Source of the DNA: Jatrophihabitans sp.
GTDB lineage: Bacteria > Actinomycetota > Actinomycetes > Mycobacteriales > Jatrophihabitantaceae
Assembly (NCBI GenBank): GCA_036399055.1
Contig: DASWNX010000021.1
Location: forward strand, 62,001-126,000
Direction: 5' to 3'
Length of the DNA: 64,000 nt
How positions within the stretch are numbered: position 1 is the stretch's first letter; the number at the start of each line of letters is the position of its first letter. Under the pieces are notes generated by a model that was not told the origin of the DNA, did not search any database, and saw only the letters and a list, made by a program, of their open reading frames with translations. Positions 1 to 64,000 of the stretch are shown here, in pieces. Both the position numbers and the translations under genes were made by a program.

Positions 1-1011
1 GGCGAAGTCCTCCCCGCCCATCGACTGCGGGGTGTCTGAGACCGCCTGCGGACCGAACGCCGCCAGCGCCGCCTGGGTCTGCAGACCGACCAGCGTGCCG
101 TCGTTGGTGACCGCCGGCACGCCCGGGTCGTAGTTGATCTCGATCTCGACGTTCGTCGGCGCCACGATCTGGCGGGCCAGCTCGGTGACCACCGACTCCA
201 GGCGGTTCCACAGCTGACCGTCGAGCATCCGCACGGTGCCACGCAACGTGCCGGTGGTGGGGATGGCGTTGGCGGCCGAGCCGGCGGCCACCGCGCCCCA
301 GACCAGCGAGACGGCGGCGCGGGGGTCGACCCGGCGCGACAGCAGCCCGGGCAGCTCGGTGATCAGCTTGCCCATCGCGTAGACCAGGTCGACGGTCAGT
401 TGCGGGCGAGCGGTGTGCCCGCCGGGGCCGGACAGCTTGATGTCGAGCTGGTTGCACGAGGCCGTGATCGGCCCGACCCGCAGCCCGATCTGGCCGACGG
501 TGAGCTTGGGGTCGCAGTGCAGCGCGAAGATCTGGTTGACACCGTCCAGCGCGCCCTCTTTCACCGCCGCTTCAGCGCCGCCGGGCAAGCGTTCCTCAGC
601 GGGCTGGAAGATCAGCCGGATAGAGCCGCCGAGCTCCTCGGCCCCGGCCAGGCAGCCGGCGACGGCCAGCAGGATCGCGGTGTGCACGTCATGCCCGCAG
701 GCATGGCAGACCCCGGCGTTCTGCGAGGCGTAGCTGACCGTCTTGGTGTCGGGCAGCGGCAACGCGTCGATGTCGGCCCGCAGGGCGAGGTAGTCCGGGC
801 CGGCGCCGACATCGCAGATCACCCCGGTGCCGAAGGACAACCGCCTGGGGTCCAATCCGAAGCCGGTGAGCACCCGGACGATCAACTCGGTGGTGCGGTG
901 TTCGGAGTAACCCACCTCGGGATGGCTGTGCAGCTCACGCCGCCATCCCACCAGCTCAGCCTGGTGACCGCCCAGCCAGTCCAGGGCATGGGTGTGAAGG
1001 CTGCTCGGCAC
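1..1011 (-). CDS. M20-family metal-dependent amidohydrolase (3' end outside window)
   Basis: Reading leftwards from GTG at 1011 gives MPSSLHTHALDWLGG, then RRELHSHPEVGYSE, LALRADIDALPL, HACGHDVHTAILL, FQPAEE and GPGGHTARP. These are the order and motifs of M20D amidohydrolases (AmiA/AmiB, N-acyl amino acid or IAA-amino acid hydrolase type). HACGHDVH and PAEE supply the metal ligands. The reading frame runs off the window after MGGEDFA, so only the last stretch is missing. The start lies 9 nt after the VOC stop, making it the last visible gene of the mutA operon. Similar amidohydrolases neighbour deoD in mycobacteria. The substrate cannot be told from sequence. Confidence 0.9.
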   Translation of the reverse strand, partial: MPSSLHTHALDWLGGHQAELVGWRRELHSHPEVGYSEHRTTELIVRVLTGFGLDPRRLSFGTGVICDVGAGPDYLALRADIDALPLPDTKTVSYASQNAGVCHACGHDVHTAILLAVAGCLAGAEELGGSIRLIFQPAEERLPGGAEAAVKEGALDGVNQIFALHCDPKLTVGQIGLRVGPITASCNQLDIKLSGPGGHTARPQLTVDLVYAMGKLITELPGLLSRRVDPRAAVSLVWGAVAAGSAANAIPTTGTLRGTVRMLDGQLWNRLESVVTELARQIVAPTNVEIEINYDPGVPAVTNDGTLVGLQTQAALAAFGPQAVSDTPQSMGGEDFA

Positions 1012-1020
1012 AGGGGCACC

Positions 1021-1740
1021 TTATCCGGCGCTGGGGCCGTCCTGGTGGGCAGTCGGCTGGAATACGCAGAACTCGTTGCCGGCCGGATCGGCCAGCACGT
1101 GCCAGCCGATGTCACCGCCGCGCGGTCGCAGCAGGGTGGCGCCGGCGTCGACCAGCAGCTGCGGGTCCGACGCCTCGACATCCCAGTGCACCCGGTTCTT
1201 GACGGTCTTCGCCTCGGGCACCGGCACGAACACCAGGTACTCGAACGGGACGCCGGGCGCCTTGGACAGCCACCAGCCACCGTGGCCGGACTGCAGCTCA
1301 CCGCCCAGCACCGAAGCCCACCAGCGGGCCAACGGCTCAGGCTCAGCGCAGTCGATCACCAGCTCATACAACCGGTACTCCGGCGCCTCGTCGCCGATGA
1401 AGGCGCAGAACTCCTGGCCGTCCGGGTCGCTCATCACCGTCCAGGCCCGGCCGGCGCCTTCCGGCTCGACCACCAGCGCGCCCGCGGCGGTGAGTTCGTC
1501 CAGCGACCGGGTGTGGACGTCGAGATGCACGCGGTTCTTGACCGTCTTGGGCTCGGGCACCGTGTTGACCCACACGGTGTGGGCCTCGGACGGGCCGACC
1601 AGCCGGACGCCCCACTCGCCGCGGTGGACGCGCAGGCCGAGCGCCGTGGACCAGAAGCGGGCCGCGTCCTCAGCGTCGACGGCGTCGAGGCACAGGTCCT
1701 TGAACCGAGCCGGCGCGGTCGAGCTGTCGTGGGCGGTCAT
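1021..1740 (-). CDS. Two-domain VOC (glyoxalase-like) protein
   Basis: The 239-residue protein has two similar VOC halves: about residues 12-115, ending MSDPDGQEFCAF, and about 120-232, ending LADPAGNEFCVF. Both contain a KTVKNRVH segment. This D-P-x-G-x-E-F-C ending is typical of the actinobacterial glyoxalase-like subfamily (Pfam Glyoxalase_6 type), whose substrates are mostly unknown. The ATG overlaps the meaB stop by 4 nt (ATGA), so it is translationally coupled in the mutA-mutB-meaB operon. It is not a recognisable methylmalonyl-CoA epimerase, although the context makes that idea tempting. A paralogue with the same two-domain layout lies at 62273. Confidence 0.85.
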   Translation of the reverse strand: MTAHDSSTAPARFKDLCLDAVDAEDAARFWSTALGLRVHRGEWGVRLVGPSEAHTVWVNTVPEPKTVKNRVHLDVHTRSLDELTAAGALVVEPEGAGRAWTVMSDPDGQEFCAFIGDEAPEYRLYELVIDCAEPEPLARWWASVLGGELQSGHGGWWLSKAPGVPFEYLVFVPVPEAKTVKNRVHWDVEASDPQLLVDAGATLLRPRGGDIGWHVLADPAGNEFCVFQPTAHQDGPSAG

Positions 1741-2780
1741 GGGCGCTGACCTGTCCTGGGCGGCGCCGTCGGCTCGCCGGCGGAAGCGCTGCCCGGGGCT
1801 GATGGCAGGCCTGCCAGGATCTGCTGCGCCGCCTGGTCCGCGGTCAGCTCACCGGCCAGCACCGCCCGCTCAGCGGCGGCGCTCAGCTCGCGCGCGGCGG
1901 GAGTCTGCAACTGCTCCAGCAGCCGGTCGCGCACCATCGACCTGGTCCACTCCACCAGCTGGCGGCGGCGCTTGGCCTCGAACTCACCGTCAGCCATCAG
2001 CTTGTCGCGATGGCGCTGCACGTGCTTCCACACCTGGTCCAGGCCGGTGTTGCGCAAGCCGCTGCAGGTCAGCACCGGCGCCTGCCACTCGCCCTCGACG
2101 CCGCGCAGCAGCCGCAACGCCGCCGACAGCTCACGGGCCGCGCGCTGCGAGGTGTCCTGATGCTCGCCGTCGGCCTTGTTGACAGCGATCACGTCGGCGA
2201 TCTCGAGAATGCCGCGTTTCATGCCCTGCAGCTGATCACCGGTGCGCGCCAGGGTCAGCAGCACGAAGGTGTCGACCATGTCGGCCACTGTGAACTCCGA
2301 CTGGCCCACCCCGACCGTCTCGACCAGCACCACGTCATAGCCGGCCGCCTCCATCACCAGCATCGACTCGCGGGTCGCCTTGGCCACCCCGCCGAGGGTG
2401 CCGGAGCTGGGCGAGGGACGCACGAACGCGTTGTCGTCGGCGGCCAGCCGGGTCATCCGGGTCTTGTCCCCCAGGATGCTGCCGCCGCTGCGCGCTGAGG
2501 ACGGGTCCACCGCCAGCACCGCGACCCGGTGGCCGGCCGCGGTCAGGTTGCTGCCGAGGGTGTCGATGAAGGTCGACTTGCCGACCCCGGGCACCCCGGT
2601 GATGCCGACCCGCTGCGCCGAGCCGGTGTGCGGGTGCAACCGTGCCAGCAACCGCTGGGCCTGGGCCCGGTGATCGGAGCGGTGGGACTCGACCAGGGTG
2701 ATGGCCCGCGCGATCGCGGCCCGGTCCCCGGCCAGCACGGCCTCGCTCAGCGCCCCGACGGCGGCGTCCTCGACGTCCAC
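1737..2780 (-). CDS. meaB: MeaB/ArgK GTPase, methylmalonyl-CoA mutase chaperone
   Basis: MeaB is a G3E-family P-loop GTPase that protects and reloads adenosylcobalamin in methylmalonyl-CoA mutase. The Walker A GVPGVGKS lies at residues 62-69, the G3 region ETVGVGQS at about 154-161 and the base-recognition NKAD at 201-204. Length (347 aa) is normal for the family. The GTG start is 6 nt after the mutB stop and the stop overlaps the VOC start. Position directly behind mutA-mutB agrees with the assignment. Confidence 0.96.
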   Translation of the reverse strand: MDVEDAAVGALSEAVLAGDRAAIARAITLVESHRSDHRAQAQRLLARLHPHTGSAQRVGITGVPGVGKSTFIDTLGSNLTAAGHRVAVLAVDPSSARSGGSILGDKTRMTRLAADDNAFVRPSPSSGTLGGVAKATRESMLVMEAAGYDVVLVETVGVGQSEFTVADMVDTFVLLTLARTGDQLQGMKRGILEIADVIAVNKADGEHQDTSQRAARELSAALRLLRGVEGEWQAPVLTCSGLRNTGLDQVWKHVQRHRDKLMADGEFEAKRRRQLVEWTRSMVRDRLLEQLQTPAARELSAAAERAVLAGELTADQAAQQILAGLPSAPGSASAGEPTAPPRTGQRP

Positions 2781-2786
2781 CGCGGT

Positions 2787-4963
<2,177 letters not shown>

Positions 4964-4967
<4 letters not shown>

Positions 4968-6826
4968 GAAGGCACCTCCAGCACCTCGAACATCGACCGC
5001 AGGGCCGCGACCGCGTCACAGCCGGAGTAGACCGCGGCGTCGACCGCGTTGCCCGTGGATTCGACGAGCTTCGGCGGGCCAGCGATCCAGACCTGATCGG
5101 CGCCGGCGGCCCTCAGCCCAGCGGCCAGCGACTCGGCCTGCTGGGTGTACTCCGCGTCGGAGGAGCACAGCACCGCCAGCGGGGTCGCGCTCGCCCCGAA
5201 CGCCGCCACCACCTCCTCGGGCCGCCCGAGGCCCACCACCGGCTCAAGGCCGCCGGCGGCGAGCAGGTTGCGGGCGAAGCCCAGCCGCCCGGCGTGCGCC
5301 GTAGCCGGCCCGAACGCGGCCAGGAACACCTTCGGCCGGGCGCCGGTGGCAGCCAACTGGGCGTCGGAGCGGTCCCGCAGCGCCTCGAACGGCTCGGCGT
5401 AGCGCACCCGGGGCAGCCCGCCGGCCGGCGGCGCCGGCTGCGGCCGGCGGCTGAGCGCGGGCTCATCGGGCATCGCGAACTCGCTGACGCCAGTGATCGG
5501 GTCGCGACGGCGGGCGATGTTGTCGCGGCGCGGTTGCCAGCTGGCCGCCAGCATCCCGGCCAGCTGCCCGGACTCCAGGGCGGCCACCACGCCGCCACCG
5601 CGCTCGATCGCGGTGAACTTGCTCCAGGCCACCTCGGCCAGCTGCTCGGTCAGCGACTCCAGGTACCAGGAGCCGCCGGCCGGGTCGAGCACCCGGCCCA
5701 GGCCGGACTCGTCGTGCAGGATCGACTGGGTGTTGCGGGCGATCCGGCGGCTGAAGTCCTCGGGCAGCCCGACCGCGGAGTCGAACGGGGCCACCGTGAT
5801 CGCGTCCGCGCCGCCGACGGCCGCGGCGAAGCAGCCGACGGTGGCCCGCAGCAGGTTCACCCACGGATCGCGCCGGGTCAGCGTGACCGCGGCCGTGATC
5901 GCGTGCTGGCGCTGACCCTGGCTGCCGGCCGAGGCGCCGCACAGCTCGGCCACCCGGCTCCAGAGCCGGCGCCCGGCTCGGAGCTTGGCCATCGAGGCCC
6001 ACTGGTCGGCGCTGACGGCGTACCGGAATTCCAGTCGCGCCAGGGCCGAGTCGACGCTCAGGCCGGCGTCGGTCAGGGCCCGCAGATAGGCCACCCCGAC
6101 CGCGACGCTGATCGCCAGCTCATCGGAGTCGCTGCCGCCGGCCTCGGAGTAGACGCCGGCGTCGACCGTGCACAGCCCCAGCCGGGGGAAGACGGCGGCG
6201 ACTTCGACCAGCCGTGCGATCAGGCCCGAGTCCGGCGCGAGGCCGGTGCGCGCGGCGTGCCCGATGGGGTCCGCGCCCAACGTGCCCGACACCTCCTCCG
6301 GGGCCAGGCCGCGGTCGCTCACCAGCCGCAACAGCGCTTGGGCCGCCGGGCCGGTCTCGGCGCCGGCGTCCAGGGCCACTGGCGCCAGCTCCAGGTACAT
6401 CCCGTCCAGGACCTCGGCCAGCGACTCGACCGGCGCCCCGCCCTGGCCCAGCTGCAGCCAGATCGAGGAGGCGCCGCCGGTCAGCTCGGCCAGCACGGCC
6501 CGGTTGCTGGCCACCGGATCAGGATCGCTGACCCGTTGCCGGACGTCCCAGCCCGTTCGCTCGGCACTGGACCCGCGCGTGAAAGGGGGCTGGCCCGGCA
6601 GCCCGGCAGCCTCAAGCCCCACCCCGTCCGGCAGGTCGGCGGCGGTGTAGAGCGGAGCGATCCGCAGGCCGTCGTAGCTGCGGTAGGACAACGCGTCCTC
6701 CGGCTCACCGGCGCCGGCGCTGATTCCTGACTTGGCCAACACCGCGGCCACCAGCGAACGCCATTGCTCCCGGTTCGCCGCCGGGAAGTCAGCAGCCAGA
6801 GCCAGGTGATCGGAGGGCGCCGTCAT
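4964..6826 (-). CDS. mutA: Methylmalonyl-CoA mutase small subunit
   Basis: The 620-residue non-catalytic subunit forms the heterodimer with MutB. It aligns by eye with MutB in the barrel region ([47 protein letters not shown]). In the C-terminal domain it has GPATAHAGR where MutB has the cobalamin-binding DxHxxG, as expected for MutA. The ATG at 6826 has no Shine-Dalgarno; a TAACAT hexamer ends 6 nt upstream, suggesting a leaderless transcript. It is the first gene of the five-gene operon. Confidence 0.96.
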
Positions 6827-6832
6827 AGCGTG

Positions 6833-6838
6833 ATGTTA
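6833..6838 (-). promoter_or_regulatory. Putative -10 of leaderless mutA operon promoter (TAACAT)
   Basis: TAACAT on the minus strand lies 6 nt before the mutA ATG, with no purine-rich ribosome site between. The spacing fits transcription starting at or next to the A of the start codon. A -35 element was not identified. Confidence 0.45.
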
Positions 6839-6987
6839 GAGCGAACCGGTTCACTCCGGATGCGGGGGCGTGGCCTATCTCTCGACCATCGAACGCGCGC
6901 TCGGCCTGAACCGTGTGCGGGCCCGGACGCGGCGGAGCCTGCGCTGGCCGCGGCGGTTCTATCGGGTGCGCCCCGGGGCCGCGAGGC

Positions 6988-6993
6988 TAGGCT
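6988..6993 (+). promoter_or_regulatory. Putative -10 of leaderless pnp promoter (TAGGCT)
   Basis: TAGGCT ends 8 nt before GTG 7002 and no Shine-Dalgarno is visible. This supports GTG 7002 over the longer in-frame start at 6870. Confidence 0.45.
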
Positions 6994-7001
6994 CTGCTCC
7001 C

Positions 7002-7898
7002 GTGACCGAGACCGAGACCGAGATCCCGACCGCAGGCGCCCCCCGGCACGGGCAGCCGCAGCAAGCCGAGCGCGGGGCGCCCGATCCGGGCCAGCTGGCC
7101 GCCGAGGCAGCCCAGGCACTGGCCGCCCGGACCGGCGCCGAGCGGCATGACCTGGCACTGGTGCTCGGGTCCGGCTGGCTGCCGGCGGTCACCGCGCTGA
7201 GCGAGCGGGCCACCGCCGACGAGGAGTTCGCCAGCACCGAGCTGCCCGGTTTCCTGCCGCCGGCGGTCGCCGGGCACGCCGGCACGATCCGATCGCTGGC
7301 CATGCCGGGCGAGGACGGCAGGCCCGGCAAGCGCGTCCTGATCTTCTCCGGGCGCACCCACTTCTACGAGGGCCGCGGAGTGGCGGCGGTGGTGCACGGC
7401 GTGCGGGTGGCCGCCGCGGCCGGCTGCGCCGTCACGGTGCTGACCAACGGCTGCGGAGGGCTGCGCGAGGACATGCGGGTCGGTGATCCGGTGCTGATCT
7501 CAGACCACCTCAACCTGACCGCCACCTCGCCGCTGGTCGGGCCGCGGTTCGTCGACCTGACCGACCTGTACTCACCCCGGCTGCGGGCGCTGATGCGCCA
7601 GATCGACCCGTCCCTGGCCGAAGGGGTGTACGCGCAGTTCCCGGGCCCGCACTACGAGACCCCTGCCGAGGTGCGGATGGCCAGGACGCTGGGCGCGGAC
7701 CTGGTGGGCATGTCCACCGCGCTGGAGGCGATCGCGGCCCGGGCCGAGGGCTCTGAGGTGCTCGGCATCTCACTGGTCACCAACCTGGCGGCCGGCATGA
7801 CCGGTCAGCCGCTGAACCACGAAGAGGTGCTGGCTGCCGGCAAGGCCGCCGCGGCCCGGGCCGGCGGCTTGCTCGGCGAGCTGATCGGCCGGCTGTGA
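7002..7898 (+). CDS. Purine-nucleoside phosphorylase (PNP, trimeric type)
   Basis: PNP splits purine (deoxy)nucleosides with phosphate into base and (deoxy)ribose-1-phosphate. Family landmarks are [11 protein letters not shown] near the N-terminus, [45 protein letters not shown] and [11 protein letters not shown]. With GTG 7002 the protein is 298 aa, close to family length; the in-frame start at 6870 would add an Arg-rich extension and is less likely. The stop overlaps the next start (GTGA). The gene corresponds to mycobacterial deoD. It feeds sugar phosphate to the mutase at 8746 and deoC at 13328. Confidence 0.94.
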
Positions 7899-8749
7899 CC
7901 GTCCTGATCACCGGCTGCAGCGGTGTGATCGGCAGCTCGCTGGCGACGCTGCTGCCGGCGATGGGCTGGCAGCTCAGGGGGTTCGACCGGGAGCCGGCGA
8001 CCACCCCGATCAAGCAGGTCCAGGGTGACATCACCGATCCGGACGCCCTGGATCAGGCGATGGCCGGGGTGCGGGCTGTGGTCCACCTGGCCGGCCGGTC
8101 CACCGAGGCGCCCTGGCCCGAGATCCGCGACGCCAACATCGACGGCGTCTACCAGGTGTTCGAAGCCGCCCGGCGCGCCGGCGTCCGGCGGGTCGTCTAC
8201 GCCTCGTCCAACCACGCGGTCGGCTTCACCCCCAGGCAGCCGGGCCAGGCTGCCGACGGCCAGCGCTCGCCGGCCGGCGATCCCACGGCGGCCGGCGCCG
8301 CTGAGCTGGCCGCGGACACGCCGCCGCGGCCGGACACCCTGTACGGGGTGAGCAAGGTGTTCGGCGAGGCGCTCGGGCGCTACTACGTCGACCGCTACGC
8401 CATGCAGGTCGCCTGCCTGCGGATCGGCACCTTCGCCGACTCCCCACCCCATGCCCGGGCGATGTCGACCTGGCTGTCACCGCGGGACTGCGCGAGCCTG
8501 GTGGACGCCTGCCTGCGCACCGACCAGCTCGGCTTCGCGCTGGTGTGGGGCGTGTCGGCCAACCGGGACCGGTGGTGGTCCCTGGACGCCGGGCGCGCGC
8601 TGGGCTATCAGCCGCTCGACGACGCCAGCAAGCTCCGATCGGACCCGCCGGGCGCCGAGGGCGAGGACGTGCTGGTCGGCGGCGGCTTCACCGATCCGCC
8701 CTTCGGCATCGACGAGGTGCGTCAGCGCGCGCAGGAGCAGGCCCGATGA
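7895..8749 (+). CDS. NAD-dependent epimerase/dehydratase (extended SDR family)
   Basis: The 284-residue protein has an N-terminal Rossmann motif (TGCSGVIGS) and the catalytic Y-x-x-x-K of SDRs in [16 protein letters not shown]. The phrase [10 protein letters not shown] resembles uronate dehydrogenase and related sugar dehydrogenases. It starts GTG overlapping the pnp stop and ends overlapping the next ATG, so the three genes are tightly coupled. The substrate is unknown; a sugar or sugar acid linked to nucleoside breakdown is inference only. Confidence 0.82.
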
Positions 8750-10503
8750 GCGCCACCGTGCCCCAGCAGCTCAGCGACCAGGTGAGCGAGTGGATCGCCG
8801 ATGAGCCCGACCCCGCCGCCGTCGCCGAGCTGCAGGCGCTGCTGGCCCGCGCCCAGGACGGTGACCCAGCCGCGCTGGCCGAGCTCGGCGACCGATTCGC
8901 CGGCCCGCTGACCTTCGGCACCGCCGGGTTGCGCGGACCGCTGCGAGCCGGCCCGAACGGCATGAACACCGCCGTGGTCCGGCGCGCGGCGGCCGGGCTG
9001 GCGGCTCAGCTCACCGCGTCCGGACGGGGCGGCGGCATCGTGGTGATCGGCTATGACGGCCGGCACGGCTCGCGGTCCTTCGCCACCGACTCCGCGGCGA
9101 TCCTGGCCGCCGCCGGCTTCGACGCCCGGCTGCTGCCCCGGTTGCTGCCCACCCCGCTGCTGGCGTTCGCGGTCAACCATTTCGGCGCGGTGGCCGGGGT
9201 GATGGTCACTGCCTCGCACAACCCGCCGCAGGACAACGGTTACAAGGTCTACGCCCACGACGGCGCGCAGATCGTGCCGCCGATGGACGCCGAGATCGAG
9301 GCTGCGATCCGGGCGGTCGGCTCGGCGCGCGCGATCGCCATGTCGAGTGACTACCGGACGCTGGACGAGTCGGTGGTCCAGGCCTACGTGGTGGCGGTGG
9401 CCGGCCTGGTGCGTCCCGGCGCTCCTCGCGAGCTTCGGGTGGCGCACACCGCGCTGCACGGGGTCGGCGCCCCGCTCATCCGGGCGGTGTTCGCCGCAGC
9501 CGGCTTCAGCGCGCCGAGCGAGGTCAGCGAGCAGGCCGAGCCCGACCCGGACTTCACGACCGTGAGCTTTCCCAACCCGGAGGAGCCCGGGGCGATGGAC
9601 CTGGCCCTGGCGTTGGCCGAGCGGGACCAGGCCGACCTGGTCATCGCCAACGACCCCGACGCCGACCGGTGCGCGGTGGGCGCGGTGTTTCCGGCGTCGG
9701 CCGACCGCCCGGGCGGCTGGCGGATGCTGCGCGGCGACGAGGTGGGCGTGCTGCTGGCGGACTGGCTGCTGCGCCGCGGCGCCCTAGGGACCTACGCCAC
9801 CACGATCGTCTCCTCCACGATGCTGTCGGCGATGGCAGCACGGCATGGGGTGGGCTTCGCCGAGACGCTCACCGGGTTCAAGTGGATCTCGCGGGCCGCG
9901 CCGGACCTGGTGTACGGCTACGAGGAAGCGCTGGGCTACGCCGTGGCGCCGGGGCTGGTGCGCGACAAGGACGGCATCTCCGCGGCGCTGCTGATCGCCG
10001 AGCTGGCAGCCGACCTCAAGGCCGCCGGCTCGTCGCTGCCCCGGCGGCTGGCCGAGCTGGCCGCCGAGTACGGCCTGCACGCCACCCGCCAGCTGTCCTG
10101 GCGGGTCACCGACCTGGGCCTGATCACCGAGGCGATGAGCCGGTTGCGCGCCGAGCCGCCCGGTGAGTTGCTGGGCAGGCCGGTCAGCGTCAGCGACCTG
10201 GCGCCTGACAACGATGTGGTGATCCTGCGATTCGAGGGTGGCCGGGTGGTGGTGCGACCCTCGGGCACCGAGCCCAAGTGCAAGGCCTACCTCGAACTGG
10301 TGATCCCGACCGCCGCTGGCCAGCCGGACGAGCCGGTGACCGCCGAGCCGCTGCTGGCTGAGCCGCTGCTGGCCGCCGACCCGCTGCTGGCCGCCGACCC
10401 GCTGCTGGCCGCCGTCGCGTCAGCCGAGCAGCGAGCCGCCGCTGAGCTGGCGTCCCTGGCGGCCGAGGTGACCCGGGCTCTGGGGATGCCCTCGGCCGGC
10501 TAG
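8746..10503 (+). CDS. Phosphohexomutase family protein (phosphomannomutase/phosphopentomutase-like)
   Basis: This alpha-D-phosphohexomutase has the phosphoserine loop TASHNPPQDNGYKVY, the metal-binding loop ANDPDADRCAVG, the sugar-binding GYEEALGY and the phosphate-binding RPSGTEPKCKAYLE. It corresponds to mycobacterial pmmB beside deoD, where moving the phosphate of (deoxy)ribose-1-phosphate to position 5 is the plausible job. ATG 8746 overlaps the upstream stop. Just before the C-terminal helix there is a short tandem peptide repeat (AEPLLAEPLLAADPLLAADP, about 10338-10412) that looks like a local expansion outside the catalytic core. Confidence 0.9.
   Translation: MSATVPQQLSDQVSEWIADEPDPAAVAELQALLARAQDGDPAALAELGDRFAGPLTFGTAGLRGPLRAGPNGMNTAVVRRAAAGLAAQLTASGRGGGIVVIGYDGRHGSRSFATDSAAILAAAGFDARLLPRLLPTPLLAFAVNHFGAVAGVMVTASHNPPQDNGYKVYAHDGAQIVPPMDAEIEAAIRAVGSARAIAMSSDYRTLDESVVQAYVVAVAGLVRPGAPRELRVAHTALHGVGAPLIRAVFAAAGFSAPSEVSEQAEPDPDFTTVSFPNPEEPGAMDLALALAERDQADLVIANDPDADRCAVGAVFPASADRPGGWRMLRGDEVGVLLADWLLRRGALGTYATTIVSSTMLSAMAARHGVGFAETLTGFKWISRAAPDLVYGYEEALGYAVAPGLVRDKDGISAALLIAELAADLKAAGSSLPRRLAELAAEYGLHATRQLSWRVTDLGLITEAMSRLRAEPPGELLGRPVSVSDLAPDNDVVILRFEGGRVVVRPSGTEPKCKAYLELVIPTAAGQPDEPVTAEPLLAEPLLAADPLLAADPLLAAVASAEQRAAAELASLAAEVTRALGMPSAG
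10338..10412 (+). repeat. In-frame 15-18 bp tandem repeat inside phosphohexomutase gene
   Basis: Units reading gag/gac-ccg-ctg-ctg-gcc recur four times, encoding (E/D)PLLA. The repeat lies between the phosphate-binding domain and the final helix. Confidence 0.8.
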
Positions 10504-10546
10504 CGCCCAGCATGGTGAGCGCCCAGCCATGGTGAGCGCCCAGCTT
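10502..10546. repeat. 17-bp tandem repeat after phosphohexomutase stop
   Basis: The unit gcgcccagc(c)atggtga occurs twice and a third partial unit (gcgcccagc) follows directly. It fills the gap between two convergent genes. Confidence 0.75.
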
Positions 10547-10549
10547 CGG

Positions 10550-11338
10550 CTAGCTGGGAGACCGCACCGGGCAGGCGCCGGTGAGCAGCCGGCTCGGCGG
10601 CGGCTCGGCGGCGGTCCGGCGCGGTGAGCAGCCGGTCCGGAGCAGGCTGCCGTCGGCGAACCGGTAGGTGGCCCAATAGTTCTTGCCGGTGGCGTAGTTG
10701 GGCTGGTAGTCGTTCTCGGTGCCGAACACGTCCAGCCAGCCGTCCCGATCAAGGTCGGCGGCCATCGGCCGGCCGCCGTCGAAGCTCACGCTCGCCTGGG
10801 CCGGGCTGGCCAGCGCGCCGGAGCGCAGCAACACCAGCTCGGCAGTGCCGGCATGCGAGCCCGCCGCGGCGAGCACCGCGCAGTGCGCGCTCACCCCTGC
10901 CTCGACCGGCAGGCAATCCAGCTTTGTCGTCCAGCCGAAACCGGATCGGCCGACCCACCATTGCAGGTGCTGGCCGTCTCGCAGCAGTTGCAGCACCGGC
11001 GCGCTGTTATCCGGTGGTGAGACCGTCGCGGTGGGCGCCGCGCTGGACCACAACCGCACGGCGTAACCGCCGCCGAGCTGCACCGGTTGCCTCGGCGTGC
11101 ACGACCATTGCCGGCACGGCGCGTCCGCGGCGTCGCCGGGGCCGGGCGAGATCGCGCCGGGCGGCTGCGACGAGCTGGCCGCCGCCGAGCCCCCGGCCGT
11201 CGACCCACCCGACTGTGTGGCCGAGCTCGCGCATCCAGCCAGCACCACGCCCAGCGCCAGCGCGGACCCCAGCAGCGCCAGGGCTGGTCCGGGACTGAGT
11301 GGCCGGCGCCGGGCCAGGGCTGTCGCGCGCTTGGTCAT
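10550..11338 (-). CDS. Secreted lipoprotein with FG-GAP/VCBS-like calcium loop
   Basis: ATG 11338 is preceded by the ribosome site AGAAGG about 7 nt away, preferred over an upstream in-frame codon. The signal sequence ends in the lipobox VLAGC (Cys 36), so the protein should be lipid-anchored outside the membrane. A Gly/Ser linker follows. Near the C-terminus MAADLDRDGWLDVFGTEN matches the D-x-D-x-D-G calcium loop of FG-GAP or VCBS repeats. Only one clear copy is seen, so this is not a full propeller by eye. Function unknown; it may bind a ligand at the cell surface. Confidence 0.75.
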   Translation of the reverse strand: MTKRATALARRRPLSPGPALALLGSALALGVVLAGCASSATQSGGSTAGGSAAASSSQPPGAISPGPGDAADAPCRQWSCTPRQPVQLGGGYAVRLWSSAAPTATVSPPDNSAPVLQLLRDGQHLQWWVGRSGFGWTTKLDCLPVEAGVSAHCAVLAAAGSHAGTAELVLLRSGALASPAQASVSFDGGRPMAADLDRDGWLDVFGTENDYQPNYATGKNYWATYRFADGSLLRTGCSPRRTAAEPPPSRLLTGACPVRSPS

Positions 11339-11504
11339 CTGACACCTTCTCGGCAGTGCTTGCATCCGGCGGCGGGGGCCTTCGCCGGCGGTGAGAAGCG
11401 CCACCGCCTCTCATCAGAACACCCAACAGGGTTCTGCGCTTTCAGCACTTGGCATCAAGTCGGTAACAAGGGCCTCAAGTCGGTAACGAGGACAGGCAGG
11501 CCCG

Positions 11505-12437
11505 TCAGGAAGTGGCGCTCGGCGACGGTGAGCTGCTGCTGGAGCGCTGCCAGCGACTGTTGTCCTGGGTCGCGCTGGCGCTCGGGACCGGTGGGAGTTT
11601 GGCGGCGGCGATGGGCTGGTCGCCGACCTCGATGATCGAGCGCAGCACACCCGTGGCGTCGATCGCGGCTTGGGCGAAGAACCCGGCGTCTGCCGCGCGG
11701 ATCAGCTGATCCAGCGTGCACGTGCTGCCCGCCGGCGGGCAGATGCTGCCACCGGAGATGACGACGGCCGAGGGCGCCAGCGCGGCGGTGAAGGTCTGGG
11801 AGTCACTGATCAGGTACAGATCGCCGCCGTCGGCCGCGGCGCGGGGCTTGACGGTGGCGAACTGGTAGGCGAGCCGGCCGCTGGACTGGTCGAAGCCGCT
11901 GACGTGAATCACCGCGTTGCCCAGCGGGCCGCTGGGCGAGGGTGTCGGCGTCAGCGACGGGCTGCCGGCCGGCGCGGACGCGGACGGACTGCCGGCGCGG
12001 GAGGTGGCAGGCGTCGTCGCGAGCTGCCGGGCAACGCTGCTCAGGGCCGGAGCTCCGGCGACGCCGGGCACGCTGCCCCCGCCGGCGGCGCCGGGGCTGG
12101 TCAGAAGGCCGGCGGGCGGCGGGATCTGGGACTGCCGGCCGGTGGTCGGCGAGGCCGGGCGGTGCGGCGCGGCTGACCGCCTGGCCGCGACGGACTTGCC
12201 GGAGCTGGCCGCATGCTGGCTGGCTGACGGCGCCACCGCGTGGCCGGGCCGGGCCGGCAGGTCATCGGATCCGATCGCCGAGGCGGTGATCACGGTCGCC
12301 GCCGCCGCCACAGCCAGCGAGCCGCCGAGCGCGGCCACCAGCATCCCGCCGCCGAGCACGAACGGCCCGAGGACGACGCGCCGGATAGGCATCAACCGAG
12401 CCATCCCGCGACGCTCCCGCGGAACCTCTTCGAACAT
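11505..12437 (-). CDS. Membrane-anchored or secreted protein of unknown function, Pro/Ser/Ala-rich
   Basis: ATG 12437 follows an AGGAG site at suitable spacing. Residues about 17-52 form one long hydrophobic helix (signal anchor). A low-complexity Pro/Ser/Ala/Gly stretch to about residue 175 is probably a wall-spanning linker. The C-terminal part (GNAVIHVSGFDQSSGRLAYQ, then about 100 residues with CPPAGSTC) looks like a folded extracytoplasmic domain; the two Cys could form a disulfide. No family was recognised. A strong hairpin lies in its 5' region. Confidence 0.7.
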   Translation of the reverse strand: MFEEVPRERRGMARLMPIRRVVLGPFVLGGGMLVAALGGSLAVAAAATVITASAIGSDDLPARPGHAVAPSASQHAASSGKSVAARRSAAPHRPASPTTGRQSQIPPPAGLLTSPGAAGGGSVPGVAGAPALSSVARQLATTPATSRAGSPSASAPAGSPSLTPTPSPSGPLGNAVIHVSGFDQSSGRLAYQFATVKPRAAADGGDLYLISDSQTFTAALAPSAVVISGGSICPPAGSTCTLDQLIRAADAGFFAQAAIDATGVLRSIIEVGDQPIAAAKLPPVPSASATQDNSRWQRSSSSSPSPSATS

Positions 12438-12470
12438 GCGACGAACTCCTGACGTCTGACCCGGCTGCTA

Positions 12471-12498
12471 CCTGCCGGTGAGGTCAGTCACCGGCAGG
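12471..12498. promoter_or_regulatory. 11-bp perfect hairpin upstream of the secreted protein gene
   Basis: Arms CCTGCCGGTGA and TCACCGGCAGG enclose the loop ggtcag. It lies about 35-60 nt before ATG 12437, in the presumed 5' region of that gene and downstream of upp (both minus strand). There is no T-run on either side. It may be a terminator for upp, an operator or an mRNA structure. Confidence 0.5.
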
Positions 12499-12583
12499 GG
12501 CGTCGCAGGAGGCAACGGCAGGCAGGTCAAATTTTGATTCCTCATCTATATGACCAGGCTGAGGAGTGCTTAAACATCTCATC

Positions 12584-12650
12584 TGATACCGAGAGTGGCA
12601 AACGCTTAACGGGCGCGAACTGCCGGTTAACGGGGCCCGAACTGCCGGTC
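12584..12650 (-). repeat. Tandem duplication of the upp 3' end including the stop codon
   Basis: The last codons of upp with TAA (CCGGCAGTTCGGGCCCCGTT then AA) are followed directly by a near-identical copy (CCGGCAGTTCGCGCCCGTTAA). The protein is unchanged because the first stop is intact. Confidence 0.7.
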
Positions 12651-13250
12651 GCCGGCGTCGCCCAGGCCGGGCACGATGTAGGCGTCGGCGTTGAGGCCCT
12701 CATCGACGCTGGCGGTGAACAACCGACCGGCCAATCCGCTGCGCTCGACCGTGGCTATGCCCTCAGGAGCGGCCAGCGCGCAGATCACGGTGATGTCGCT
12801 CGCCCCGCGCGAGGCGAGTAGTTCACAGCAATGCACCAGCGAGCCGCCGGTGGCCAGCATCGGATCGAGCAGCAGCACCGGCCGGCCGGCCAGCGAGTCC
12901 GGCAACGAGGCCATGTACGCGGCGGGCAGGTGGGTCTGCTCGTCGCGGGCCAGCCCGACAAAGCCCATCTGGGACTCTGGCAGCAGGTTGAACGCCGCCT
13001 CGGCCATCCCGAGCCCCGCCCGCAGCACCGGGACCAGCAGCGGCGGGTTGGCCAGCGTGGCGCCCAGGGTCGGGCCGACCGGGGTCCTGATCGGCACCTC
13101 GGTCACCGGCAACTCCCGGGTCGCCTCATAGACCAGCAGCGTGGCCAGCTCACGCAGCGCCGCCCGGAACTCGGCGTTGCTGCTTCTCTCGTCCCGCATC
13201 ACGGACAGGCGGGTTCGCACGATCGGGTGTTCCACGACGACGGTCTGCAC
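12627..13250 (-). CDS. upp: Uracil phosphoribosyltransferase
   Basis: Upp makes UMP from uracil and PRPP in pyrimidine salvage. The 207-residue protein carries the PRPP loop [12 protein letters not shown], the PVLRAGLGM segment and the uracil-binding C-terminus [12 protein letters not shown]. The GTG at 13250 has no Shine-Dalgarno; TAGGCT ends 6 nt upstream. It is divergent from deoC with only 77 nt between start codons. Length and motifs are standard. Confidence 0.96.
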
Positions 13251-13256
13251 GCCAGG

Positions 13257-13262
13257 AGCCTA
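13257..13262 (-). promoter_or_regulatory. Putative -10 of leaderless upp promoter (TAGGCT)
   Basis: TAGGCT (minus strand) ends 6 nt before GTG 13250. It is part of the divergent upp/deoC promoter region. Confidence 0.5.
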
Positions 13263-13314
13263 GCGGCGAGCCGGTCGTGCCCGGACCTCGAAGGCGGCCG
13301 GGCGGCGCACAACC

Positions 13315-13320
13315 TAGACT
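13315..13320 (+). promoter_or_regulatory. Putative -10 of leaderless deoC promoter (TAGACT)
   Basis: TAGACT ends 7 nt before GTG 13328 with no Shine-Dalgarno between. The same hexamer at the same spacing precedes the M24 peptidase at 20141. Confidence 0.5.
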
Positions 13321-13327
13321 GGCGCGC

Positions 13328-14305
13328 GTGAGTGTCATCGTGAGCCAGTCCGCCGGGTCCAGTCCGGCCGCGTCCAGCCTGGCTGAGGCCGGCCGTGACG
13401 ACGCCTCGCTGCGCCGGTTGCTGCACGGCCTGCCGGGCGTCGACCAGGTCGGCGCCGAGTCCAGGGCCGCGGCCCTGGCCACTCGCAGTATCAAGACCAC
13501 CGCCAAGGCCTGGGCGATCGACATGGCGATCCGGATGGTCGACCTGACCACCCTGGAGGGCTCTGACACCCAGGGCAAGGTGCGCTCGCTGTGCGCCAAG
13601 GCCGCGCGTCCGGACCCTTCGGACTCAAGCGCGCCGCCGGTCGCCGCGGTCTGCGTCTACCCCGACATGGTGGGTTTCGCCGTTCACGCGCTGCGGGGCA
13701 CCCAGGTGCAGGTGGCCTCGGTGGCCACCGCCTTCCCCTCCGGCCGGGCCTCGCTGACGACCAAACTGGTCGACGTCGCCGAGGCGGTCGCGGCCGGCGC
13801 GACAGAGATCGACATGGTGATCGACCGGGGCGCGTTCCTGGCCGGGAACTACCTGAAGGTCTTCGAGGAGATCGTCGCGGTCAAGCACGCCTGCGGCCCC
13901 GCTCACCTCAAGGTGATCCTGGAGACCGGCGAGCTGGTCACCTTGGACGCGGTCCGGCGGGCGTCCTGGCTGGCCCTGCTGGCCGGCGGCGACTTCATCA
14001 AGACCTCGACCGGCAAGGTCAGCCCGGCGGCCACCCCGCCGGTGGCGCTGGTGATGCTGCAGGCCGTGCGCGACTTCGCCGCCCGGACCGGCGAGGTGCG
14101 CGGGGTGAAGCTGGCCGGCGGGATCCGCACCACCAAGGAGGCCGTCCGCTACCTGGTGATGGTCAACGAGGTGGCCGGGCAGCGCTGGCTGGACCCCAAG
14201 GCTTTCCGGTTCGGCGCGTCCTCGCTGCTCAACGACCTGCTGCAGCAGCGGCACAAGCTCAGCTCCGGCGCCTACGACGGCCCCAACTACGTCACGATCG
14301 ACTGA
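13328..14305 (+). CDS. deoC: Deoxyribose-phosphate aldolase
   Basis: DeoC cleaves 2-deoxyribose-5-phosphate to acetaldehyde and glyceraldehyde-3-phosphate. With GTG 13328 the protein has 325 residues, longer than the roughly 250-residue short bacterial form. The Schiff-base lysine is in GDFIKTSTGK (Lys 225), and VKLAGGIRTTKEA supplies the second active-site lysine. VCVYPDMVGFA and EIDMVIDRGAFLAGNY are family signatures. The following aldehyde dehydrogenase gene fits removal of the acetaldehyde product. Confidence 0.96.
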   Translation: MSVIVSQSAGSSPAASSLAEAGRDDASLRRLLHGLPGVDQVGAESRAAALATRSIKTTAKAWAIDMAIRMVDLTTLEGSDTQGKVRSLCAKAARPDPSDSSAPPVAAVCVYPDMVGFAVHALRGTQVQVASVATAFPSGRASLTTKLVDVAEAVAAGATEIDMVIDRGAFLAGNYLKVFEEIVAVKHACGPAHLKVILETGELVTLDAVRRASWLALLAGGDFIKTSTGKVSPAATPPVALVMLQAVRDFAARTGEVRGVKLAGGIRTTKEAVRYLVMVNEVAGQRWLDPKAFRFGASSLLNDLLQQRHKLSSGAYDGPNYVTID

Positions 14306-14313
14306 GGAAGCCA

Positions 14314-15816
14314 ATGGCAGCCACCGAGCCCGCCGACATGTCACAGCCGACAGGGCTGGCGAACCGGAAGGACCCTGTGAGCGTCTTCGAGTACGCCCCG
14401 GCGCCGGAGTCGCGCGCCATCGCCCGGCTCAAACCCTCCTACGGCATCTTCATCGACGGCGAGTTCCGCGACGGCCGGGGCGAGGCGGTCAAGACCCTCA
14501 ACCCCGCCACCGAGGAGCCGCTTGCCGAGGTCGCCGAGGCAAACGAGGCCGACGTGGCCGACGCGGTGGCCGCCGCCCGCCGGGCCTATGAGGGCAGCTG
14601 GTCCCGGCTGCCGGGCTCCGAGCGCGCCAAGTACCTGTTCCGGATCGCCCGGGCCATCCAGGAACGCGCTCGCGAGCTGGCGGTGCTGGAATCGCTGGAC
14701 AACGGCAAGCCGATCAAGGAGTCGCGCGACGTCGACGTCCCCAACGCCGCCGCGCACTTCTTCTACTACGCCGGCTGGGCCGACAAGCTGGGTCATGCCG
14801 GGTTCGGAGTCGATCCGAGACCCGTCGGGGTGGCCGGCCAGATCATTCCGTGGAACTTCCCGCTGATGATGGCGGCCTGGAAGATCGCGCCCGCGCTGGC
14901 TGCCGGCAACACCGTCGTGCTCAAGGCCGCCGAGACGACGCCGTTGACCGCGCTGACGCTGGCCGAGATCATCGCCGAGTGCGACCTGCCGCCCGGCGTG
15001 GTCAACGTGCTCGCCGGCGGACCGGCCATCGGGCAGGCGCTGGTGAACCAACCTGGCGTCGACAAGCTCGCCTTCACCGGTTCCACCGCGGTCGGCAAGG
15101 CGCTGCAGAGGTCGGTGGCCGTGTCGGGCAAGCGGCTGTCCCTCGAGCTCGGCGGCAAGGCCGCCAACATCGTCTTCGACGACGCCGCGATCGACCAGGC
15201 GGTCGAGGGCATCGTCAGGGGGATCTTCTTCAACCAGGGCCATGTCTGCTCCGCCGGGTCGCGGTTGCTGGTGCAGGAGTCGGTGCACGACGAGGTCGTC
15301 TCGGCCCTGCAGGACCGGCTGCAGACGCTGCGCCTGGGTGATCCGCTCGACAAGAACACCGACATCGGCGCGATCAACTCCGCGAAGCAGCTCGCCCGGG
15401 TCCAGGAGCTGGTCGACGTGGGCGAGGCCGAGGGCGCCACCCGCTGGTCGCCGGCCTGCGAGCTGCCCGAGCGGGGCTACTGGTTCCCGCCAACGGTCTT
15501 CACTGGCGCCAGTCAGGCCAGCCGGATCGCCCAGGAGGAGATCTTCGGGCCGGTGCTCACCGTGCTCACCTTCCGGACCCCGCAGGAAGCGGTGGACAAG
15601 GCCAACAACACCCCGTACGGGCTCTCGGCCGGGGTCTGGACCGAGAAGGGCTCGCGCATCCTGTGGATGGCCAGCAAGCTGCGGGCCGGGGTCGTCTGGG
15701 CGAACACCTTCAACCACTTCGATCCCACCTCGCCCTTCGGCGGGTACTCCGAATCCGGCTTCGGGCGCGAAGGCGGCCGTCACGGCCTCGAGGCCTATCT
15801 CGACAGCGAGGGATAG
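14314..15816 (+). CDS. Aldehyde dehydrogenase
   Basis: This NAD(P)-dependent aldehyde dehydrogenase has 500 residues from ATG 14314, behind a GAGGAAG ribosome site 8 nt after deoC. The oxyanion region GQIIPWNFPLMM, the general base in SLELGGKAANIVFDD and the nucleophilic Cys in FNQGHVCSAGSRLLVQ are all present. EEIFGPVL and the C-terminal FGGYSESGFGREGG complete the fold. The context predicts oxidation of acetaldehyde from DeoC, or of another salvage-derived aldehyde. Confidence 0.94.
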   Translation: MAATEPADMSQPTGLANRKDPVSVFEYAPAPESRAIARLKPSYGIFIDGEFRDGRGEAVKTLNPATEEPLAEVAEANEADVADAVAAARRAYEGSWSRLPGSERAKYLFRIARAIQERARELAVLESLDNGKPIKESRDVDVPNAAAHFFYYAGWADKLGHAGFGVDPRPVGVAGQIIPWNFPLMMAAWKIAPALAAGNTVVLKAAETTPLTALTLAEIIAECDLPPGVVNVLAGGPAIGQALVNQPGVDKLAFTGSTAVGKALQRSVAVSGKRLSLELGGKAANIVFDDAAIDQAVEGIVRGIFFNQGHVCSAGSRLLVQESVHDEVVSALQDRLQTLRLGDPLDKNTDIGAINSAKQLARVQELVDVGEAEGATRWSPACELPERGYWFPPTVFTGASQASRIAQEEIFGPVLTVLTFRTPQEAVDKANNTPYGLSAGVWTEKGSRILWMASKLRAGVVWANTFNHFDPTSPFGGYSESGFGREGGRHGLEAYLDSEG

Positions 15817-15818
15817 CA

Positions 15819-16706
15819 GTGCCCAACAAGCCAACCAGCAAGCCGGCCAGCCAGCGGCTCGCGGTCCGCAAGACGTACAAGCTCTACATCGGCGGGGCGT
15901 TCCCCCGGTCGGAGTCCGGGCGCTCCTACCCGGTCACCGATCCGGCCGGCCAGCTGCTGGCCCACGCCGCCCAGGCGTCGCGCAAGGATGTGCGCGACGC
16001 CGTCAGCGCGGCTCGCACAGCCTTCGCCGGCTGGTCCTCTGCCACGGCCTACAACCGGGGGCAGGTGCTGTACCGGATCGCGGAGATGCTCGAAGGCCGC
16101 CGTGAGCAGTTCATCGCCGAGGTCGCGGCGGCCGAGGCCTGCAGCGCCGACGACGCGGCCCGCCAGGTGGACGCGGCCATCGACCGCTGGGTCTGGTACG
16201 CCGGCTGGAGTGACAAGTACGCCCAGGTGGTGGGCGGCGCCAACCCGGTCGCCGGGCCGTATTTCAACTTCTCCGTGCCCGAGCCGTCCGGCGTGGTGGC
16301 CATCATCGCCCCGCAGGAGTCCTCGCTGCTCGGCTTCGTCTCGGTGGTCGCCCCGGCGCTGACCACCGGCAACACCGTGGTGGTGCTGGCCTCGGCCGAC
16401 CGTCCGCTGCCGGCCGTCTCGCTCACCGAGGCGCTGGCGACCTCGGACCTGCCCGGCGGGGTGCTCAACCTGCTGACCGGATCGGTCGCCGAGCTGGCGC
16501 CCTGGCTGGCCAGTCACCGCGACGTCAACTGCCTCGACCTGACCGGCGTCGCCCCGGCCGACCGGGTGCCGCTGGCCCAGGCGGCGGCTGACACCGTCAA
16601 GCGGGTGCTGTCCCCGGCGAAACTGAACTTCGAGGCTGAGCCCGGCATCTCCAGGCTGGCGGCCTTCGTCGAGACCAAGACGGTCTGGCATCCGCTGGGG
16701 GTGTGA
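15819..16706 (+). CDS. Short aldehyde-dehydrogenase-like protein lacking the catalytic domain
   Basis: GTG 15819 starts 2 nt after the preceding stop. The 295 residues match the first half of aldehyde dehydrogenases: YKLYIGGAFPRSESGR, VVAIIAPQESSLLGF in place of the usual PWNFP, then GGVLNLLTGS. The protein ends before any active-site Cys domain, and there is no FGQCC-like or ELGGK motif. The end is a normal stop without sign of a frameshift. From memory, short non-catalytic paralogues beside a full ALDH occur in other actinobacteria, so it is probably an intact regulatory or structural partner rather than a pseudogene. Confidence 0.82.
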   Translation: MPNKPTSKPASQRLAVRKTYKLYIGGAFPRSESGRSYPVTDPAGQLLAHAAQASRKDVRDAVSAARTAFAGWSSATAYNRGQVLYRIAEMLEGRREQFIAEVAAAEACSADDAARQVDAAIDRWVWYAGWSDKYAQVVGGANPVAGPYFNFSVPEPSGVVAIIAPQESSLLGFVSVVAPALTTGNTVVVLASADRPLPAVSLTEALATSDLPGGVLNLLTGSVAELAPWLASHRDVNCLDLTGVAPADRVPLAQAAADTVKRVLSPAKLNFEAEPGISRLAAFVETKTVWHPLGV

Positions 16707-16738
16707 GCCCGGCGTCCGCGGTCGTGGCTGTGACCGGC

Positions 16739-16744
16739 TAAGTT
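16739..16744 (+). promoter_or_regulatory. Putative -10 of leaderless promoter (TAAGTT)
   Basis: TAAGTT ends 7 nt before ATG 16752. No Shine-Dalgarno is present, which decides ATG 16752 over an in-frame TTG 9 nt earlier. Confidence 0.4.
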
Positions 16745-16751
16745 GCCTGTC

Positions 16752-17384
16752 ATGCCGTCCTTCGCTGATCCGATCGTCGCCGTCTCGCTGGCCGCCAACG
16801 GCCGCTCCGGGCTCACCCTGTTCGCCCCGCCGTGGGAGGACACCGACGGTGAGGAGTGGCAGGGCTTTCTCGGCGACGGCTCCAAGATCGTCCTGCTGGG
16901 CACCGCGGACGAGCTCAACACCTGGCTCGGCGATCACCCCGACCACGACCTGGCCGACCACCCGGCTTGGCGGGCGTTCGCGGACAAGGGCAAGAGCGCG
17001 CTGTCGCCGACGCCCGAGGCGCACTACGACTTCGACCGGGTCTATGAGCTGGCTGCCGCCGAGCCGAGTGCCGAGACGGTCTCAGAGCTGGCCGACATCG
17101 TCGACGTCGCGGCCCGGATCGCCGACTGCTGCGAGGACGGCATGCTGCGCTCGCTGCTGGGCGGCACCCGCGAGTACGCGTTGCTGGTCGAAGGCGAGAC
17201 CGGCTACTCCGGCAAGGACGGCGCGCTCGAGTGGTCCCAGCTCGGTGACGTGATCGCCAAGAGCTGGGAGCGCGCGCTGGTCCGCATCGAGTCCTGGCTG
17301 CGTTGGGAAGGCTCCAGCGCCATCCCGGTGACCGCCGTCGCAGAAGACGCCCTCGACGGCGACGCCGATGACGAGACCCGCTGA
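16752..17384 (+). CDS. Conserved actinobacterial hypothetical protein (sometimes labelled primosomal protein)
   Basis: The 210-residue soluble protein begins MPSFADPIVAVSLAANGRSG. It is acidic, with GLTLFAPPWEDTDGEEW, DELNTWLGDHPDHDLADHPA and EGETGYSGKDGALEWSQLGD. I recognise this pattern as a conserved actinobacterial family with no proven function; the label 'primosomal protein' in databases is not supported by any motif seen here. Its 3' end overlaps the amidase start by 17 nt. Confidence 0.75.
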   Translation: MPSFADPIVAVSLAANGRSGLTLFAPPWEDTDGEEWQGFLGDGSKIVLLGTADELNTWLGDHPDHDLADHPAWRAFADKGKSALSPTPEAHYDFDRVYELAAAEPSAETVSELADIVDVAARIADCCEDGMLRSLLGGTREYALLVEGETGYSGKDGALEWSQLGDVIAKSWERALVRIESWLRWEGSSAIPVTAVAEDALDGDADDETR

Positions 17385-18834
17385 GCACACCGCGGCCGAA
17401 GCCCAGCGGCTGCTTGCTCAGGGCGCGCTGACGGCGCTGGAGCTCACCGACTTCTACCTGGACCGGATCGAGCGGCTGAACCCCCGGCTGGGCGCGGTCC
17501 TGGCCCTGGACGCTGACGGCGCCCGCTCGGCGGCCCGGGCCAGCGACGCCCGGCGCCGCGACGGCGTTGCGCTCGGGCCGCTGGACGGCGTGCCGGTCCT
17601 GATCAAGGACAACATCGAAGCCGTCGGGCTGCCGGGCACGGCCGGCTCGCGGGCGCTGCTGAACTCACCGCCGGCCGCCGACGCCCCGCTGGTCACCCGG
17701 TTGCGCCGCGGCGGCCTGGTGGTGCTCGGCTCGACCAACCTGTCCGAGTGGGCAAACTTCCGCTCGACCGCCTCGACCAGCGGCTGGAGCGCGGTCGGCG
17801 GCCAGACCCGCAACCCTTTCGCCCCCGGGCGCAACACCTCCGGCTCGTCCTCGGGCTCAGCGGCGGCGGTCGCGGCGGGGCTCGCGCCGCTGGCAGTGGG
17901 CACCGAGACCGACGGCTCGATCGTCTCGCCCGCCGGGGTGTGCGGCGTGGTCGGCTTCAAGCCGACGCTGGGCCGGCTGCCCGGCGCCGGCATCGTGCCG
18001 ATCAGCTCGCGCCAGGACACCGCCGGCACGATGGCCCGAACGGTCGCCGACGCCGCCGGGCTGTTCGCGGTGCTGTCGGCCGGGGCGCTGGCCGCGCCGG
18101 GGGCCGGGGCGCAGGTCTCGTCGGGGGCCGGGGCGCAGGTCTCGTCGTCGCACGACGGCGCCCAGCCCGGCCTGAGCGGACGCCGGGTGGCGCTCTGGCG
18201 CCCGGACGCGATGACCGCAGACGTCGCGGCAGTGTTCGAGGCGGTGGCCGAGCGGTTGAGCGACGCGGGCTGCCAGCTGACCCAGACCCGGGCGGCGATG
18301 TCGGGCCCGTTCGAAGACGCCGAGTTCCAGGCGCTGCTGGCGGAGTTCTCGGTGGAGTTGCCGGCCTATCTGCGCGGGCGGCCCGGTCCGCATCCGCGCG
18401 ACTGGCCCGGGCTGCTCGCCTTCAACCGGGCTGATGAGCACGAGCTGTCCCGCTTCTCCGACGAGATTTTCGGACTCTGCGCCGAGCTGTCGGGCGGCGT
18501 CGAGTCCGAGGAGTACCAGCGGTTCCGCCAGACGGCCGACGCTGCCTGCGCGCAGGGGCTGGCCGACGTGCTCGGCGACTGCGAGTTCGCGCTGGCGCCC
18601 ACCAACTCCCCCGCCTGGCCGATCGCCTACGGCGACCAGGAGGAGCACGGCATCCTGACGTCCTCGCTGTGCGCGGTGACCGGCGCCCCGTCGATCAGCC
18701 TGCCGGCCGGCGCGGTGGACGGGCTGCCGGTCGGCGTCAGCGTGCTGGGCCGGCACGGCGAGGACGAGCGGTTGCTGGCCTTCGCCGCCGAGCTGGAAGC
18801 GGCGCTGCCGCGGCTGAGCTACCCGCTGGACTGA
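17368..18834 (+). CDS. Amidase, amidase-signature family
   Basis: The 488-residue protein has the Ser-cisSer-Lys triad of amidase-signature enzymes: Lys in GVPVLIKDNIEAVG, the Gly/Ser-rich GRNTSGSSSGSAAAVAAG and the nucleophile region ETDGSIVSPAGVCGVVGFKP. It resembles GatA-like amidases, but no gatB or gatC is nearby, so it is likely a free amidase of unknown substrate. A short perfect repeat (GAGAQVSS twice, about 18100-18147) lies between core and C-terminal parts. ATG 17368 overlaps the upstream gene. Confidence 0.9.
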   Translation: MTRPAEHTAAEAQRLLAQGALTALELTDFYLDRIERLNPRLGAVLALDADGARSAARASDARRRDGVALGPLDGVPVLIKDNIEAVGLPGTAGSRALLNSPPAADAPLVTRLRRGGLVVLGSTNLSEWANFRSTASTSGWSAVGGQTRNPFAPGRNTSGSSSGSAAAVAAGLAPLAVGTETDGSIVSPAGVCGVVGFKPTLGRLPGAGIVPISSRQDTAGTMARTVADAAGLFAVLSAGALAAPGAGAQVSSGAGAQVSSSHDGAQPGLSGRRVALWRPDAMTADVAAVFEAVAERLSDAGCQLTQTRAAMSGPFEDAEFQALLAEFSVELPAYLRGRPGPHPRDWPGLLAFNRADEHELSRFSDEIFGLCAELSGGVESEEYQRFRQTADAACAQGLADVLGDCEFALAPTNSPAWPIAYGDQEEHGILTSSLCAVTGAPSISLPAGAVDGLPVGVSVLGRHGEDERLLAFAAELEAALPRLSYPLD

Positions 18835-18850
18835 CCCCGAGCCTGAGCCT

Positions 18851-18906
18851 GGCCGAGCGTCATGCTCACGCGTCGCCATGGCGCGCGCCGAGCATGACGC
18901 TCGGCC
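18851..18906. terminator. 17-bp perfect palindrome between convergent amidase and adenosine deaminase genes
   Basis: Arms ggccgagcgtcatgctc and gagcatgacgctcggcc are perfect complements around a 22-nt loop that itself contains CGCCATGGCG. There is no T-run. Its position after two convergent genes suggests a bidirectional terminator. The arm core CGTCATGCTC recurs at 47734-47775, so it may also be a dispersed palindromic repeat. Confidence 0.65.
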
Positions 18907-18917
18907 GATGAGGTGAT

Positions 18918-20024
18918 CTACAGGTTGAGGGCGGCGTAGCCGGGCTTGATCTGGCCGTTGATGATGGCCAGCCGCTCGTCGAACGGGATGAAGGCGCTCT
19001 TCATGGCGTTGACCGTCAACCACTGCAGGTCTGACCAGGTGTAGCCGAAGGCGTTGGCCAGCAGGTCCAGCTCGCGCGTCATCGACGTCCCGCTCATCAG
19101 CCGGTTGTCGGTGTTCACCGTGACCCGGAAGTGCAACCGTCGCAGCAGCCCGATGGGGTGCTCCTCGATGGAGGACGCCGCGCCGGTCTGCAGGTTCGAG
19201 GACGGGCACATCTCCAGCGGGATCCGCTTGTCCCGGACGTACTGCGCCAGCCGGCCCATCTCGACCGAGGCGACCTGCTGCTCCAGGCTCTGGCCGGTCG
19301 CCTTGATGTCGTCGATGATCCGGACGCCGTGCCCGAGCCGGTCCGCCCCGCACCACTGGATGGCCTCCCAGATCGAGGGCAGGCCGAACGCCTCGCCGGC
19401 GTGAATGGTGAAGTGGAAGTTCTCTCGCCGCAGGTACTCGAAGGCGTCCAGGTGACGGGTGGGCGGAAACCCCGCCTCGGCGCCGGCGATGTCGAAGCCG
19501 ACCACGCCCCGGTCGCGGTAGGCCACTGCCAGCTCGGCGATCTCGCGGGACCGGGCGGCGTGGCGCATCGCGGTCACCAACGAGCCGATCCGGATCTGCT
19601 GGCCCTTCTCCGAGGCGGCCTGCACGCCGTGGGCGAATCCCTCCAGGGTCGCGTCCATCACCTCGTCCAGGCTCAGGCCCTCGGCGACGTGCTGCTCCGG
19701 CGCCCACCTGATCTCGGCGTAGACCACGCCGTCCTCGGCCAGGTCCTGGGCGCACTCGCTGGCCACCCGGTGCAGGCCCTCCCGGGTCTGCATCACCGCG
19801 ACGGTGTGGTCGAAGGTCTCCAGGTAACGCACCAGCGAACCCGAGTTGGCCGAGTCGATGAACCACTGGCCCAGTTGACCGGCGTCGGTGCTCGGCAACT
19901 TCTGGTACCCGATCCCGGCCGCCAGGTCGATGATGGTCTGCGGTCGCAGCCCGCCGTCGAGATGATCGTGCAGCAGCACCTTGGGAGCGGTCCGGATGGT
20001 CGTGGGATTCAGTTCGGCAGTCAT
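18918..20024 (-). CDS. add: Adenosine deaminase
   Basis: The enzyme hydrolyses adenosine and deoxyadenosine to (deoxy)inosine, feeding PNP. The zinc ligands and catalytic residues are visible in [33 protein letters not shown] and [13 protein letters not shown], in the standard order. TAGCGT lies 6 nt before ATG 20024, so that start (368 aa, [20 protein letters not shown]) is preferred over ATG 20030, which would fall directly against the hexamer. It is divergent from the M24 peptidase. Confidence 0.95.
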
Positions 20025-20030
20025 GGCCAT

Positions 20031-20036
20031 ACGCTA
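20031..20036 (-). promoter_or_regulatory. Putative -10 of leaderless add promoter (TAGCGT)
   Basis: TAGCGT on the minus strand ends 6 nt before ATG 20024. The earlier ATG 20030 would abut it, so the element decides the start. Confidence 0.45.
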
Positions 20037-20127
20037 GTCGCACATCGCGCATACCGTCGGCCGGTGATCGCCGCGACCTGGAAAAACCAGGGGGGTGAAG
20101 CACACCGGCTGGTGAGGCGCACCGGCC

Positions 20128-20133
20128 TAGACT
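20128..20133 (+). promoter_or_regulatory. Putative -10 of leaderless M24 peptidase promoter (TAGACT)
   Basis: TAGACT ends 7 nt before ATG 20141, and no Shine-Dalgarno is seen. Confidence 0.5.
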
Positions 20134-20140
20134 CACAGCC

Positions 20141-21709
20141 ATGAACGATGAGACCACGCCGTCGGCGGCGAACTCCGCCACCGCCGAATCAGCCGTCGAG
20201 CCCACGTCCGAGACCGCTGCCGGACCGACCGACGGCACCAGCTCGCACGACATCCCGCTGCCGGCGGGCCTGGCCAAGGCGATGGCCGAGAACTGGGACC
20301 CGGCGCCGCCGATGCCGCACCCGGCCAGCCGGAACGGGGCCCCCTCGCCCGGCGCGGCCACCTTCGCCCGCAACCGGGCGGCGCTGTCGGCTGCCTTCGG
20401 CGGCCAGCTGGTGGTCATCCCGGCCGGGGCGCCCAAGGTCCGCTCCAACGACACCGACTACAGCTTTCGCGCGTGGTCGGGTTTCACCTGGCTGACCGGT
20501 GAGACGGTCGAGGGCGCGGTGCTGGTGCTGGCTCCGTCCGGCGCCGGCCCCGGCTCGGGCCACACCGCCGCGCTGTACGTGCGCGAGTACGAGGGCCCCG
20601 GGCAGCCGGGCTACTTCACCAACCGCGTCCGTGGCGCGATCTGGGTCGGCAACGTTCCCACGGTCGCCGACACCGAGGCGGTGCTGGGCGTCTCGACCCG
20701 GCCGCTGTCAGAGCTCGGCCGCGACCTGCAGGCCCATCGCGGCCGGCCGGCGCTGGCCCCGCGCGGTGTCGACCCGGACGTCGACGCGCTGCTGCCGTCC
20801 GCGGAGTCCGGCCGGCTGGCCGAGGTGATCGACGAGCTCAGGCTGGTCAAGGACGACTGGGAGGTCAGCCAGCTGCAGGCCGCCTGCGACGCCACCGCGC
20901 GCGGCTTCGCCGACGTCGCCGCCGAGCTTCCGGCCGTGCTGGCCCGAGGCGGGCGCCGCGGCGAGCGCTGGCTTGAGGGGACGTTCTGGCGGCGGGCTCG
21001 GCTGGAGGGCAACGAGGTCGGCTACGGCTCGATCGTCGGCGCCGGCCAGCACGCGACCACCCTGCACTGGTGGCGCAATGACGGCGATCTGGCCGAGGGC
21101 CAGCTGCTGCTGGCCGACATGGGCGTCGAGGTCGACTCGCTGTTCACCGCCGACGTGACGCGCACCATGCCGGTGAACGGCGTCTGGACCGACGCCCAGC
21201 GCCAGCTGTACGGCGCCGTGCTCGAGTCGCAGGAGGCCGCGATTGCCGAGGTGAAGGCCGGAGCGGACTTTCTCGCCGCCCACCGGGCCGCGATGTGGGT
21301 GCTGGCCGATCACCTGCACTCCTGGGGCGTGCTGCCGGTGACCGCTGACGTCGCGTGCGCCAGCGACGTCGAAGCCCCGGGAGCGGGCCTGCACCGCCGC
21401 TACACGCTGCACGGGGTGAGCCACATGCTCGGCATCGACGTCCACGACTGCGCGGCAGCCCGGGACGAGACCTATCGCAGCGGCCCGCTGGGCTCCGGCT
21501 ACGTCCTGACCGTCGAGCCCGGGCTGTACTTCCAGCCCAACGACCTGTCGGTGCCGGCGGAGTGGCGCGGCATCGGAATCCGGATCGAGGACGACATCCT
21601 GGTCACCGACGGGGCGCCGGTGAACCTGTCCGGCAGCCTGCCCCGCCAGCCGGATGAGATCACCGCCTGGATGCGCGAGGCGCAGTCACAGCCGACCAAT
21701 CGGCTGTGA
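20141..21709 (+). CDS. Aminopeptidase P family (M24B) Xaa-Pro peptidase
   Basis: The 522-residue protein has an acidic Ser/Thr/Ala-rich N-terminal extension of about 45 residues, then an AMP_N domain (FARNRAALSAAFGG, YSFRAWSGFTWLTGE) and the pita-bread metallopeptidase domain. Dimetal ligands fall in LLADMGVEVDSLFTADVTRT, LHGVSHMLGIDVHD, LTVEPGLYF and GIRIEDDILV. It removes N-terminal residues ahead of proline. Size and motif order match bacterial PepP. Confidence 0.93.
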   Translation: MNDETTPSAANSATAESAVEPTSETAAGPTDGTSSHDIPLPAGLAKAMAENWDPAPPMPHPASRNGAPSPGAATFARNRAALSAAFGGQLVVIPAGAPKVRSNDTDYSFRAWSGFTWLTGETVEGAVLVLAPSGAGPGSGHTAALYVREYEGPGQPGYFTNRVRGAIWVGNVPTVADTEAVLGVSTRPLSELGRDLQAHRGRPALAPRGVDPDVDALLPSAESGRLAEVIDELRLVKDDWEVSQLQAACDATARGFADVAAELPAVLARGGRRGERWLEGTFWRRARLEGNEVGYGSIVGAGQHATTLHWWRNDGDLAEGQLLLADMGVEVDSLFTADVTRTMPVNGVWTDAQRQLYGAVLESQEAAIAEVKAGADFLAAHRAAMWVLADHLHSWGVLPVTADVACASDVEAPGAGLHRRYTLHGVSHMLGIDVHDCAAARDETYRSGPLGSGYVLTVEPGLYFQPNDLSVPAEWRGIGIRIEDDILVTDGAPVNLSGSLPRQPDEITAWMREAQSQPTNRL

Positions 21710-21770
21710 CCGGGACGGACCACGGCCTAGCCCTACCGGGACGCTCGGTGTCAGCAGCGCCGGCGGGCTG

Positions 21771-22199
21771 TTAGGCCTCCTCGCCACGCGAGCGCCGCAG
21801 CCGCTTCACGCCTGAGCGACGCCGCTTGGACTCCAGCCTGCGCTCGGTCGAGCCCCGCGTCGGGCGGGTCGCCCGGCGCGACGGCGGGGCCGGCGCGGTC
21901 GCCTCGGTGAGGATCTGGATCAGGCGCTGCTCGGCTGCCTCGCGGTTTCTCAACTGCGAACGGTGCTCCGACGCCGTGACCGTCAGGACGCCGTCGGTCA
22001 GCCGCCCTGCCAGCCGTTGCAGGGCTCGCTCGCGCAGCACGGGGCCGAGCGAGGCCGACCCGGCGACGTCGAAGATCAACTCGGCTCGGGTGTCGGAGGT
22101 GTTCACGCTCTGCCCGCCGGGGCCGGAGGACCGCGAGAACCGCCAGGAGAGCTCAGCCTCGGCAATCAGCGCCGAGCGGACTCGCAGAGGACCGGGCAT
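21771..22199 (-). CDS. arfB: Alternative ribosome-rescue factor / peptidyl-tRNA hydrolase ArfB
   Basis: The 142-residue protein carries the GGQ catalytic motif in FSRSSGPGGQSVNTSDTRAE near the N-terminus. It ends in a basic tail (RLESKRRRSGVKRLRRSRGE) of the kind that enters the empty mRNA channel. It releases nascent chains from ribosomes stalled without a stop codon. The short length without RF1/RF2 domain 1 distinguishes it from release factors. It is convergent with the M24 peptidase. Confidence 0.93.
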   Translation of the reverse strand: MPGPLRVRSALIAEAELSWRFSRSSGPGGQSVNTSDTRAELIFDVAGSASLGPVLRERALQRLAGRLTDGVLTVTASEHRSQLRNREAAEQRLIQILTEATAPAPPSRRATRPTRGSTERRLESKRRRSGVKRLRRSRGEEA

Positions 22200-22271
22200 C
22201 AGGCCACTCTGCCGCTGTCAGCGGTGTTTGTCGCCCGAGTTCTGCTCGAAGGGCCCCCGCACCGCCGACCG

Positions 22272-22628
22272 TTAACGCTCGGCTGGGGGCTCTGAGCGGG
22301 GTCCGGCAGGAGGCCCGGCCGGTGGCTGCTTGGCCAGCCGCACCGGATCGCCGCCCAGCCGGGCAGCGGTGTCCGGGTCATCGGCGTCCGGGTCAGCAGG
22401 GGCCACGCCGCCGGCGGCGGCAGCGGTGCTGACACCGTCAGCGCCTGCGCCGTCGGTGCCCGCGGCGCCGTAACCGGGAAACCGCTCCGGTAGCCGGCGG
22501 AGATGACCCGACATCGAGCGGTACAGCAGGTACACCGCGATGACCAGCACCAGCACCACGAACAGTCCGATGGGGCTGCCCTTGCCGGTGTCAGAGGCGG
22601 CCAGCACCGCCGGGGCGTGCTGGCTCAC
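22272..22628 (-). CDS. Small single-pass membrane protein next to mca
   Basis: The 118-residue protein has one transmembrane segment at about residues 19-37 (PIGLFVVLVLVIAVYLLYRS), then a basic stretch and a low-complexity Ala/Gly/Asp/Pro tail. Its ATG overlaps the mca stop by 4 nt. A small membrane protein occupies the same place between mca and greA in mycobacteria. No function is known to me; coupling to mca hints at a role near mycothiol metabolism. Confidence 0.78.
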   Translation of the reverse strand: MSQHAPAVLAASDTGKGSPIGLFVVLVLVIAVYLLYRSMSGHLRRLPERFPGYGAAGTDGAGADGVSTAAAAGGVAPADPDADDPDTAARLGGDPVRLAKQPPAGPPAGPRSEPPAER

Positions 22629-23608
22629 GAGGTCCGCGCCTTCTCGCGGACGCCGGCGAACAGGTCGTCCTCAGGGATCTCGGTGTCGACCAGCGAGCGG
22701 GCGAGCTCGAACTGCTCCCACGGAAAGACCTCGCGCTGGACGTCCAGGGGCACCTTGAAGAACCAGCCCTGCGGGTCGACCTGGGTGGCGTGCGCCAGCA
22801 AGGCGGCGTCCCGGCGGTCGAAGTGGTCGGCGCAGTACACACTGGTCGTCACCTTCGCCGCGCGCCTGCTGGCCGCGCGCTCCTCCCAGTTCGCCAGCCA
22901 TTCCTCATAGGGCGACTCCAGGCCGCGCTCGACCAGGGCGGTGTGAAAGGCCTCCACCCGCTCGCGGGTGAATGTCACGTCGTAATAGAGCTTGAGCGGT
23001 TGCCAGGGCTCCCCGGCGTCGGGAAAGGCCTCAGGGTCACCAGCCGCCTCGAAGGCCGCCACCGAGATCTCGTGGCAGCGAATGTGGTCGGGGTGGGGGT
23101 AGCCGCCGTTCTCGTTGTAGGTGGTCAGCACGTGCGGGCGGAACCGGCGGATGACCTCGACCAACGCCCGGGTCGGCTCCTCCAACGGCGCCAGGGCGAA
23201 GCAACCCTCGGGAAGCGGCGGCAACGGGTCGCCCTCGGGCAGGCCGGAGTCGACGAAGCCCAGCCAGTGATGCTGGAAACCCAGCACCCGCTGGGCTTGC
23301 GCCATCTCGGCACGGCGGACCTCGTGGATGTTGTCCTCGATCTCGGGCCGGCCCTTGAGCGCGGGGTTGAGCACGTCGCCGCGCTCGCCTCCGGTGCAGC
23401 TGACCACCAGCACCTCGACGCCTTCGTCGACATAGCGGGCCATGGTGGCCGCGCCCTTGCTCGACTCGTCGTCCGGGTGGGCGTGCACGCACATCAGCCG
23501 CAGCTGCTCATCGGAACCGGCCGCGGCGGCCTCGGGAGCCGTGTCGCCGGCCGGGGTCGGCCCAGTGGCTGACGGCGCGGGCAAGGAAGGAACAGAAGTG
23601 TCGGGCAC
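22625..23608 (-). CDS. mca: Mycothiol S-conjugate amidase
   Basis: Mca cleaves mycothiol S-conjugates to mercapturic acids for export. It is a LmbE/PIG-L-fold zinc amidase: zinc ligands in VHAHPDDESSKGAATMARY and GGYPHPDHIRCHE. SCTGGERGDVLNPALKG and ENGGYPHPDH separate Mca from generic LmbE proteins. The start is uncertain: GTG 23608 is given, with an in-frame GTG at 23644 also possible. Either adds a Pro/Ala-rich tail before the core at LRLMCVHAHP. The gene is evidence that this organism makes mycothiol. Confidence 0.93.
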   Translation of the reverse strand: MPDTSVPSLPAPSATGPTPAGDTAPEAAAAGSDEQLRLMCVHAHPDDESSKGAATMARYVDEGVEVLVVSCTGGERGDVLNPALKGRPEIEDNIHEVRRAEMAQAQRVLGFQHHWLGFVDSGLPEGDPLPPLPEGCFALAPLEEPTRALVEVIRRFRPHVLTTYNENGGYPHPDHIRCHEISVAAFEAAGDPEAFPDAGEPWQPLKLYYDVTFTRERVEAFHTALVERGLESPYEEWLANWEERAASRRAAKVTTSVYCADHFDRRDAALLAHATQVDPQGWFFKVPLDVQREVFPWEQFELARSLVDTEIPEDDLFAGVREKARTS

Positions 23609-23817
23609 CCTGCCATTGTTCCCGATGGACCGGCTGAGGCCCACCCGCGGGGGGCGTGCCGACAGCGGAACCGGCCCGGGGGTGAGGGCGCTGGCGCGCT
23701 CGGCGGTCGGTTTCGCGGAACCTCAGCCGCCGGTGTTACGTTCTAGGACTTCAGGCAAACCGCCCGCACCTCTGACCGGCGCCACCTCTGGCCGGCGCAG
23801 CATTGGGGAGTCACACC

Positions 23818-24321
23818 GTGAGCACCGATACCTCGTCGACCAGCTGGCTTACCCAGGAGGCCTATGACCGCCTGTCGGCCGAACTCCAGAAGCTGATCGC
23901 CAACCGGCCGGTGATGGCCCAGGAGATCAATGACCGCCGGGAGGAGGGCGATCTGAAGGAGAACGGCGGCTACCACGCGGCGCGTGAGGAGCAGGGCAAG
24001 CAGGAGGGCCGCATCATGCAGCTGACCAAGCTGCTGCGCGAGGCCAAGGTCGGCGAGGCGCCCACCAGCGAAGGCACCGCCGGCCCCGGCATGGTGGTCA
24101 CCGTCCGGTTCGGCGAGGCCGACGACGACGACGAGGTCGAGACGTTCCTGATCGGCTCCCGCGAGGAGGCCGGCACCACCGACCTCGACGTGTACTCCTC
24201 AGCCTCGCCGCTGGGTCAGGCGTTGACCGGCGCCAAGGAGGGCGACGAGGTCTCCTACTCCACCCCCACCGGCAAGACGCTGACGGTGACCCTGCTCACT
24301 GCCAAGCCGTACCGCGGCTGA
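23818..24321 (+). CDS. greA: Transcription elongation factor GreA
   Basis: GreA stimulates transcript cleavage by backtracked RNA polymerase. GTG 23818 is preceded by GGGGAG 7-8 nt upstream, giving 167 residues. The N-terminal coiled coil with acidic tip ([20 protein letters not shown]) and the C-terminal FKBP-like domain ([16 protein letters not shown]) are complete. Position beside mca matches mycobacteria. Confidence 0.96.
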
Positions 24322-24385
24322 GCCCTGGCGCGAGGACTCGACTGACTGCTGAGGCCGGCCATAGCCGAAACACGGGTTGGCGACG

Positions 24386-24391
24386 TAGCGT
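24386..24391 (+). promoter_or_regulatory. Putative -10 of leaderless promoter (TAGCGT)
   Basis: TAGCGT ends 6 nt before GTG 24398 of the MoxR/BchI-like ATPase gene. No Shine-Dalgarno is present. Confidence 0.45.
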
Positions 24392-24397
24392 CGAACG

Positions 24398-25849
24398 GTG
24401 ACTACAGCACCGCAGAACACCACGCTGGGCCAGCTGCGCGCCTCCGGGCACGTGCACCGCGTCGTGAAGGCCGAGATCCGGCAGAATCTCATCGCCCGGC
24501 TGGCAGCCGGGCTGCCCAGCCTGCCGGGGATCGTCGGCTTCGACGACACGGTGGTGCCCGAGGTCGAGCGCGCGCTGCTGGCTGGCCACGACCTGGTGCT
24601 GCTGGGCGAGCGCGGCCAGGGCAAGACCAGGTTGATCAGGACCTTGACCGGGCTGCTCGACGAGTGGACGCCGGTGATCGTCGGCTCGGAGCTCAACGAG
24701 CACCCCTATGCCCCTATCACCCCTGCCTCTCGTCGGCTGCTGGAAGCGCTCGGCGACGAGCTGCCGGTCACCTGGAAGCACCGCAGCGAGCGCTACGGCG
24801 AGAAGCTGGCGACTCCGGACACCTCGGTCGGCGACCTGATCGGCGACGTCGACCCCATCAAGGTGGCCGAAGGCCGCTCCCTTGGCGATCCCGAGACGGT
24901 GCACTACGGCCTGGTGCCCCGCACCAACCGCGGCATCTTCGCGGTGAACGAGCTGCCCGACCTGGCTGAGCGGATCCAGGTGGCCATGCTCAACGTGCTC
25001 GAGGAGCGTGACATCCAGGTGCGCGGCTACCAGTTGCGGCTGCCGCTGGACCTATTGCTGGTCGCCAGCGCCAACCCTGAGGACTACACCAACCGCGGTC
25101 GCATCATCACCCCGCTCAAGGATCGCTTCGGCGCCGAGGTCCGCACCCACTACCCCATCGACCTCGACGACGAGCTGCGGCTGATCGCCCAGGAGGCCGC
25201 GGTGCTCTGGGAGGACGCCGACCAAGGCGGCGCCGACGGCACCGCGCACGGCGCCCCGCTGGTTCCCTCGCATCTGCTCGAGGTGGTGGCCCGGTTCGCC
25301 CGTAACGTTCGCGACGCCCCGCAGGTCGACCAGCGCTCGGGGGTCTCCGCCCGATTCGCGATCGCCGCGGTCGAGACGGTCGCCGCCTCAGCCGTCCGGC
25401 GGGCCGCGATCAACGGCGAGCCGGTCGCGGTCGCCCGGATCTCAGACCTGCCGGCGATCGTGCCGGCCGCCCGCGGCAAGGTCGAGTTCGAGGACACCGA
25501 CGAGGGACGCGAGTTCGAGGTGCTGGAGCACCTGCTGCGGCGAGCCATCGCAGAGACCGGTCGAGCCCGGCTGGCGGGCCTGGATCTTCGGCCGCTGCAA
25601 CAGAAATTCGACTCCGGATTGCTGGTGGAGTCCGGTGACACCGTCTCGGCGGACAAGTTGCTGGAGCAGCTGGGCACCATTCCGGGACTGGCGGCGCTGC
25701 TCGAACGGCTTGAGCCTGACAGCGTGCACGAGGGCCCGGCGACCGTGGGAATCGCCGCCGCCGCGGTCGAGTTCGCCTTGGAAGGGCTTTACCTGAACAA
25801 GCGGTTGGCCAAGGAGTCGGCCGGCAACCGAACGGTGTATGGCGCATGA
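24398..25849 (+). CDS. BchI/ChlI-like AAA+ ATPase (MoxR clade), partner of VWA protein
   Basis: The 483-residue AAA+ ATPase has Walker A GERGQGKT at about residues 68-75, the Walker B region FAVNELPDLAERIQ and LVASANPEDYTNRGRIITPL. The layout resembles the magnesium-chelatase I subunit but it lies with a VWA protein and no chlorophyll or cobalamin genes. AAA+/VWA pairs generally act together in metal insertion or complex activation. Mycobacteria have a similar pair (Rv0958/Rv0959, from memory). The stop forms the first ATGA of a MIRU-like repeat that links it to the VWA gene. Confidence 0.88.
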   Translation: MTTAPQNTTLGQLRASGHVHRVVKAEIRQNLIARLAAGLPSLPGIVGFDDTVVPEVERALLAGHDLVLLGERGQGKTRLIRTLTGLLDEWTPVIVGSELNEHPYAPITPASRRLLEALGDELPVTWKHRSERYGEKLATPDTSVGDLIGDVDPIKVAEGRSLGDPETVHYGLVPRTNRGIFAVNELPDLAERIQVAMLNVLEERDIQVRGYQLRLPLDLLLVASANPEDYTNRGRIITPLKDRFGAEVRTHYPIDLDDELRLIAQEAAVLWEDADQGGADGTAHGAPLVPSHLLEVVARFARNVRDAPQVDQRSGVSARFAIAAVETVAASAVRRAAINGEPVAVARISDLPAIVPAARGKVEFEDTDEGREFEVLEHLLRRAIAETGRARLAGLDLRPLQQKFDSGLLVESGDTVSADKLLEQLGTIPGLAALLERLEPDSVHEGPATVGIAAAAVEFALEGLYLNKRLAKESAGNRTVYGA

Positions 25850-25932
25850 GCGAGCATCGAGCGACGCAGGAGCGAGGAGCGCAGCGAATGCCAGCGATGA
25901 GCGCTCGCGCGAAGAGCCGGAAAGCCTCATGA
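25846..25932 (+). CDS. Mini-ORF in MIRU-like unit 1
   Basis: The 28-codon ORF starts ATG overlapping the upstream ATPase stop (MSEHRATQERGAQRMPAMSA...) and stops at TGA 25930, overlapping the next ATG. It is rich in Arg, Ala and Glu. It may serve only to pass ribosomes through the insert; a functional peptide is not implied. Confidence 0.4.
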   Translation: MSEHRATQERGAQRMPAMSARAKSRKAS

Positions 25933-26024
25933 GCGAGCATCGAGCGACGCAGGAGCGAGGAGCGCAGCGAATGCCAGCGATGAGCGCTCGCGCGAAGAGC
26001 CTCATGAGCGAGAAAACCGCATGA
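25929..26024 (+). CDS. Mini-ORF in MIRU-like unit 2
   Basis: The 31-codon ORF has the same first 24 residues as unit 1, then LMSEKTA. Its stop overlaps the ATG of the VWA gene at 26021, completing a chain of coupled starts. Confidence 0.4.
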   Translation: MSEHRATQERGAQRMPAMSARAKSLMSEKTA

Positions 26025-27967
26025 GCATCCGCTACGGCGCCTGGCATGGCGGAGCCGACCCGCTGGAACCGCCCTATGACATCCGTCAGGCGCTGGACGA
26101 GATCGGCGAGGACGTGCTGGCGGGGATGTCTCCGCGGACGGCGCTGAACCGGCTGATGCGCTCGGGGGTGGATGGCCGCAGCGGGTTGGACGCGCTGCGC
26201 CAGCGAGCCCGCAACCAGGCCCGGAAGCTGCGGAACTCCGGACGGTTGGACGGCACCCTGGACAAGGTGCGCCAGCTGCTGGACCAGGCGCTGGAAAGCG
26301 AGCGCGCCGCGCTCTTCCCCGACCCGGCCGACTCGGCACGACTGGCCGAGAGCGAGCTGGACGCGCTGCCCTCCGACACCTCCAGAGCCGTCCGGGAGCT
26401 GGCCGACTACCAGTGGCGCTCGCCGGAGGCCGCTGCTGCCTACCAGCAGATCTCGGACCTGCTGCGCTCAGAAGTGCTCGACGCTCAGTTCGCCGGGTTG
26501 CGCGATGCCCTGGCCAATCCCGATCCGCGCGCCATGGAGCAGATCCGGCAGATGCTGGCCGACCTCAACGAGCTCCTGGACGCCGATGCCCGCGGTGAGC
26601 ACACCGAGGCCGACTTCGCCGAGTTCATGGCCAAGCACGGCCAGTTCTTTCCCGACAACCCGGCCGACCTCGCCGAGCTCATCGACTCCCTCGCCCGGCG
26701 GGCAGCGGCGGCCGAGCGGCTGATGAACTCCCTCACCGCGCAGCAGCAAGCCGAACTCAGCTCGCTGATGGACCAGGCACTGGGCCAGGCGGGTCTGGGC
26801 GACCAGCTCAGCCGGCTTCAGCAGTCGCTGCGGGCTGCGCGTCCGGACCTGCCCTGGGGCGGCTCGGAGCGGATGTCGGGCGAGCAGCAGCTCGGCTACT
26901 CCGACGGCACCCAGGCCCTGGCCGAGCTGGCCGATCTGGACGAGCTGGCCGAACTAGCCGGGCAGGACTACCCCGGCGCCAGCCTGGCCGACATCGATGA
27001 GGAGCTCGTGGAGCGGGCGCTGGGCCAGCAGGCGGTCGAGGACCTCGACCAGTTGCGCCGGATCGAGCGTGAGCTGCAGCGGCAGGGCTATCTCGAACAG
27101 GGCAGCCGCGGTCTGGAGCTCAGCCCACGGGCCTTGCGCAGGCTGGGCAGCACCGCGCTGCGCAAGGTGTTCGCCGCTCTGGAGTCAGGTGGCCGCGGTG
27201 ACCACGACGTCCGTGACGCCGGGGCTGCCGGTGAGGTGACCGGCGCCAGCCGGCAATGGCGTTTCGGTGACGAGCAACCGCTGGACGTGGCGCGCACCGT
27301 GCAGAACGCCGTCCTTCGCTCGGGCTCGGGCCGGGTGCGGTTGAGCGCCGAGGATTTCGAGGTGGTCGAGACCGAGCGCCGTTCCTCGGCCGCGGTGGCG
27401 CTGCTGGTCGACATGTCGTACTCCATGGAACTGCGCGGCACCTGGGGCGAGGCCAAGACCACCGCGCTGGCATTGCACTCGCTGGTCAGCACGAAGTACC
27501 CGCAGGACGCCATCGAGATCATCGGGTTCTCTGACTACGCCCGCGTCATGACCCCCCGCGACCTGGTCAATCACGACTGGGAGCGGGTGTACGGCACCAA
27601 CCTGCAGCACGCGCTGATGTTGGCTCGCCGGCACCTGGACAAGCACCGGGGCGCCGAACCGGTGATCCTGGTGATCACCGACGGCGAGCCCACCGCCCAC
27701 CTGGCCGCCGACGGCTACTCCGACTTCTGCTGGCCCCCCTCGCGTGACACGATCGCGGCGACGGTGGCCGAAGTGCAGCGATGCACCCGGCGCGGCGCCA
27801 CCATCAACATCTTCATGCTCGATGACGAGCCGCGACTGGTCGACTTCATGCAGGAGGTGGGCCGCCGCAACGGCGGACGGGTGTTCCTGCCCAAGTCCGG
27901 CGCCCTTGGCGAGTACGTAGTGGCTGACTATCTCAAAGCCCGCAACGGACGCCGTCGAGCCGGCTGA
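26021..27967 (+). CDS. VWA-domain protein, partner of the BchI-like ATPase
   Basis: The 648-residue protein has an N-terminal helical region rich in Leu/Ala/Asp/Glu (about 1-420) and a C-terminal von Willebrand A domain. The MIDAS motif is D-x-S-x-S in LLVDMSYSMEL, with further metal or loop residues in YGTNLQHALML and VITDGEPTAHL. Such proteins act with MoxR/BchI-type ATPases. ATG 26021 is coupled to the repeat mini-ORF. The gene ends before a 14-bp hairpin shared with the convergent HU gene. Confidence 0.87.
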   Translation: MSIRYGAWHGGADPLEPPYDIRQALDEIGEDVLAGMSPRTALNRLMRSGVDGRSGLDALRQRARNQARKLRNSGRLDGTLDKVRQLLDQALESERAALFPDPADSARLAESELDALPSDTSRAVRELADYQWRSPEAAAAYQQISDLLRSEVLDAQFAGLRDALANPDPRAMEQIRQMLADLNELLDADARGEHTEADFAEFMAKHGQFFPDNPADLAELIDSLARRAAAAERLMNSLTAQQQAELSSLMDQALGQAGLGDQLSRLQQSLRAARPDLPWGGSERMSGEQQLGYSDGTQALAELADLDELAELAGQDYPGASLADIDEELVERALGQQAVEDLDQLRRIERELQRQGYLEQGSRGLELSPRALRRLGSTALRKVFAALESGGRGDHDVRDAGAAGEVTGASRQWRFGDEQPLDVARTVQNAVLRSGSGRVRLSAEDFEVVETERRSSAAVALLVDMSYSMELRGTWGEAKTTALALHSLVSTKYPQDAIEIIGFSDYARVMTPRDLVNHDWERVYGTNLQHALMLARRHLDKHRGAEPVILVITDGEPTAHLAADGYSDFCWPPSRDTIAATVAEVQRCTRRGATINIFMLDDEPRLVDFMQEVGRRNGGRVFLPKSGALGEYVVADYLKARNGRRRAG

Positions 27968-27970
27968 CAC

Positions 27971-28001
27971 GTGGTGGCTCGGCGGGTCGCCGAGCCACCA
28001 C
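27971..28001. terminator. Bidirectional terminator hairpin between VWA and HU genes
   Basis: A perfect 14-bp stem (gtggtggctcggcg / cgccgagccaccac) closes a GGT loop, immediately after the VWA stop and before the HU stop. No T-run follows, as is usual in high-GC actinobacteria. Confidence 0.75.
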
Positions 28002-28007
28002 ACTGTC

Positions 28008-28739
28008 TCAGCGAGCGCTCTTCGCCGGCGCCTTCCGGGCGGTGGTCTTCTTCGCCGGAGCGGCCTTGGCGGTGCTCTTGGCCGCGCTGGCCTTTGCCGG
28101 AGCGGCCTTGGCGGTGCTCTTGGCCGCGCTGGCCTTCGCCGGAGCGGTCTTGGCCGTCGTGGTCTTGGCAGCCGTGGTCTTGGCAGCCGTGCTCTTGGCC
28201 GTCGTGGTCTTGACCGGAGCCTTGGCAGCCGTGCTCTTGGCAGCCGTGCTCTTGGCCGTCGTGGTCTTGGCCGGAGCCTTGGCAGCCTTGGCCGGAGCCT
28301 TGGCGGCGGCGGTCGTCTTCGCCGGAGCAGCAGCCGAGCTCTTGGTGGCCCTGGCCGGCTTCACCGGAGTCGTCTTGGCAGCGCCGGTCTTGGCGGCTGC
28401 GGACTTGGCAGCCGGAGCAGCCTTGGCGGCGACCTTCTTGGCCGGCGCCTTGGCGAGCTTGCGGCGACCGGCGATGATCTCCTTGAATTCGGTTCCTGGG
28501 CGGAAGGCCGGCACTGAGGTCTTCTTGACCCGAACCTTGGCACCGGTAGCCGGGTTACGCCCGATGCGGGCTGCCCGGTCGCGCTTCTCGAAAGCGCCGA
28601 AACCGGTGAGGATCACCTTCTCGCCCTTGACGACGTTGGCGTACACCTCGTCGGTGATCGCATCCAGGATGGCTGCGGTGGACTTGTGGTCTGCATTCAG
28701 TCGAGCCGCGACGGCGTCGATGAATTGGGTCTTGTTCAA
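28008..28739 (-). CDS. hupB: HU-family nucleoid protein with long Lys/Ala-rich tail (HupB type)
   Basis: The start is TTG 28739, giving (M)NKTQFIDAVAARLNADHKST; GGGAGGACG sits just upstream, and no ATG fits. Residues 1-92 are a normal HU DNA-binding domain with the GFGAFEKRDRAARIGRNPAT arm. The rest, about 150 residues, is a degenerate AAKST/PAKxA/AKTTT repeat like the histone-H1-like tail of mycobacterial HupB, which binds DNA and RNA nonspecifically. A 42-bp DNA repeat (about 28056-28140) gives a duplicated C-terminal segment. The unusual start codon may limit synthesis. Confidence 0.93.
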   Translation of the reverse strand: MNKTQFIDAVAARLNADHKSTAAILDAITDEVYANVVKGEKVILTGFGAFEKRDRAARIGRNPATGAKVRVKKTSVPAFRPGTEFKEIIAGRRKLAKAPAKKVAAKAAPAAKSAAAKTGAAKTTPVKPARATKSSAAAPAKTTAAAKAPAKAAKAPAKTTTAKSTAAKSTAAKAPVKTTTAKSTAAKTTAAKTTTAKTAPAKASAAKSTAKAAPAKASAAKSTAKAAPAKKTTARKAPAKSAR

Positions 28740-28909
28740 GCTCGTCCTCCCAATGTGTTGTGATTCCAGCGGAAAGTGTGGCACCAATTGATCATCAATG
28801 TGAAATCTTGGCTCGTTTTGTTCTCGCGAGTCTTTTTCTGACTCAGCCGGCCTGGCCCGCCGCAGTCGTGATTTGCCCTGTGGAATAAGCGCTTTCGCGA
28901 GACGGCCGC

Positions 28910-28915
28910 TAATCT
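28910..28915 (+). promoter_or_regulatory. Putative -10 of leaderless GNAT promoter (TAATCT)
   Basis: TAATCT ends 6 nt before GTG 28922, and no Shine-Dalgarno is present. The 181-nt gap between the divergent HU and GNAT starts holds this and presumably the HU promoter. Confidence 0.45.
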
Positions 28916-28921
28916 GGCCTG

Positions 28922-29386
28922 GTGAAGACATCTTTGTCGGCTCGCCGGATTCAGGCCGCCGAAAGCAGTGAGTTGCGCCGATCAGTGCTGCGTCCGGGCC
29001 TGCCGGAGGGCACGGAGTTGCCCGGAGAGGACCAGCCGGGGGTCGTGCATCTGGGCGCCTATGACGGAGAAGAGCTTCTCAGCGCCTGCCTGATCTTTCC
29101 CCAACCGTGCCCCTGGCTGCCCGATGAGCACGCCTGGAGACTGCGGGGAATGGCGACCGACCCACAGCGTCGCGGCGCCGGCGCGGGAACTGCCATAGTG
29201 CGCGAGGCGAGTCGAATAGCCATCGCTGACGGGGCCACCGTCCTGTGGTGTCTGGCACGTGAGACAGCGACGGGTTTCTACCTTCGCAATGGTTGGACAG
29301 CGTTCCAAACGCTGTTCGACACCGACCTCGGACCCCACCAGCGAATGTGGCTGCGGCTGGGCCCGGCCAGCGGTCCCAGGTCCTGA
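28922..29386 (+). CDS. GNAT-family N-acetyltransferase
   Basis: The 154-residue protein shows the acetyl-CoA-binding motif A of GNATs: WRLRGMATDPQRRGAGAGTAIV, with R-R-G-A-G-A-G. The following LWCLARETATGFYLRNGWT is motif B. The acceptor is unknown. It ends 1 nt from the convergent Pat-like gene, itself containing a separate GNAT domain. Confidence 0.85.
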   Translation: MKTSLSARRIQAAESSELRRSVLRPGLPEGTELPGEDQPGVVHLGAYDGEELLSACLIFPQPCPWLPDEHAWRLRGMATDPQRRGAGAGTAIVREASRIAIADGATVLWCLARETATGFYLRNGWTAFQTLFDTDLGPHQRMWLRLGPASGPRS

Positions 29387-29387
29387 C

Positions 29388-32102
29388 TCACCAGCCGCGC
29401 AACCGCCGGGCGCCGAGGTCATTGCGCGTGATCGGCGGGGCGATCCGGACGCGCGCGCTGAGCACGTGCGCTCCGGCAGCCGCCGCGACCACCGGCTCCA
29501 GCGCGCACTCGACCACTTCAGGAAGGTCATCGGCCAGCCGGGACAGCCGCAGCGCGACCTCGGCCAGGGCCGCGATGTCAGCCGGCTCGCCGCCGCCGTA
29601 GCCGGTCAGCAGCGGAAACGCCTTGGGCCCGCTGATCAGATCGGCGGCGTCGAGCGGGGCCAACGGGACGACGGCATAGGCGCGGTCGTTGAGCAGATCG
29701 GTGGCCAGGCCACCGACCCCGAAGGACATCAGCGACCCGAAGGACCTGTCGTCATGCACCTGCAGCACGGTGTCGACGCCGCGAGGCGCCATCCGCTGCA
29801 CGATCACCTCTGCGTGCTCGGCAAAGCCGAGCGAACGCCAGGCCTCGTCGAGGTCACGGGGGCCGCCCAGGTGCAGCCGCACCGCGCCGGCCTGCTTCAG
29901 CGCCACCGGCCAGCCCAGCCGCTCAGCCGCCCGCACCGCCGCGGCGACGCTGTCGACCGGCTCAGCCTCGACCATCGCGATGCCATAACTGGCAAGCAAT
30001 CCGCGCGCCTCTGCCAGCGTCAGCCAGCGTCCAGCCGGCGCGCCGGCCATCAGAGCGGCGACTAGCTCGCGACCCTTTTCTGCGTTCACCCCGGTCAGTT
30101 CCGGCGCCTCGCCGGCATCGCGGCGACGCCACCTGGCATAGCGCGTCACGTGCGCCAGGGCGCTCACCGCGCGCTCAGGCGAGGAGTAGGACGGGATGGA
30201 GCCGCGCATCGGCGCCAGCGGGCCCGGAGTGGCCAGCGCCGCTGGCACGCCGTCGAAGCCCAAGAAGGTCGACAGCACCGGTTTGCGCTGCCCGGCAACG
30301 GCGTTGCGCAACTCCTCGGCGACCGCGTCCTCCTGGCCGCGATGCATCGGCGGGACGAAGATGGTGATCGCCGCGTCGACGTCTGGCGCCGCAAGCGCTT
30401 CCCGCAAGGCGACTCCGAAGTCATCGGCGCTGGCCTCGACGCCGACGTCGACCAGCCTGGCCAAGTCCATTCCGGCGGTGGCCAGTGCGTCGAGCACCAG
30501 CACCCCCAGCGCGGTCGAGTGGCCCACCACGGCGATCCTGTTTCCCTCGGGCAGCGGTTGGGTCATCAGCAGCAGGGCGACGTCGAAGAGCTCGGCCAGG
30601 TTCTCGGTGCGGATCACCCCCGAGGCCTCGAACAGCGCCTGGACGCTGGCTTCGGGCACCTCTACCGAGGTGTGCTGCAGGCCGGCGACCATCGAGCCGC
30701 GGCCGCTCTTCACGGCCACGATGGGTTTGTGCCGCGCGAATCGGCGAGCGATCCTGGCGAACTTGCGGGGATTGCCGAAGCTCTCCAGGTAAAGCAGGGC
30801 GATCTCGGTCGCCGGGTCGGCCTCCCAGTACTGCAGCAGGTCATTGCCCGACACGTCTGCCCGGTTGCCGGCGGAGACGAAGCTCGAGACTCCCAGCCCG
30901 CGCCGGGCCGCCTCACCGAGCACCGCGACTGACAAGGCCCCGGACTGGCAGAAGAAACCGGCCCGTCCGGCCAGCGGGGCCACCGGCGCCAGCGACGCGT
31001 TCAGCGCCACCATCGGATCGGTGTTGATCACTCCCAGGCAGTTCGGCCCGACCACCCGCATGCCGTGGGCGCGCGCCTGCGACACCAGTCTCCGCTGCGC
31101 CCTGGCACCCTCGGCCCGAGCCTCGGCCGTGCCGGACTCGTCGAAGCCGGCCGACATCACCACCACGGCGCGGACCCCGCGGGCGCCGCACTGCGCCACA
31201 ACTTCCCCGACCTCAGCGGCCGGAACGGCCACCACTGCCAGGTCCACCTCGCCAGGAACGTCGGCGATGCTCGGGTAGGCCAAGGTCGCGCTGACCGAGC
31301 GGGCTTGTGGGTTGATCGGGAAGATCGGGCCGGTGAAGCCGGAGCGCTGCAGGTTCTGCACCACCAGATGGCCGATCTTCGCCGGGTCGGCGCTGGCGCC
31401 GATCACCGCCACCGAGCGCGGGTACAGCAACCGGCGGATCGAGCTGGACTCGGCGCGCAGCTCACGCTCGCGGACCACCCTCTCGGTCAACTCGGTGGGC
31501 GCGATGTCGAACTCGAGGGTCACCTCATTGCCGTTGAGGTGGCGCGACGGCTGGTAGCCGGCGTCGAGGAACACCCGCAGCATGGTGGCGTTCTCGGCCA
31601 GCACCAGCGCCTCGAACCGGGTGATGCCCAGCCCACGGGCGGTCTCGGCCAGATGCTCCAGCAGCACCGAGCCGATCCCCCGCCCCTGATGGGCGTCGGC
31701 GACCACGAACGCGACCTCAGCGGCCTGGCCCGGCGTGGCCGGGTCATCACCCGGGAGCCGGTCGAAACGCCCGACAGCGACGACCTCGTGGCCCAGCCAG
31801 GCCGCCAGCGCCACCCGGTCGACGTGGTCGACATGGGTGAACCGGATCAGGTCTCGTTTCGGGATGGTCGGATAGGCCGAGAAGTAGCGCAGGTAGCGGG
31901 TGCGCATCGACAGCCCGGCGTGAAAGGCGACCAGCGCTTCGGCGTCGGCGGGGGTCAGCGGCCGCAGGTGCAAGGTGCCGCCGTCGGCCACCACCACGTC
32001 GGCTTCCCAGCTCGGCGGGTAACCGCCCGGCTCGGTCACCGAGCCCTGCGGGTCAGCCACCGGGCCCTGCGGCTCAGCCACCGGGCCCTGCGGCTCAGTC
32101 AC
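29388..32102 (-). CDS. Pat-like protein acetyltransferase: GNAT fused to NDP-forming acyl-CoA synthetase domains
   Basis: GTG 32102 overlaps the AcuC-like stop by 8 nt and gives 904 residues. After an N-terminal repeat (EPQGPVAEPQGPVADPQG) comes a GNAT domain (about 30-190; ADAHQGRGIGSVLLEHL binds acetyl-CoA). Then come a CoA-binding Rossmann domain (SVAVIGASADPAKIGH), a succinyl-CoA-ligase-like domain (FFCQSGALSVAVLGEA, GNRADVSGND) and an ATP-grasp C-terminus. This is the reverse of the Salmonella Pat order and resembles actinobacterial PatA types that acetylate acyl-CoA synthetases. Opposing activity is encoded by the overlapping deacetylase gene. Confidence 0.9.
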   Translation of the reverse strand: MTEPQGPVAEPQGPVADPQGSVTEPGGYPPSWEADVVVADGGTLHLRPLTPADAEALVAFHAGLSMRTRYLRYFSAYPTIPKRDLIRFTHVDHVDRVALAAWLGHEVVAVGRFDRLPGDDPATPGQAAEVAFVVADAHQGRGIGSVLLEHLAETARGLGITRFEALVLAENATMLRVFLDAGYQPSRHLNGNEVTLEFDIAPTELTERVVRERELRAESSSIRRLLYPRSVAVIGASADPAKIGHLVVQNLQRSGFTGPIFPINPQARSVSATLAYPSIADVPGEVDLAVVAVPAAEVGEVVAQCGARGVRAVVVMSAGFDESGTAEARAEGARAQRRLVSQARAHGMRVVGPNCLGVINTDPMVALNASLAPVAPLAGRAGFFCQSGALSVAVLGEAARRGLGVSSFVSAGNRADVSGNDLLQYWEADPATEIALLYLESFGNPRKFARIARRFARHKPIVAVKSGRGSMVAGLQHTSVEVPEASVQALFEASGVIRTENLAELFDVALLLMTQPLPEGNRIAVVGHSTALGVLVLDALATAGMDLARLVDVGVEASADDFGVALREALAAPDVDAAITIFVPPMHRGQEDAVAEELRNAVAGQRKPVLSTFLGFDGVPAALATPGPLAPMRGSIPSYSSPERAVSALAHVTRYARWRRRDAGEAPELTGVNAEKGRELVAALMAGAPAGRWLTLAEARGLLASYGIAMVEAEPVDSVAAAVRAAERLGWPVALKQAGAVRLHLGGPRDLDEAWRSLGFAEHAEVIVQRMAPRGVDTVLQVHDDRSFGSLMSFGVGGLATDLLNDRAYAVVPLAPLDAADLISGPKAFPLLTGYGGGEPADIAALAEVALRLSRLADDLPEVVECALEPVVAAAAGAHVLSARVRIAPPITRNDLGARRLRGW
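32040..32100 (-). repeat. 18-bp in-frame tandem repeat at the start of the Pat-like gene
   Basis: Units of gag-ccg-cag-ggc-ccg-gtg type repeat three to four times and encode (V)xEPQGP. The repeat begins at the GTG start codon. Confidence 0.75.
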
Positions 32103-33291
32103 GGGGGTCCTGCGGGTCCAGGCCCAGCAGCGGGAAGCTGGCGTTGCGGGTGGCCCAGATCGAGCGGTCCAGCCAGGATTCACCGCCAGGCGCCCACGGC
32201 TGCGGTCGCGGCTCGCGGCCCTCACCCATCACCTCAGGCAGCGCGGCCGTCACGCCCCGGCGGCGCAACCGCTGCGACCAGGACTGCGGGATCTGGACGC
32301 CGGGGTCGATCGGGTGACCGGTCATCTCGGCCAGCAGATGGGTCCAGGTGCGCGGCACGCAGCGCAGCACCCCGTAGCCCCCGCCGCCCATCGCCAGCCA
32401 TTTGCCACCGGCGACCCGGTGGGCGAGCCGGTGCAGCGCCGCGTAGGCGGCCCGCTGGCCGTCGACGGTCAGGGCCAGGTCGGCCAGCGGGTCCTCATGA
32501 TGGGTGTCACAGCCGCACTGGGTCACCAGGACGTCCGGGCCGAATGCTGTCACCGCGCCGGGGACCACCGCCTGAAAAGCCCGCAACCAGCCGTCGTCGG
32601 AGGTGCCCGGGGGCAGCGCCAGGTTGATCGCGCTGCCCTCACCCGCGCCGGCGCCGACGTCGCCGGCCGATCCGGTTCCCGGGTACAGGGTTCGGGGGTC
32701 CTGGTGCATCGAGATGGTCAGCACCCTGGGGTCGTCGTAGAAGGCCGCCTCGACGCCGTCACCGTGATGGACGTCGATGTCGACGTAAGCCACCCGACGG
32801 GCGCCGGCGGCCAGCAGCGTCCGGATCGCCAGCACCACGTCGTTGAACACGCAGAAACCGGCAGCCGAGTCGCGCATGGCGTGGTGCAGGCCGCCGGCGA
32901 TGTTCACCGCGTGCTGGGCAGCGCCGCTCCACACCTCCAACGCGGCCTGCCGGGAGCCGCCGGCGATCAGCGCGGCGGCCTCGAACATCCCCGCAAACAC
33001 CGGGTTGTCGGCGCTGCCCAGGCCGAAGCCCTGGTAACCCGGGTCCCTACCCGCGGCCCGCACCGCCGCCAGGTAGTCCGCGCCGTGCACCGTCAGCAGC
33101 TCGGACTCCTCGGCCGGCGCCGGTTCCACCACCGTCAGCCGGTCCAGCACCCCCAGGCTGCGGGCCAGTGACATCGTCAGGTCCAGCCGGACGGGCGCCA
33201 GCGGGTGCTCGCCGAAGTCGTATCCGAGATAGCCGTCCCCCCAGACCAGGGTCGTCCGGCAGTCCGATCCGATCCCAGGTGGCGAGCTCAT
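32095..33291 (-). CDS. acuC: AcuC-like class I histone-deacetylase-fold protein
   Basis: The 398-residue protein belongs to the zinc-dependent deacetylase superfamily (AcuC/AphA). GGLHHAMRDSAAGFCVFNDV carries the paired active-site histidines. YVDIDVHHGDGVEAAFYDDP gives metal ligands, and VTQCGCDTHHEDPLADL and AMGGGGYG complete the site. AcuC removes acetyl groups from lysines, classically of acetyl-CoA synthetase. The following pat-like gene overlaps it, a matched acetylation/deacetylation pair. ATG 33291 is used; no clear Shine-Dalgarno, with TACCGT about 8 nt upstream. Confidence 0.92.
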   Translation of the reverse strand: MSSPPGIGSDCRTTLVWGDGYLGYDFGEHPLAPVRLDLTMSLARSLGVLDRLTVVEPAPAEESELLTVHGADYLAAVRAAGRDPGYQGFGLGSADNPVFAGMFEAAALIAGGSRQAALEVWSGAAQHAVNIAGGLHHAMRDSAAGFCVFNDVVLAIRTLLAAGARRVAYVDIDVHHGDGVEAAFYDDPRVLTISMHQDPRTLYPGTGSAGDVGAGAGEGSAINLALPPGTSDDGWLRAFQAVVPGAVTAFGPDVLVTQCGCDTHHEDPLADLALTVDGQRAAYAALHRLAHRVAGGKWLAMGGGGYGVLRCVPRTWTHLLAEMTGHPIDPGVQIPQSWSQRLRRRGVTAALPEVMGEGREPRPQPWAPGGESWLDRSIWATRNASFPLLGLDPQDPRD

Positions 33292-33478
33292 GGGAATTGA
33301 CGGTAACCGTCGCGGCGCCGACCTTCATCTCAGCGTCCATGGCAGGCTTGAGCCAGGGCCCTGCCGACGTGGGAACGCGCCGGCAGGGGTGCTTGGCTGG
33401 GGGTGTGAGGTTGGACATACTCAGGCCCGGCCCAAGGTCTGCGTCATACGATTTCGCCCGTTGAATGAAAGAGGCAAC

Positions 33479-33769
33479 ATGCCGGTCTCTGTCGAGCTGA
33501 GAACGCTGAACCGCGTGGTGGAGGACCTCCGCACGGCTGTCACGTCCCTGCATGGCAAGTACGGTGATGTGCCGACCGTGAGGCGGCTCCGCAACGATCT
33601 CGAACGGCTCGAGCTGGACGTGCACGACGTCTGCTCGCTGCCGCCGACTGGCCCGGGAGGAAACCCCATCGAGATGCACCAGCTGACCGACGAGCCCTAT
33701 GACGCCTCGATGTGGGCCGAGGACGCCGACGACGAGGGCCTGGGCGGCTACCGGGGGACCTCACGATGA
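33479..33769 (+). CDS. Conserved hypothetical protein heading the sdh operon
   Basis: ATG 33479 follows AAAGAGG at good spacing. The 96-residue acidic protein begins MPVSVELRTLNRVVEDLRTA, forms predicted helices to about residue 50 (VRRLRNDLERLELDVHDV), then has an acidic tail (WAEDADDEGLGGY). There are no membrane segments or cysteines. The stop overlaps the start of the succinate dehydrogenase anchor (ATGA), so it is cotranslated with the complex. I do not recognise a family; an assembly or regulatory role is inference from context. Confidence 0.75.
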   Translation: MPVSVELRTLNRVVEDLRTAVTSLHGKYGDVPTVRRLRNDLERLELDVHDVCSLPPTGPGGNPIEMHQLTDEPYDASMWAEDADDEGLGGYRGTSR

Positions 33770-34587
33770 CCAAAGCAGACCCCACTGACCGGACGACCGG
33801 CACCGGTGTCCACGCTCCCGGCCGGGCCCGCATCAGCGCCCGGACCCTGCGCACCGACCGCTGGTGGATGCCTCAGCTGATCACCGCCCTGGTGCTCGGG
33901 CTGTTCGCGATCTACGCGACGCTGCGAGCGTTCCAGAACGGCGACTACTACTCCAAGCCCTACCTGTCGCCGCTGTACTCGCCCTGCCTGAGCACCAAGT
34001 GCGTGCCCGGCTCCAGCGACTTCGGCGAGCCGATCGGCTCCTGGTTCCCGCTGTCGCCGGCCATCCTCATCCTGATCTTCCCGCTCGGCTTCCGGATGAC
34101 CTGCTACTACTACCGCAAGGCCTACTACCGCTCTTTCTGGCTGTCGCCGCCGGCCTGCGCGGTGGCCGAGCCGCACGCCAAGTACACCGGTGAGACCCGC
34201 TTTCCGCTGGTCCTGCAGAACATCCACCGTTACTTCTGGTACGCGGCGATGGTGTTCTCGGTCATCCTGACCTTCGACGCGGTACTCGGTTTCCGGGATG
34301 AGAAGGGCAACTGGGGCCACATGGGCCTGGGCACCGTGGTGCTGCTCGTCAACGCCGCGCTGATCTGGGCGTACACGTTGTCCTGCCACTCGTGCCGGCA
34401 CATCACCGGCGGCCGGTTGAAGCACTTCTCCAAGCACCCGGTCCGGTACTGGGCCTGGATGCAGGTCTCGGCGCTCAACGCCAAGCACATGCAGCTGGCC
34501 TGGGTGTCGCTGGTGTGGCTGGTCCTCACCGACGTCTACGTCTTCCTACTGGCTCGTGGCGCCTTCAGCGACCCCCGGTTCTTCTGA
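33766..34587 (+). CDS. sdhC: Succinate dehydrogenase membrane anchor subunit (Sdh1 type, single anchor)
   Basis: From ATG 33766 the protein has 273 residues and about five hydrophobic segments (MPQLITALVLGLFAIYATL, PLSPAILILIFPLGF, YFWYAAMVFSVILTF, GLGTVVLLVNAALIWAYTL, AWVSLVWLVLTDVYVFLLA). Conserved His candidates for haem or quinone sites lie in LQNIHRYFW, SCHSCRHITGG and NAKHMQLAW. The pattern with YYYRKAYYRSFWLSPPAC resembles the anchor of mycobacterial Sdh1 (Rv0249c, from memory) rather than separate SdhC/SdhD. Confidence 0.85.
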   Translation: MTKADPTDRTTGTGVHAPGRARISARTLRTDRWWMPQLITALVLGLFAIYATLRAFQNGDYYSKPYLSPLYSPCLSTKCVPGSSDFGEPIGSWFPLSPAILILIFPLGFRMTCYYYRKAYYRSFWLSPPACAVAEPHAKYTGETRFPLVLQNIHRYFWYAAMVFSVILTFDAVLGFRDEKGNWGHMGLGTVVLLVNAALIWAYTLSCHSCRHITGGRLKHFSKHPVRYWAWMQVSALNAKHMQLAWVSLVWLVLTDVYVFLLARGAFSDPRFF

Positions 34588-34656
34588 CCCGGCCGACCGC
34601 GCTGACCTGGCTCTTGCGCCACCAACGAACAACGAGCACCCGAGGACTGCTGCCTG

Positions 34657-36573
34657 ATGATCGAATTTGAACAGCACCGCTACGACGTCGTGATCATCGG
34701 AGCCGGGGGCGCGGGCCTGAGGGCTGCGATCGCCGCCCGCGAAGCCGGCCTGCGGACCGCGATCATCTGCAAGTCGCTCTTCGGCAAGGCGCACACCGTG
34801 ATGGCCGAAGGCGGCATCGCGGCCTCGATGGGCAACGCCAACTCCAACGACAACTGGCAGGTGCACTTTCGCGACACCATGCGCGGGGGCAAGTTCCTGA
34901 ACAACCCGCGGATGGCCGAGTTGCACGCCAAGGAGGCCCCGCAGCGCGTCTGGGAGCTCGAGACCTACGGCGCGCTGTTCGACCGGACGCCCGACGGCCG
35001 GATCAGCCAGCGCAACTTCGGAGGGCATGAGTACCCGCGACTGGCCCACGTCGGTGACCGCACCGGCCTGGAGCTGATCCGGACCCTGCAGCAGAAGATC
35101 GTGTCGCTGCAGCAGGACGACGGCGGCGGGGTGGCCTCCGACGACAAGCTCAAGGTGTTCGCCGAGCTGACCGTCACCGAGTTGCTGCACGACGACAGCG
35201 GCGCCATCGCCGGAGTCTTCGCGTACTGGCGCGAGTCGGGCAAGTTCGTGGTGTTCCGGACCCCGGCCGTGGTGCTGGCCACCGGCGGCATCGGCAAGTC
35301 CTTCAAGACCACTTCCAACTCCTGGGAGTACACCGGCGACGGGCACGCCCTGGCGCTGCGGGCCGGCTCGAACCTGGTCAACATGGAGTTCGTGCAGTTC
35401 CACCCGACCGGCATGGTCTGGCCGCCCTCGGTCAAGGGCATCCTGGTGACCGAGTCGGTCCGCGGCGACGGCGGGGTGCTGCGCAACTCCGACGGCGAGC
35501 GGTTCATGTTCAACTACGTGCCCGACGTGTTCCGCAAGAACTACGCCCAGAGCGAGGACGAAGCCGACCGCTGGTACAAAGACCCCGAGAACAACAAGCG
35601 CCCGCCGGAGTTGCTGCCCCGCGACGAGGTCGCCCGGGCGATCAACTCCGAGGTCAAGGCCGGTCGCGGCTCGCCGCACGGCGGGGTGTTTCTCGACGTC
35701 TCGACCCGGTTGCCGGCCGAGGAGATCATCCGCCGGCTTCCCTCGATGTGGCACCAGTTCAAGGAACTGGCCGACGTCGACATCACCAAGGAGCCGATGG
35801 AGGTCGGCCCGACCTGTCACTACGTGATGGGCGGCGTCCAGGTCGACCCGGACACCGCGGCCGCCGACGGCGTCCCCGGCCTGTTCGCCGCCGGCGAGGT
35901 GGCCGGTGGCATGCACGGCTCGAACCGGCTCGGCGGCAACTCGCTGTCTGACCTGCTGGTCTTCGGCCGGCGGGCCGGCATCGGCGCGGCCGAGTACGTG
36001 GCCTCGCTGGGGGGCTCGTACCCGCTGATCAACGACAAGGCGCTGGACGCGGCCTCAGAGGCCGCGCTCAGGCCGTTCCAGACCGAGTCCGGCGAGAACC
36101 CCTACACCGTGCACCAGGAACTGCAGCAGACCATGAACGACCTGGTCGGCATCATCCGCACGGAGCCTGAGATGCAGCAGGCGCTGGACCGGCTGGTCGA
36201 GCTCAAGGCACGCGCCCGGCAGGTCAGCGTCGAGGGCCACCGGCAGTTCAACCCGGGCTGGCACCTGGCGCTGGACCTGCAGAACATGATCGCGGTCAGC
36301 GAGTGCGTGGCCCGAGCCGCGCTGATCCGGCAGGAGAGCCGTGGCGGGCACACGCGCGACGACTTCCCGGCGATGAGCTCGGACTGGCGCCAGCGCAACC
36401 TGCTCTGCGCGCTCACCCACGACGCCGACGGGATGGGCGCGGTCACCGTCACCGAGAAGCCCACGCCCACGATGCGACCCGACCTGCTCGAGCTCTTCGA
36501 GCGGGACGAGCTGGCCAAGTACCTGACCGAGCCCGAACTTCCCGTGACGGCAGCTAACGAAGGAAACCGATGA
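34657..36573 (+). CDS. sdhA: Succinate dehydrogenase/fumarate reductase flavoprotein subunit
   Basis: This FAD subunit oxidises succinate. The N-terminal dinucleotide fold is IIGAGGAGLRAAIAAREAG. GKAHTVMAEGGIAASMGN carries the region of covalent FAD attachment, although an exact His-Thr should be aligned. Active-site landmarks include EFVQFHPTGM, PRDEVARAI and HGSNRLGGNSLSDLLVFGRR. At 638 residues it matches the large Sdh1/Frd type. The stop codon overlaps ATG of a MIRU-like mini-ORF that separates it from sdhB. Confidence 0.95.
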   Translation: MIEFEQHRYDVVIIGAGGAGLRAAIAAREAGLRTAIICKSLFGKAHTVMAEGGIAASMGNANSNDNWQVHFRDTMRGGKFLNNPRMAELHAKEAPQRVWELETYGALFDRTPDGRISQRNFGGHEYPRLAHVGDRTGLELIRTLQQKIVSLQQDDGGGVASDDKLKVFAELTVTELLHDDSGAIAGVFAYWRESGKFVVFRTPAVVLATGGIGKSFKTTSNSWEYTGDGHALALRAGSNLVNMEFVQFHPTGMVWPPSVKGILVTESVRGDGGVLRNSDGERFMFNYVPDVFRKNYAQSEDEADRWYKDPENNKRPPELLPRDEVARAINSEVKAGRGSPHGGVFLDVSTRLPAEEIIRRLPSMWHQFKELADVDITKEPMEVGPTCHYVMGGVQVDPDTAAADGVPGLFAAGEVAGGMHGSNRLGGNSLSDLLVFGRRAGIGAAEYVASLGGSYPLINDKALDAASEAALRPFQTESGENPYTVHQELQQTMNDLVGIIRTEPEMQQALDRLVELKARARQVSVEGHRQFNPGWHLALDLQNMIAVSECVARAALIRQESRGGHTRDDFPAMSSDWRQRNLLCALTHDADGMGAVTVTEKPTPTMRPDLLELFERDELAKYLTEPELPVTAANEGNR

Positions 36574-36659
36574 GCGAGGATCGCAGCGAGCGTCAGCGAG
36601 CGAGGACCGGAGCGAAATCAGTGATGAGCGCTTGCGCGAAGAACGAGGGAAACCGATGA
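36570..36659 (+). repeat. MIRU-like repeat unit between sdhA and sdhB
   Basis: A single 87-bp unit (atgagcgaggatcgcagcga through gcgcttgcgcgaagaacgag) starts on the sdhA stop (ATGA 36570) and ends on the sdhB start (ATGA 36656). The junction sequence ggaaaccgatga is present at both ends, as if duplicated on insertion. It is related to the units at 25846-26003 (atgagcgag start, tgagcgct(t/c)gcgcgaag(a) end) but diverged in the middle. Confidence 0.78.
36570..36659 (+). CDS. Mini-ORF in the sdhA-sdhB MIRU-like unit
   Basis: The 29-codon ORF (MSEDRSERQRARTGAKSVMS...) starts on the sdhA stop and stops on the sdhB start. It keeps ribosomes moving through the insert and could affect the SdhA:SdhB ratio. 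A role for the basic peptide itself is not shown. Confidence 0.4.
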   Translation: MSEDRSERQRARTGAKSVMSACAKNEGNR

Positions 36660-37408
36660 CCTACGACGCGAAGTTCCGAGTGTGGCGCGGCGACTCCGAC
36701 AACGGTGAGCTGCGTGATTTCACCGTCGAGGTCAACGAGGGCGAGGTCGTCCTGGACATCATCCACCGGTTGCAGGCCACCCAGGCCTCGGACCTGGCCG
36801 TCCGGTGGAACTGCAAGGCCGGCAAGTGCGGCTCGTGCAGCGCCGAGATCAACGGCCGGCCGCGGCTGCTGTGCATGACCCGGATGTCGACGTTCACCGA
36901 GGCCGAGACGATCACCGTCACGCCGTTGCGAGCCTTCCCGGTGATCCGCGACCTGGTCACCGACGTCTCGTTCAACTACCAGAAGGCCCGCGAGATCCCG
37001 TCCTTCGAGCCGCCGCTGGGCCTGGCGCCCGGCGAGTACCGGATGCAGCAGATCGACGTCGAGCGCTCGCAGGAGTTCCGCAAGTGCATCGAGTGCTTCC
37101 TGTGCCAGGACACCTGCCACGTCGTGCGCGACCACGAGGAGAACAAGAGCTCCTTCGCCGGGCCGCGGTACCTGATGCGGATCGCCGAGTTGGACATGCA
37201 CCCGCTGGACGCCCGGGACCGCCAGCGCGAGGCGCAGGAGGAGCACGGCCTGGGTTACTGCAACATCACCAAGTGCTGTAGCGACGTCTGCCCCGAGCAC
37301 ATCAAGATCACCGACAACGCCTTGATCCCGATGAAGGAACGGGTCGCCGACCGCAAGTACGACCCGCTGGTCTGGCTCGGCAGCAAGATCATGCGCCGCG
37401 ACATCTAG
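36656..37408 (+). CDS. sdhB: Succinate dehydrogenase/fumarate reductase iron-sulfur subunit
   Basis: ATG 36656 follows GAGGGAAACCG and gives 250 residues. The [2Fe-2S] domain has WNCKAGKCGSCSAEINGRP...LC. The C-terminal helical domain has CIECFLCQDTCHVV and CNITKCCSDVCPEHIK for the [4Fe-4S] and [3Fe-4S] clusters. It passes electrons from SdhA to the membrane anchor. The arrangement anchor-sdhA-sdhB is that of mycobacterial Sdh1. Confidence 0.95.
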   Translation: MTYDAKFRVWRGDSDNGELRDFTVEVNEGEVVLDIIHRLQATQASDLAVRWNCKAGKCGSCSAEINGRPRLLCMTRMSTFTEAETITVTPLRAFPVIRDLVTDVSFNYQKAREIPSFEPPLGLAPGEYRMQQIDVERSQEFRKCIECFLCQDTCHVVRDHEENKSSFAGPRYLMRIAELDMHPLDARDRQREAQEEHGLGYCNITKCCSDVCPEHIKITDNALIPMKERVADRKYDPLVWLGSKIMRRDI

Positions 37409-37423
37409 CGCCCAGGGTCCCGG

Positions 37424-37444
37424 GGCTGAGGCCGCACCTCAGCC
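37424..37444. terminator. Hairpin between convergent sdhB and membrane-protein genes
   Basis: The 8-bp stem GGCTGAGG/CCTCAGCC with loop ccgca lies just after the sdhB stop and overlaps the last codons of the minus-strand gene. Flanking cccg/gcggg can extend it imperfectly. Confidence 0.5.
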
Positions 37445-38008
37445 GCGGGACCGGTGCGCCAGCAGCACCGGAATGCCGACCAGCACCAGCACGCCGAGCA
37501 GCCCGAGCAGTTGCAGCGCGCTGGTGCTGCCAGGCCGGCCCAGGCCGTAGCTGGCGCCCGCCAGCGCCGCCGCGACGGCCAGTTCGACCGCGCAGCGCCC
37601 TGTCCAGCGGCGCAGCACCGGGCCTCGCAGCCGCGCGCTCAGGGGAACGGCCGCGGCCAGCGCGGTGCTGGTGTGCAGCAGGTACAGGGCGAGCGCGAAG
37701 CCGGCTGTGGCGGCCAGCGGCGGCGTGGCGTGCCAGCCGTAGGCGGCAAACCAGTTGCCGATCCCCGCCCCGAGCGCGAGCCCGGCGCCGGCGCGATCCG
37801 GGCTGGCGACCGCGACCAGCACGCCTGCCACCGTGAGCAGGACCCACCAGGGATGGCTTCCGGGCGCGATCACCAGCACCGCCAGCCCGGCCAGCAGGGT
37901 CACCAGCCGCACTCCCAGCGCGGCCACCGGATAGCGGCGCCACGCCGGTGGGCCCGAGTCCCCCACGGGCAGCCCACCGCCGCCCAGCTTCACCGCCGGC
38001 CTGCTCAT
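37439..38008 (-). CDS. Integral membrane protein, last gene of the DUF58 operon
   Basis: The 189-residue protein is strongly hydrophobic with about five transmembrane segments (LVTLLAGLAVLVIAPG, WWVLLTVAGVLVAVA, GFALALYLLHTSTALAAAVP, AVELAVAAALAGASYGL, LLGLLGVLVLVGIPVLLA). Its ATG overlaps the DUF58 stop (ATGA). No family was recognised; a membrane role beside the MoxR/DUF58 module is inferred from coupling only. Confidence 0.75.
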   Translation of the reverse strand: MSRPAVKLGGGGLPVGDSGPPAWRRYPVAALGVRLVTLLAGLAVLVIAPGSHPWWVLLTVAGVLVAVASPDRAGAGLALGAGIGNWFAAYGWHATPPLAATAGFALALYLLHTSTALAAAVPLSARLRGPVLRRWTGRCAVELAVAAALAGASYGLGRPGSTSALQLLGLLGVLVLVGIPVLLAHRSRG

Positions 38009-39359
38009 CGCCGCACCCTGGCAGCCCGGGCGGTCCTGCTGAGCCCGGCCAGCACCTGGTCCAGGCTGCCACTGCCCAACCAGGGCACCACGGGCACGCC
38101 GTGATCGGCCAGCGCCCCCACCAGGCCTCTGCGTTCGGCCAGCTGCACCCGCCAGGCCAGCTCGAGCCAGGGCCCGCGCTCGGGCAGCGCCACGTCAGCC
38201 GGCAGCGTGTCCACGACCAGCACCGAGCGGCCGGCCCGCGACAGCCCCGCCGCCTCTATCGCCACCTCGGCGCTGAGCAGCGGGCTCAACACGATCACCA
38301 GGGCCCGACCGGAGATCCTGGCCATCGCCCGGTTGGCGGCCAGCTCGCTGACCGGAGCGCTGCGCACGTCCAGCAGCACGTCCATGATCTGAAACAGGTG
38401 CGCCTGGCCGGTTCGGGGCCGGATCGGCCGACCCGCCCTGCCCAGGTCAAGCACCGCCACCCGGTCACCGTGGCGCAGGTAGTGCTCGGCGATCGAGGCC
38501 GTCGCGCGCACCGCGACGTCGAGGTTGCTGGCAGTGCCCGGGCCGGCGCCAGCGCCCACCTCGAAGGCGGTGTCGAGCACCAGCACCACCTCGGTGTCGC
38601 GGTCTGAGTAGGTGGCGGTGACATGCAGGTCCCCGGTCCGCAGTGACACCGGCCAGTTGATCCGTCGCAACCGGTCGCCGGCGACGAAGGGACGCACCCC
38701 TGCCGGATCGACTCCCTCTCCGACCCGCCGGGATCGGTGCGCCCCGACGATGCCCGGGGCCGCCGGCAACAGGTCGGTGGCCGAGAACTCGGCGCGCAGC
38801 GGAAAGGTGGCCAGCGTCGCCACCTCGTCGCCGGTCACGGTGGTGCGCAGCAGGCCGTGGGCGGCGGTGACATCCATGCTCACCGGGCCGATCCGGCTAC
38901 GCCCCCAGCGGGGCGCTGCCAGCCGATGGTCGAGGATGACGTCGGAGTCCCGGCCAGCCGTCGCGCACACGTCCTGGCCGCCCTCAGCCAGCTCCGCCCG
39001 GCCTTCCAGGCGGGTTCGCAGCCTGATGACGTCGACCGCGTCGGGGGCGTGGAGCTGCTGGCTCACAGTGGTCGACTGGCCCTCGAACAGGGTGGCGCTC
39101 GCGGTGCGCAGCCGCACCACCGGCGCTCTCCAGGCGCGGTCGGCCAGCGGCAGCACGGCGCCCACCGCCAGCGGCAGCGCCAGCAGCAACAGGTCCTGGC
39201 GTCCCAGCAGCGCCGCCAATGCCAGCAGCACCGCGGCGGCGCCCACCGCCGGACCCAGCGCCACGGTCGGTGACCACCGCGCCGGCGGGACCGCGGCCCG
39301 CCGGGACTCCCGGTCCTCTGGACTCATGGCCGGCTCTGGGCTCATGGCCGGCTCTGGGC

Positions 39360-39363
<4 letters not shown>
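38005..39363 (-). CDS. DUF58 protein with two N-terminal membrane segments
   Basis: ATG 39363 overlaps the MoxR stop; two further in-frame ATGs at 39345 and 39327 lie in an 18-bp repeat, so the exact start is open. With 39363 the protein has 452 residues. Residues about 40-85 form two membrane helices. The C-terminal half has the DUF58 core GDRLRRINWPVSLRTGDLHV followed by a VWA-like region (VVLVLDTAFEVG). DUF58 proteins accompany MoxR ATPases and usually act on cell-envelope processes. Confidence 0.87.
39322..39363 (-). repeat. 18-bp tandem repeat carrying three candidate start codons of the DUF58 gene
   Basis: ATGAGCCCAGAGCCGGCC occurs twice and is followed by ATGAGTCCAGAGG. Each unit begins with an in-frame ATG, and the first overlaps the MoxR stop. 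Confidence 0.8.
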
Positions 39364-40345
<982 letters not shown>

Positions 40346-40346
<1 letters not shown>

Positions 40347-40864
40347 CACAACGCCTCGATCTGGTCCAGCAGCGCGCTCAGCTGGGCGTGGCTGGGCGCC
40401 GGGCTGGCCGGCGTCGGCGGGGCGATCGTCAGCGACCACAACTGCTCTCCTAGCACTTCTCTGGCCTGGATGGGCTGGCTGACCGGGTCGAGCCCGTACT
40501 TCTGGCGCAACCGCTCGACGGCCAGTCGGGCAAGCACCGGACGGACATTGCGGTCGTACTTCGAACCGTCCCGGCTGGCCGCTTCGAGCCGGCGTTCGGA
40601 CTGCCGCAGCCTGCTGAGGTACTCCCCGCCGGCCGGCGCAGGCGGGTCGACAGGCGCTGGCGGCGGTGGTTCGGCGGCCGTCTCACGCACCAACTGAACC
40701 AGCACCGCAGCCGCCACGCCTATCCCGGCGCACAGCTCCGGCCGCGGGCTCAGGCCCGCGGCGAGGCTGGCCAGCAGCACGATGACGCCTGCCCCCAGCC
40801 CCAGCCCGGCGGCCAGCGCCAGCCGAGCCGGCAACCGCGACCGCCAGCTGACCGGCTCAGTCAT
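40346..40864 (-). CDS. Membrane protein of unknown function in MoxR operon
   Basis: The 172-residue protein has two transmembrane segments (ALAAGLGLGAGVIVLLASLA and LCAGIGVAAAVLVQLV), a Pro-rich linker and a cytoplasmic helical domain (RQSERRLEAASRDGSKYDRN). It overlaps DUF4129 by 8 nt and MoxR by 1 nt. Similar small membrane genes lie in MoxR/DUF58/DUF4129 operons of other actinobacteria, function unknown. Confidence 0.78.
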
Positions 40865-41591
40865 GCCCTGCTCGGACCGGCGGTCCGGCGGCTCTGGCCG
40901 CCTCGAGCTCCGAGCGCAGCCGGGCGAGGTCGGCGCGGGCCTGCGTGACCGCCTCGGCCGGTATCGGATGGCTGGAGAACCGGGCTTCGCGGTACAGGGC
41001 GGCCAGCCGGTCCAGCGGCGCCTGGCTCAGCGGCAGCGTGGACAGCAACCGCTCGGCCAAGTCGGAGGAGGTCTCAGACGGCAGGCGAGGCAGGCCGGCT
41101 GCCTCGGCGGCCTGCTCCAGCCGGTGCCAGCACAGGATCACCCCGTCCCGGATCTGGCCCTGTGCCACGTCGGTCACCGGCGCGCGCAGCCTGTCCGGGA
41201 CCCGCCTGAGGACTTCTTCACGCGCCGGCTCGACCGGCCGCGCGGTCCTGGAGGCAGCCCGCCGCGAACGCAGCCAGGCGATCAGCCGCGGTCCGAGAAC
41301 GACCGCGAGCCCGAGCACCGCGAGCAGCAGCGCGCCGAGGAGGACCCACTGGATGAGCGACCAGGGCACCCGGAAGTCGCCAGTGGCCTCCGGGGGCGGC
41401 GTGGTCCATTGATCGGGCTGGGGGACGGCGGTGGTCGCAGCCTCTCGAGGGCCGCCCGACCGGACGGCGCTCGGAGCGCCTGACTGCTCCGGCTCGGCCC
41501 GCGCGGCCAGCCCGACCAGCAGAAAACCGGCCAGCGCCGCCGCCGCCAGCCCCCCGTTGCCGGCGTTGAACCTCACGGCGCGGCCCGCCAC
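40857..41591 (-). CDS. DUF4129 membrane protein
   Basis: GTG 41591 starts a 244-residue protein with a signal-like segment, an extracytoplasmic Ser/Pro/Thr stretch, one central transmembrane helix (WVLLGALLLAVLGLAVVLGP) and a cytoplasmic C-terminal domain. GVILCWHRLEQAAEAAGLPR, ETSSDLAERLL and LYREARFSSHPI match DUF4129, which has a transglutaminase-associated relative. It heads the MoxR/DUF58 operon. metB ends only 42 nt upstream on the same strand. Confidence 0.85.
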   Translation of the reverse strand: MAGRAVRFNAGNGGLAAAALAGFLLVGLAARAEPEQSGAPSAVRSGGPREAATTAVPQPDQWTTPPPEATGDFRVPWSLIQWVLLGALLLAVLGLAVVLGPRLIAWLRSRRAASRTARPVEPAREEVLRRVPDRLRAPVTDVAQGQIRDGVILCWHRLEQAAEAAGLPRLPSETSSDLAERLLSTLPLSQAPLDRLAALYREARFSSHPIPAEAVTQARADLARLRSELEAARAAGPPVRAGHD

Positions 41592-41633
41592 CGTCGAACC
41601 CGTCTGCCAGCCGGACGCCGATCGCGAGCCGGC

Positions 41634-42806
41634 TCAGGCCAGCGCCGCGGTGAGGTCTGCCAGCAGATCCTCGATGTCCTCGATGCCGACCGACAGCCGG
41701 ATCAGGTCGCCCGGGACCTCCAGCGGTGAGCCCGCCACGCTGGCGTGCGTCATCCGCGCCGGGTGCTCGATGAGCGACTCGATGCCGCCCAGCGACTCGC
41801 CGAGGGTGAACATCTGAGTCAGCTCGCACACCTTCAGCGCCGCCTCTTCACCGCCGCGCATCCGGAAGGACACCATGCCGCCGAAGCCGCTCATCTGCCG
41901 GGCGGCGACCTCATGGTTGGGATGGTTGGGCAGGCCCGGGTACAGCACGCTCGAGACCGCCGGGTGCTGACCGAGGAACCGCACGATCTGCGCGGCGTTG
42001 GAGCAGTGCCGGTCCATCCGCACGCCCAGGGTCTTGATGCCGCGCATCACCAGCCAAGCGTCGAACGGGCCGCAGATGGCGCCCATCGAGTTCTGGTAGA
42101 AGGCCACCTGCTCACCGACCTCGGCGTCGCGGGTGACCACCGCCCCGCCGACCACGTCGGAGTGCCCGCCGAGGTACTTGGTGGTCGAGTGCACCACGAC
42201 GTCGGCGCCCAGAGCCAGCGGCTGCTGCAGGTAGGGCGAGGCGAAGGTGTTGTCGACGACCATCATCGTCTGGTGCTGCCGCGAGACCTCGGCCAGCGCC
42301 GCGATGTCGACGATGTTGAGCAGCGGGTTGGTGGGCGTCTCCACCCAGATGACGCGGGTGTTGGGCTGGATCGCGGCAGCCACCGCGGCGGTGTCGTGCA
42401 TGTGGACGGCGGTGAACTCCACGCCCCATCGGCTCAGCACCCGGGCGACCAGCCGGTAAGTGCCGCCATAGGCGTCATCGGGCAGCAGCATGTGGTCACC
42501 GGGAGAGCAGAGCGCCCGCAGCAAGGTGTCCTCGGCTGCCAAGCCCGAGGCGAAGGCCAGCCCTCGCGCGCCGCCCTCCAGAGCCGCCAAGCACTCCTCC
42601 AGCGCCGTCCTGGTCGGGTTTCCGGACCGGCTGTACTCATAGCCGTTACGCAGGCCCCCGACGCCGTCCTGCTTGTACGTGGAGGTCTGGTAGATCGGCA
42701 CCGCGACCGCTCCGGTCAGTGGGTCCGGTTCCTGCCCGGCGTGGATCGCCCGGGAGTTGAAACCGAGCCGGCCCAGCGCGCTGCTGTCATTCATCGAGTT
42801 GCCCAT
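41634..42806 (-). CDS. metB: Cystathionine gamma-synthase/lyase
   Basis: This PLP enzyme joins O-acyl-homoserine with cysteine, or splits cystathionine. The internal aldimine lysine is in VHSTTKYLGGHSD (Lys 210); YEYSRSGNPTRTALE and ETPTNPLLNIVDI are family signatures. The ATG at 42806 has TAATCT 7 nt upstream and no Shine-Dalgarno. Pairing with cbs (43949) supports methionine/cysteine interconversion. Gamma-synthase versus lyase activity cannot be settled from sequence. Confidence 0.93.
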   Translation of the reverse strand: MGNSMNDSSALGRLGFNSRAIHAGQEPDPLTGAVAVPIYQTSTYKQDGVGGLRNGYEYSRSGNPTRTALEECLAALEGGARGLAFASGLAAEDTLLRALCSPGDHMLLPDDAYGGTYRLVARVLSRWGVEFTAVHMHDTAAVAAAIQPNTRVIWVETPTNPLLNIVDIAALAEVSRQHQTMMVVDNTFASPYLQQPLALGADVVVHSTTKYLGGHSDVVGGAVVTRDAEVGEQVAFYQNSMGAICGPFDAWLVMRGIKTLGVRMDRHCSNAAQIVRFLGQHPAVSSVLYPGLPNHPNHEVAARQMSGFGGMVSFRMRGGEEAALKVCELTQMFTLGESLGGIESLIEHPARMTHASVAGSPLEVPGDLIRLSVGIEDIEDLLADLTAALA

Positions 42807-42813
42807 AGCGCTC

Positions 42814-42819
42814 AGATTA
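42814..42819 (-). promoter_or_regulatory. Putative -10 of leaderless metB promoter (TAATCT)
   Basis: TAATCT ends 7 nt before ATG 42806. The only other in-frame ATG (42794) also lacks a Shine-Dalgarno. Confidence 0.45.
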
Positions 42820-42913
42820 CTGCCCGTTCTGACCCGCTGACGGCCGTATGCAACGAAGCGGCGCCCACTGCGTCTAGCTCACGAGGACCAGCCATCTGAG
42901 AGGAACGCCAACC

Positions 42914-43900
42914 ATGCCCAGAGCACCGATGAGCCGGGGCGTCGCGGTCCTGCTGCTCGCAGCCGTCCTGCTGACGGTGGCCTGGGTGAGCGGCCGGCCT
43001 TGGACGGCCGCTCACCGCGCTCTGGAGGCCGCGCCGCGCCTGGCGGTGGCCGGCGGTTCGCCAATGGTCACCGCGGCGCCGGCCGGGGTTGCCGCAGCGC
43101 CGGCCGGGGCTGCCGCGACGGCGCCGGCCGGGGTTGCGGCAGCGCCGGCCGGGGTTGCCGCGACGGCGCCGCTGCCGGCCCGGCCGAGCGCCGCCCAGCA
43201 GGCCGGCTGCCTGAACAGGCTGTTCGGCGGTGGCGGTGACTCCTACTCCGTCGCCGCGCTGGATCTGTCCACCGGCAGGTCTGTCCGTCTCGGAGCCGGC
43301 GGCGGCATGGTCGCGGCCAGCCTCGTCAAGCTCGATTTCCTCCAGGCCCTGCTTCACCAGCATCAGCTGAGCGGACGGCCGCTGTCGCCGAGCCAGCATC
43401 ATGACGCGCGCGCCATGATGCGGCGCAGTGACAACGCCGCTGCCGACCGCATCTGGGCGGCGGTGGGTGGGAACACCGGCCTGCGCCGTTACAACTCGTT
43501 GCTCGGCCTGCGCGACACGGTCTTCGACGCCGACGGCAGATGGGGGCTGTCGACCACCTCGGCCGATGATCAGATGCTCCTGCTGCAGGCGCTGACCTCG
43601 ACGAGCTCGCCGCTGGAGGCAGCCTCCCGGCGGTACGCGCTGGAGCTGATGGGCCAGGTCCAGTCCGACCAGCGCTGGGGTGTCAGCGCGGCCGGGGACC
43701 CGGGCAGCGACCCGGCGATCAAGAACGGCTGGTTAGGCGTCGACGCCGACGGCGGGCGGTGGGTCGCCAACAGCGCCGGCGTGCTCCAGGTGGGCGGCCG
43801 TCAGGTTCTGATGGTGGTGCTGAGCCAGCACCAGCCCGGGTACTCCACCGCGGTGGCCCGGGTGCGGCAGGCAGCCCTTGACGTGGCTGCCGGCCTGTGA
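42914..43900 (+). CDS. Secreted serine hydrolase of the beta-lactamase (class A-like) fold
   Basis: ATG 42914 follows GAGAGGAA. A signal sequence or anchor covers residues 10-26. Residues about 53-90 are a repeat of AAPAGVA/ATAPAGVA. The catalytic domain shows S-x-x-K in AASLVKLDFL (Ser 136, Lys 139), S-D-N in RRSDNAAAD (Ser 172) and a K-x-G triad equivalent in IKNGWLGVD. No E166-bearing omega-loop motif was recognised with confidence. It may be a peptidoglycan or ester hydrolase rather than a resistance beta-lactamase. Confidence 0.83.
   Translation: MPRAPMSRGVAVLLLAAVLLTVAWVSGRPWTAAHRALEAAPRLAVAGGSPMVTAAPAGVAAAPAGAAATAPAGVAAAPAGVAATAPLPARPSAAQQAGCLNRLFGGGGDSYSVAALDLSTGRSVRLGAGGGMVAASLVKLDFLQALLHQHQLSGRPLSPSQHHDARAMMRRSDNAAADRIWAAVGGNTGLRRYNSLLGLRDTVFDADGRWGLSTTSADDQMLLLQALTSTSSPLEAASRRYALELMGQVQSDQRWGVSAAGDPGSDPAIKNGWLGVDADGGRWVANSAGVLQVGGRQVLMVVLSQHQPGYSTAVARVRQAALDVAAGL
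43070..43172 (+). repeat. In-frame tandem repeat in serine hydrolase linker
   Basis: The unit gcgccggccggggttgcc(g)... recurs about five times with small changes, alternating 15- and 24-bp units. It encodes (A)APAGVA segments. Confidence 0.8.
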
Positions 43901-43914
43901 GCACCCGGGCCCCT

Positions 43915-43962
43915 GCGGCTACTTGCTGAGCGGCTATCTGGTGAGCGGCTACTTGCTGACGA
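43915..43962 (-). repeat. Tandem repeat across the cbs stop codon
   Basis: On the minus strand the 3' end AGCAAGTAGCCGCTCA is followed by CCAGATAGCCGCTCA and GCAAGTAGCCGC. Each unit carries an in-frame-like TAG, and the first is the true stop. Confidence 0.65.
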
Positions 43963-45340
43963 GGTAGCCCAGCAGGTCCTGCCGGGTCACGACCCCGGCG
44001 GGCTTGCCGTCGACGTGCACCAGCAACGCGTCCGCCCCGCCCAGCGCCTCGACCGCCCGGCGGACCGGCTCGCCCGAGCCGATGATGGGCAGCATCGCCG
44101 ACATGTGCTTCTCCAGCGGGTCCGACAGCGAGGCCTCGCCGGCGAACAGGGCGTCCAGCAGCGCCTTCTCCGACACCGACCCGACCACCTCACCGGCGGT
44201 CACCGGCGGCTCGGCGCCGACCACCGGCATCTGGGACACCCCGTACTCGCGCAGGATGTCGATCGCCTCCCGGACGGTCTCGTTCGGGTGCCCGTGCACC
44301 AGGGCCGGAGTCTGGCCGCTCTTGGCGGTCAGCACCTCACCGACGGTGGTCTCGGCGCTGGTGTCCAGGAAGCCGTAGTCGCTCATCCACTTGTCCGAGA
44401 AGACCTTGGACAGGTAGCCCCGGCCGCCGTCGGGCAGCAGCACCACGATCACGTCGTCAGGTCCCGCGCGCTCGGCGACCCGCAGTGCCGCCGCGGCCGC
44501 CATGCCGCACGAGCCGCCTACCAGCAGGCCCTCCTCGCGGGCCAGCCGGCGGGTGATCTCGAAGGACGTCGAGTCCGACACCGCGATGATCTCGTCGGGC
44601 ACCGACGGGTCGTAGTTCGCCGGCCAGAAGTCCTCGCCGACCCCCTCGACGAGGTAGGGGCGCCCGGTGCCTCCGGAGTACACCGACCCCTCGGGGTCGG
44701 CGCCGATCACCCGCACCGGGCCCCCGGCACGATCGGCCGACATCTCCTTGAGGTAGCGTCCGGTGCCCGAGATGGTGCCGCCGGTGCCCACGCCGGCCAC
44801 GAAGTGGGTGATCCGTCCCTCGGTCTGCTCCCAGATCTCCGGGCCGGTGCCCTTGTAGTGGGCGAGGGAGTTGTTCACGTTGGCGTACTGGTTCGGCTTC
44901 CAGGCGCCAGGCACCTCACGGGCCAGCCGGTCAGAGACCTGGTAGTAGGAGCGCGGGTCCTCCGGCGCCACCGCGGTCGGGCAGACCACCACCTCGGCGC
45001 CGTAGGCCTTGAGGAGGTTGATCTTCTCCGGGGCGACCTTGTCCGGCAGCACGAAGATGCAGGAGTAACCGCGCTGCTGGGCGACGATCGCCAGGCCGAC
45101 CCCGGTGTTGCCCGACGTCGGTTCCACGATCGTGCCACCGGGCTTGAGCTCGCCGGCCCGCTCCGCGGCTTCGATCATCGGAAGCGCGATCCGGTCCTTG
45201 CTCGATCCGCCGGGGTTGAAGTACTCGACCTTGGCCAGCACCAGCGGCGCGGTGGCGGGATCGAGGTGCCGGGTGACGCTGCGGAGCTGGATCAGCGGGG
45301 TGTTGCCGATCAGGTCAATGAGTGAGGTGTAGTAGCGCAT
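43949..45340 (-). CDS. cbs: Cystathionine beta-synthase with two CBS domains
   Basis: Cbs condenses homocysteine with serine (or an activated serine) to cystathionine. The PLP lysine is in NPGGSSKDRIAL (Lys 48), TSGNTGVGLA binds the substrate carboxylate and GVGTGGTISGTGRYLKE binds the phosphate. The C-terminal part from about residue 335 holds two CBS domains (VREAIDILREYGVSQMPVVG and LLVHVDGKPAGVVTRQDLL). No haem domain, as in bacteria. ATG 45340 has TAGCCT 7 nt upstream. Confidence 0.94.
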   Translation of the reverse strand: MRYYTSLIDLIGNTPLIQLRSVTRHLDPATAPLVLAKVEYFNPGGSSKDRIALPMIEAAERAGELKPGGTIVEPTSGNTGVGLAIVAQQRGYSCIFVLPDKVAPEKINLLKAYGAEVVVCPTAVAPEDPRSYYQVSDRLAREVPGAWKPNQYANVNNSLAHYKGTGPEIWEQTEGRITHFVAGVGTGGTISGTGRYLKEMSADRAGGPVRVIGADPEGSVYSGGTGRPYLVEGVGEDFWPANYDPSVPDEIIAVSDSTSFEITRRLAREEGLLVGGSCGMAAAAALRVAERAGPDDVIVVLLPDGGRGYLSKVFSDKWMSDYGFLDTSAETTVGEVLTAKSGQTPALVHGHPNETVREAIDILREYGVSQMPVVGAEPPVTAGEVVGSVSEKALLDALFAGEASLSDPLEKHMSAMLPIIGSGEPVRRAVEALGGADALLVHVDGKPAGVVTRQDLLGYLVSK

Positions 45341-45347
45341 GGGGCAA

Positions 45348-45353
45348 AGGCTA
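45348..45353 (-). promoter_or_regulatory. Putative -10 of leaderless cbs promoter (TAGCCT)
   Basis: TAGCCT on the minus strand ends 7 nt before ATG 45340; no Shine-Dalgarno. The divergent SGNH gene, by contrast, has a strong GGAGG site. Confidence 0.4.
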
Positions 45354-45406
45354 ACCTCGCCTCTACGATTCGCGACATCGAACGGGTCAATTCTGGAGGT
45401 AGCCGC

Positions 45407-46441
45407 ATGAGCCGGGCTTCACGCGCGCGTCGGGTGGTGACCGCGGCCGCCTTCGGAACGGGCAGCCTCGGCGCGCTCAGCGCCGCGGCGGCCGGCGTCG
45501 TCTACGGCCAGACCAAGCTGGCCCGGCGCCGGATTCAGCCGGCCGAGACCGACCCGCCGCGGGCCGACGGGGTGTGGCTGGCGCCCGGCGCCCGGGCCGA
45601 CGAGCCGCCGTTGAGGCTGGCGATGCTCGGCGACTCCTCGGCCGCCGGCTTCGGCGTGCACACCGACTCCGAGACCCCGGCCGCGCAGATCGCGATGGGG
45701 CTCTCGGCACTGGCCCGGCGACCGGTCCAGCTGCGCAACGTCGCGGTGGTAGGCGCTCAGAGCTCGGCGCTGCCGCGGCAGGTCGGGCTGGTGCTGGCCG
45801 AGCGGCCCGACCTGGTGGTGATCATGATCGGGGCCAACGACGTCACCCACCGGGTCCGGGCCTCAGAGTCGGTCCGCCATCTCAGCGCTGCGCTGAGCAT
45901 CCTGGCCGAGCACGACGTGCCGGTGGTGATGGGCACCTGCCCGGACCTGGGGACGATCCGCCCGATCGCGCAGCCGCTGCGCTGGCTGGCCCGCCGGATG
46001 TCGCGGACGCTGGCCGCGGCCCAGGCGGTCACGGTGGTGGCCGCAGGCGGCCGGGCCGTCAGCCTGGGCGACCTCCTGGGCCCTGAGTTCGCCAGCAGCC
46101 TGGATTACTTCTCCGCCGACCAGTTCCATCCCTCGGCGATCGGCTACGCCCGGGCCGCCGAGGTGCTGCTGCCCTCGGCGGCGGCGGCGCTGGGCCTGAG
46201 CACGGTGTCCGAGGCAGCCGCGCCGTTCACCTCGACCCGGGCCCGGCCGGTGGCCAAGGCCGCGGCCCGAGCGGCCGGCCTGCCGGGCACCGAGGTGCAG
46301 CCGGCCCAGGTGCACGGCCAGTCAGCCGGCCGCCGGGGTCCGTGGGCCCGGCTCATCCGCCGCCGGGCGAGCACCGTGATACCGCCCACGTCCAGCGGCC
46401 AGGAAAACTTCACCCCTGCCACCATGGTGGGTAGTGACTAG
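45407..46441 (+). CDS. SGNH/GDSL hydrolase, membrane-anchored
   Basis: ATG 45407 is preceded by GGAGG at good spacing. Residues about 10-33 form an N-terminal hydrophobic segment. SGNH blocks are visible: LAMLGDSSAAGFG (Ser 77), the Gly of block II, MIGANDVTHRV (Asn) and DQFHPSAIGY (Asp-x-x-His). It is probably an exported esterase or acyl hydrolase. Mycobacteria place a similar gene next to cbs and fadA (Rv1075c, from memory). Confidence 0.87.
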   Translation: MSRASRARRVVTAAAFGTGSLGALSAAAAGVVYGQTKLARRRIQPAETDPPRADGVWLAPGARADEPPLRLAMLGDSSAAGFGVHTDSETPAAQIAMGLSALARRPVQLRNVAVVGAQSSALPRQVGLVLAERPDLVVIMIGANDVTHRVRASESVRHLSAALSILAEHDVPVVMGTCPDLGTIRPIAQPLRWLARRMSRTLAAAQAVTVVAAGGRAVSLGDLLGPEFASSLDYFSADQFHPSAIGYARAAEVLLPSAAAALGLSTVSEAAAPFTSTRARPVAKAAARAAGLPGTEVQPAQVHGQSAGRRGPWARLIRRRASTVIPPTSSGQENFTPATMVGSD

Positions 46442-46480
46442 CCCGTTTGGGCAGCTTCGACAGCTTCACAAGGAGATCCG

Positions 46481-47710
46481 ATGCCAAGCACTCCTCAGGC
46501 CGTCATCGTCGCCACCGCCCGGTCGCCGATCGGCCGGGCCGGCAAGGGCTCGCTGGTCAGCATGCGGGCCGATGACATGGTCGCGCAGATGATCACCGCC
46601 GCCCTGGCCAAGGTGCCCGAGCTCGACCCGCGCCAGATCGATGACCTGCTGCTGGGCTGCGGCATGCCCGGCGGCGAGCAGGGCTACAACATGGCCAAGA
46701 TCGTGGCCACCCTGCTGGGACACGACTACCTGCCGGGCGCGACCGTCACCCGGTACTGCGCGTCCTCGCTGCAGACCACCCGGATGGCGATGCACGCGAT
46801 CCGGGCCGGCGAGGGCGAGGTGTTCATCTCCGCCGGCGTCGAGATGGTCTCGCGGTTCGTCAAGGGCTCCTCCGACGGCCTGCCCGACACCAAGAACCCG
46901 CTGTTCGCCGAGGCGCAGGAGCGCACCGCCAAGGTCGCAGCCGAAGGCGCCGACGGCTGGCAGGACCCGCGCGAGCGCGGTGACCTGCCAGACCCCTACA
47001 TCCCGATGGGCCAGACGGCCGAGAACCTCGCCCGGGTGATGGGCGTCAGCCGGGAAGAGATGGACCACTTCGGGGTCCGGTCGCAGAACCTGGCCGAGAA
47101 GTCGATCGCCAACGGCTTCTGGGCCAAGGAGATCACCCCGGTGACGCTGCCCTCCGGCGAGGTGGTGAGCGCCGATGACGGACCGCGGGCCGGGGTCACC
47201 TACGAGGCGGTCTCCCAGCTCAAGCCGGTGTTCCGCCCGGACGGGCTGGTCACCGCGGGCAACTGCTGCCCGCTCAACGACGGGGCCGCGGCGCTGATCA
47301 TCATGAGCGACACCAAGGCCGCCGAGCTGGGTGTGACGCCGCTGGCCCGGATCGTGTCGACCGGAGTCACCGGCCTGTCACCGGAGATCATGGGCCTGGG
47401 GCCGGTGGAGGCGTCGCGGCAGGCGCTGGCCCGGGCCGGCATGTCAGTCTCTGACATCGACCTGGTGGAGCTCAACGAGGCCTTCGCCGCCCAGGTGATC
47501 CCGTCGTACCAGCAGCTGGGCTTCGACCTCGACCAGGTCAACGTCAACGGCGGCTCCATCGCCGTCGGCCACCCGTTCGGCATGACCGGGGCGCGGATCG
47601 CCACCACGCTGATCAACTCGCTGCAGACCCACGACAAGCAGTTCGGCCTGGAGACGATGTGCGTCGGCGGCGGCCAGGGCATGGCGATGATCCTGGAGCG
47701 GCTGTCCTAG
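46481..47710 (+). CDS. fadA: Acetyl-CoA C-acetyltransferase (thiolase)
   Basis: ATG 46481 follows AAGGAGA. The 409-residue protein has the acyl-accepting Cys in TRYCASSLQTT, the His in GGSIAVGHPFGMTGAR and the second Cys in MCVGGGQGMAMI. NEAFAAQVIPSYQQ is also typical. It carries out the last step of beta-oxidation or the reverse condensation. The gene corresponds in context to mycobacterial fadA3. Confidence 0.94.
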   Translation: MPSTPQAVIVATARSPIGRAGKGSLVSMRADDMVAQMITAALAKVPELDPRQIDDLLLGCGMPGGEQGYNMAKIVATLLGHDYLPGATVTRYCASSLQTTRMAMHAIRAGEGEVFISAGVEMVSRFVKGSSDGLPDTKNPLFAEAQERTAKVAAEGADGWQDPRERGDLPDPYIPMGQTAENLARVMGVSREEMDHFGVRSQNLAEKSIANGFWAKEITPVTLPSGEVVSADDGPRAGVTYEAVSQLKPVFRPDGLVTAGNCCPLNDGAAALIIMSDTKAAELGVTPLARIVSTGVTGLSPEIMGLGPVEASRQALARAGMSVSDIDLVELNEAFAAQVIPSYQQLGFDLDQVNVNGGSIAVGHPFGMTGARIATTLINSLQTHDKQFGLETMCVGGGQGMAMILERLS

Positions 47711-47733
47711 CCGCCATCCAGTCCGACAGTCGT

Positions 47734-47775
47734 CGTCATGCTCAGCGGTCGCTCCAGCGCTCGGAGAGCATGACG
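47734..47775. terminator. Palindrome sharing arms with the 18851 element, after the thiolase gene
   Basis: Core arms CGTCATGCTC and GAGCATGACG are perfect, with weaker complementarity outside. The 22-nt loop differs from the one at 18868-18889. It follows a plus-strand gene end. Confidence 0.5.
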
Positions 47776-47793
47776 CTGGCTGCCCCGCACTCG

Positions 47794-47843
47794 CATGCCC
47801 ACGCGACTTCACCGGTCTGCGCGGCATGCCCACGCGAGTTCAT
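47794..47843. repeat. Short direct repeat (gcatgcccacgcga) in thiolase/BI-1 gap
   Basis: The sequence gcatgcccacgcga(c/g)ttca occurs twice, about 30 bp apart. Significance unknown. Confidence 0.5.
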
Positions 47844-47874
47844 ATGCCCACATCATCTTCCGAACCTGGACGAC

Positions 47875-47917
47875 GCACGCGGCCCCGCCCCACGGGTTGA
47901 GGGACGGGGCCGCGTGC
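47875..47917. terminator. Terminator hairpin between convergent thiolase and BI-1 genes
   Basis: A perfect 13-bp stem (gcacgcggccccg / cggggccgcgtgc) encloses a 17-nt loop. It ends 16 nt before the BI-1 stop and can serve both strands; no T-run. Confidence 0.75.
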
Positions 47918-47933
47918 GCGATGCCAGGTTCGC

Positions 47934-48767
47934 TTAGTCGCGTCCGCTGAAGTAGCTGAGCAGCCGCAGGATCTCCAGGTACAGCCAGACCAGGGTCACC
48001 AGCACGCCCCAGGACAGGTACCAGCCGACCTTCTCGTCCACCCCGCGCCGGACCGACTGCTCGATCATGTCGAAGTCCATGATCAGGTTCGAGGCCGCGA
48101 TGACGATGCACAGCAGGCTGAAGCCGATGGCCAGCGCCCCACCGTCACGCAGGCCCAGACCGCCCTCGGTGAAGAAGCCGGCGACCAGGTTGACCAGCAT
48201 CAGCCCGACGACGCCCAGCGTCGAGGCGAACACGATCTTGGTGAACTTCGGGGTGACCCGGACCGCGCCAGTCTTGTAGACCACCAGCACGCCACCGGCG
48301 ACCATGATCGTTCCGGTGATCGCCTGCACGACGATGCCGTTGAACCGGTCGTTGAAGAACTCGCTGATGCCACCCAGCGCCAGGCCCTGCAGGCCGGCGT
48401 AGACGGTGGCGGTGACGGCGTTCGCCTTGCCCGAGAAGGCCATGTAAAGCCCGAGGCCGAGCGAGCCGAGCACGCTGACCAGCAGGACGGCGCCGATGGT
48501 CGAGTCCGGCACGATGAACCAGGCCACGCCCGCTGCCACCAGCAGGGTCCCGAGCAGCACCATGGAACGGGTTACGACGTCATCCAGGGTCAGGTACCGC
48601 GACGGCGCCGCGGGCGGGGCCGCCTGACCGTAAGCCGGTTGGTTGTACCACTCGTTGAGCTGGCCGGCCGAGGGCGGCGGCGGCACGACCGGGCCGCTGG
48701 GGCCCTGGGATGCCGCACCTGGTCGTCCGGTCTTCTCAAAACCCCGCAAGACAGGGTTACTGGCCAC
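47934..48767 (-). CDS. Bax inhibitor-1/YccA family membrane protein
   Basis: GTG 48767 (VASNPVLRGFEKTG) is preceded by GGTGGAGG and is preferred over a longer start at 48794; 277 residues. A Pro/Gly/Gln-rich cytoplasmic N-terminus of about 60 residues precedes seven transmembrane segments. The family's acidic C-terminal region is visible in LIMDFDMIEQSVRRGVDEKV. Family members can act as pH-sensitive calcium leak channels; the bacterial role is unclear. Confidence 0.88.
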   Translation of the reverse strand: MASNPVLRGFEKTGRPGAASQGPSGPVVPPPPSAGQLNEWYNQPAYGQAAPPAAPSRYLTLDDVVTRSMVLLGTLLVAAGVAWFIVPDSTIGAVLLVSVLGSLGLGLYMAFSGKANAVTATVYAGLQGLALGGISEFFNDRFNGIVVQAITGTIMVAGGVLVVYKTGAVRVTPKFTKIVFASTLGVVGLMLVNLVAGFFTEGGLGLRDGGALAIGFSLLCIVIAASNLIMDFDMIEQSVRRGVDEKVGWYLSWGVLVTLVWLYLEILRLLSYFSGRD

Positions 48768-49161
48768 TTTGCGCCTCCACCTCGATATCCACACCGGTTG
48801 TTCCCGGTGCGCATGTTGACATCAGCTACAACGCCCGACGGTGCACGGGTAGTTCCCGCGCCACGCCGAACGCCATGGAGCAGCGCTGAACGAGCACCCG
48901 CCTACTTCTCCGGATCTACCGCCAAGGCTCTGTCCCGCCGACCCGAATTGGCTAGGGGTCCGCCTGGAGCCGACATCAGGCAGGCTTCATTTCGATGCCA
49001 GGAGGGGGCGTCCGCACGGTCGCCACCGCGGGCCGGTAATGATCAAGACAGGGAACATCACCGATGACCACGTTCGCCGCAACCCTATAGGCTAAAGAAG
49101 CCGCCAGCAGCTCCTCGCACCACCCTAATAGTCCACGAGAACTCCTATGTTGACTGCACCT
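48768..49161. other. Intergenic region between BI-1 and NACHT genes
   Basis: This stretch holds the BI-1 upstream region, including a small hairpin (caccgg-ttgttc-ccggtg, 48793-48810). From about 49050 base composition becomes A+T-richer, marking the edge of the NACHT locus. No gene, tRNA or att-like repeat was recognised in it. Confidence 0.5.
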
Positions 49162-49180
49162 GCCCCGCCCATTGTGGGGC
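49162..49180 (-). terminator. Small hairpin at the NACHT stop codon
   Basis: GCCCC/GGGGC arms with a 9-nt loop begin at the last base of the NACHT stop codon on the minus strand. Weak and without a T-run. Confidence 0.35.
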
Positions 49181-51846
49181 TACAAACTAGCGCGAATCTC
49201 GTCAAGCCCATTCAAATTAGACTGATATTTCCGCCGCATCGATCGGCGAAATAAACGCATTCCTACGGAAATAAGGCTTGTCCCCGGTACGAAATCGACA
49301 AAGAACGAATTCTCTATTTTATCCAGATCCACGACAAGTTCGCGTGCGCCTGCCTTAAATGGATTGGCGACGATATTCAACAATGCGGCATAGACGAATC
49401 GCATCGCGGTGATATAACTATAAATTAAGACGGCGGGGAGCATTGCGGCGTATATCCAAGCTACGCTTATGACCATTCCCGCAAACGAGTCTATACCGTT
49501 GGAACGTAACGGGGTTATAGCAATAGCAACAATGAATACGACTAATGCGGTCAGTCTGACCGCATTACGACGGATGCGTAACCGGCGCCAGCTAGGCAGG
49601 TCAGCCAGCCGAACTAAGCATTCATACACACTATCAAGCTGCGCGCTTCTATTTGCATTAACGTGGGCAACTCCGATCGAGACCGCCTCGCGGACCAGCT
49701 TCGAAACACCCGGGAAGTCACCCCACCTATCAATAGATCGAATCGATAAATAATGTTTAGTCCATTCGGGATTAAATGAAACTTGCCGACTTAAGTCGGC
49801 ATTAACTGATTTATAGCGGAGTGCCGCCTCCGCTAGCATCGTTGCCCACTCTGCCATATCAACAGAACTAGTACTAAGATGATCGTAAACCATTGAAGCA
49901 AATACAGGCTCCGACATACTTGAAATCAAAACTTCCGGGGATTCGCGTAACAGATCAACACCAGCTTGCCTGGCCAATCTAAATGCCGACGATGGTTCTT
50001 GACGTGCTATTGACGAAAACATGGTAATAAGCCGCGACCGCTGATCCCGAACCAGTTCGTTGTAAAACTGCTCCAGGGAAACTGAAGGGACTTCAAAATT
50101 TTGAACCCCGGCTACGCGCGTTGCATCTTCTACAACTACTGACGCAAGGCGTAATCGGTTGAACCACTCAGCACCCCACTGGTTTTCGGGAGTTGACGCC
50201 AACTCGTCGAGTTCGGCCTCAAGTTTTGATCGCCATTTCGTGTTGATGTACGCCTGTGTTTCGAGTAAGCACCGAGCGATTGAAGGCCAAGAGAACTTAT
50301 CGAGAATAATCTCGAAGGCGTTGAGTCTATTTGCCCGGGGCGTCAAACCCATAGCAAATGGCAGCACCTCAAGAAGCCGAGATCTAACTTCTGGCGCAGC
50401 CCGTTTAGAGAAATAATCGCATCTATCGATTACGAGTTCAAGACCGCCGATTCTTCCACGGATTGCTTCAACAGCTGCCATAAATTCACAGAATGTTAGG
50501 TGGATGAAGCGAATCGATTGCCCCTCCCGCTCTACTTCAAAGAGGCCCGTCTCCTTCATGAGGAGATTCAAAAATGCAATAGCGTCCGCTTCGCCGCAAT
50601 GCAGCTTTTCTTGTGTAGTAGAAACAGCGACTGCCCAAGACAGTGAATTGGCCGACTGGGTCTCGTCAAGCATATGCGTTAAAGCCAGACTGCCTAACAA
50701 TGACTCACGTTGTTCGCGTAGTGCTGTTCTTGCCATTATAGTGGTTCCCTGCCGTCCACGTCTAAGCACGAGTAACTCTTCCACTACTCGTTCATAGAAT
50801 TGGGTTCGGGTTTCGGGGCCAACTGCCGATTCCGCCCCAGTTAGTTCGCCATGACTGACATACATAGCCAATATCAACGGATTGCTACACATCTCACGAA
50901 GCGTCGGTCGGTCGGTTAATTCACGATGTATGCGTCCCGCATTCTTATAAACTTCGCGAGAGTCGCCGAACGGCCACTTCAATAAGAATTCAAAAATATC
51001 CCCCGAAGTGAGCGGTCTGACGTATAATACTTCGGGAAAAGTCTCGGTCAGGTCTAACGCAACTTGGTGGTAATATGATGAACGCATTGTTATGACAATA
51101 CGGTTGTTCTCCCCCGCGGCATCCAACATTTCGGAAAGTAATCCTATAGCTTCGAGGCATTGTCGATACGACTCTGAGGATACTTCATCAAGTCCATCGA
51201 GGAGAACAACAACTCCAGTTACCTGCAAACAAGTTTTCAATAACTCTATAGGTTCATAGCTGGGGGACTTTCGCAGTTCCTCCTCTAGGCGTTTCCCGGC
51301 CCACGACGGCGTACCGTCGAATGGTGTCTTCGAGTCGAGTAGCCGCGGAAGGGGTATAAGTATGGGAAGTAGACTCCGAGTAGGTCGCCGGAGGGCCTGA
51401 GTGGCACAGTCGCGATATAGCCGCTTAACTAGCGAAGACTTGCCCGACCCTGGATCGCCAACTACAAGTATACGGTTGCCCGCTTCTAGGATGTTTTCGC
51501 TACTATAGGACTTTTGGGATCGGAGCGTTCCCGTTAAGAGCAGCGGAACAAACACTTCATCGGTCTTGAGTTTCACGTCTCGCAAACCTGGGACGGTCAA
51601 CCACTGACTGGGCCCACGAATGGCGTACTTGCAGTAGTCCCGCATACTTATCCGCCCAGCCAATGAATGCATGACAGTTCGGCCAACCAAGCGCAGAGTC
51701 CAGTCAATTAGATATTTAACTAACCGAAGAGTAAATTTACCTACACGCCTCAGCGCGAAATATACAATGGGTGCCAGAAAGATTGACACGACGGCGGTTT
51801 TAAAATCCAAACCAGTATCCAACATTCCGGTCGCCCGAACTCTCAT
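49180..51846 (-). CDS. Membrane-associated NACHT-domain STAND ATPase, putative defence protein
   Basis: The 888-residue protein has an N-terminal hydrophobic segment (about 17-33) and a NACHT NTPase with Walker A VVGDPGSGKSS (129-138). Walker B is VVVLLDGLDEVSSE (212-225), a sensor-like RIVITMRSS follows, and RPTLREMCSNPLILAMYV is the typical NACHT winged-helix entry. A long helical region comes next, then two C-terminal membrane segments (about 765-781 and 788-815). Bacterial NACHT proteins include anti-phage effectors, so defence is plausible but unproven. The gene is A+T-rich and contains about 20 in-frame TTA codons, unlike its neighbours, which suggests transfer. No partner gene is visible. 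Confidence 0.85.
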   Translation of the reverse strand: MRVRATGMLDTGLDFKTAVVSIFLAPIVYFALRRVGKFTLRLVKYLIDWTLRLVGRTVMHSLAGRISMRDYCKYAIRGPSQWLTVPGLRDVKLKTDEVFVPLLLTGTLRSQKSYSSENILEAGNRILVVGDPGSGKSSLVKRLYRDCATQALRRPTRSLLPILIPLPRLLDSKTPFDGTPSWAGKRLEEELRKSPSYEPIELLKTCLQVTGVVVLLDGLDEVSSESYRQCLEAIGLLSEMLDAAGENNRIVITMRSSYYHQVALDLTETFPEVLYVRPLTSGDIFEFLLKWPFGDSREVYKNAGRIHRELTDRPTLREMCSNPLILAMYVSHGELTGAESAVGPETRTQFYERVVEELLVLRRGRQGTTIMARTALREQRESLLGSLALTHMLDETQSANSLSWAVAVSTTQEKLHCGEADAIAFLNLLMKETGLFEVEREGQSIRFIHLTFCEFMAAVEAIRGRIGGLELVIDRCDYFSKRAAPEVRSRLLEVLPFAMGLTPRANRLNAFEIILDKFSWPSIARCLLETQAYINTKWRSKLEAELDELASTPENQWGAEWFNRLRLASVVVEDATRVAGVQNFEVPSVSLEQFYNELVRDQRSRLITMFSSIARQEPSSAFRLARQAGVDLLRESPEVLISSMSEPVFASMVYDHLSTSSVDMAEWATMLAEAALRYKSVNADLSRQVSFNPEWTKHYLSIRSIDRWGDFPGVSKLVREAVSIGVAHVNANRSAQLDSVYECLVRLADLPSWRRLRIRRNAVRLTALVVFIVAIAITPLRSNGIDSFAGMVISVAWIYAAMLPAVLIYSYITAMRFVYAALLNIVANPFKAGARELVVDLDKIENSFFVDFVPGTSLISVGMRLFRRSMRRKYQSNLNGLDEIRASL

Positions 51847-51923
51847 TCAGCACCCCAATCATCAATATGAATTGAGCCCGGGAATGAGTCGCGAGTCCAG
51901 GCCATCTCAGGTCTAGGAATATA

Positions 51924-51946
51924 CCGGGTGGACCCGGACATTTTTT
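51924..51946 (+). terminator. Hairpin followed by six T residues
   Basis: CCGGGT-GG-ACCCGG is followed by ACA and TTTTTT, the form of an intrinsic terminator reading rightwards. No plus-strand gene ends here, so it may be a relic brought with the insertion. Confidence 0.4.
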
Positions 51947-51947
51947 C

Positions 51948-52023
51948 GGTGCCCCCAGTCGACCTCGAACCGCCACTGTGGGGATTTTTAAGTCCGCTGC
52001 CTCTGCCATTGGGCTATGGGACG
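51948..52023 (-). pseudogene. Degenerate copy of the tRNA at 53630
   Basis: A 31-bp block (51986-52016) is identical to 53668-53698 and covers the D-arm and anticodon 5' half. The rest is mutated: an extra A in the anticodon loop, a mismatch in the anticodon stem, several mismatches in the T-stem and acceptor stem, and ACCG instead of ACCA at the 3' end. It cannot fold as a normal tRNA. Confidence 0.8.
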
Positions 52024-52126
52024 TGCCAGCGGAGTTTAGACCCGCCTTATCGGCTGCGCCTCACGCCAGGGGCCTGCCAGCCGAGCAACCGTTTACGTCA
52101 CAGCCGGCTAAGTCACGGCAGGGTGA

Positions 52127-52256
52127 GTCAGGACGCGCTGGCCCGCTCGAGTCATAGGGGGCGATTGCAGCTGGCCGAGCGACACCACCTCGCGGGGGAG
52201 AACAGCGCGGCGGTCCAGTCGGTGAGCACCCCCGCCTTGCGGTTGCACCGAGACCC
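52127..52256 (-). pseudogene. Decayed duplicate of the ndh 3' end
   Basis: The segment starting gtcaggacgcgctggcccgc matches 53792 onward (C-terminal about 45 codons of ndh) at most positions. Single-base insertions and deletions break the frame. It keeps the same order and orientation relative to the tRNA copy as the intact genes, so tRNA and ndh end were duplicated together. Confidence 0.8.
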
Positions 52257-52485
52257 GCGTCACCGCCGCCCAGGATCGTTTCCGAGCCGAAATATGGTGC
52301 TCGCCGCCTGGCGCTTTCCCCGGGGTGCGGAGCCGATCAGGTTCCGGCAGCCCGCTTGTGACCCGTGGAGGTCGCTGATCTCAATGGGCCGCCGCCTGCA
52401 GTATCCAGCTTTGAGGGATGATTGCAAGATCCGTACCGCCCACTCCTTGGGCACAGCACGTGACGATCAATCAGAGGACAGACAG

Positions 52486-52560
52486 ATGACCCCCCATGAC
52501 CTGGCGTCGCGAGCCGACCACCGCGCTCTGCCCGCCGTGCGCACCGGACTGCGCAGCTGA
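52486..52560 (+). CDS. Short upstream ORF (possible leader peptide) of the luciferase-like gene
   Basis: ATG 52486 follows GAGGACAGACAG. The 24-codon ORF (MTPHDLASRADHRALPAVRT...) ends at TGA 52558, overlapping the next ATG by one base. Coupled short ORFs of this kind can act as translational attenuators. The peptide has no Cys, Trp or repeated codon that would name an effector. Confidence 0.45.
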   Translation: MTPHDLASRADHRALPAVRTGLRS

Positions 52561-53549
52561 TGAGCAACCTGCGGTTGTCCGTGCTGGACCAGTCACCGGT
52601 GCCGGCCGGCGGCTCACCGGCCGAAGCGCTCCGCAGCTCGCTGCGGTTGGCGACCATCCTCGACAACCGGGGGTTCGTCCGGTACTGGTTCGCCGAGCAC
52701 CACCACAGCGCGAGCTTCGCCGGCACCACTCCCGAGGTGCTGATCGCCGCGGCGCTGGAGCGGACCACGCAGTTGCGCATCGGCAGCGGCGGCGTGCTGC
52801 TGCCCCGCTATAACCCCGTCAAGGTCGCAGAGGTCTTCGGGGTGCTGTCGGCGCTGCACGGTCACCGGCTCGATCTCGGGCTGGGACGATCCGGCGACAA
52901 CGGCGACTTCCCCCGGCAACTGATCGAGCTGCATCACCACATCGACGCCCAGGTCGAGCAAGGCGGCCTTCGGCCGATGATCTGGCTGCTCGGCACGGGC
53001 ACGGGCTCCTCGACCTTGGCCTCGCGGTTCGGCACCGGCTTCGCCTACGGGCACTTTCTGAATCCGTCGAATCCGGCCAACGCCAGGCAGGCGCTGCTTC
53101 ACTACCAGAGTCAGTTCCAGCCCTCACCGCAACAGCCCCGGCCCACCACCATCATCACGGTGCGTGCCGTCGTGGCCGAGTCCGAGTCCAGGGCGGCCGA
53201 GCTCGCCAACAGCTTCGTGCTGTGGCGCACCCGCAGGGACCTCGGCATGGACGTGCCCTTCCCCACCCCCGAGCAGGCCCGCCAGCACAGCTGGACCCTC
53301 GCCGAGAACCGCACCCGCGAAGGCCACGCCCAAGCGTTGATCTCCGGGTCGGCCGAGCAGGTGCGCGCGGAGCTGCTGGCGCTGATCGACGGCCTGGGCG
53401 TCGAGGAGATCATGGTGAACACGCCGCTGGCCGACGTAGAGGACCGGGTGGAGTCCCACCTCGCCCTGGCCGATGCCTTCGGGCTGGGTCAGTCCGCCGG
53501 CTCGACGCCGGACCTTCGTGCCAGCGCGGTCGAGCCTCAGCTCAGCTGA
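52560..53549 (+). CDS. LLM-class flavin-dependent oxidoreductase (MsnO8-like)
   Basis: The 329-residue bacterial luciferase-like monooxygenase begins LRLSVLDQSPVPAGGS, the start of MsnO8-type LLM proteins. YWFAEHHHSASFAGTTPEVL, IGSGGVLLPRYNPVKVAEVF and LGLGRSGDNGDF follow in family order. It uses reduced flavin supplied by a reductase not seen here. It lies between the decayed tRNA copy and the intact tRNA, so it may belong to the acquired segment, although its base composition matches the host. Confidence 0.88.
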   Translation: MSNLRLSVLDQSPVPAGGSPAEALRSSLRLATILDNRGFVRYWFAEHHHSASFAGTTPEVLIAAALERTTQLRIGSGGVLLPRYNPVKVAEVFGVLSALHGHRLDLGLGRSGDNGDFPRQLIELHHHIDAQVEQGGLRPMIWLLGTGTGSSTLASRFGTGFAYGHFLNPSNPANARQALLHYQSQFQPSPQQPRPTTIITVRAVVAESESRAAELANSFVLWRTRRDLGMDVPFPTPEQARQHSWTLAENRTREGHAQALISGSAEQVRAELLALIDGLGVEEIMVNTPLADVEDRVESHLALADAFGLGQSAGSTPDLRASAVEPQLS

Positions 53550-53552
53550 GGC
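53534..53552. terminator. Hairpin at the end of the LLM gene
   Basis: GCCTCAG-ctcag-CTGAGGC, 7 bp, overlaps the stop codon. No T-run. Confidence 0.4.
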
Positions 53553-53629
53553 GCCTCCCCGGCCAGCCCCCCGCCGCCCCATAGGGCGTCAGAACTCGCG
53601 CCGTGTCGAGCGCCTACTGCCGATGTCTC

Positions 53630-53705
53630 TGGTGCCCCCGGTCGGACTCGAACCGACACTTGGCGGATTTTAAGTCCGCTGCCTCTGCCATTGGGCTACG
53701 GGGGC
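53630..53705 (-). tRNA. tRNA with UAA anticodon (Leu codon UUA) but short variable loop
   Basis: The 76-nt sequence folds with a perfect 7-bp acceptor stem (GCCCCCG/CGGGGGC) and U8-A9. It has a 3-bp D-stem with Leu/Ser-style loop (CAATGGCAGA), anticodon stem GCGGA/TCCGC around CTTAAAA, and T-stem GTCGG/CCGAC with loop TTCGAGT. A73 and an encoded CCA complete it. The anticodon UAA predicts leucine. The variable loop is only CAAGT (5 nt), whereas canonical bacterial tRNA-Leu has a long variable arm. Discriminator A73 and D-loop agree with Leu. Identity is therefore open. Confidence 0.85.
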
Positions 53706-53791
53706 CGCGCCAGCAGAGTATCGGCCCGGCTCCTCGGGCTGGGGCCGGCGGCTTGCCGGCCGGGCGAGCGTCGCCGTCCCGACCACCCAGG

Positions 53792-55102
53792 TCAGGACGC
53801 GCTGGCCCGCTCGAAGTCATGACGGGGCGATTGCAGCTGGCCCAGCGACACCACCTCGCGGCGGAAGAACAGCGCTGCGGTCCAGTCGGCGAGCACCCGC
53901 ACCTTGCGGTTGAAGGTCGGCACCCGGGACAGGTGATAGGTGCGGTGGATGAACCAGGCCAGCGGGCCCCGCACCTTGACGCCGTAGAGCTCAGCCACCC
54001 CCCGGTACAGCCCCAGCGAGGCGACTGAGCCGGCGTAGGCGTGCTTGTAGTCCTCCAGCGCCTGGCCGTTGACCGCCCGCGCCAGGTTGTCGGCGAGAAC
54101 CTTGGCCTGCCGGACGGCGTGTTGGGCCGACGGGCCGCACAGGGCGTTCGGGTCGTCCTTGGACAGGTCCGGCACGGCCGCGGTGTCGCCGGCGGAGAAC
54201 ACTCCCTCGACCCCCTTGACCGTCAGGTTGGCCCGGCAGGTCAGCCGGCCCTTGTCATCCACCGGCAATCCCGACCGGGCGGCCAGCGGGTGCGCCTTCA
54301 CCCCGGCCGTCCAGACCAGGGTGTCGGCCTCGAAGGACTCGCCGTCGGACAGCTCGATGCGGCCGTCCACCGCCGAGACGAGCCGGGTGGCGAGCCGGAC
54401 GTCGATCGAGCGTTGCTTCAACCGCTTGGCGGTGTAGGCCGACAGCCCCACCGACACCTCGGGCATGATCCGGTTCGATGCCTCGACCAGCACCCAGCGC
54501 AGGTCCGCCGAGGTGAGGTTGGGGTAGTAGCGGCAGGCGTAGCGGGCCATGTCCTCAAGCTCGGCCAGCGCTTCGACCCCGGCGTAGCCGCCGCCGACGA
54601 AGACGAAACTCAGCGCCCGGCGCTTGAGCGCCGGATCCTCGGTGGATGAGGCGAAATCCAGCCGGGACAGCACGTGGTTGCGGATGTAGATCGCCTCGCC
54701 GATGGTCTTGAATCCGATGCCCTGTTCGGCCAGGCCCGGGATCGGCAGCGTCCGGGCAATGGAGCCCGGCGCCACCACCAACAGGTCGTAGCTCAGCTGG
54801 TAGACATCCCCGGTCTCCTGCTCCACCGTGACCGAGCGCCGGCCGTGGTCGATGGCGCTCACCCGTCCGGTGATCACCCGGCACTTCTTCAACACCCGCC
54901 GCAACGGCACCACCACATGCCGCGGCTCGACGCTGCCGGCCGCGGCCTCGGGCAGGAACGGCTGGTAGGTCATGTTGGGCTGCGGGTCGATCACCACGAT
55001 CTCGGCCCGGCCGCGAGACAGCTTTTTCTGCGCCCGCAAGGCGGTGTACATGCCGACGTAACCACCGCCGACGATCAGGATTCGCGTAGGTCCACCACTC
55101 AT
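53792..55102 (-). CDS. ndh: Type II NADH dehydrogenase (NAD(P)/FAD oxidoreductase)
   Basis: ATG 55102 follows GAGAGGGCTGAGCTG and gives 436 residues; in-frame codons further upstream lack a ribosome site. The FAD fold is RILIVGGGYVGMYTALRAQK, the NADH fold is SFVFVGGGYAGVEALAELED, and GVFSAGDTAAVPD is the second FAD contact. The C-terminus (WFIHRTYHLSRVPTFNRKVR) should form the membrane-associating helix. It moves electrons from NADH to quinone without pumping protons. Its last 45 codons are duplicated in decayed form at 52127. Confidence 0.92.
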   Translation of the reverse strand: MSGGPTRILIVGGGYVGMYTALRAQKKLSRGRAEIVVIDPQPNMTYQPFLPEAAAGSVEPRHVVVPLRRVLKKCRVITGRVSAIDHGRRSVTVEQETGDVYQLSYDLLVVAPGSIARTLPIPGLAEQGIGFKTIGEAIYIRNHVLSRLDFASSTEDPALKRRALSFVFVGGGYAGVEALAELEDMARYACRYYPNLTSADLRWVLVEASNRIMPEVSVGLSAYTAKRLKQRSIDVRLATRLVSAVDGRIELSDGESFEADTLVWTAGVKAHPLAARSGLPVDDKGRLTCRANLTVKGVEGVFSAGDTAAVPDLSKDDPNALCGPSAQHAVRQAKVLADNLARAVNGQALEDYKHAYAGSVASLGLYRGVAELYGVKVRGPLAWFIHRTYHLSRVPTFNRKVRVLADWTAALFFRREVVSLGQLQSPRHDFERASAS

Positions 55103-55189
55103 CAGCTCAGCCCTCTCCCTTGGCGATTTCCACGCTACCGACCAGGCGCCACTGACCCGGCCGCCCCGGTGACCGCCCCGGACGCGACC

Positions 55190-55195
55190 TAGACT
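55190..55195 (+). promoter_or_regulatory. Putative -10 of the DUF4235 gene (TAGACT)
   Basis: TAGACT lies 47 nt before ATG 55243, so here a leadered transcript is expected. The gene also has a GGGGTGG ribosome site. Confidence 0.35.
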
Positions 55196-55242
55196 CATCC
55201 TTGAGGCCCGGCGAGCAGGGCTCACGACGATGGGGGTGGCAC

Positions 55243-55581
55243 ATGGCTGGCGCAGCGAGCAGGTTCGCGTTCAAATTGGTGGCGGTCGCGGTGGCGGTGC
55301 CGGTCGGCAAGGTGGTCAGCTCGGCCTCCTCGAAGGCCTGGACGGCGGCCCGACCCGGCCGGGCGCCGGTGAACCCGCGCGATGCCGACACCAACTGGAA
55401 GGACGCCCTGATCTGGGCGTCCTTGACCGGTGTGGGGGCGGCGGTGGCCCAGCTGGCCACCACCAAGGGCGCCGACACGGTCTGGCGGGCGATGACCGGC
55501 CATCCGTCGCCGCGTCCGAAGCAGATCAGCGACGACAAGGGCCCCAAGGCGCCGAGCGCGCTGACCGCCATCAACACCTGA
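55243..55581 (+). CDS. DUF4235 small membrane protein
   Basis: The 112-residue protein begins MAGAASRFAFKLVAVAVAVP, with a first hydrophobic helix followed by SSASSKAWTAARPGRAP and a second (DALIWASLTGVGAAVAQLA). This matches DUF4235, a common actinobacterial membrane protein of unknown role. It is divergent from ndh and convergent with ppx. Confidence 0.82.
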   Translation: MAGAASRFAFKLVAVAVAVPVGKVVSSASSKAWTAARPGRAPVNPRDADTNWKDALIWASLTGVGAAVAQLATTKGADTVWRAMTGHPSPRPKQISDDKGPKAPSALTAINT

Positions 55582-55638
55582 TCACCGGCCGGACCGGTCA
55601 GCGCCGGGTTAGCGAGCTCAGCGAGGCCCGTTTGCGGG

Positions 55639-56622
55639 TCAGCCGTCCAGCAGGCTCAGCGCGATGCCGTCGAGGATGTCGTGCTCGCTGGCGATCACCT
55701 CGCGGGCGCCGACTGCCTCCATCACGGTGCGCAGCACCAGCGCCCCGCCGCCGATCACGTCCACCCGGCCGGGATGCATCACCGGCAGGGCGGCTCGCTC
55801 GGCCCGGCTCATCTTGAGCAGCCTGTCGGTGACCTCGCTGACCTGCAGGTAGTCGATCACCGAACCGTGGATCGCCTCAGGGTCATAGCCGGGCAGCTCC
55901 AGCGCCAGCGCGGCGATGGTGGTCACGGTGCCCGCCACTCCGACGAACGCGGCGGCCTGACCGATCGGCACGTCGGCCGTGGCGGCCTGCAGCGCCAGCC
56001 GCAGGTCGGCCAGTGCCGCCTGGATCTGGTCCTCGGTCGGCGGGTCGTCGTGCAGGCGCCGCTCGGTCATCCGGACGCAGCCGACGTCCATGCTGTGCGC
56101 GGCGATGACCTGCGGCTTGACCGGCTGGGTCAGCGACGTGGCAGGAACGAGCGAGGAGCCGGCCGGCGACGTGGCTGACACAGTGCCCAGCACCAGCTCG
56201 GTGGAGCCGCCGCCGATGTCGGCCACCAGCAGCGGGTCCGCCACCCCGGGCAGCCCGGCCACCGCCCCCAGGAAGGACAGCTGCGCCTCGGCCAGTCCGG
56301 TGATCACCTCAGGCTCGACTCCCAGGACCTGGCTGACCACCTTCCGGAACTCGTCGGCGTTGTCGGCGTCGCGCGAGGCGGAGGTGGCGACCATCCGCAC
56401 CTGCGTCGCCCCTGAGGACCGGATGATCCCGGCGTAGTCCACCAGCGCCAGCCGGGTGCGCTCGATCGCCGCCGGCGCCAGCCGGCCGGTCTGATCGACG
56501 CCTTCACCGAGCCGGACCACCCGCATCTGGCGGTGCACGTCGCGCAGTCCGGCCGGGCTGCCGTCGGCGATCAGCAGCCGGATGGAGTTCGTGCCGCAGT
56601 CGATGGCCGCCACCCGTCTCAC
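55639..56622 (-). CDS. ppx: Exopolyphosphatase / pppGpp phosphatase (Ppx/GppA family)
   Basis: GTG 56622 overlaps the DUF501 stop (GTGA) and gives 327 residues starting VRRVAAIDCGTNSIRLLIAD, the ASKHA phosphate-1 loop. VADIGGGSTELVLG is phosphate loop 2, and FVGVAGTVTTIAAL and DVIGGGALVL follow. The short two-domain form is that of mycobacterial Ppx proteins. It hydrolyses polyphosphate or pppGpp; specificity is not clear from sequence. Confidence 0.92.
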   Translation of the reverse strand: MRRVAAIDCGTNSIRLLIADGSPAGLRDVHRQMRVVRLGEGVDQTGRLAPAAIERTRLALVDYAGIIRSSGATQVRMVATSASRDADNADEFRKVVSQVLGVEPEVITGLAEAQLSFLGAVAGLPGVADPLLVADIGGGSTELVLGTVSATSPAGSSLVPATSLTQPVKPQVIAAHSMDVGCVRMTERRLHDDPPTEDQIQAALADLRLALQAATADVPIGQAAAFVGVAGTVTTIAALALELPGYDPEAIHGSVIDYLQVSEVTDRLLKMSRAERAALPVMHPGRVDVIGGGALVLRTVMEAVGAREVIASEHDILDGIALSLLDG

Positions 56623-57146
56623 GAGGACTGCGCTTCCGGCGGGGCCACGCACCGGCCCTGTTGCCACCAGTCCCCCAGCGCGGCCAGCGCCTCGTCGCCG
56701 AGCGGGTTCACTCCGGGCCCCGCGGCCAGCGAGTGGGCCACCAGGACGTGCAGGCACTTGACCCGGGTGGGCATCCCCCCGGCTGAGACGTCACTGATCT
56801 CAGGCGCCGGCCCGTGCCGCTCGCGCTCAGCCAGATAGGCCTCATGCGCGGCCCGGTAGTCGGCTGCCAGCGTGGCGTCACAGCCCAGCCGCTCCGTCAT
56901 CTGGCGCATCAACCCGGACGCCTCCAGCGTCGACACCAGGGAGGTCGCCTTCGGGCAGGTCAGGTAGTACAGCGTCGGGAACGGGGTGCCGTCGGGCAGC
57001 CGGGACGCGGTCTCGACGACGTCGGGGTTGCCGCACGGGCACCGGTGGGCGATGGCGCGGATGGCGCGCGGCGGCCGGCCCAGCTGCGCGTGGACGATCT
57101 CGGCGTCCTCGGCGCTCACCGCCTCGCCGGAGGGAACAGCGGTCAC
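56619..57146 (-). CDS. DUF501 protein
   Basis: GTG 57146 overlaps the FtsB-like stop and gives 175 residues. AHRCPCGNPDVVETASRLPD and FPTLYYLTCPKATSLVSTLE, with C-x-C and a later Cys, and SAGGMPTRVKCLHVLVAHSL are DUF501 hallmarks. The cysteines and histidine could bind metal. The family sits almost always between an FtsB-like gene and ppx in actinobacteria; function unknown. Confidence 0.9.
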   Translation of the reverse strand: MTAVPSGEAVSAEDAEIVHAQLGRPPRAIRAIAHRCPCGNPDVVETASRLPDGTPFPTLYYLTCPKATSLVSTLEASGLMRQMTERLGCDATLAADYRAAHEAYLAERERHGPAPEISDVSAGGMPTRVKCLHVLVAHSLAAGPGVNPLGDEALAALGDWWQQGRCVAPPEAQSS

Positions 57147-57610
57147 TGCGAGGCGTCGGTGTTCTGCACGCTGGTCCACAGCACGGTGTTCCAGCTGGGC
57201 CGGTGATCGACCCGGGTGGCCTTCTCGGCGGCGGCAGCCGCCGGTGGCGGTCCGAGCGGGTTTCCGTGGGCGTCCAGCACGGTGTACAGGGTGTCACCCG
57301 GGCGGATGTACTGCAGCCTGATCCGTGCCTGGCGGGCCACGAAGGCGGGGTCCTGCCACTGCTCGCTCTGGCGCCTGAGCTCGGCCAGCTGGGCGGTGAG
57401 CTGCCGTTGCTGGCGCTCGGAGTCGGCGACCGAGGCCCGCCGGCTCAGATAGGTCTGAAACGGCGAGGCCAGCACGACCACCAGGAACAGCGCCATCGCC
57501 GCCACCATCATCCGGCGGCCGGTCAACTTCGGCGCGTGCGCCCAAGCCGGCCGCCGGCCGGTGCGGCCGGCGGGCCGGCCTTCGCCGGCCACCCGGGCTC
57601 GATCTGCCAT
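57143..57610 (-). CDS. FtsB/DivIC-like septum formation initiator
   Basis: The 155-residue bitopic membrane protein has a basic cytoplasmic N-terminus, a transmembrane helix (MMVAAMALFLVVVLASPF), a periplasmic coiled coil (SVADSERQQRQLTAQLAELRRQSE) and the DivIC motif ARIRLQYIRPGDTLYTV. It should belong to the FtsB-FtsL-FtsQ divisome complex. It follows eno with 3 nt between and overlaps DUF501. Confidence 0.9.
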   Translation of the reverse strand: MADRARVAGEGRPAGRTGRRPAWAHAPKLTGRRMMVAAMALFLVVVLASPFQTYLSRRASVADSERQQRQLTAQLAELRRQSEQWQDPAFVARQARIRLQYIRPGDTLYTVLDAHGNPLGPPPAAAAAEKATRVDHRPSWNTVLWTSVQNTDASQ

Positions 57611-57613
57611 CGC

Positions 57614-58936
<1,323 letters not shown>

Positions 58937-59025
58937 TCAGGTCGGTTCGCAGCCCACGCGCGCCACGCTGCGCCGGGCGGGCTCTTCTGCCCAGCCTATC
59001 GGGCGGTCCTGCTGATCCGGCGCAG

Positions 59026-59799
59026 CTACTCGCCCGTCGCGCCGTCGATCAGCTCGCTTGCCAGGCCGCCCGGCCCGCCGGTCCGTTCCCCTGCTCGAAT
59101 CGCCTCCCGGTAGTCGCGCGCGCTCTGGCGCAGCGCCTGCTCAGGATCCACGCCGGCCCGCACCGCGTCGCCGACGACGGCCAGCAACCGCTCGCCGATC
59201 CCGTCGCCGGCCGGCAACGGCACCGACAACCCGGCCCGGGAGGACCGGCTGACCAGCTTGGCGGCCAGCGCCAGCGCCGGTTGGCCCGAGGCGATCCCGT
59301 CGGTCACCGACTCGCGCTGCTTCTCCACTTTCTTGATCGCGTCCCAGTTGACCTGCTGCTGGTCAGCCGACGGGCCCTGCGCTCCGTCACCGGGCTCGGC
59401 GAAGACGTGCGGGTGCCGGCGGATCAGCTTGGCGACCAGGTCGGCGGCGACGTCGTCGATGGTGAACCGCTGGCCGGCGGCGGCCTCTTCGGCCAGCCGG
59501 GCGTGAAAGAGCACCTGCAGCAGCAGGTCGCCCAGCTCTTCCCGAAGTGCGACCAGATCGGCGGTCTCGATCGCCTCGAGGGTCTCGTAGGCCTCTTCGA
59601 TCAGGTACGGCGCCAGCGAGGAGTGCGTCTGCTCGGCGTCCCAGGGGCAGCCGCCGGGCGAGCGCAGCCGGTCCATGATCTGGACCGCCCGCACCAGCTG
59701 CGTGCCTAGCTCGGCGGACCCTAGCTGGGCGGACCCTAGCTCGGCGGACCCCAGCTCGGCGGGCCCCAGCTCAGCAGGCTCGGCGGCGGGCTCGGTCAC
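59026..59799 (-). CDS. mazG: MazG nucleoside triphosphate pyrophosphohydrolase
   Basis: MazG hydrolyses (d)NTPs, including damaged ones, to NMP and PPi. GCPWDAEQTHSSLAPYLIEE and ETADLVALREELGDLLLQVL are the MazG E-x-x-E...E-x-x-D motifs. The protein starts GTG overlapping the SurA-like stop. Its N-terminus is a pentapeptide repeat (AELGPAELGSAELGSAQLGS), a local expansion of 15-bp units, before the folded domain at about residue 35. Confidence 0.93.
   Translation of the reverse strand: MTEPAAEPAELGPAELGSAELGSAQLGSAELGTQLVRAVQIMDRLRSPGGCPWDAEQTHSSLAPYLIEEAYETLEAIETADLVALREELGDLLLQVLFHARLAEEAAAGQRFTIDDVAADLVAKLIRRHPHVFAEPGDGAQGPSADQQQVNWDAIKKVEKQRESVTDGIASGQPALALAAKLVSRSSRAGLSVPLPAGDGIGERLLAVVGDAVRAGVDPEQALRQSARDYREAIRAGERTGGPGGLASELIDGATGE
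59697..59785 (-). repeat. 15-bp in-frame tandem repeat at the mazG N-terminus
   Basis: Units of gcc-gag-cta-ggg-tcc type repeat about five times, encoding AELG(S/P). The copies differ by single bases. Confidence 0.8.
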
Positions 59800-60416
59800 T
59801 GCTGGGTCGGCTGCTTCACGTCGCCGGGAAGCGTCTGGTCGAAGGACAGCACGGAGGGCAGCTGCTTCTTGCCCAGGTTGGTCACCGACAGGCTGGTCGG
59901 GTCCCAGCTGCCGTAGCGCGGGCTGATCGAGACCTTGTCCTTGACCTTGGCCAGGGCGTCGTTGATCTGCTTGTCGGTGGTCAGCTTGGAGCGCAGCACG
60001 GCCAGCAGCTGGCGATTGCGCAGCACCACCGGCTCGAACCGGTCGCTGAGGCCGGAGGCGACGATCTGCTGGGTCAGCTCACGTTCGGTGGTGCCCTCCA
60101 GCGCCGCTGCCTTGGTGGCCTCGAGCTGGGCCTCGGTCACCGGTGAGCCAGCCGCGGCCAGCAGCATCGGAAACACCTCGTTGCGCACCAGGAACTGCAG
60201 CACGAAGTTCTTGGCCGGAGTGCTCGCGCCCTGCCCGGCCGGGATCGGCTGGGCATTGCCGGGGACGTAGCGCGAGAGCTCCTTCTCGGTGATCCGGTGG
60301 CCGTCGACCACGGCGGCGGTGCCGGCCTTGGAGTCACAAGCCACCAGGCTCAGGCAGCTGAGCGCCAGCACCGGCAGCACGGCCAGCGAGCGGGCCCTTG
60401 GCGAACGGATCTTCAC
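59796..60416 (-). CDS. SurA-like lipoprotein
   Basis: GTG 60416 has GGAGA upstream and gives 206 residues: a signal peptide with lipobox SLVAC (Cys 27), then a SurA N-terminal-like domain (AAVVDGHRITEKELSRYVPG). There is no parvulin (PPIase) domain. It is probably a surface-anchored chaperone or foldase partner. Streptomyces has a SurA-like lipoprotein in the same mfd-mazG-eno neighbourhood. An in-frame start at 60554 would put the signal sequence inside the protein and is rejected. Confidence 0.85.
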   Translation of the reverse strand: MKIRSPRARSLAVLPVLALSCLSLVACDSKAGTAAVVDGHRITEKELSRYVPGNAQPIPAGQGASTPAKNFVLQFLVRNEVFPMLLAAAGSPVTEAQLEATKAAALEGTTERELTQQIVASGLSDRFEPVVLRNRQLLAVLRSKLTTDKQINDALAKVKDKVSISPRYGSWDPTSLSVTNLGKKQLPSVLSFDQTLPGDVKQPTQQ

Positions 60417-60576
60417 GTTTTCGATCTCCGAGTTCGTCTGCGGTGCTTCGTCTGCGGTGGTGAGGAGAGGGATGACGACGCTCACGCCGAGCGCCCACCC
60501 ACTCGAACGCCACCATTTTGGCACGGGCGCAAAACCAGCTGCCCAGGGCAGCACGGCGCGCCGGCCAGGGCTGTGC

Positions 60577-60582
60577 TAAACC
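60577..60582 (+). promoter_or_regulatory. Putative -10 of leaderless YjbR promoter (TAAACC)
   Basis: TAAACC(T) ends 8 nt before ATG 60591; no Shine-Dalgarno. Weaker than the other hexamers. Confidence 0.3.
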
Positions 60583-60590
60583 TGGCATCG

Positions 60591-60935
60591 ATGGACAGTG
60601 ACGACGCACTGCGCTACGCCCTCGGCAAGCCCGGCGCCTGGGCCGACAGCCCGTGGGGAGAGAACCACGATCTGGCCAAGGTGGGCAGCAAGATCTTCCT
60701 GTTTCCGGGCCGGGTGGAGGACAAGAGCACCGTCGCCGTGAAGAACACCGAGACGGCGGTGGCCGAGCTCAAGCAGCGTTATCCGGAGCTGGCCGGGCCG
60801 GCGCCGTACTTGGACAAGCGGCTGTGGGTGCGGGTGCGGATCGACGAGCTGCCCGACGACGAGGTCTGCGAACTCATCGACGACTCATACGACCAGGTGG
60901 TGGCCAAGCTGCCGAAGTCCCAGCGACCCGGCTGA
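60591..60935 (+). CDS. MmcQ/YjbR family DNA-binding-like protein
   Basis: The 114-residue protein contains the MmcQ/YjbR fold signatures ALGKPGAWADSPWGENHDLAK, KIFLFPGRVEDKSTVAVKN and the C-terminal ELIDDSYDQVVAKLPKSQRP. YjbR structures resemble CyaY-like or double-wing DNA-binding folds; function is unproven. Confidence 0.85.
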   Translation: MDSDDALRYALGKPGAWADSPWGENHDLAKVGSKIFLFPGRVEDKSTVAVKNTETAVAELKQRYPELAGPAPYLDKRLWVRVRIDELPDDEVCELIDDSYDQVVAKLPKSQRPG

Positions 60936-61022
60936 GGTGACCCACACCGCTCTCGGCGGTGGACAAGCCGAAGCGTGCGGCACGGCAGGCAACGCTGCCA
61001 AGCCGCGCTCCGGACACTTCGC

Positions 61023-61028
61023 TAACCT
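61023..61028 (+). promoter_or_regulatory. Putative -10 of leaderless DUF480 fusion promoter (TAACCT)
   Basis: TAACCT ends 7 nt before GTG 61036. It supports that start over an upstream in-frame codon at 60937. Confidence 0.45.
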
Positions 61029-61035
61029 CGGCGTC

Positions 61036-62244
61036 GTGACCGACGCACCGGTGCTCGACGACGCCGAGCAACGCGTGCTCGGCAGCCTCTTGGAGAAGGA
61101 GGTCACCGTCCCGGCGTCGTATCCGATGAGCGTCACCTCGGTGCGCGCCGCCTGTAACCAGACCACTAGCCGAGAGCCCGTCGTCGACTACGACGAGGAA
61201 CTGGTGCATCGGACGCTGCGGGCGCTCAAGGACAAGGGACTCGTGGCGCCGACCTGGCAGGGCGCGGGCAGTCGCGTGGTGAAGTACGCGCAGACATTCG
61301 CGCAGCGCCGCGGCCTCGCGCCGGACGAGCGGGCACTGCTGACCATGCTGCTGCTGCGCGGGCCGCAGTCCGCCGGAGAGCTCAAGACCCGCACCGAACG
61401 GCTGCACCGCTTCTCTGACCGCACCGAGGTGCAGGCGTGCCTTGCTCGGATGGCCGATGGGCAGACCCCGCTGGCGCGCGAGCTCCCGCGCCGACCGGGC
61501 CAGCAGGACAGCCGTTGGATCCACCTGCTCGGCCCGGTCGAGTCGCCCGAGGCGACTGCCGCCCCGGCGCCCGTCGACCGCGAGTCGGTGCTCGACGCCG
61601 GGCCCGAGGCGCGCGATGACAAGATCCGAGCGGCGTACGCCGCGGTCGCCGGGCCCTATGCCGAGCAATTCAGCGATGAGCTCGCCGGCCTGCCGTTCGA
61701 GTCGTGGTTGCTACGCCGGGTGGTCGAGCTGTCCGAGGGCGCGCCCGTGATCGAGGTGGGCTCCGGCCCAGGTCACGTCACCGCGTTCCTGGCCGAGGCG
61801 GGGGCTGAGGCGACTGGTCTCGACCTCACCCCGGAGATGGTGGACCAAGCCCGCCGCCGCCACCCCGGCGTCGTTTACCAGGTCGGCGACCTGCGCCAGC
61901 TGATGCGCCCCGCCACCCACGACGGGTGGGGCGCGGTGCTGGCGTGGTACTCACTCATCCACCTCGCCGCCTCAGAACTGCCAGCGGCGATCGCCTCGCT
62001 CGCGCGACCGCTGCGCGCGAACGGCTGGCTCGTGCTCGCCCTCCACACCGGCGCCGACATACGCACCGTCACTGACTGGTTCGACCGAGAGATCGACCTC
62101 GACTTCGTCCTGCACGACCCAGCCGAGATCGTGGCTGTCGTTGAGCGAGCCGGCCTGCTCGACATCGAGTGGTACCACCGCGGCCCGTTCACCTCCCGCG
62201 GCGAGACCACCCAGCGCCTGTACGTCATCGCCCGCAAGGCGTGA
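61036..62244 (+). CDS. DUF480 (YceH) protein fused to a SAM-dependent methyltransferase
   Basis: With GTG 61036 the protein has 402 residues. Residues about 6-170 match YceH/DUF480, a double winged-helix protein (LDDAEQRVLGSLLEKEVTVP, YPMSVTSVRAACNQTTSREP, LLTMLLLRGPQSAGELKTRT). Residues about 196-402 are a class I methyltransferase with motif I VIEVGSGPGHVTAFLAEAGA and acidic LDLTPEMVDQARRR. The linker is Pro/Ala-rich. No stop or frameshift separates the parts. The DNA-binding-like half could target the enzyme, but the substrate is unknown. Confidence 0.88.
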   Translation: MTDAPVLDDAEQRVLGSLLEKEVTVPASYPMSVTSVRAACNQTTSREPVVDYDEELVHRTLRALKDKGLVAPTWQGAGSRVVKYAQTFAQRRGLAPDERALLTMLLLRGPQSAGELKTRTERLHRFSDRTEVQACLARMADGQTPLARELPRRPGQQDSRWIHLLGPVESPEATAAPAPVDRESVLDAGPEARDDKIRAAYAAVAGPYAEQFSDELAGLPFESWLLRRVVELSEGAPVIEVGSGPGHVTAFLAEAGAEATGLDLTPEMVDQARRRHPGVVYQVGDLRQLMRPATHDGWGAVLAWYSLIHLAASELPAAIASLARPLRANGWLVLALHTGADIRTVTDWFDREIDLDFVLHDPAEIVAVVERAGLLDIEWYHRGPFTSRGETTQRLYVIARKA

Positions 62245-62272
62245 CTCAGCTGATCACAAAGGCGGAACGCCG

Positions 62273-62995
62273 ATGACTTCTCACCTGCTCGCGCTCTGCG
62301 TCGAGGCGAACGACCCGCCGCGTCTGGCGCGCTTCTGGGCCGGCGTCCTGGGCTGGGAGCGGGCGGATGACCCCCGCGAGGGCATCGCGTTGTTGCCGAG
62401 CGACGACACCGGGTTTCGCGTCCGGTTTCTTCTGACCCAGGCGCAGAAGGCCGGCAAGAACCGGATGCACTTCGATCTGACGAGCACGTCCCTGGCCGGC
62501 CAGCAGCAGACGGTGGCGCGGTCGCTCGAACTCGGCGCCCGGCACATCGACATCGGTCAACGACCCGACGAGCCTCATGTGGTGCTCGCCGACCCCGAAG
62601 GCAATGAGTTCTGCGTCATCGAGCCGGGCAACGGCTTCCTCGCTGACTGCGGGTTTCTGGGAGCGGTCGCGTGCGACGGCTCCCAGGACGTCGGGTACTT
62701 CTGGGGCCAGGCGCTGGGCTGGCCGTTGGTCTGGGACCAGGACCAGGAGACCGCTATCCGCTCGCCTCACGGCGGCCCGAAGATCACCTGGGGCGGTCCG
62801 CCGCTGACGCCCAAGGCCGGGAAGAACCGCCTGCACTTCGATATCGCGCCACCGGTCGACGGCGATCAGCAGGCAGAGGTCGAGCGTCTGGTCTCCCTCG
62901 GCGCGACTCGACTCGACATCGGACAGGGCGAGGTCAGCTGGGTGGTGATGGCCGACCCCGACGGCAATGAGTTCTGCGTGCTGACCCCTCGGTAG
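62273..62995 (+). CDS. Two-domain VOC (glyoxalase-like) protein
   Basis: ATG 62273 follows AAAGGCGGA and gives 240 residues in two VOC halves: LCVEANDPPRLARFWAGVLG...LADPEGNEFCVI and FLGAVACDGSQDVGYFWGQA...MADPDGNEFCVL. KAGKNRMHFDL and KAGKNRLHFDI occupy the same place in each half. It is related to the VOC protein at 1021. It lies 28 nt after the DUF480 fusion and may be cotranscribed with it. Function unknown. Confidence 0.87.
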   Translation: MTSHLLALCVEANDPPRLARFWAGVLGWERADDPREGIALLPSDDTGFRVRFLLTQAQKAGKNRMHFDLTSTSLAGQQQTVARSLELGARHIDIGQRPDEPHVVLADPEGNEFCVIEPGNGFLADCGFLGAVACDGSQDVGYFWGQALGWPLVWDQDQETAIRSPHGGPKITWGGPPLTPKAGKNRLHFDIAPPVDGDQQAEVERLVSLGATRLDIGQGEVSWVVMADPDGNEFCVLTPR

Positions 62996-63344
62996 CGCAG
63001 CCGGACCGAGCCAGCGGCGGCGACCCTCCGATTAATGAAACGTGTGACTCGTTGCCGACACGATCGGCTGCCTAGGCCAGATCGTGGGCTTGGGTCCCCA
63101 CACATGCGGTGCGTTGATCTGGCTCCTCGGCCCCTGCCACCAGATCGACCCCAGACGCGGCAGCTTCTGAGAGAACTCGCCAGTCACCGAACCGGGACGG
63201 TTGATTGACATCTCGCCTCGGGCGCGACCCAGTCAGGGTGCCGACGCGTCGAATCAGACGATGCGCCGACGCCATGACCGGTACCTTTTGCTAACGATGT
63301 TAAGCACGCTATGTACTGGTCACATGGCGAGCTGCCTAGCTAGG
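62996..63344. other. Non-coding region downstream of the heptapeptide ORFs
   Basis: No convincing gene is seen on either strand. A 67-codon minus-strand frame (63072-63275) begins after ggtaccggtc without a clear ribosome site and looks like no known family. The sequence may hold the 3' end of the heptapeptide transcript or a decayed gene. Confidence 0.5.
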
Positions 63345-63368
63345 TCAGTGCCATTCGACGTTGCGCAT
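63345..63368 (-). CDS. Heptapeptide ORF MRNVEWH
   Basis: ATG-CGC-AAC-GTC-GAA-TGG-CAC-TGA is preceded by GGAGGTGA (63381-63374) with 5 nt spacing, a consensus anti-Shine-Dalgarno match. It is the downstream copy of the tandem pair. Such a small but perfectly equipped ORF could be a minimal RiPP precursor (compare five-residue biarylitide precursors of MRYYH type) or a leader peptide. No modifying enzyme is visible in the window. Confidence 0.5.
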   Translation of the reverse strand: MRNVEWH

Positions 63369-63413
63369 CGGTGTCACCTCCTGTTCCTGGATCAGCGTGA
63401 CTGATTAGCTAGG

Positions 63414-63437
63414 TCAGTGCCATTCGTAGTTGCGCAT
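63414..63437 (-). CDS. Heptapeptide ORF MRNYEWH
   Basis: ATG-CGC-AAC-TAC-GAA-TGG-CAC-TGA is preceded by GGAGGTGA (63449-63442) with 4 nt spacing. It is the upstream copy of the tandem pair and differs from the other peptide only at residue 4 (Tyr for Val). Both end in Trp-His. Conservation of SD, start, six of seven residues and stop is the main argument that it is translated. Confidence 0.5.
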   Translation of the reverse strand: MRNYEWH

Positions 63438-63457
63438 GGTGTCACCTCCTGTTCCTG

Positions 63458-63627
63458 ACCGGTCCATAGCCCACAGTCACTGCGCCACCGGGCGGCTCTG
63501 CTGGGACTGCGCCGGACGCCCGTCCATACGGTGGGCGCATCCACGCCCGGGGACCGGAGGGCGAGGATTGTCGTGCAACCGGTCGCTACCGGTGTGTCAG
63601 TACGAAAATCGGTAGCATCACCGAATC
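63458..63627. other. Divergent promoter region between heptapeptide ORFs and FGE-family gene
   Basis: This 170-bp region must hold the promoters for both directions. TAGCAT (63613-63618) lies 9 nt before GTG 63628. On the minus strand TATGGA (about 63466-63471) is a possible -10 for the heptapeptide transcript. No -35 elements were identified with confidence. Confidence 0.4.
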
Positions 63628-64000
63628 GTGGGCATCGGCACGGGAATCACCATGGTCGCTGTTCCGTCTGGGGACGTGACGATCTCGGATCGACGAACGC
63701 AGAGCAGCTGGAATGTCGGCGTCAAGGCTTACCTCCTCGGCGCTCATCCCATCACCCGGGCGACCTATTCCCAGGTCGCCGGTAGTCGACCGGGCAGCGC
63801 CCAGGCAGATCAACTGCCGGTCGAGACCGTCTCGTGGTTCAACGCGATTCGTTTCTGCAATGCCCTGTCCGAGCGGGAGGGGCTTGTGCCGGCCTATGAC
63901 GTGCGCGCTCAGGATGGGCATGTCGAATGGGATGCCGAGGCTGACGGCTTTCGCCTGCCGACCGAGCCCGAATGGGAACACGCTTGTCGGGCCGGCACGA
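63628..64000 (+). CDS. Formylglycine-generating-enzyme (SUMF1/FGE-sulfatase) family protein, 3' truncated by window end
   Basis: GTG 63628 is the first in-frame start after a stop at 63613. The visible 124 residues include VKAYLLGAHPITRATYSQVA, LPVETVSWFNAIRFCNALSE, EREGLVPAYDV and FRLPTEPEWEHACRAGT. These are the N-terminal blocks of the SUMF1/FGE fold, also used by EgtB-like sulfoxide synthases and by many proteins of unknown substrate. The catalytic cysteines of true FGE would lie beyond the window. It is divergent from the heptapeptide ORFs. Confidence 0.85.
   Translation, partial: MGIGTGITMVAVPSGDVTISDRRTQSSWNVGVKAYLLGAHPITRATYSQVAGSRPGSAQADQLPVETVSWFNAIRFCNALSEREGLVPAYDVRAQDGHVEWDAEADGFRLPTEPEWEHACRAGT

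Follow-up and report, generated by a model that had tools for sequence, protein, structure and literature searches.

Amino-acid leader-peptide attenuators consist of a short open reading frame (ORF) with Trp codons that is followed by a hairpin. Among peptide signals, the leaderless communication peptides (LCPs) of Firmicutes are characterized, in the sections of the source cited here, by their shortness, a ribosome site that scores high, a divergent context, and aromatic residues (PMC10518010). Trp-x-Trp pheromones are described, in the extracts of the literature on which we draw, for the pneumococcal Rgg systems (RtgS and Rgg1518). For the biarylitides, the cited part of PMC13417212 gives a detection rule for the precursor, which has 5–8 residues with aromatic ones at positions 3 and 5, and it also reports multi-copy precursors.

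We describe here a pair of mini-ORFs located in a window of 64,000 nucleotides, by which we mean the whole stretch of DNA analysed, together with their counterparts in the same genome (G000) and in two relatives of the same genus (G005 and G007). Judging by sequence, both ORFs look like genes and belong to a leaderless, multi-copy family of micro-genes. The repeated occurrence of these micro-genes, mostly beside the same kinds of partner, suggests an unrecognised short-peptide signalling system. Genes of 6–9 codons escape ordinary gene finders, and the literature searched (open-licence PMC papers) yielded no account of a family of this kind from Actinobacteria.

The Tandem Mini-ORFs and Their Setting

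The original prediction of two tandem ORFs on the minus strand, MRNYEWH and MRNVEWH, each behind GGAGGTGA, was confirmed. The features of the locus are the following.

63414–63437, minus strand: mini-ORF 1, MRNYEWH (ATG CGC AAC TAC GAA TGG CAC TGA).
63442–63449, minus strand: GGAGGTGA, ribosome-binding site of mini-ORF 1, 4 nt before the ATG.
63345–63368, minus strand: mini-ORF 2, MRNVEWH (ATG CGC AAC GTC GAA TGG CAC TGA).
63374–63381, minus strand: GGAGGTGA, ribosome-binding site of mini-ORF 2, 5 nt before the ATG.
63307–63318, minus strand: CAGTACATAGCG, one portion of an inverted-repeat element that accompanies the mini-ORFs at C17-type loci, with the far arm missing.
63628–64000, plus strand, with about 314 bases more beyond the window: FGE-sulfatase family gene, 228 aa (PF03781, E 2.4e-39).

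The repeat units extend over 63457–63406 (52 bp, mini-ORF 1) and 63389–63337 (53 bp, mini-ORF 2). They had been described as near-identical, with the peptide varying at residue 4, and this holds: what distinguishes the units is a single G inserted in the spacer, together with two bases in codon 4. The ribosome sites had also been called striking. These two are the only GGAGGTGA-led ORFs of 3–12 codons in the window, and the predicted pairing of the mini-ORF 1 site with the 16S tail exceeds that of all 281 background mini-ORFs from the 11 loci presented below. In 60 Markov-1 simulations of the window, GGAGGTGA-led ORFs of this size had a mean of 0.07 versus the 2 observed, these being copies by duplication and so not independent. 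GGAGG-led ORFs had a mean of 2.3 versus 2 observed, so a ribosome site with a short ORF is in itself unremarkable. The window pair stands above chance because family members occur elsewhere.

The mini-ORF spacer is bounded by a glyoxalase-domain gene (62273–62995, plus strand) and by the divergent FGE-sulfatase family gene. In the window, the partner gene is followed by the divergent mini-ORFs and then by the element, an arrangement shared with the W-type loci except that the FGE-family gene replaces a gene for a GGDEF-like protein. The placement of the FGE-family gene relative to the mini-ORFs is the same, divergent, as that of the GGDEF-like gene in ten other loci. Judged by position only, the FGE-family gene may be a stand-in for the GGDEF-like partner. 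By motif scan, the window locus is without both usual partners, the GGDEF-like gene and a helix-turn-helix (HTH) gene. A relative of the FGE-family gene was found in one of nine genus genomes, its own (E up to 1e-20).

The sequence CAGTACATAGCG that follows mini-ORF 2 has one match in the window and none in 100 shuffles; the full palindrome is absent from the window. The examined stretch of the window showed no promoter-like site, and no promoter was identified for the mini-ORFs. It had two terminator-like sites (shuffle mean 0.4), neither of them after the mini-ORFs, where the terminator and hairpin scans gave no clear terminator. One terminator-like site (63609–63624, minus strand) lies upstream of the mini-ORFs and adjoins the start of the FGE-family gene. 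Rfam gave no matches at E up to 10 for positions 62900–64000 of the window, nor at E up to 1 for eight loci. In the surroundings, it was possible to see an ORF (60937–62244) with a DUF480 domain fused to a methyltransferase domain, the end of which has a 90% identical stretch at a contig end in G004, and, just past the window, a sigma-70 family gene with a DUF6596 domain on the minus strand (approximately 64524–65993; L002 11525–12994).

A Family of Mini-ORFs in Three Genomes

Among 9 genomes of the genus, 24 of the family, and 397 of the order, strict MRNxEWH patterns matched a single one each time, the own genome, and would by themselves have suggested an orphan; a relaxed DNA search revealed divergent copies. 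When 146 bp were searched against the 24 family genomes, identities of 81–82% over 37–38 bp were obtained in G005, in G007, and on another contig of G000. These matches encode MMRNYEWV, MMRNYEWV, and MQNYEWV and belong to one orthologous locus, in which they sit within a spacer of several hundred bases and diverge from the gene of a membrane protein whose GGDEF-like domain is degenerate. Their E-values are weak (0.023, 0.025, and 0.088), and we consider them convincing because all three run from the ribosome site to the stop at that one locus. The best match outside the window, in G001 (E 0.0026), is not a mini-ORF and was discarded as unrelated.

Using the GGDEF-like protein as query (24 genomes, E up to 1e-20), nine loci were obtained in three genomes. 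All six of the paralogous loci among them contained more ribosome-site-led ORFs, such as MLRQWEWP, MLRNWDWS, and MNNWHWPVA. A further G000 locus, C34, was absent from that list and was found by a pattern combining ribosome site and peptide; it then proved to hold a GGDEF-like gene, an HTH gene, and four mini-ORFs. The total tabulated is 21 ORFs of 6–9 residues at 11 loci in three genomes of one genus: 14 ORFs at six loci in G000 (contigs C15, C17, C21, C33, C34, and C40), four at three loci in G005, and three at two loci in G007. This is not a full census, since the genomes were not scanned whole, and it leaves out L086 1035 (GTG start, VRHWNCS), the MSNWNW of L084 (no ribosome site), and longer or shorter alternative starts of the ORFs counted. 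Some cassettes have further mini-ORFs on their HTH side, variously oriented (L120 12286, minus; L088 8988, minus; L084 12716, plus).

The peptide consensus is M-x-R/N-x-W/Y-x-W-x(0-3), preceded in nearly all cases by a strong ribosome site that is near-consensus in most. Up to four micro-genes occur per locus, and the peptides differ (MLRQWEWP, MSRHWGWP, and MLRNWDWS) between loci whose flanking genes make them look like orthologs. Across the order, the W-x-W pattern had 7 matches in G000, 2 in G005, and 29 in 28 other genomes; these 29 are not above the reversed-pattern control (38 by tally), and those inspected were long frames or chance-like. In G017, of another genus of the family, an isolated GGGGT-led MHLTWLW with its stop (L102 1500) is probably due to chance.

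Partner Genes and the Proposed Signalling Role

The GGDEF-like protein is encoded divergently from at least one mini-ORF at 10 of the 11 loci, the window having the FGE-family gene instead. A simple hydropathy count on three members gave 3–5 hydrophobic segments. Profile matches are weak, to GGDEF_2 in four of eight members (best E 0.0012) and to GGDEF in five of eight (best E 0.064); one of the eight also weakly matches NCBIfam rSAM_lost_HExxH (E 0.0015). The four G000 paralogs (L085, L087, L088, and L120) are near-identical in their C-terminal parts but not in their N-terminal membrane parts, a pattern that recalls gene conversion. Seven W-type GGDEF-like proteins end in TRNW, NRNW, NRSW, or HHTW, resembling the R-N/H-W of the peptides.

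The HTH protein, whose gene converges with the GGDEF-like gene at seven loci, matches the transcriptional repressor phrog_12831 in 7/7 members and has distant relatives among the repressors of Gordonia and Mycobacterium phages. As query it found 31 phage records, with 38.6% as the best identity among the matches listed, and none among plasmids; its profile had no PDB match, and five of the seven proteins showed no TPR domain (Pfam, E up to 1). At 4 of the 11 loci the gene was not seen by motif scan. The GGDEF-like protein matched neither phages nor plasmids, and the viral contigs searched gave no matches. Conserved neighbours, a P450 among them, had been looked to for the function of the mini-ORFs: the genomes compared do share such neighbours, the two just described, and a P450 is not one of them on the mini-ORF contigs of G000. 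The distribution of the partner genes is very narrow. Three of the nine genus genomes contain the GGDEF-like gene, and the 15 other family genomes gave no match (E up to 1e-20; several genomes incomplete). Of 394 class genomes sampled, one matched the HTH profile (E up to 1e-12), with up to seven candidates per genome scored. An inverted repeat accompanies 9 of the 10 GGDEF-like loci, with small mismatches at two; the tenth, L089, is cut off by the contig end.

What the loci have in common, a very short peptide that differs between orthologous-looking loci and has a membrane protein and a DNA-binding protein as neighbours, is in keeping with signalling of the LCP type. The best reading, which we hold to be about evenly balanced between right and wrong, is that the multi-copy leaderless micro-genes encode putative peptide signals resembling the LCPs of Firmicutes, with unrelated partners. 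The unprocessed peptide would be the product and would act in trans as a signal that carries specificity. It may be sensed by the membrane GGDEF-like protein, by the HTH protein, or by both, and one or both of these would then regulate the locus by way of the inverted repeat, which is conserved. Recognition would centre on the R and the spaced aromatic pair, and the variable positions would give each copy its own code.

Hairpins after the ORFs

In 9 of 16 W-type copies, the stop is followed at 12–17 nt by the start of a GC-rich hairpin; the scan used reports a best hairpin for every copy and has no null of its own. The best hairpin is more stable on the ORF strand in 17 of 21 cases, the opposite strand being equal or more stable in the other 4. 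Alignment of six related hairpins showed that pairing is maintained in 97 of 98 cells and that 5 of 17 pairs changed on both sides, a level of covariation reached by 2 of 500 shuffles and not by slid versions. In the strand test on the same six copies, 97/98 cells pair on the ORF strand versus 87/98 on the other; the 10 G-U cells that pair on the ORF strand only point to it as the RNA strand.

The mini-ORFs might instead be cis-acting regulators, whose translation would control transcription, the peptide having no role. It would do so either ahead of the ORF's own hairpin (attenuator-like, sensing how much Trp or Arg is available) or against the 5′ region of the partner, which is antisense to it. 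The mini-ORFs do lie opposite, in antisense, to the stretch that immediately precedes the GGDEF-like gene, and a short ORF that has one or two Trp codons and precedes a hairpin recalls a leader-peptide attenuator, even though no clear hairpin was found in the window. An attenuator leader had been one of the functions foreseen. It was not supported: on inspection of the ORF lists, no conserved same-strand gene lies downstream of the arrays, whatever the resemblance of ORF and hairpin. Moreover, the NYEW/NVEW copies are down to one Trp codon, the tandem C34 copies each carry a hairpin of their own, and the frame stays intact across copies that differ in their residues. We regard such a regulator as unlikely.

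Comparison with Biarylitide Precursors

The other function foreseen was that of a biarylitide-like RiPP. In its general form, the mini-ORFs would be minimal RiPP precursors, and an enzyme from another part of the genome would cross-link their aromatic-x-aromatic core, with the FGE-family gene that adjoins the window pair as a possible tailoring enzyme. The tiny precursor gene, the MR start of some peptides, and the spacing of the aromatic residues are as in biarylitides (BytA/P450), and the multi-copy cases of the cited part of PMC13417212 agree with it. However, a search for P450 (PF00067) in G000 gave 15 matches, ten gene loci by count, on contigs C2, C23, C25, C26, C29, C30, C35, and C39, and none on C21 or the other five mini-ORF contigs. 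Within 1.5 kb on either side of the P450 matches (L026–L040) there was no ribosome-site-led motif ORF, and 0/21 peptides are aromatic at both positions 3 and 5. For two P450s compared with the PDB, no entry was named for biarylitides, many of the names being generic. The common neighbours, besides, look like regulators. The biarylitide claim is not supported, and the wider RiPP reading is quite improbable.

Evidence for the Mini-ORFs as Probable Genes

The ribosome sites were evaluated by scanning the 11 loci for the peptide motif regardless of ribosome site and comparing the result with the 281 background mini-ORFs. Of the motif entries, 22/23 (20/21 distinct ORFs) lie within the best 10.3% of background pairing, the sole exception being a match without ribosome site, and 14/23 pair better than the whole background. 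This test is not fully independent because the motif was learned from ribosome-site-filtered ORFs. Strong sites on very short ORFs could also belong to a minigene or toxin-antitoxin arrangement, where strong initiation on few codons traps peptidyl-tRNA and slows translation, and the brake is an opposite-strand transcript or the HTH protein. A minigene acting in cis in a toxin-antitoxin operon is on record, but the one described in the cited part of PMC8708949 has two codons and is reported there as not toxic, whereas here there are 6–9 codons with a conserved peptide and 14 copies found in one genome, which makes this explanation very improbable.

Conservation was assessed on the three orthologous spacers, aligned and scored in 40-column windows. 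Three-way identity is 32% overall versus 87.5% for the block of ribosome site and ORF, inside which there is a CGT/CGG synonymous change. This block and the inverted repeat GTGACAG...CTGTCAC (90%) are the two best conserved of the spacer. Together with the 21 ORFs of the three genomes, it bears out the expectation that the ORF is kept in relatives beyond the DNA repeat. The 21 ORFs use CGT, CGC, and CGG for Arg, four Leu codons, and TAA, TGA, and TAG as stops. The count of synonymous changes does not separate the true frame (95 observed versus 56.7 expected) from the shifted frames (+1, 209 versus 130.2; +2, 129 versus 115.9; antisense, 109 versus 80.7). That the copies are a DNA or RNA repeat with fortuitous ORFs, as this count and the fact that they are partly repeats of each other would allow, is hardly credible, since ribosome-site spacing, frame, and stop are kept despite this variety of codons and the block conserved in diverged spacers coincides with ribosome site and ORF.

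Comparison with Known Peptide Signalling Systems

Returning to the reading as peptide signals, we put forward, tentatively and as the less probable side of the question, a more specific form of it: an undescribed leaderless signalling class of Actinobacteria, in which R-x-W-x-W peptides would be read by a GGDEF-derived receptor or output domain turned non-catalytic and by a domesticated phage-type repressor. Each stand-alone unit (ribosome site, 6–9 codons, and hairpin) would belong to one of several parallel channels within one genome. If true, leaderless peptide signalling would extend beyond Firmicutes, degenerate GGDEF proteins could have peptide partners, and a strong ribosome site, a tiny ORF, a hairpin, and a divergent partner would make a simple search rule.

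With RtgS and Rgg1518 the mini-ORFs share the Trp-x-Trp; the precursors of those pheromones, as quoted in the extracts cited, have about 30 residues, whereas the whole ORF here has 6–9 codons. From the LCPs they differ in several respects. The host is a MAG-rich actinobacterial genus and not one of Firmicutes, and its partners are a membrane protein with a degenerate GGDEF-like domain and an HTH protein that resembles phage repressors. A receptor of the RopB/Rgg kind (HTH plus TPR) was not found, so that by protein family they fall outside the LCPs. Unlike the highly hydrophobic LCPs, the peptides carry R, an aromatic pair, and polar residues, and there are up to four micro-genes at one locus. 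In other respects they resemble the LCPs (SIP/RopB), as given in the cited parts of PMC10518010 and PMC13361665. In both, an ultrasmall ORF with a ribosome site, predicted to be strong here, would specify a leaderless peptide, mostly of 8–10 aa in LCPs and of 6–9 aa here. LCP genes are preferably divergent from that of the partner; here, at least one mini-ORF is divergent from the GGDEF-like gene at 10 of the 11 loci, and that gene is not a known receptor. In both, the aromatic residues are frequent and the sequence varies among relatives.
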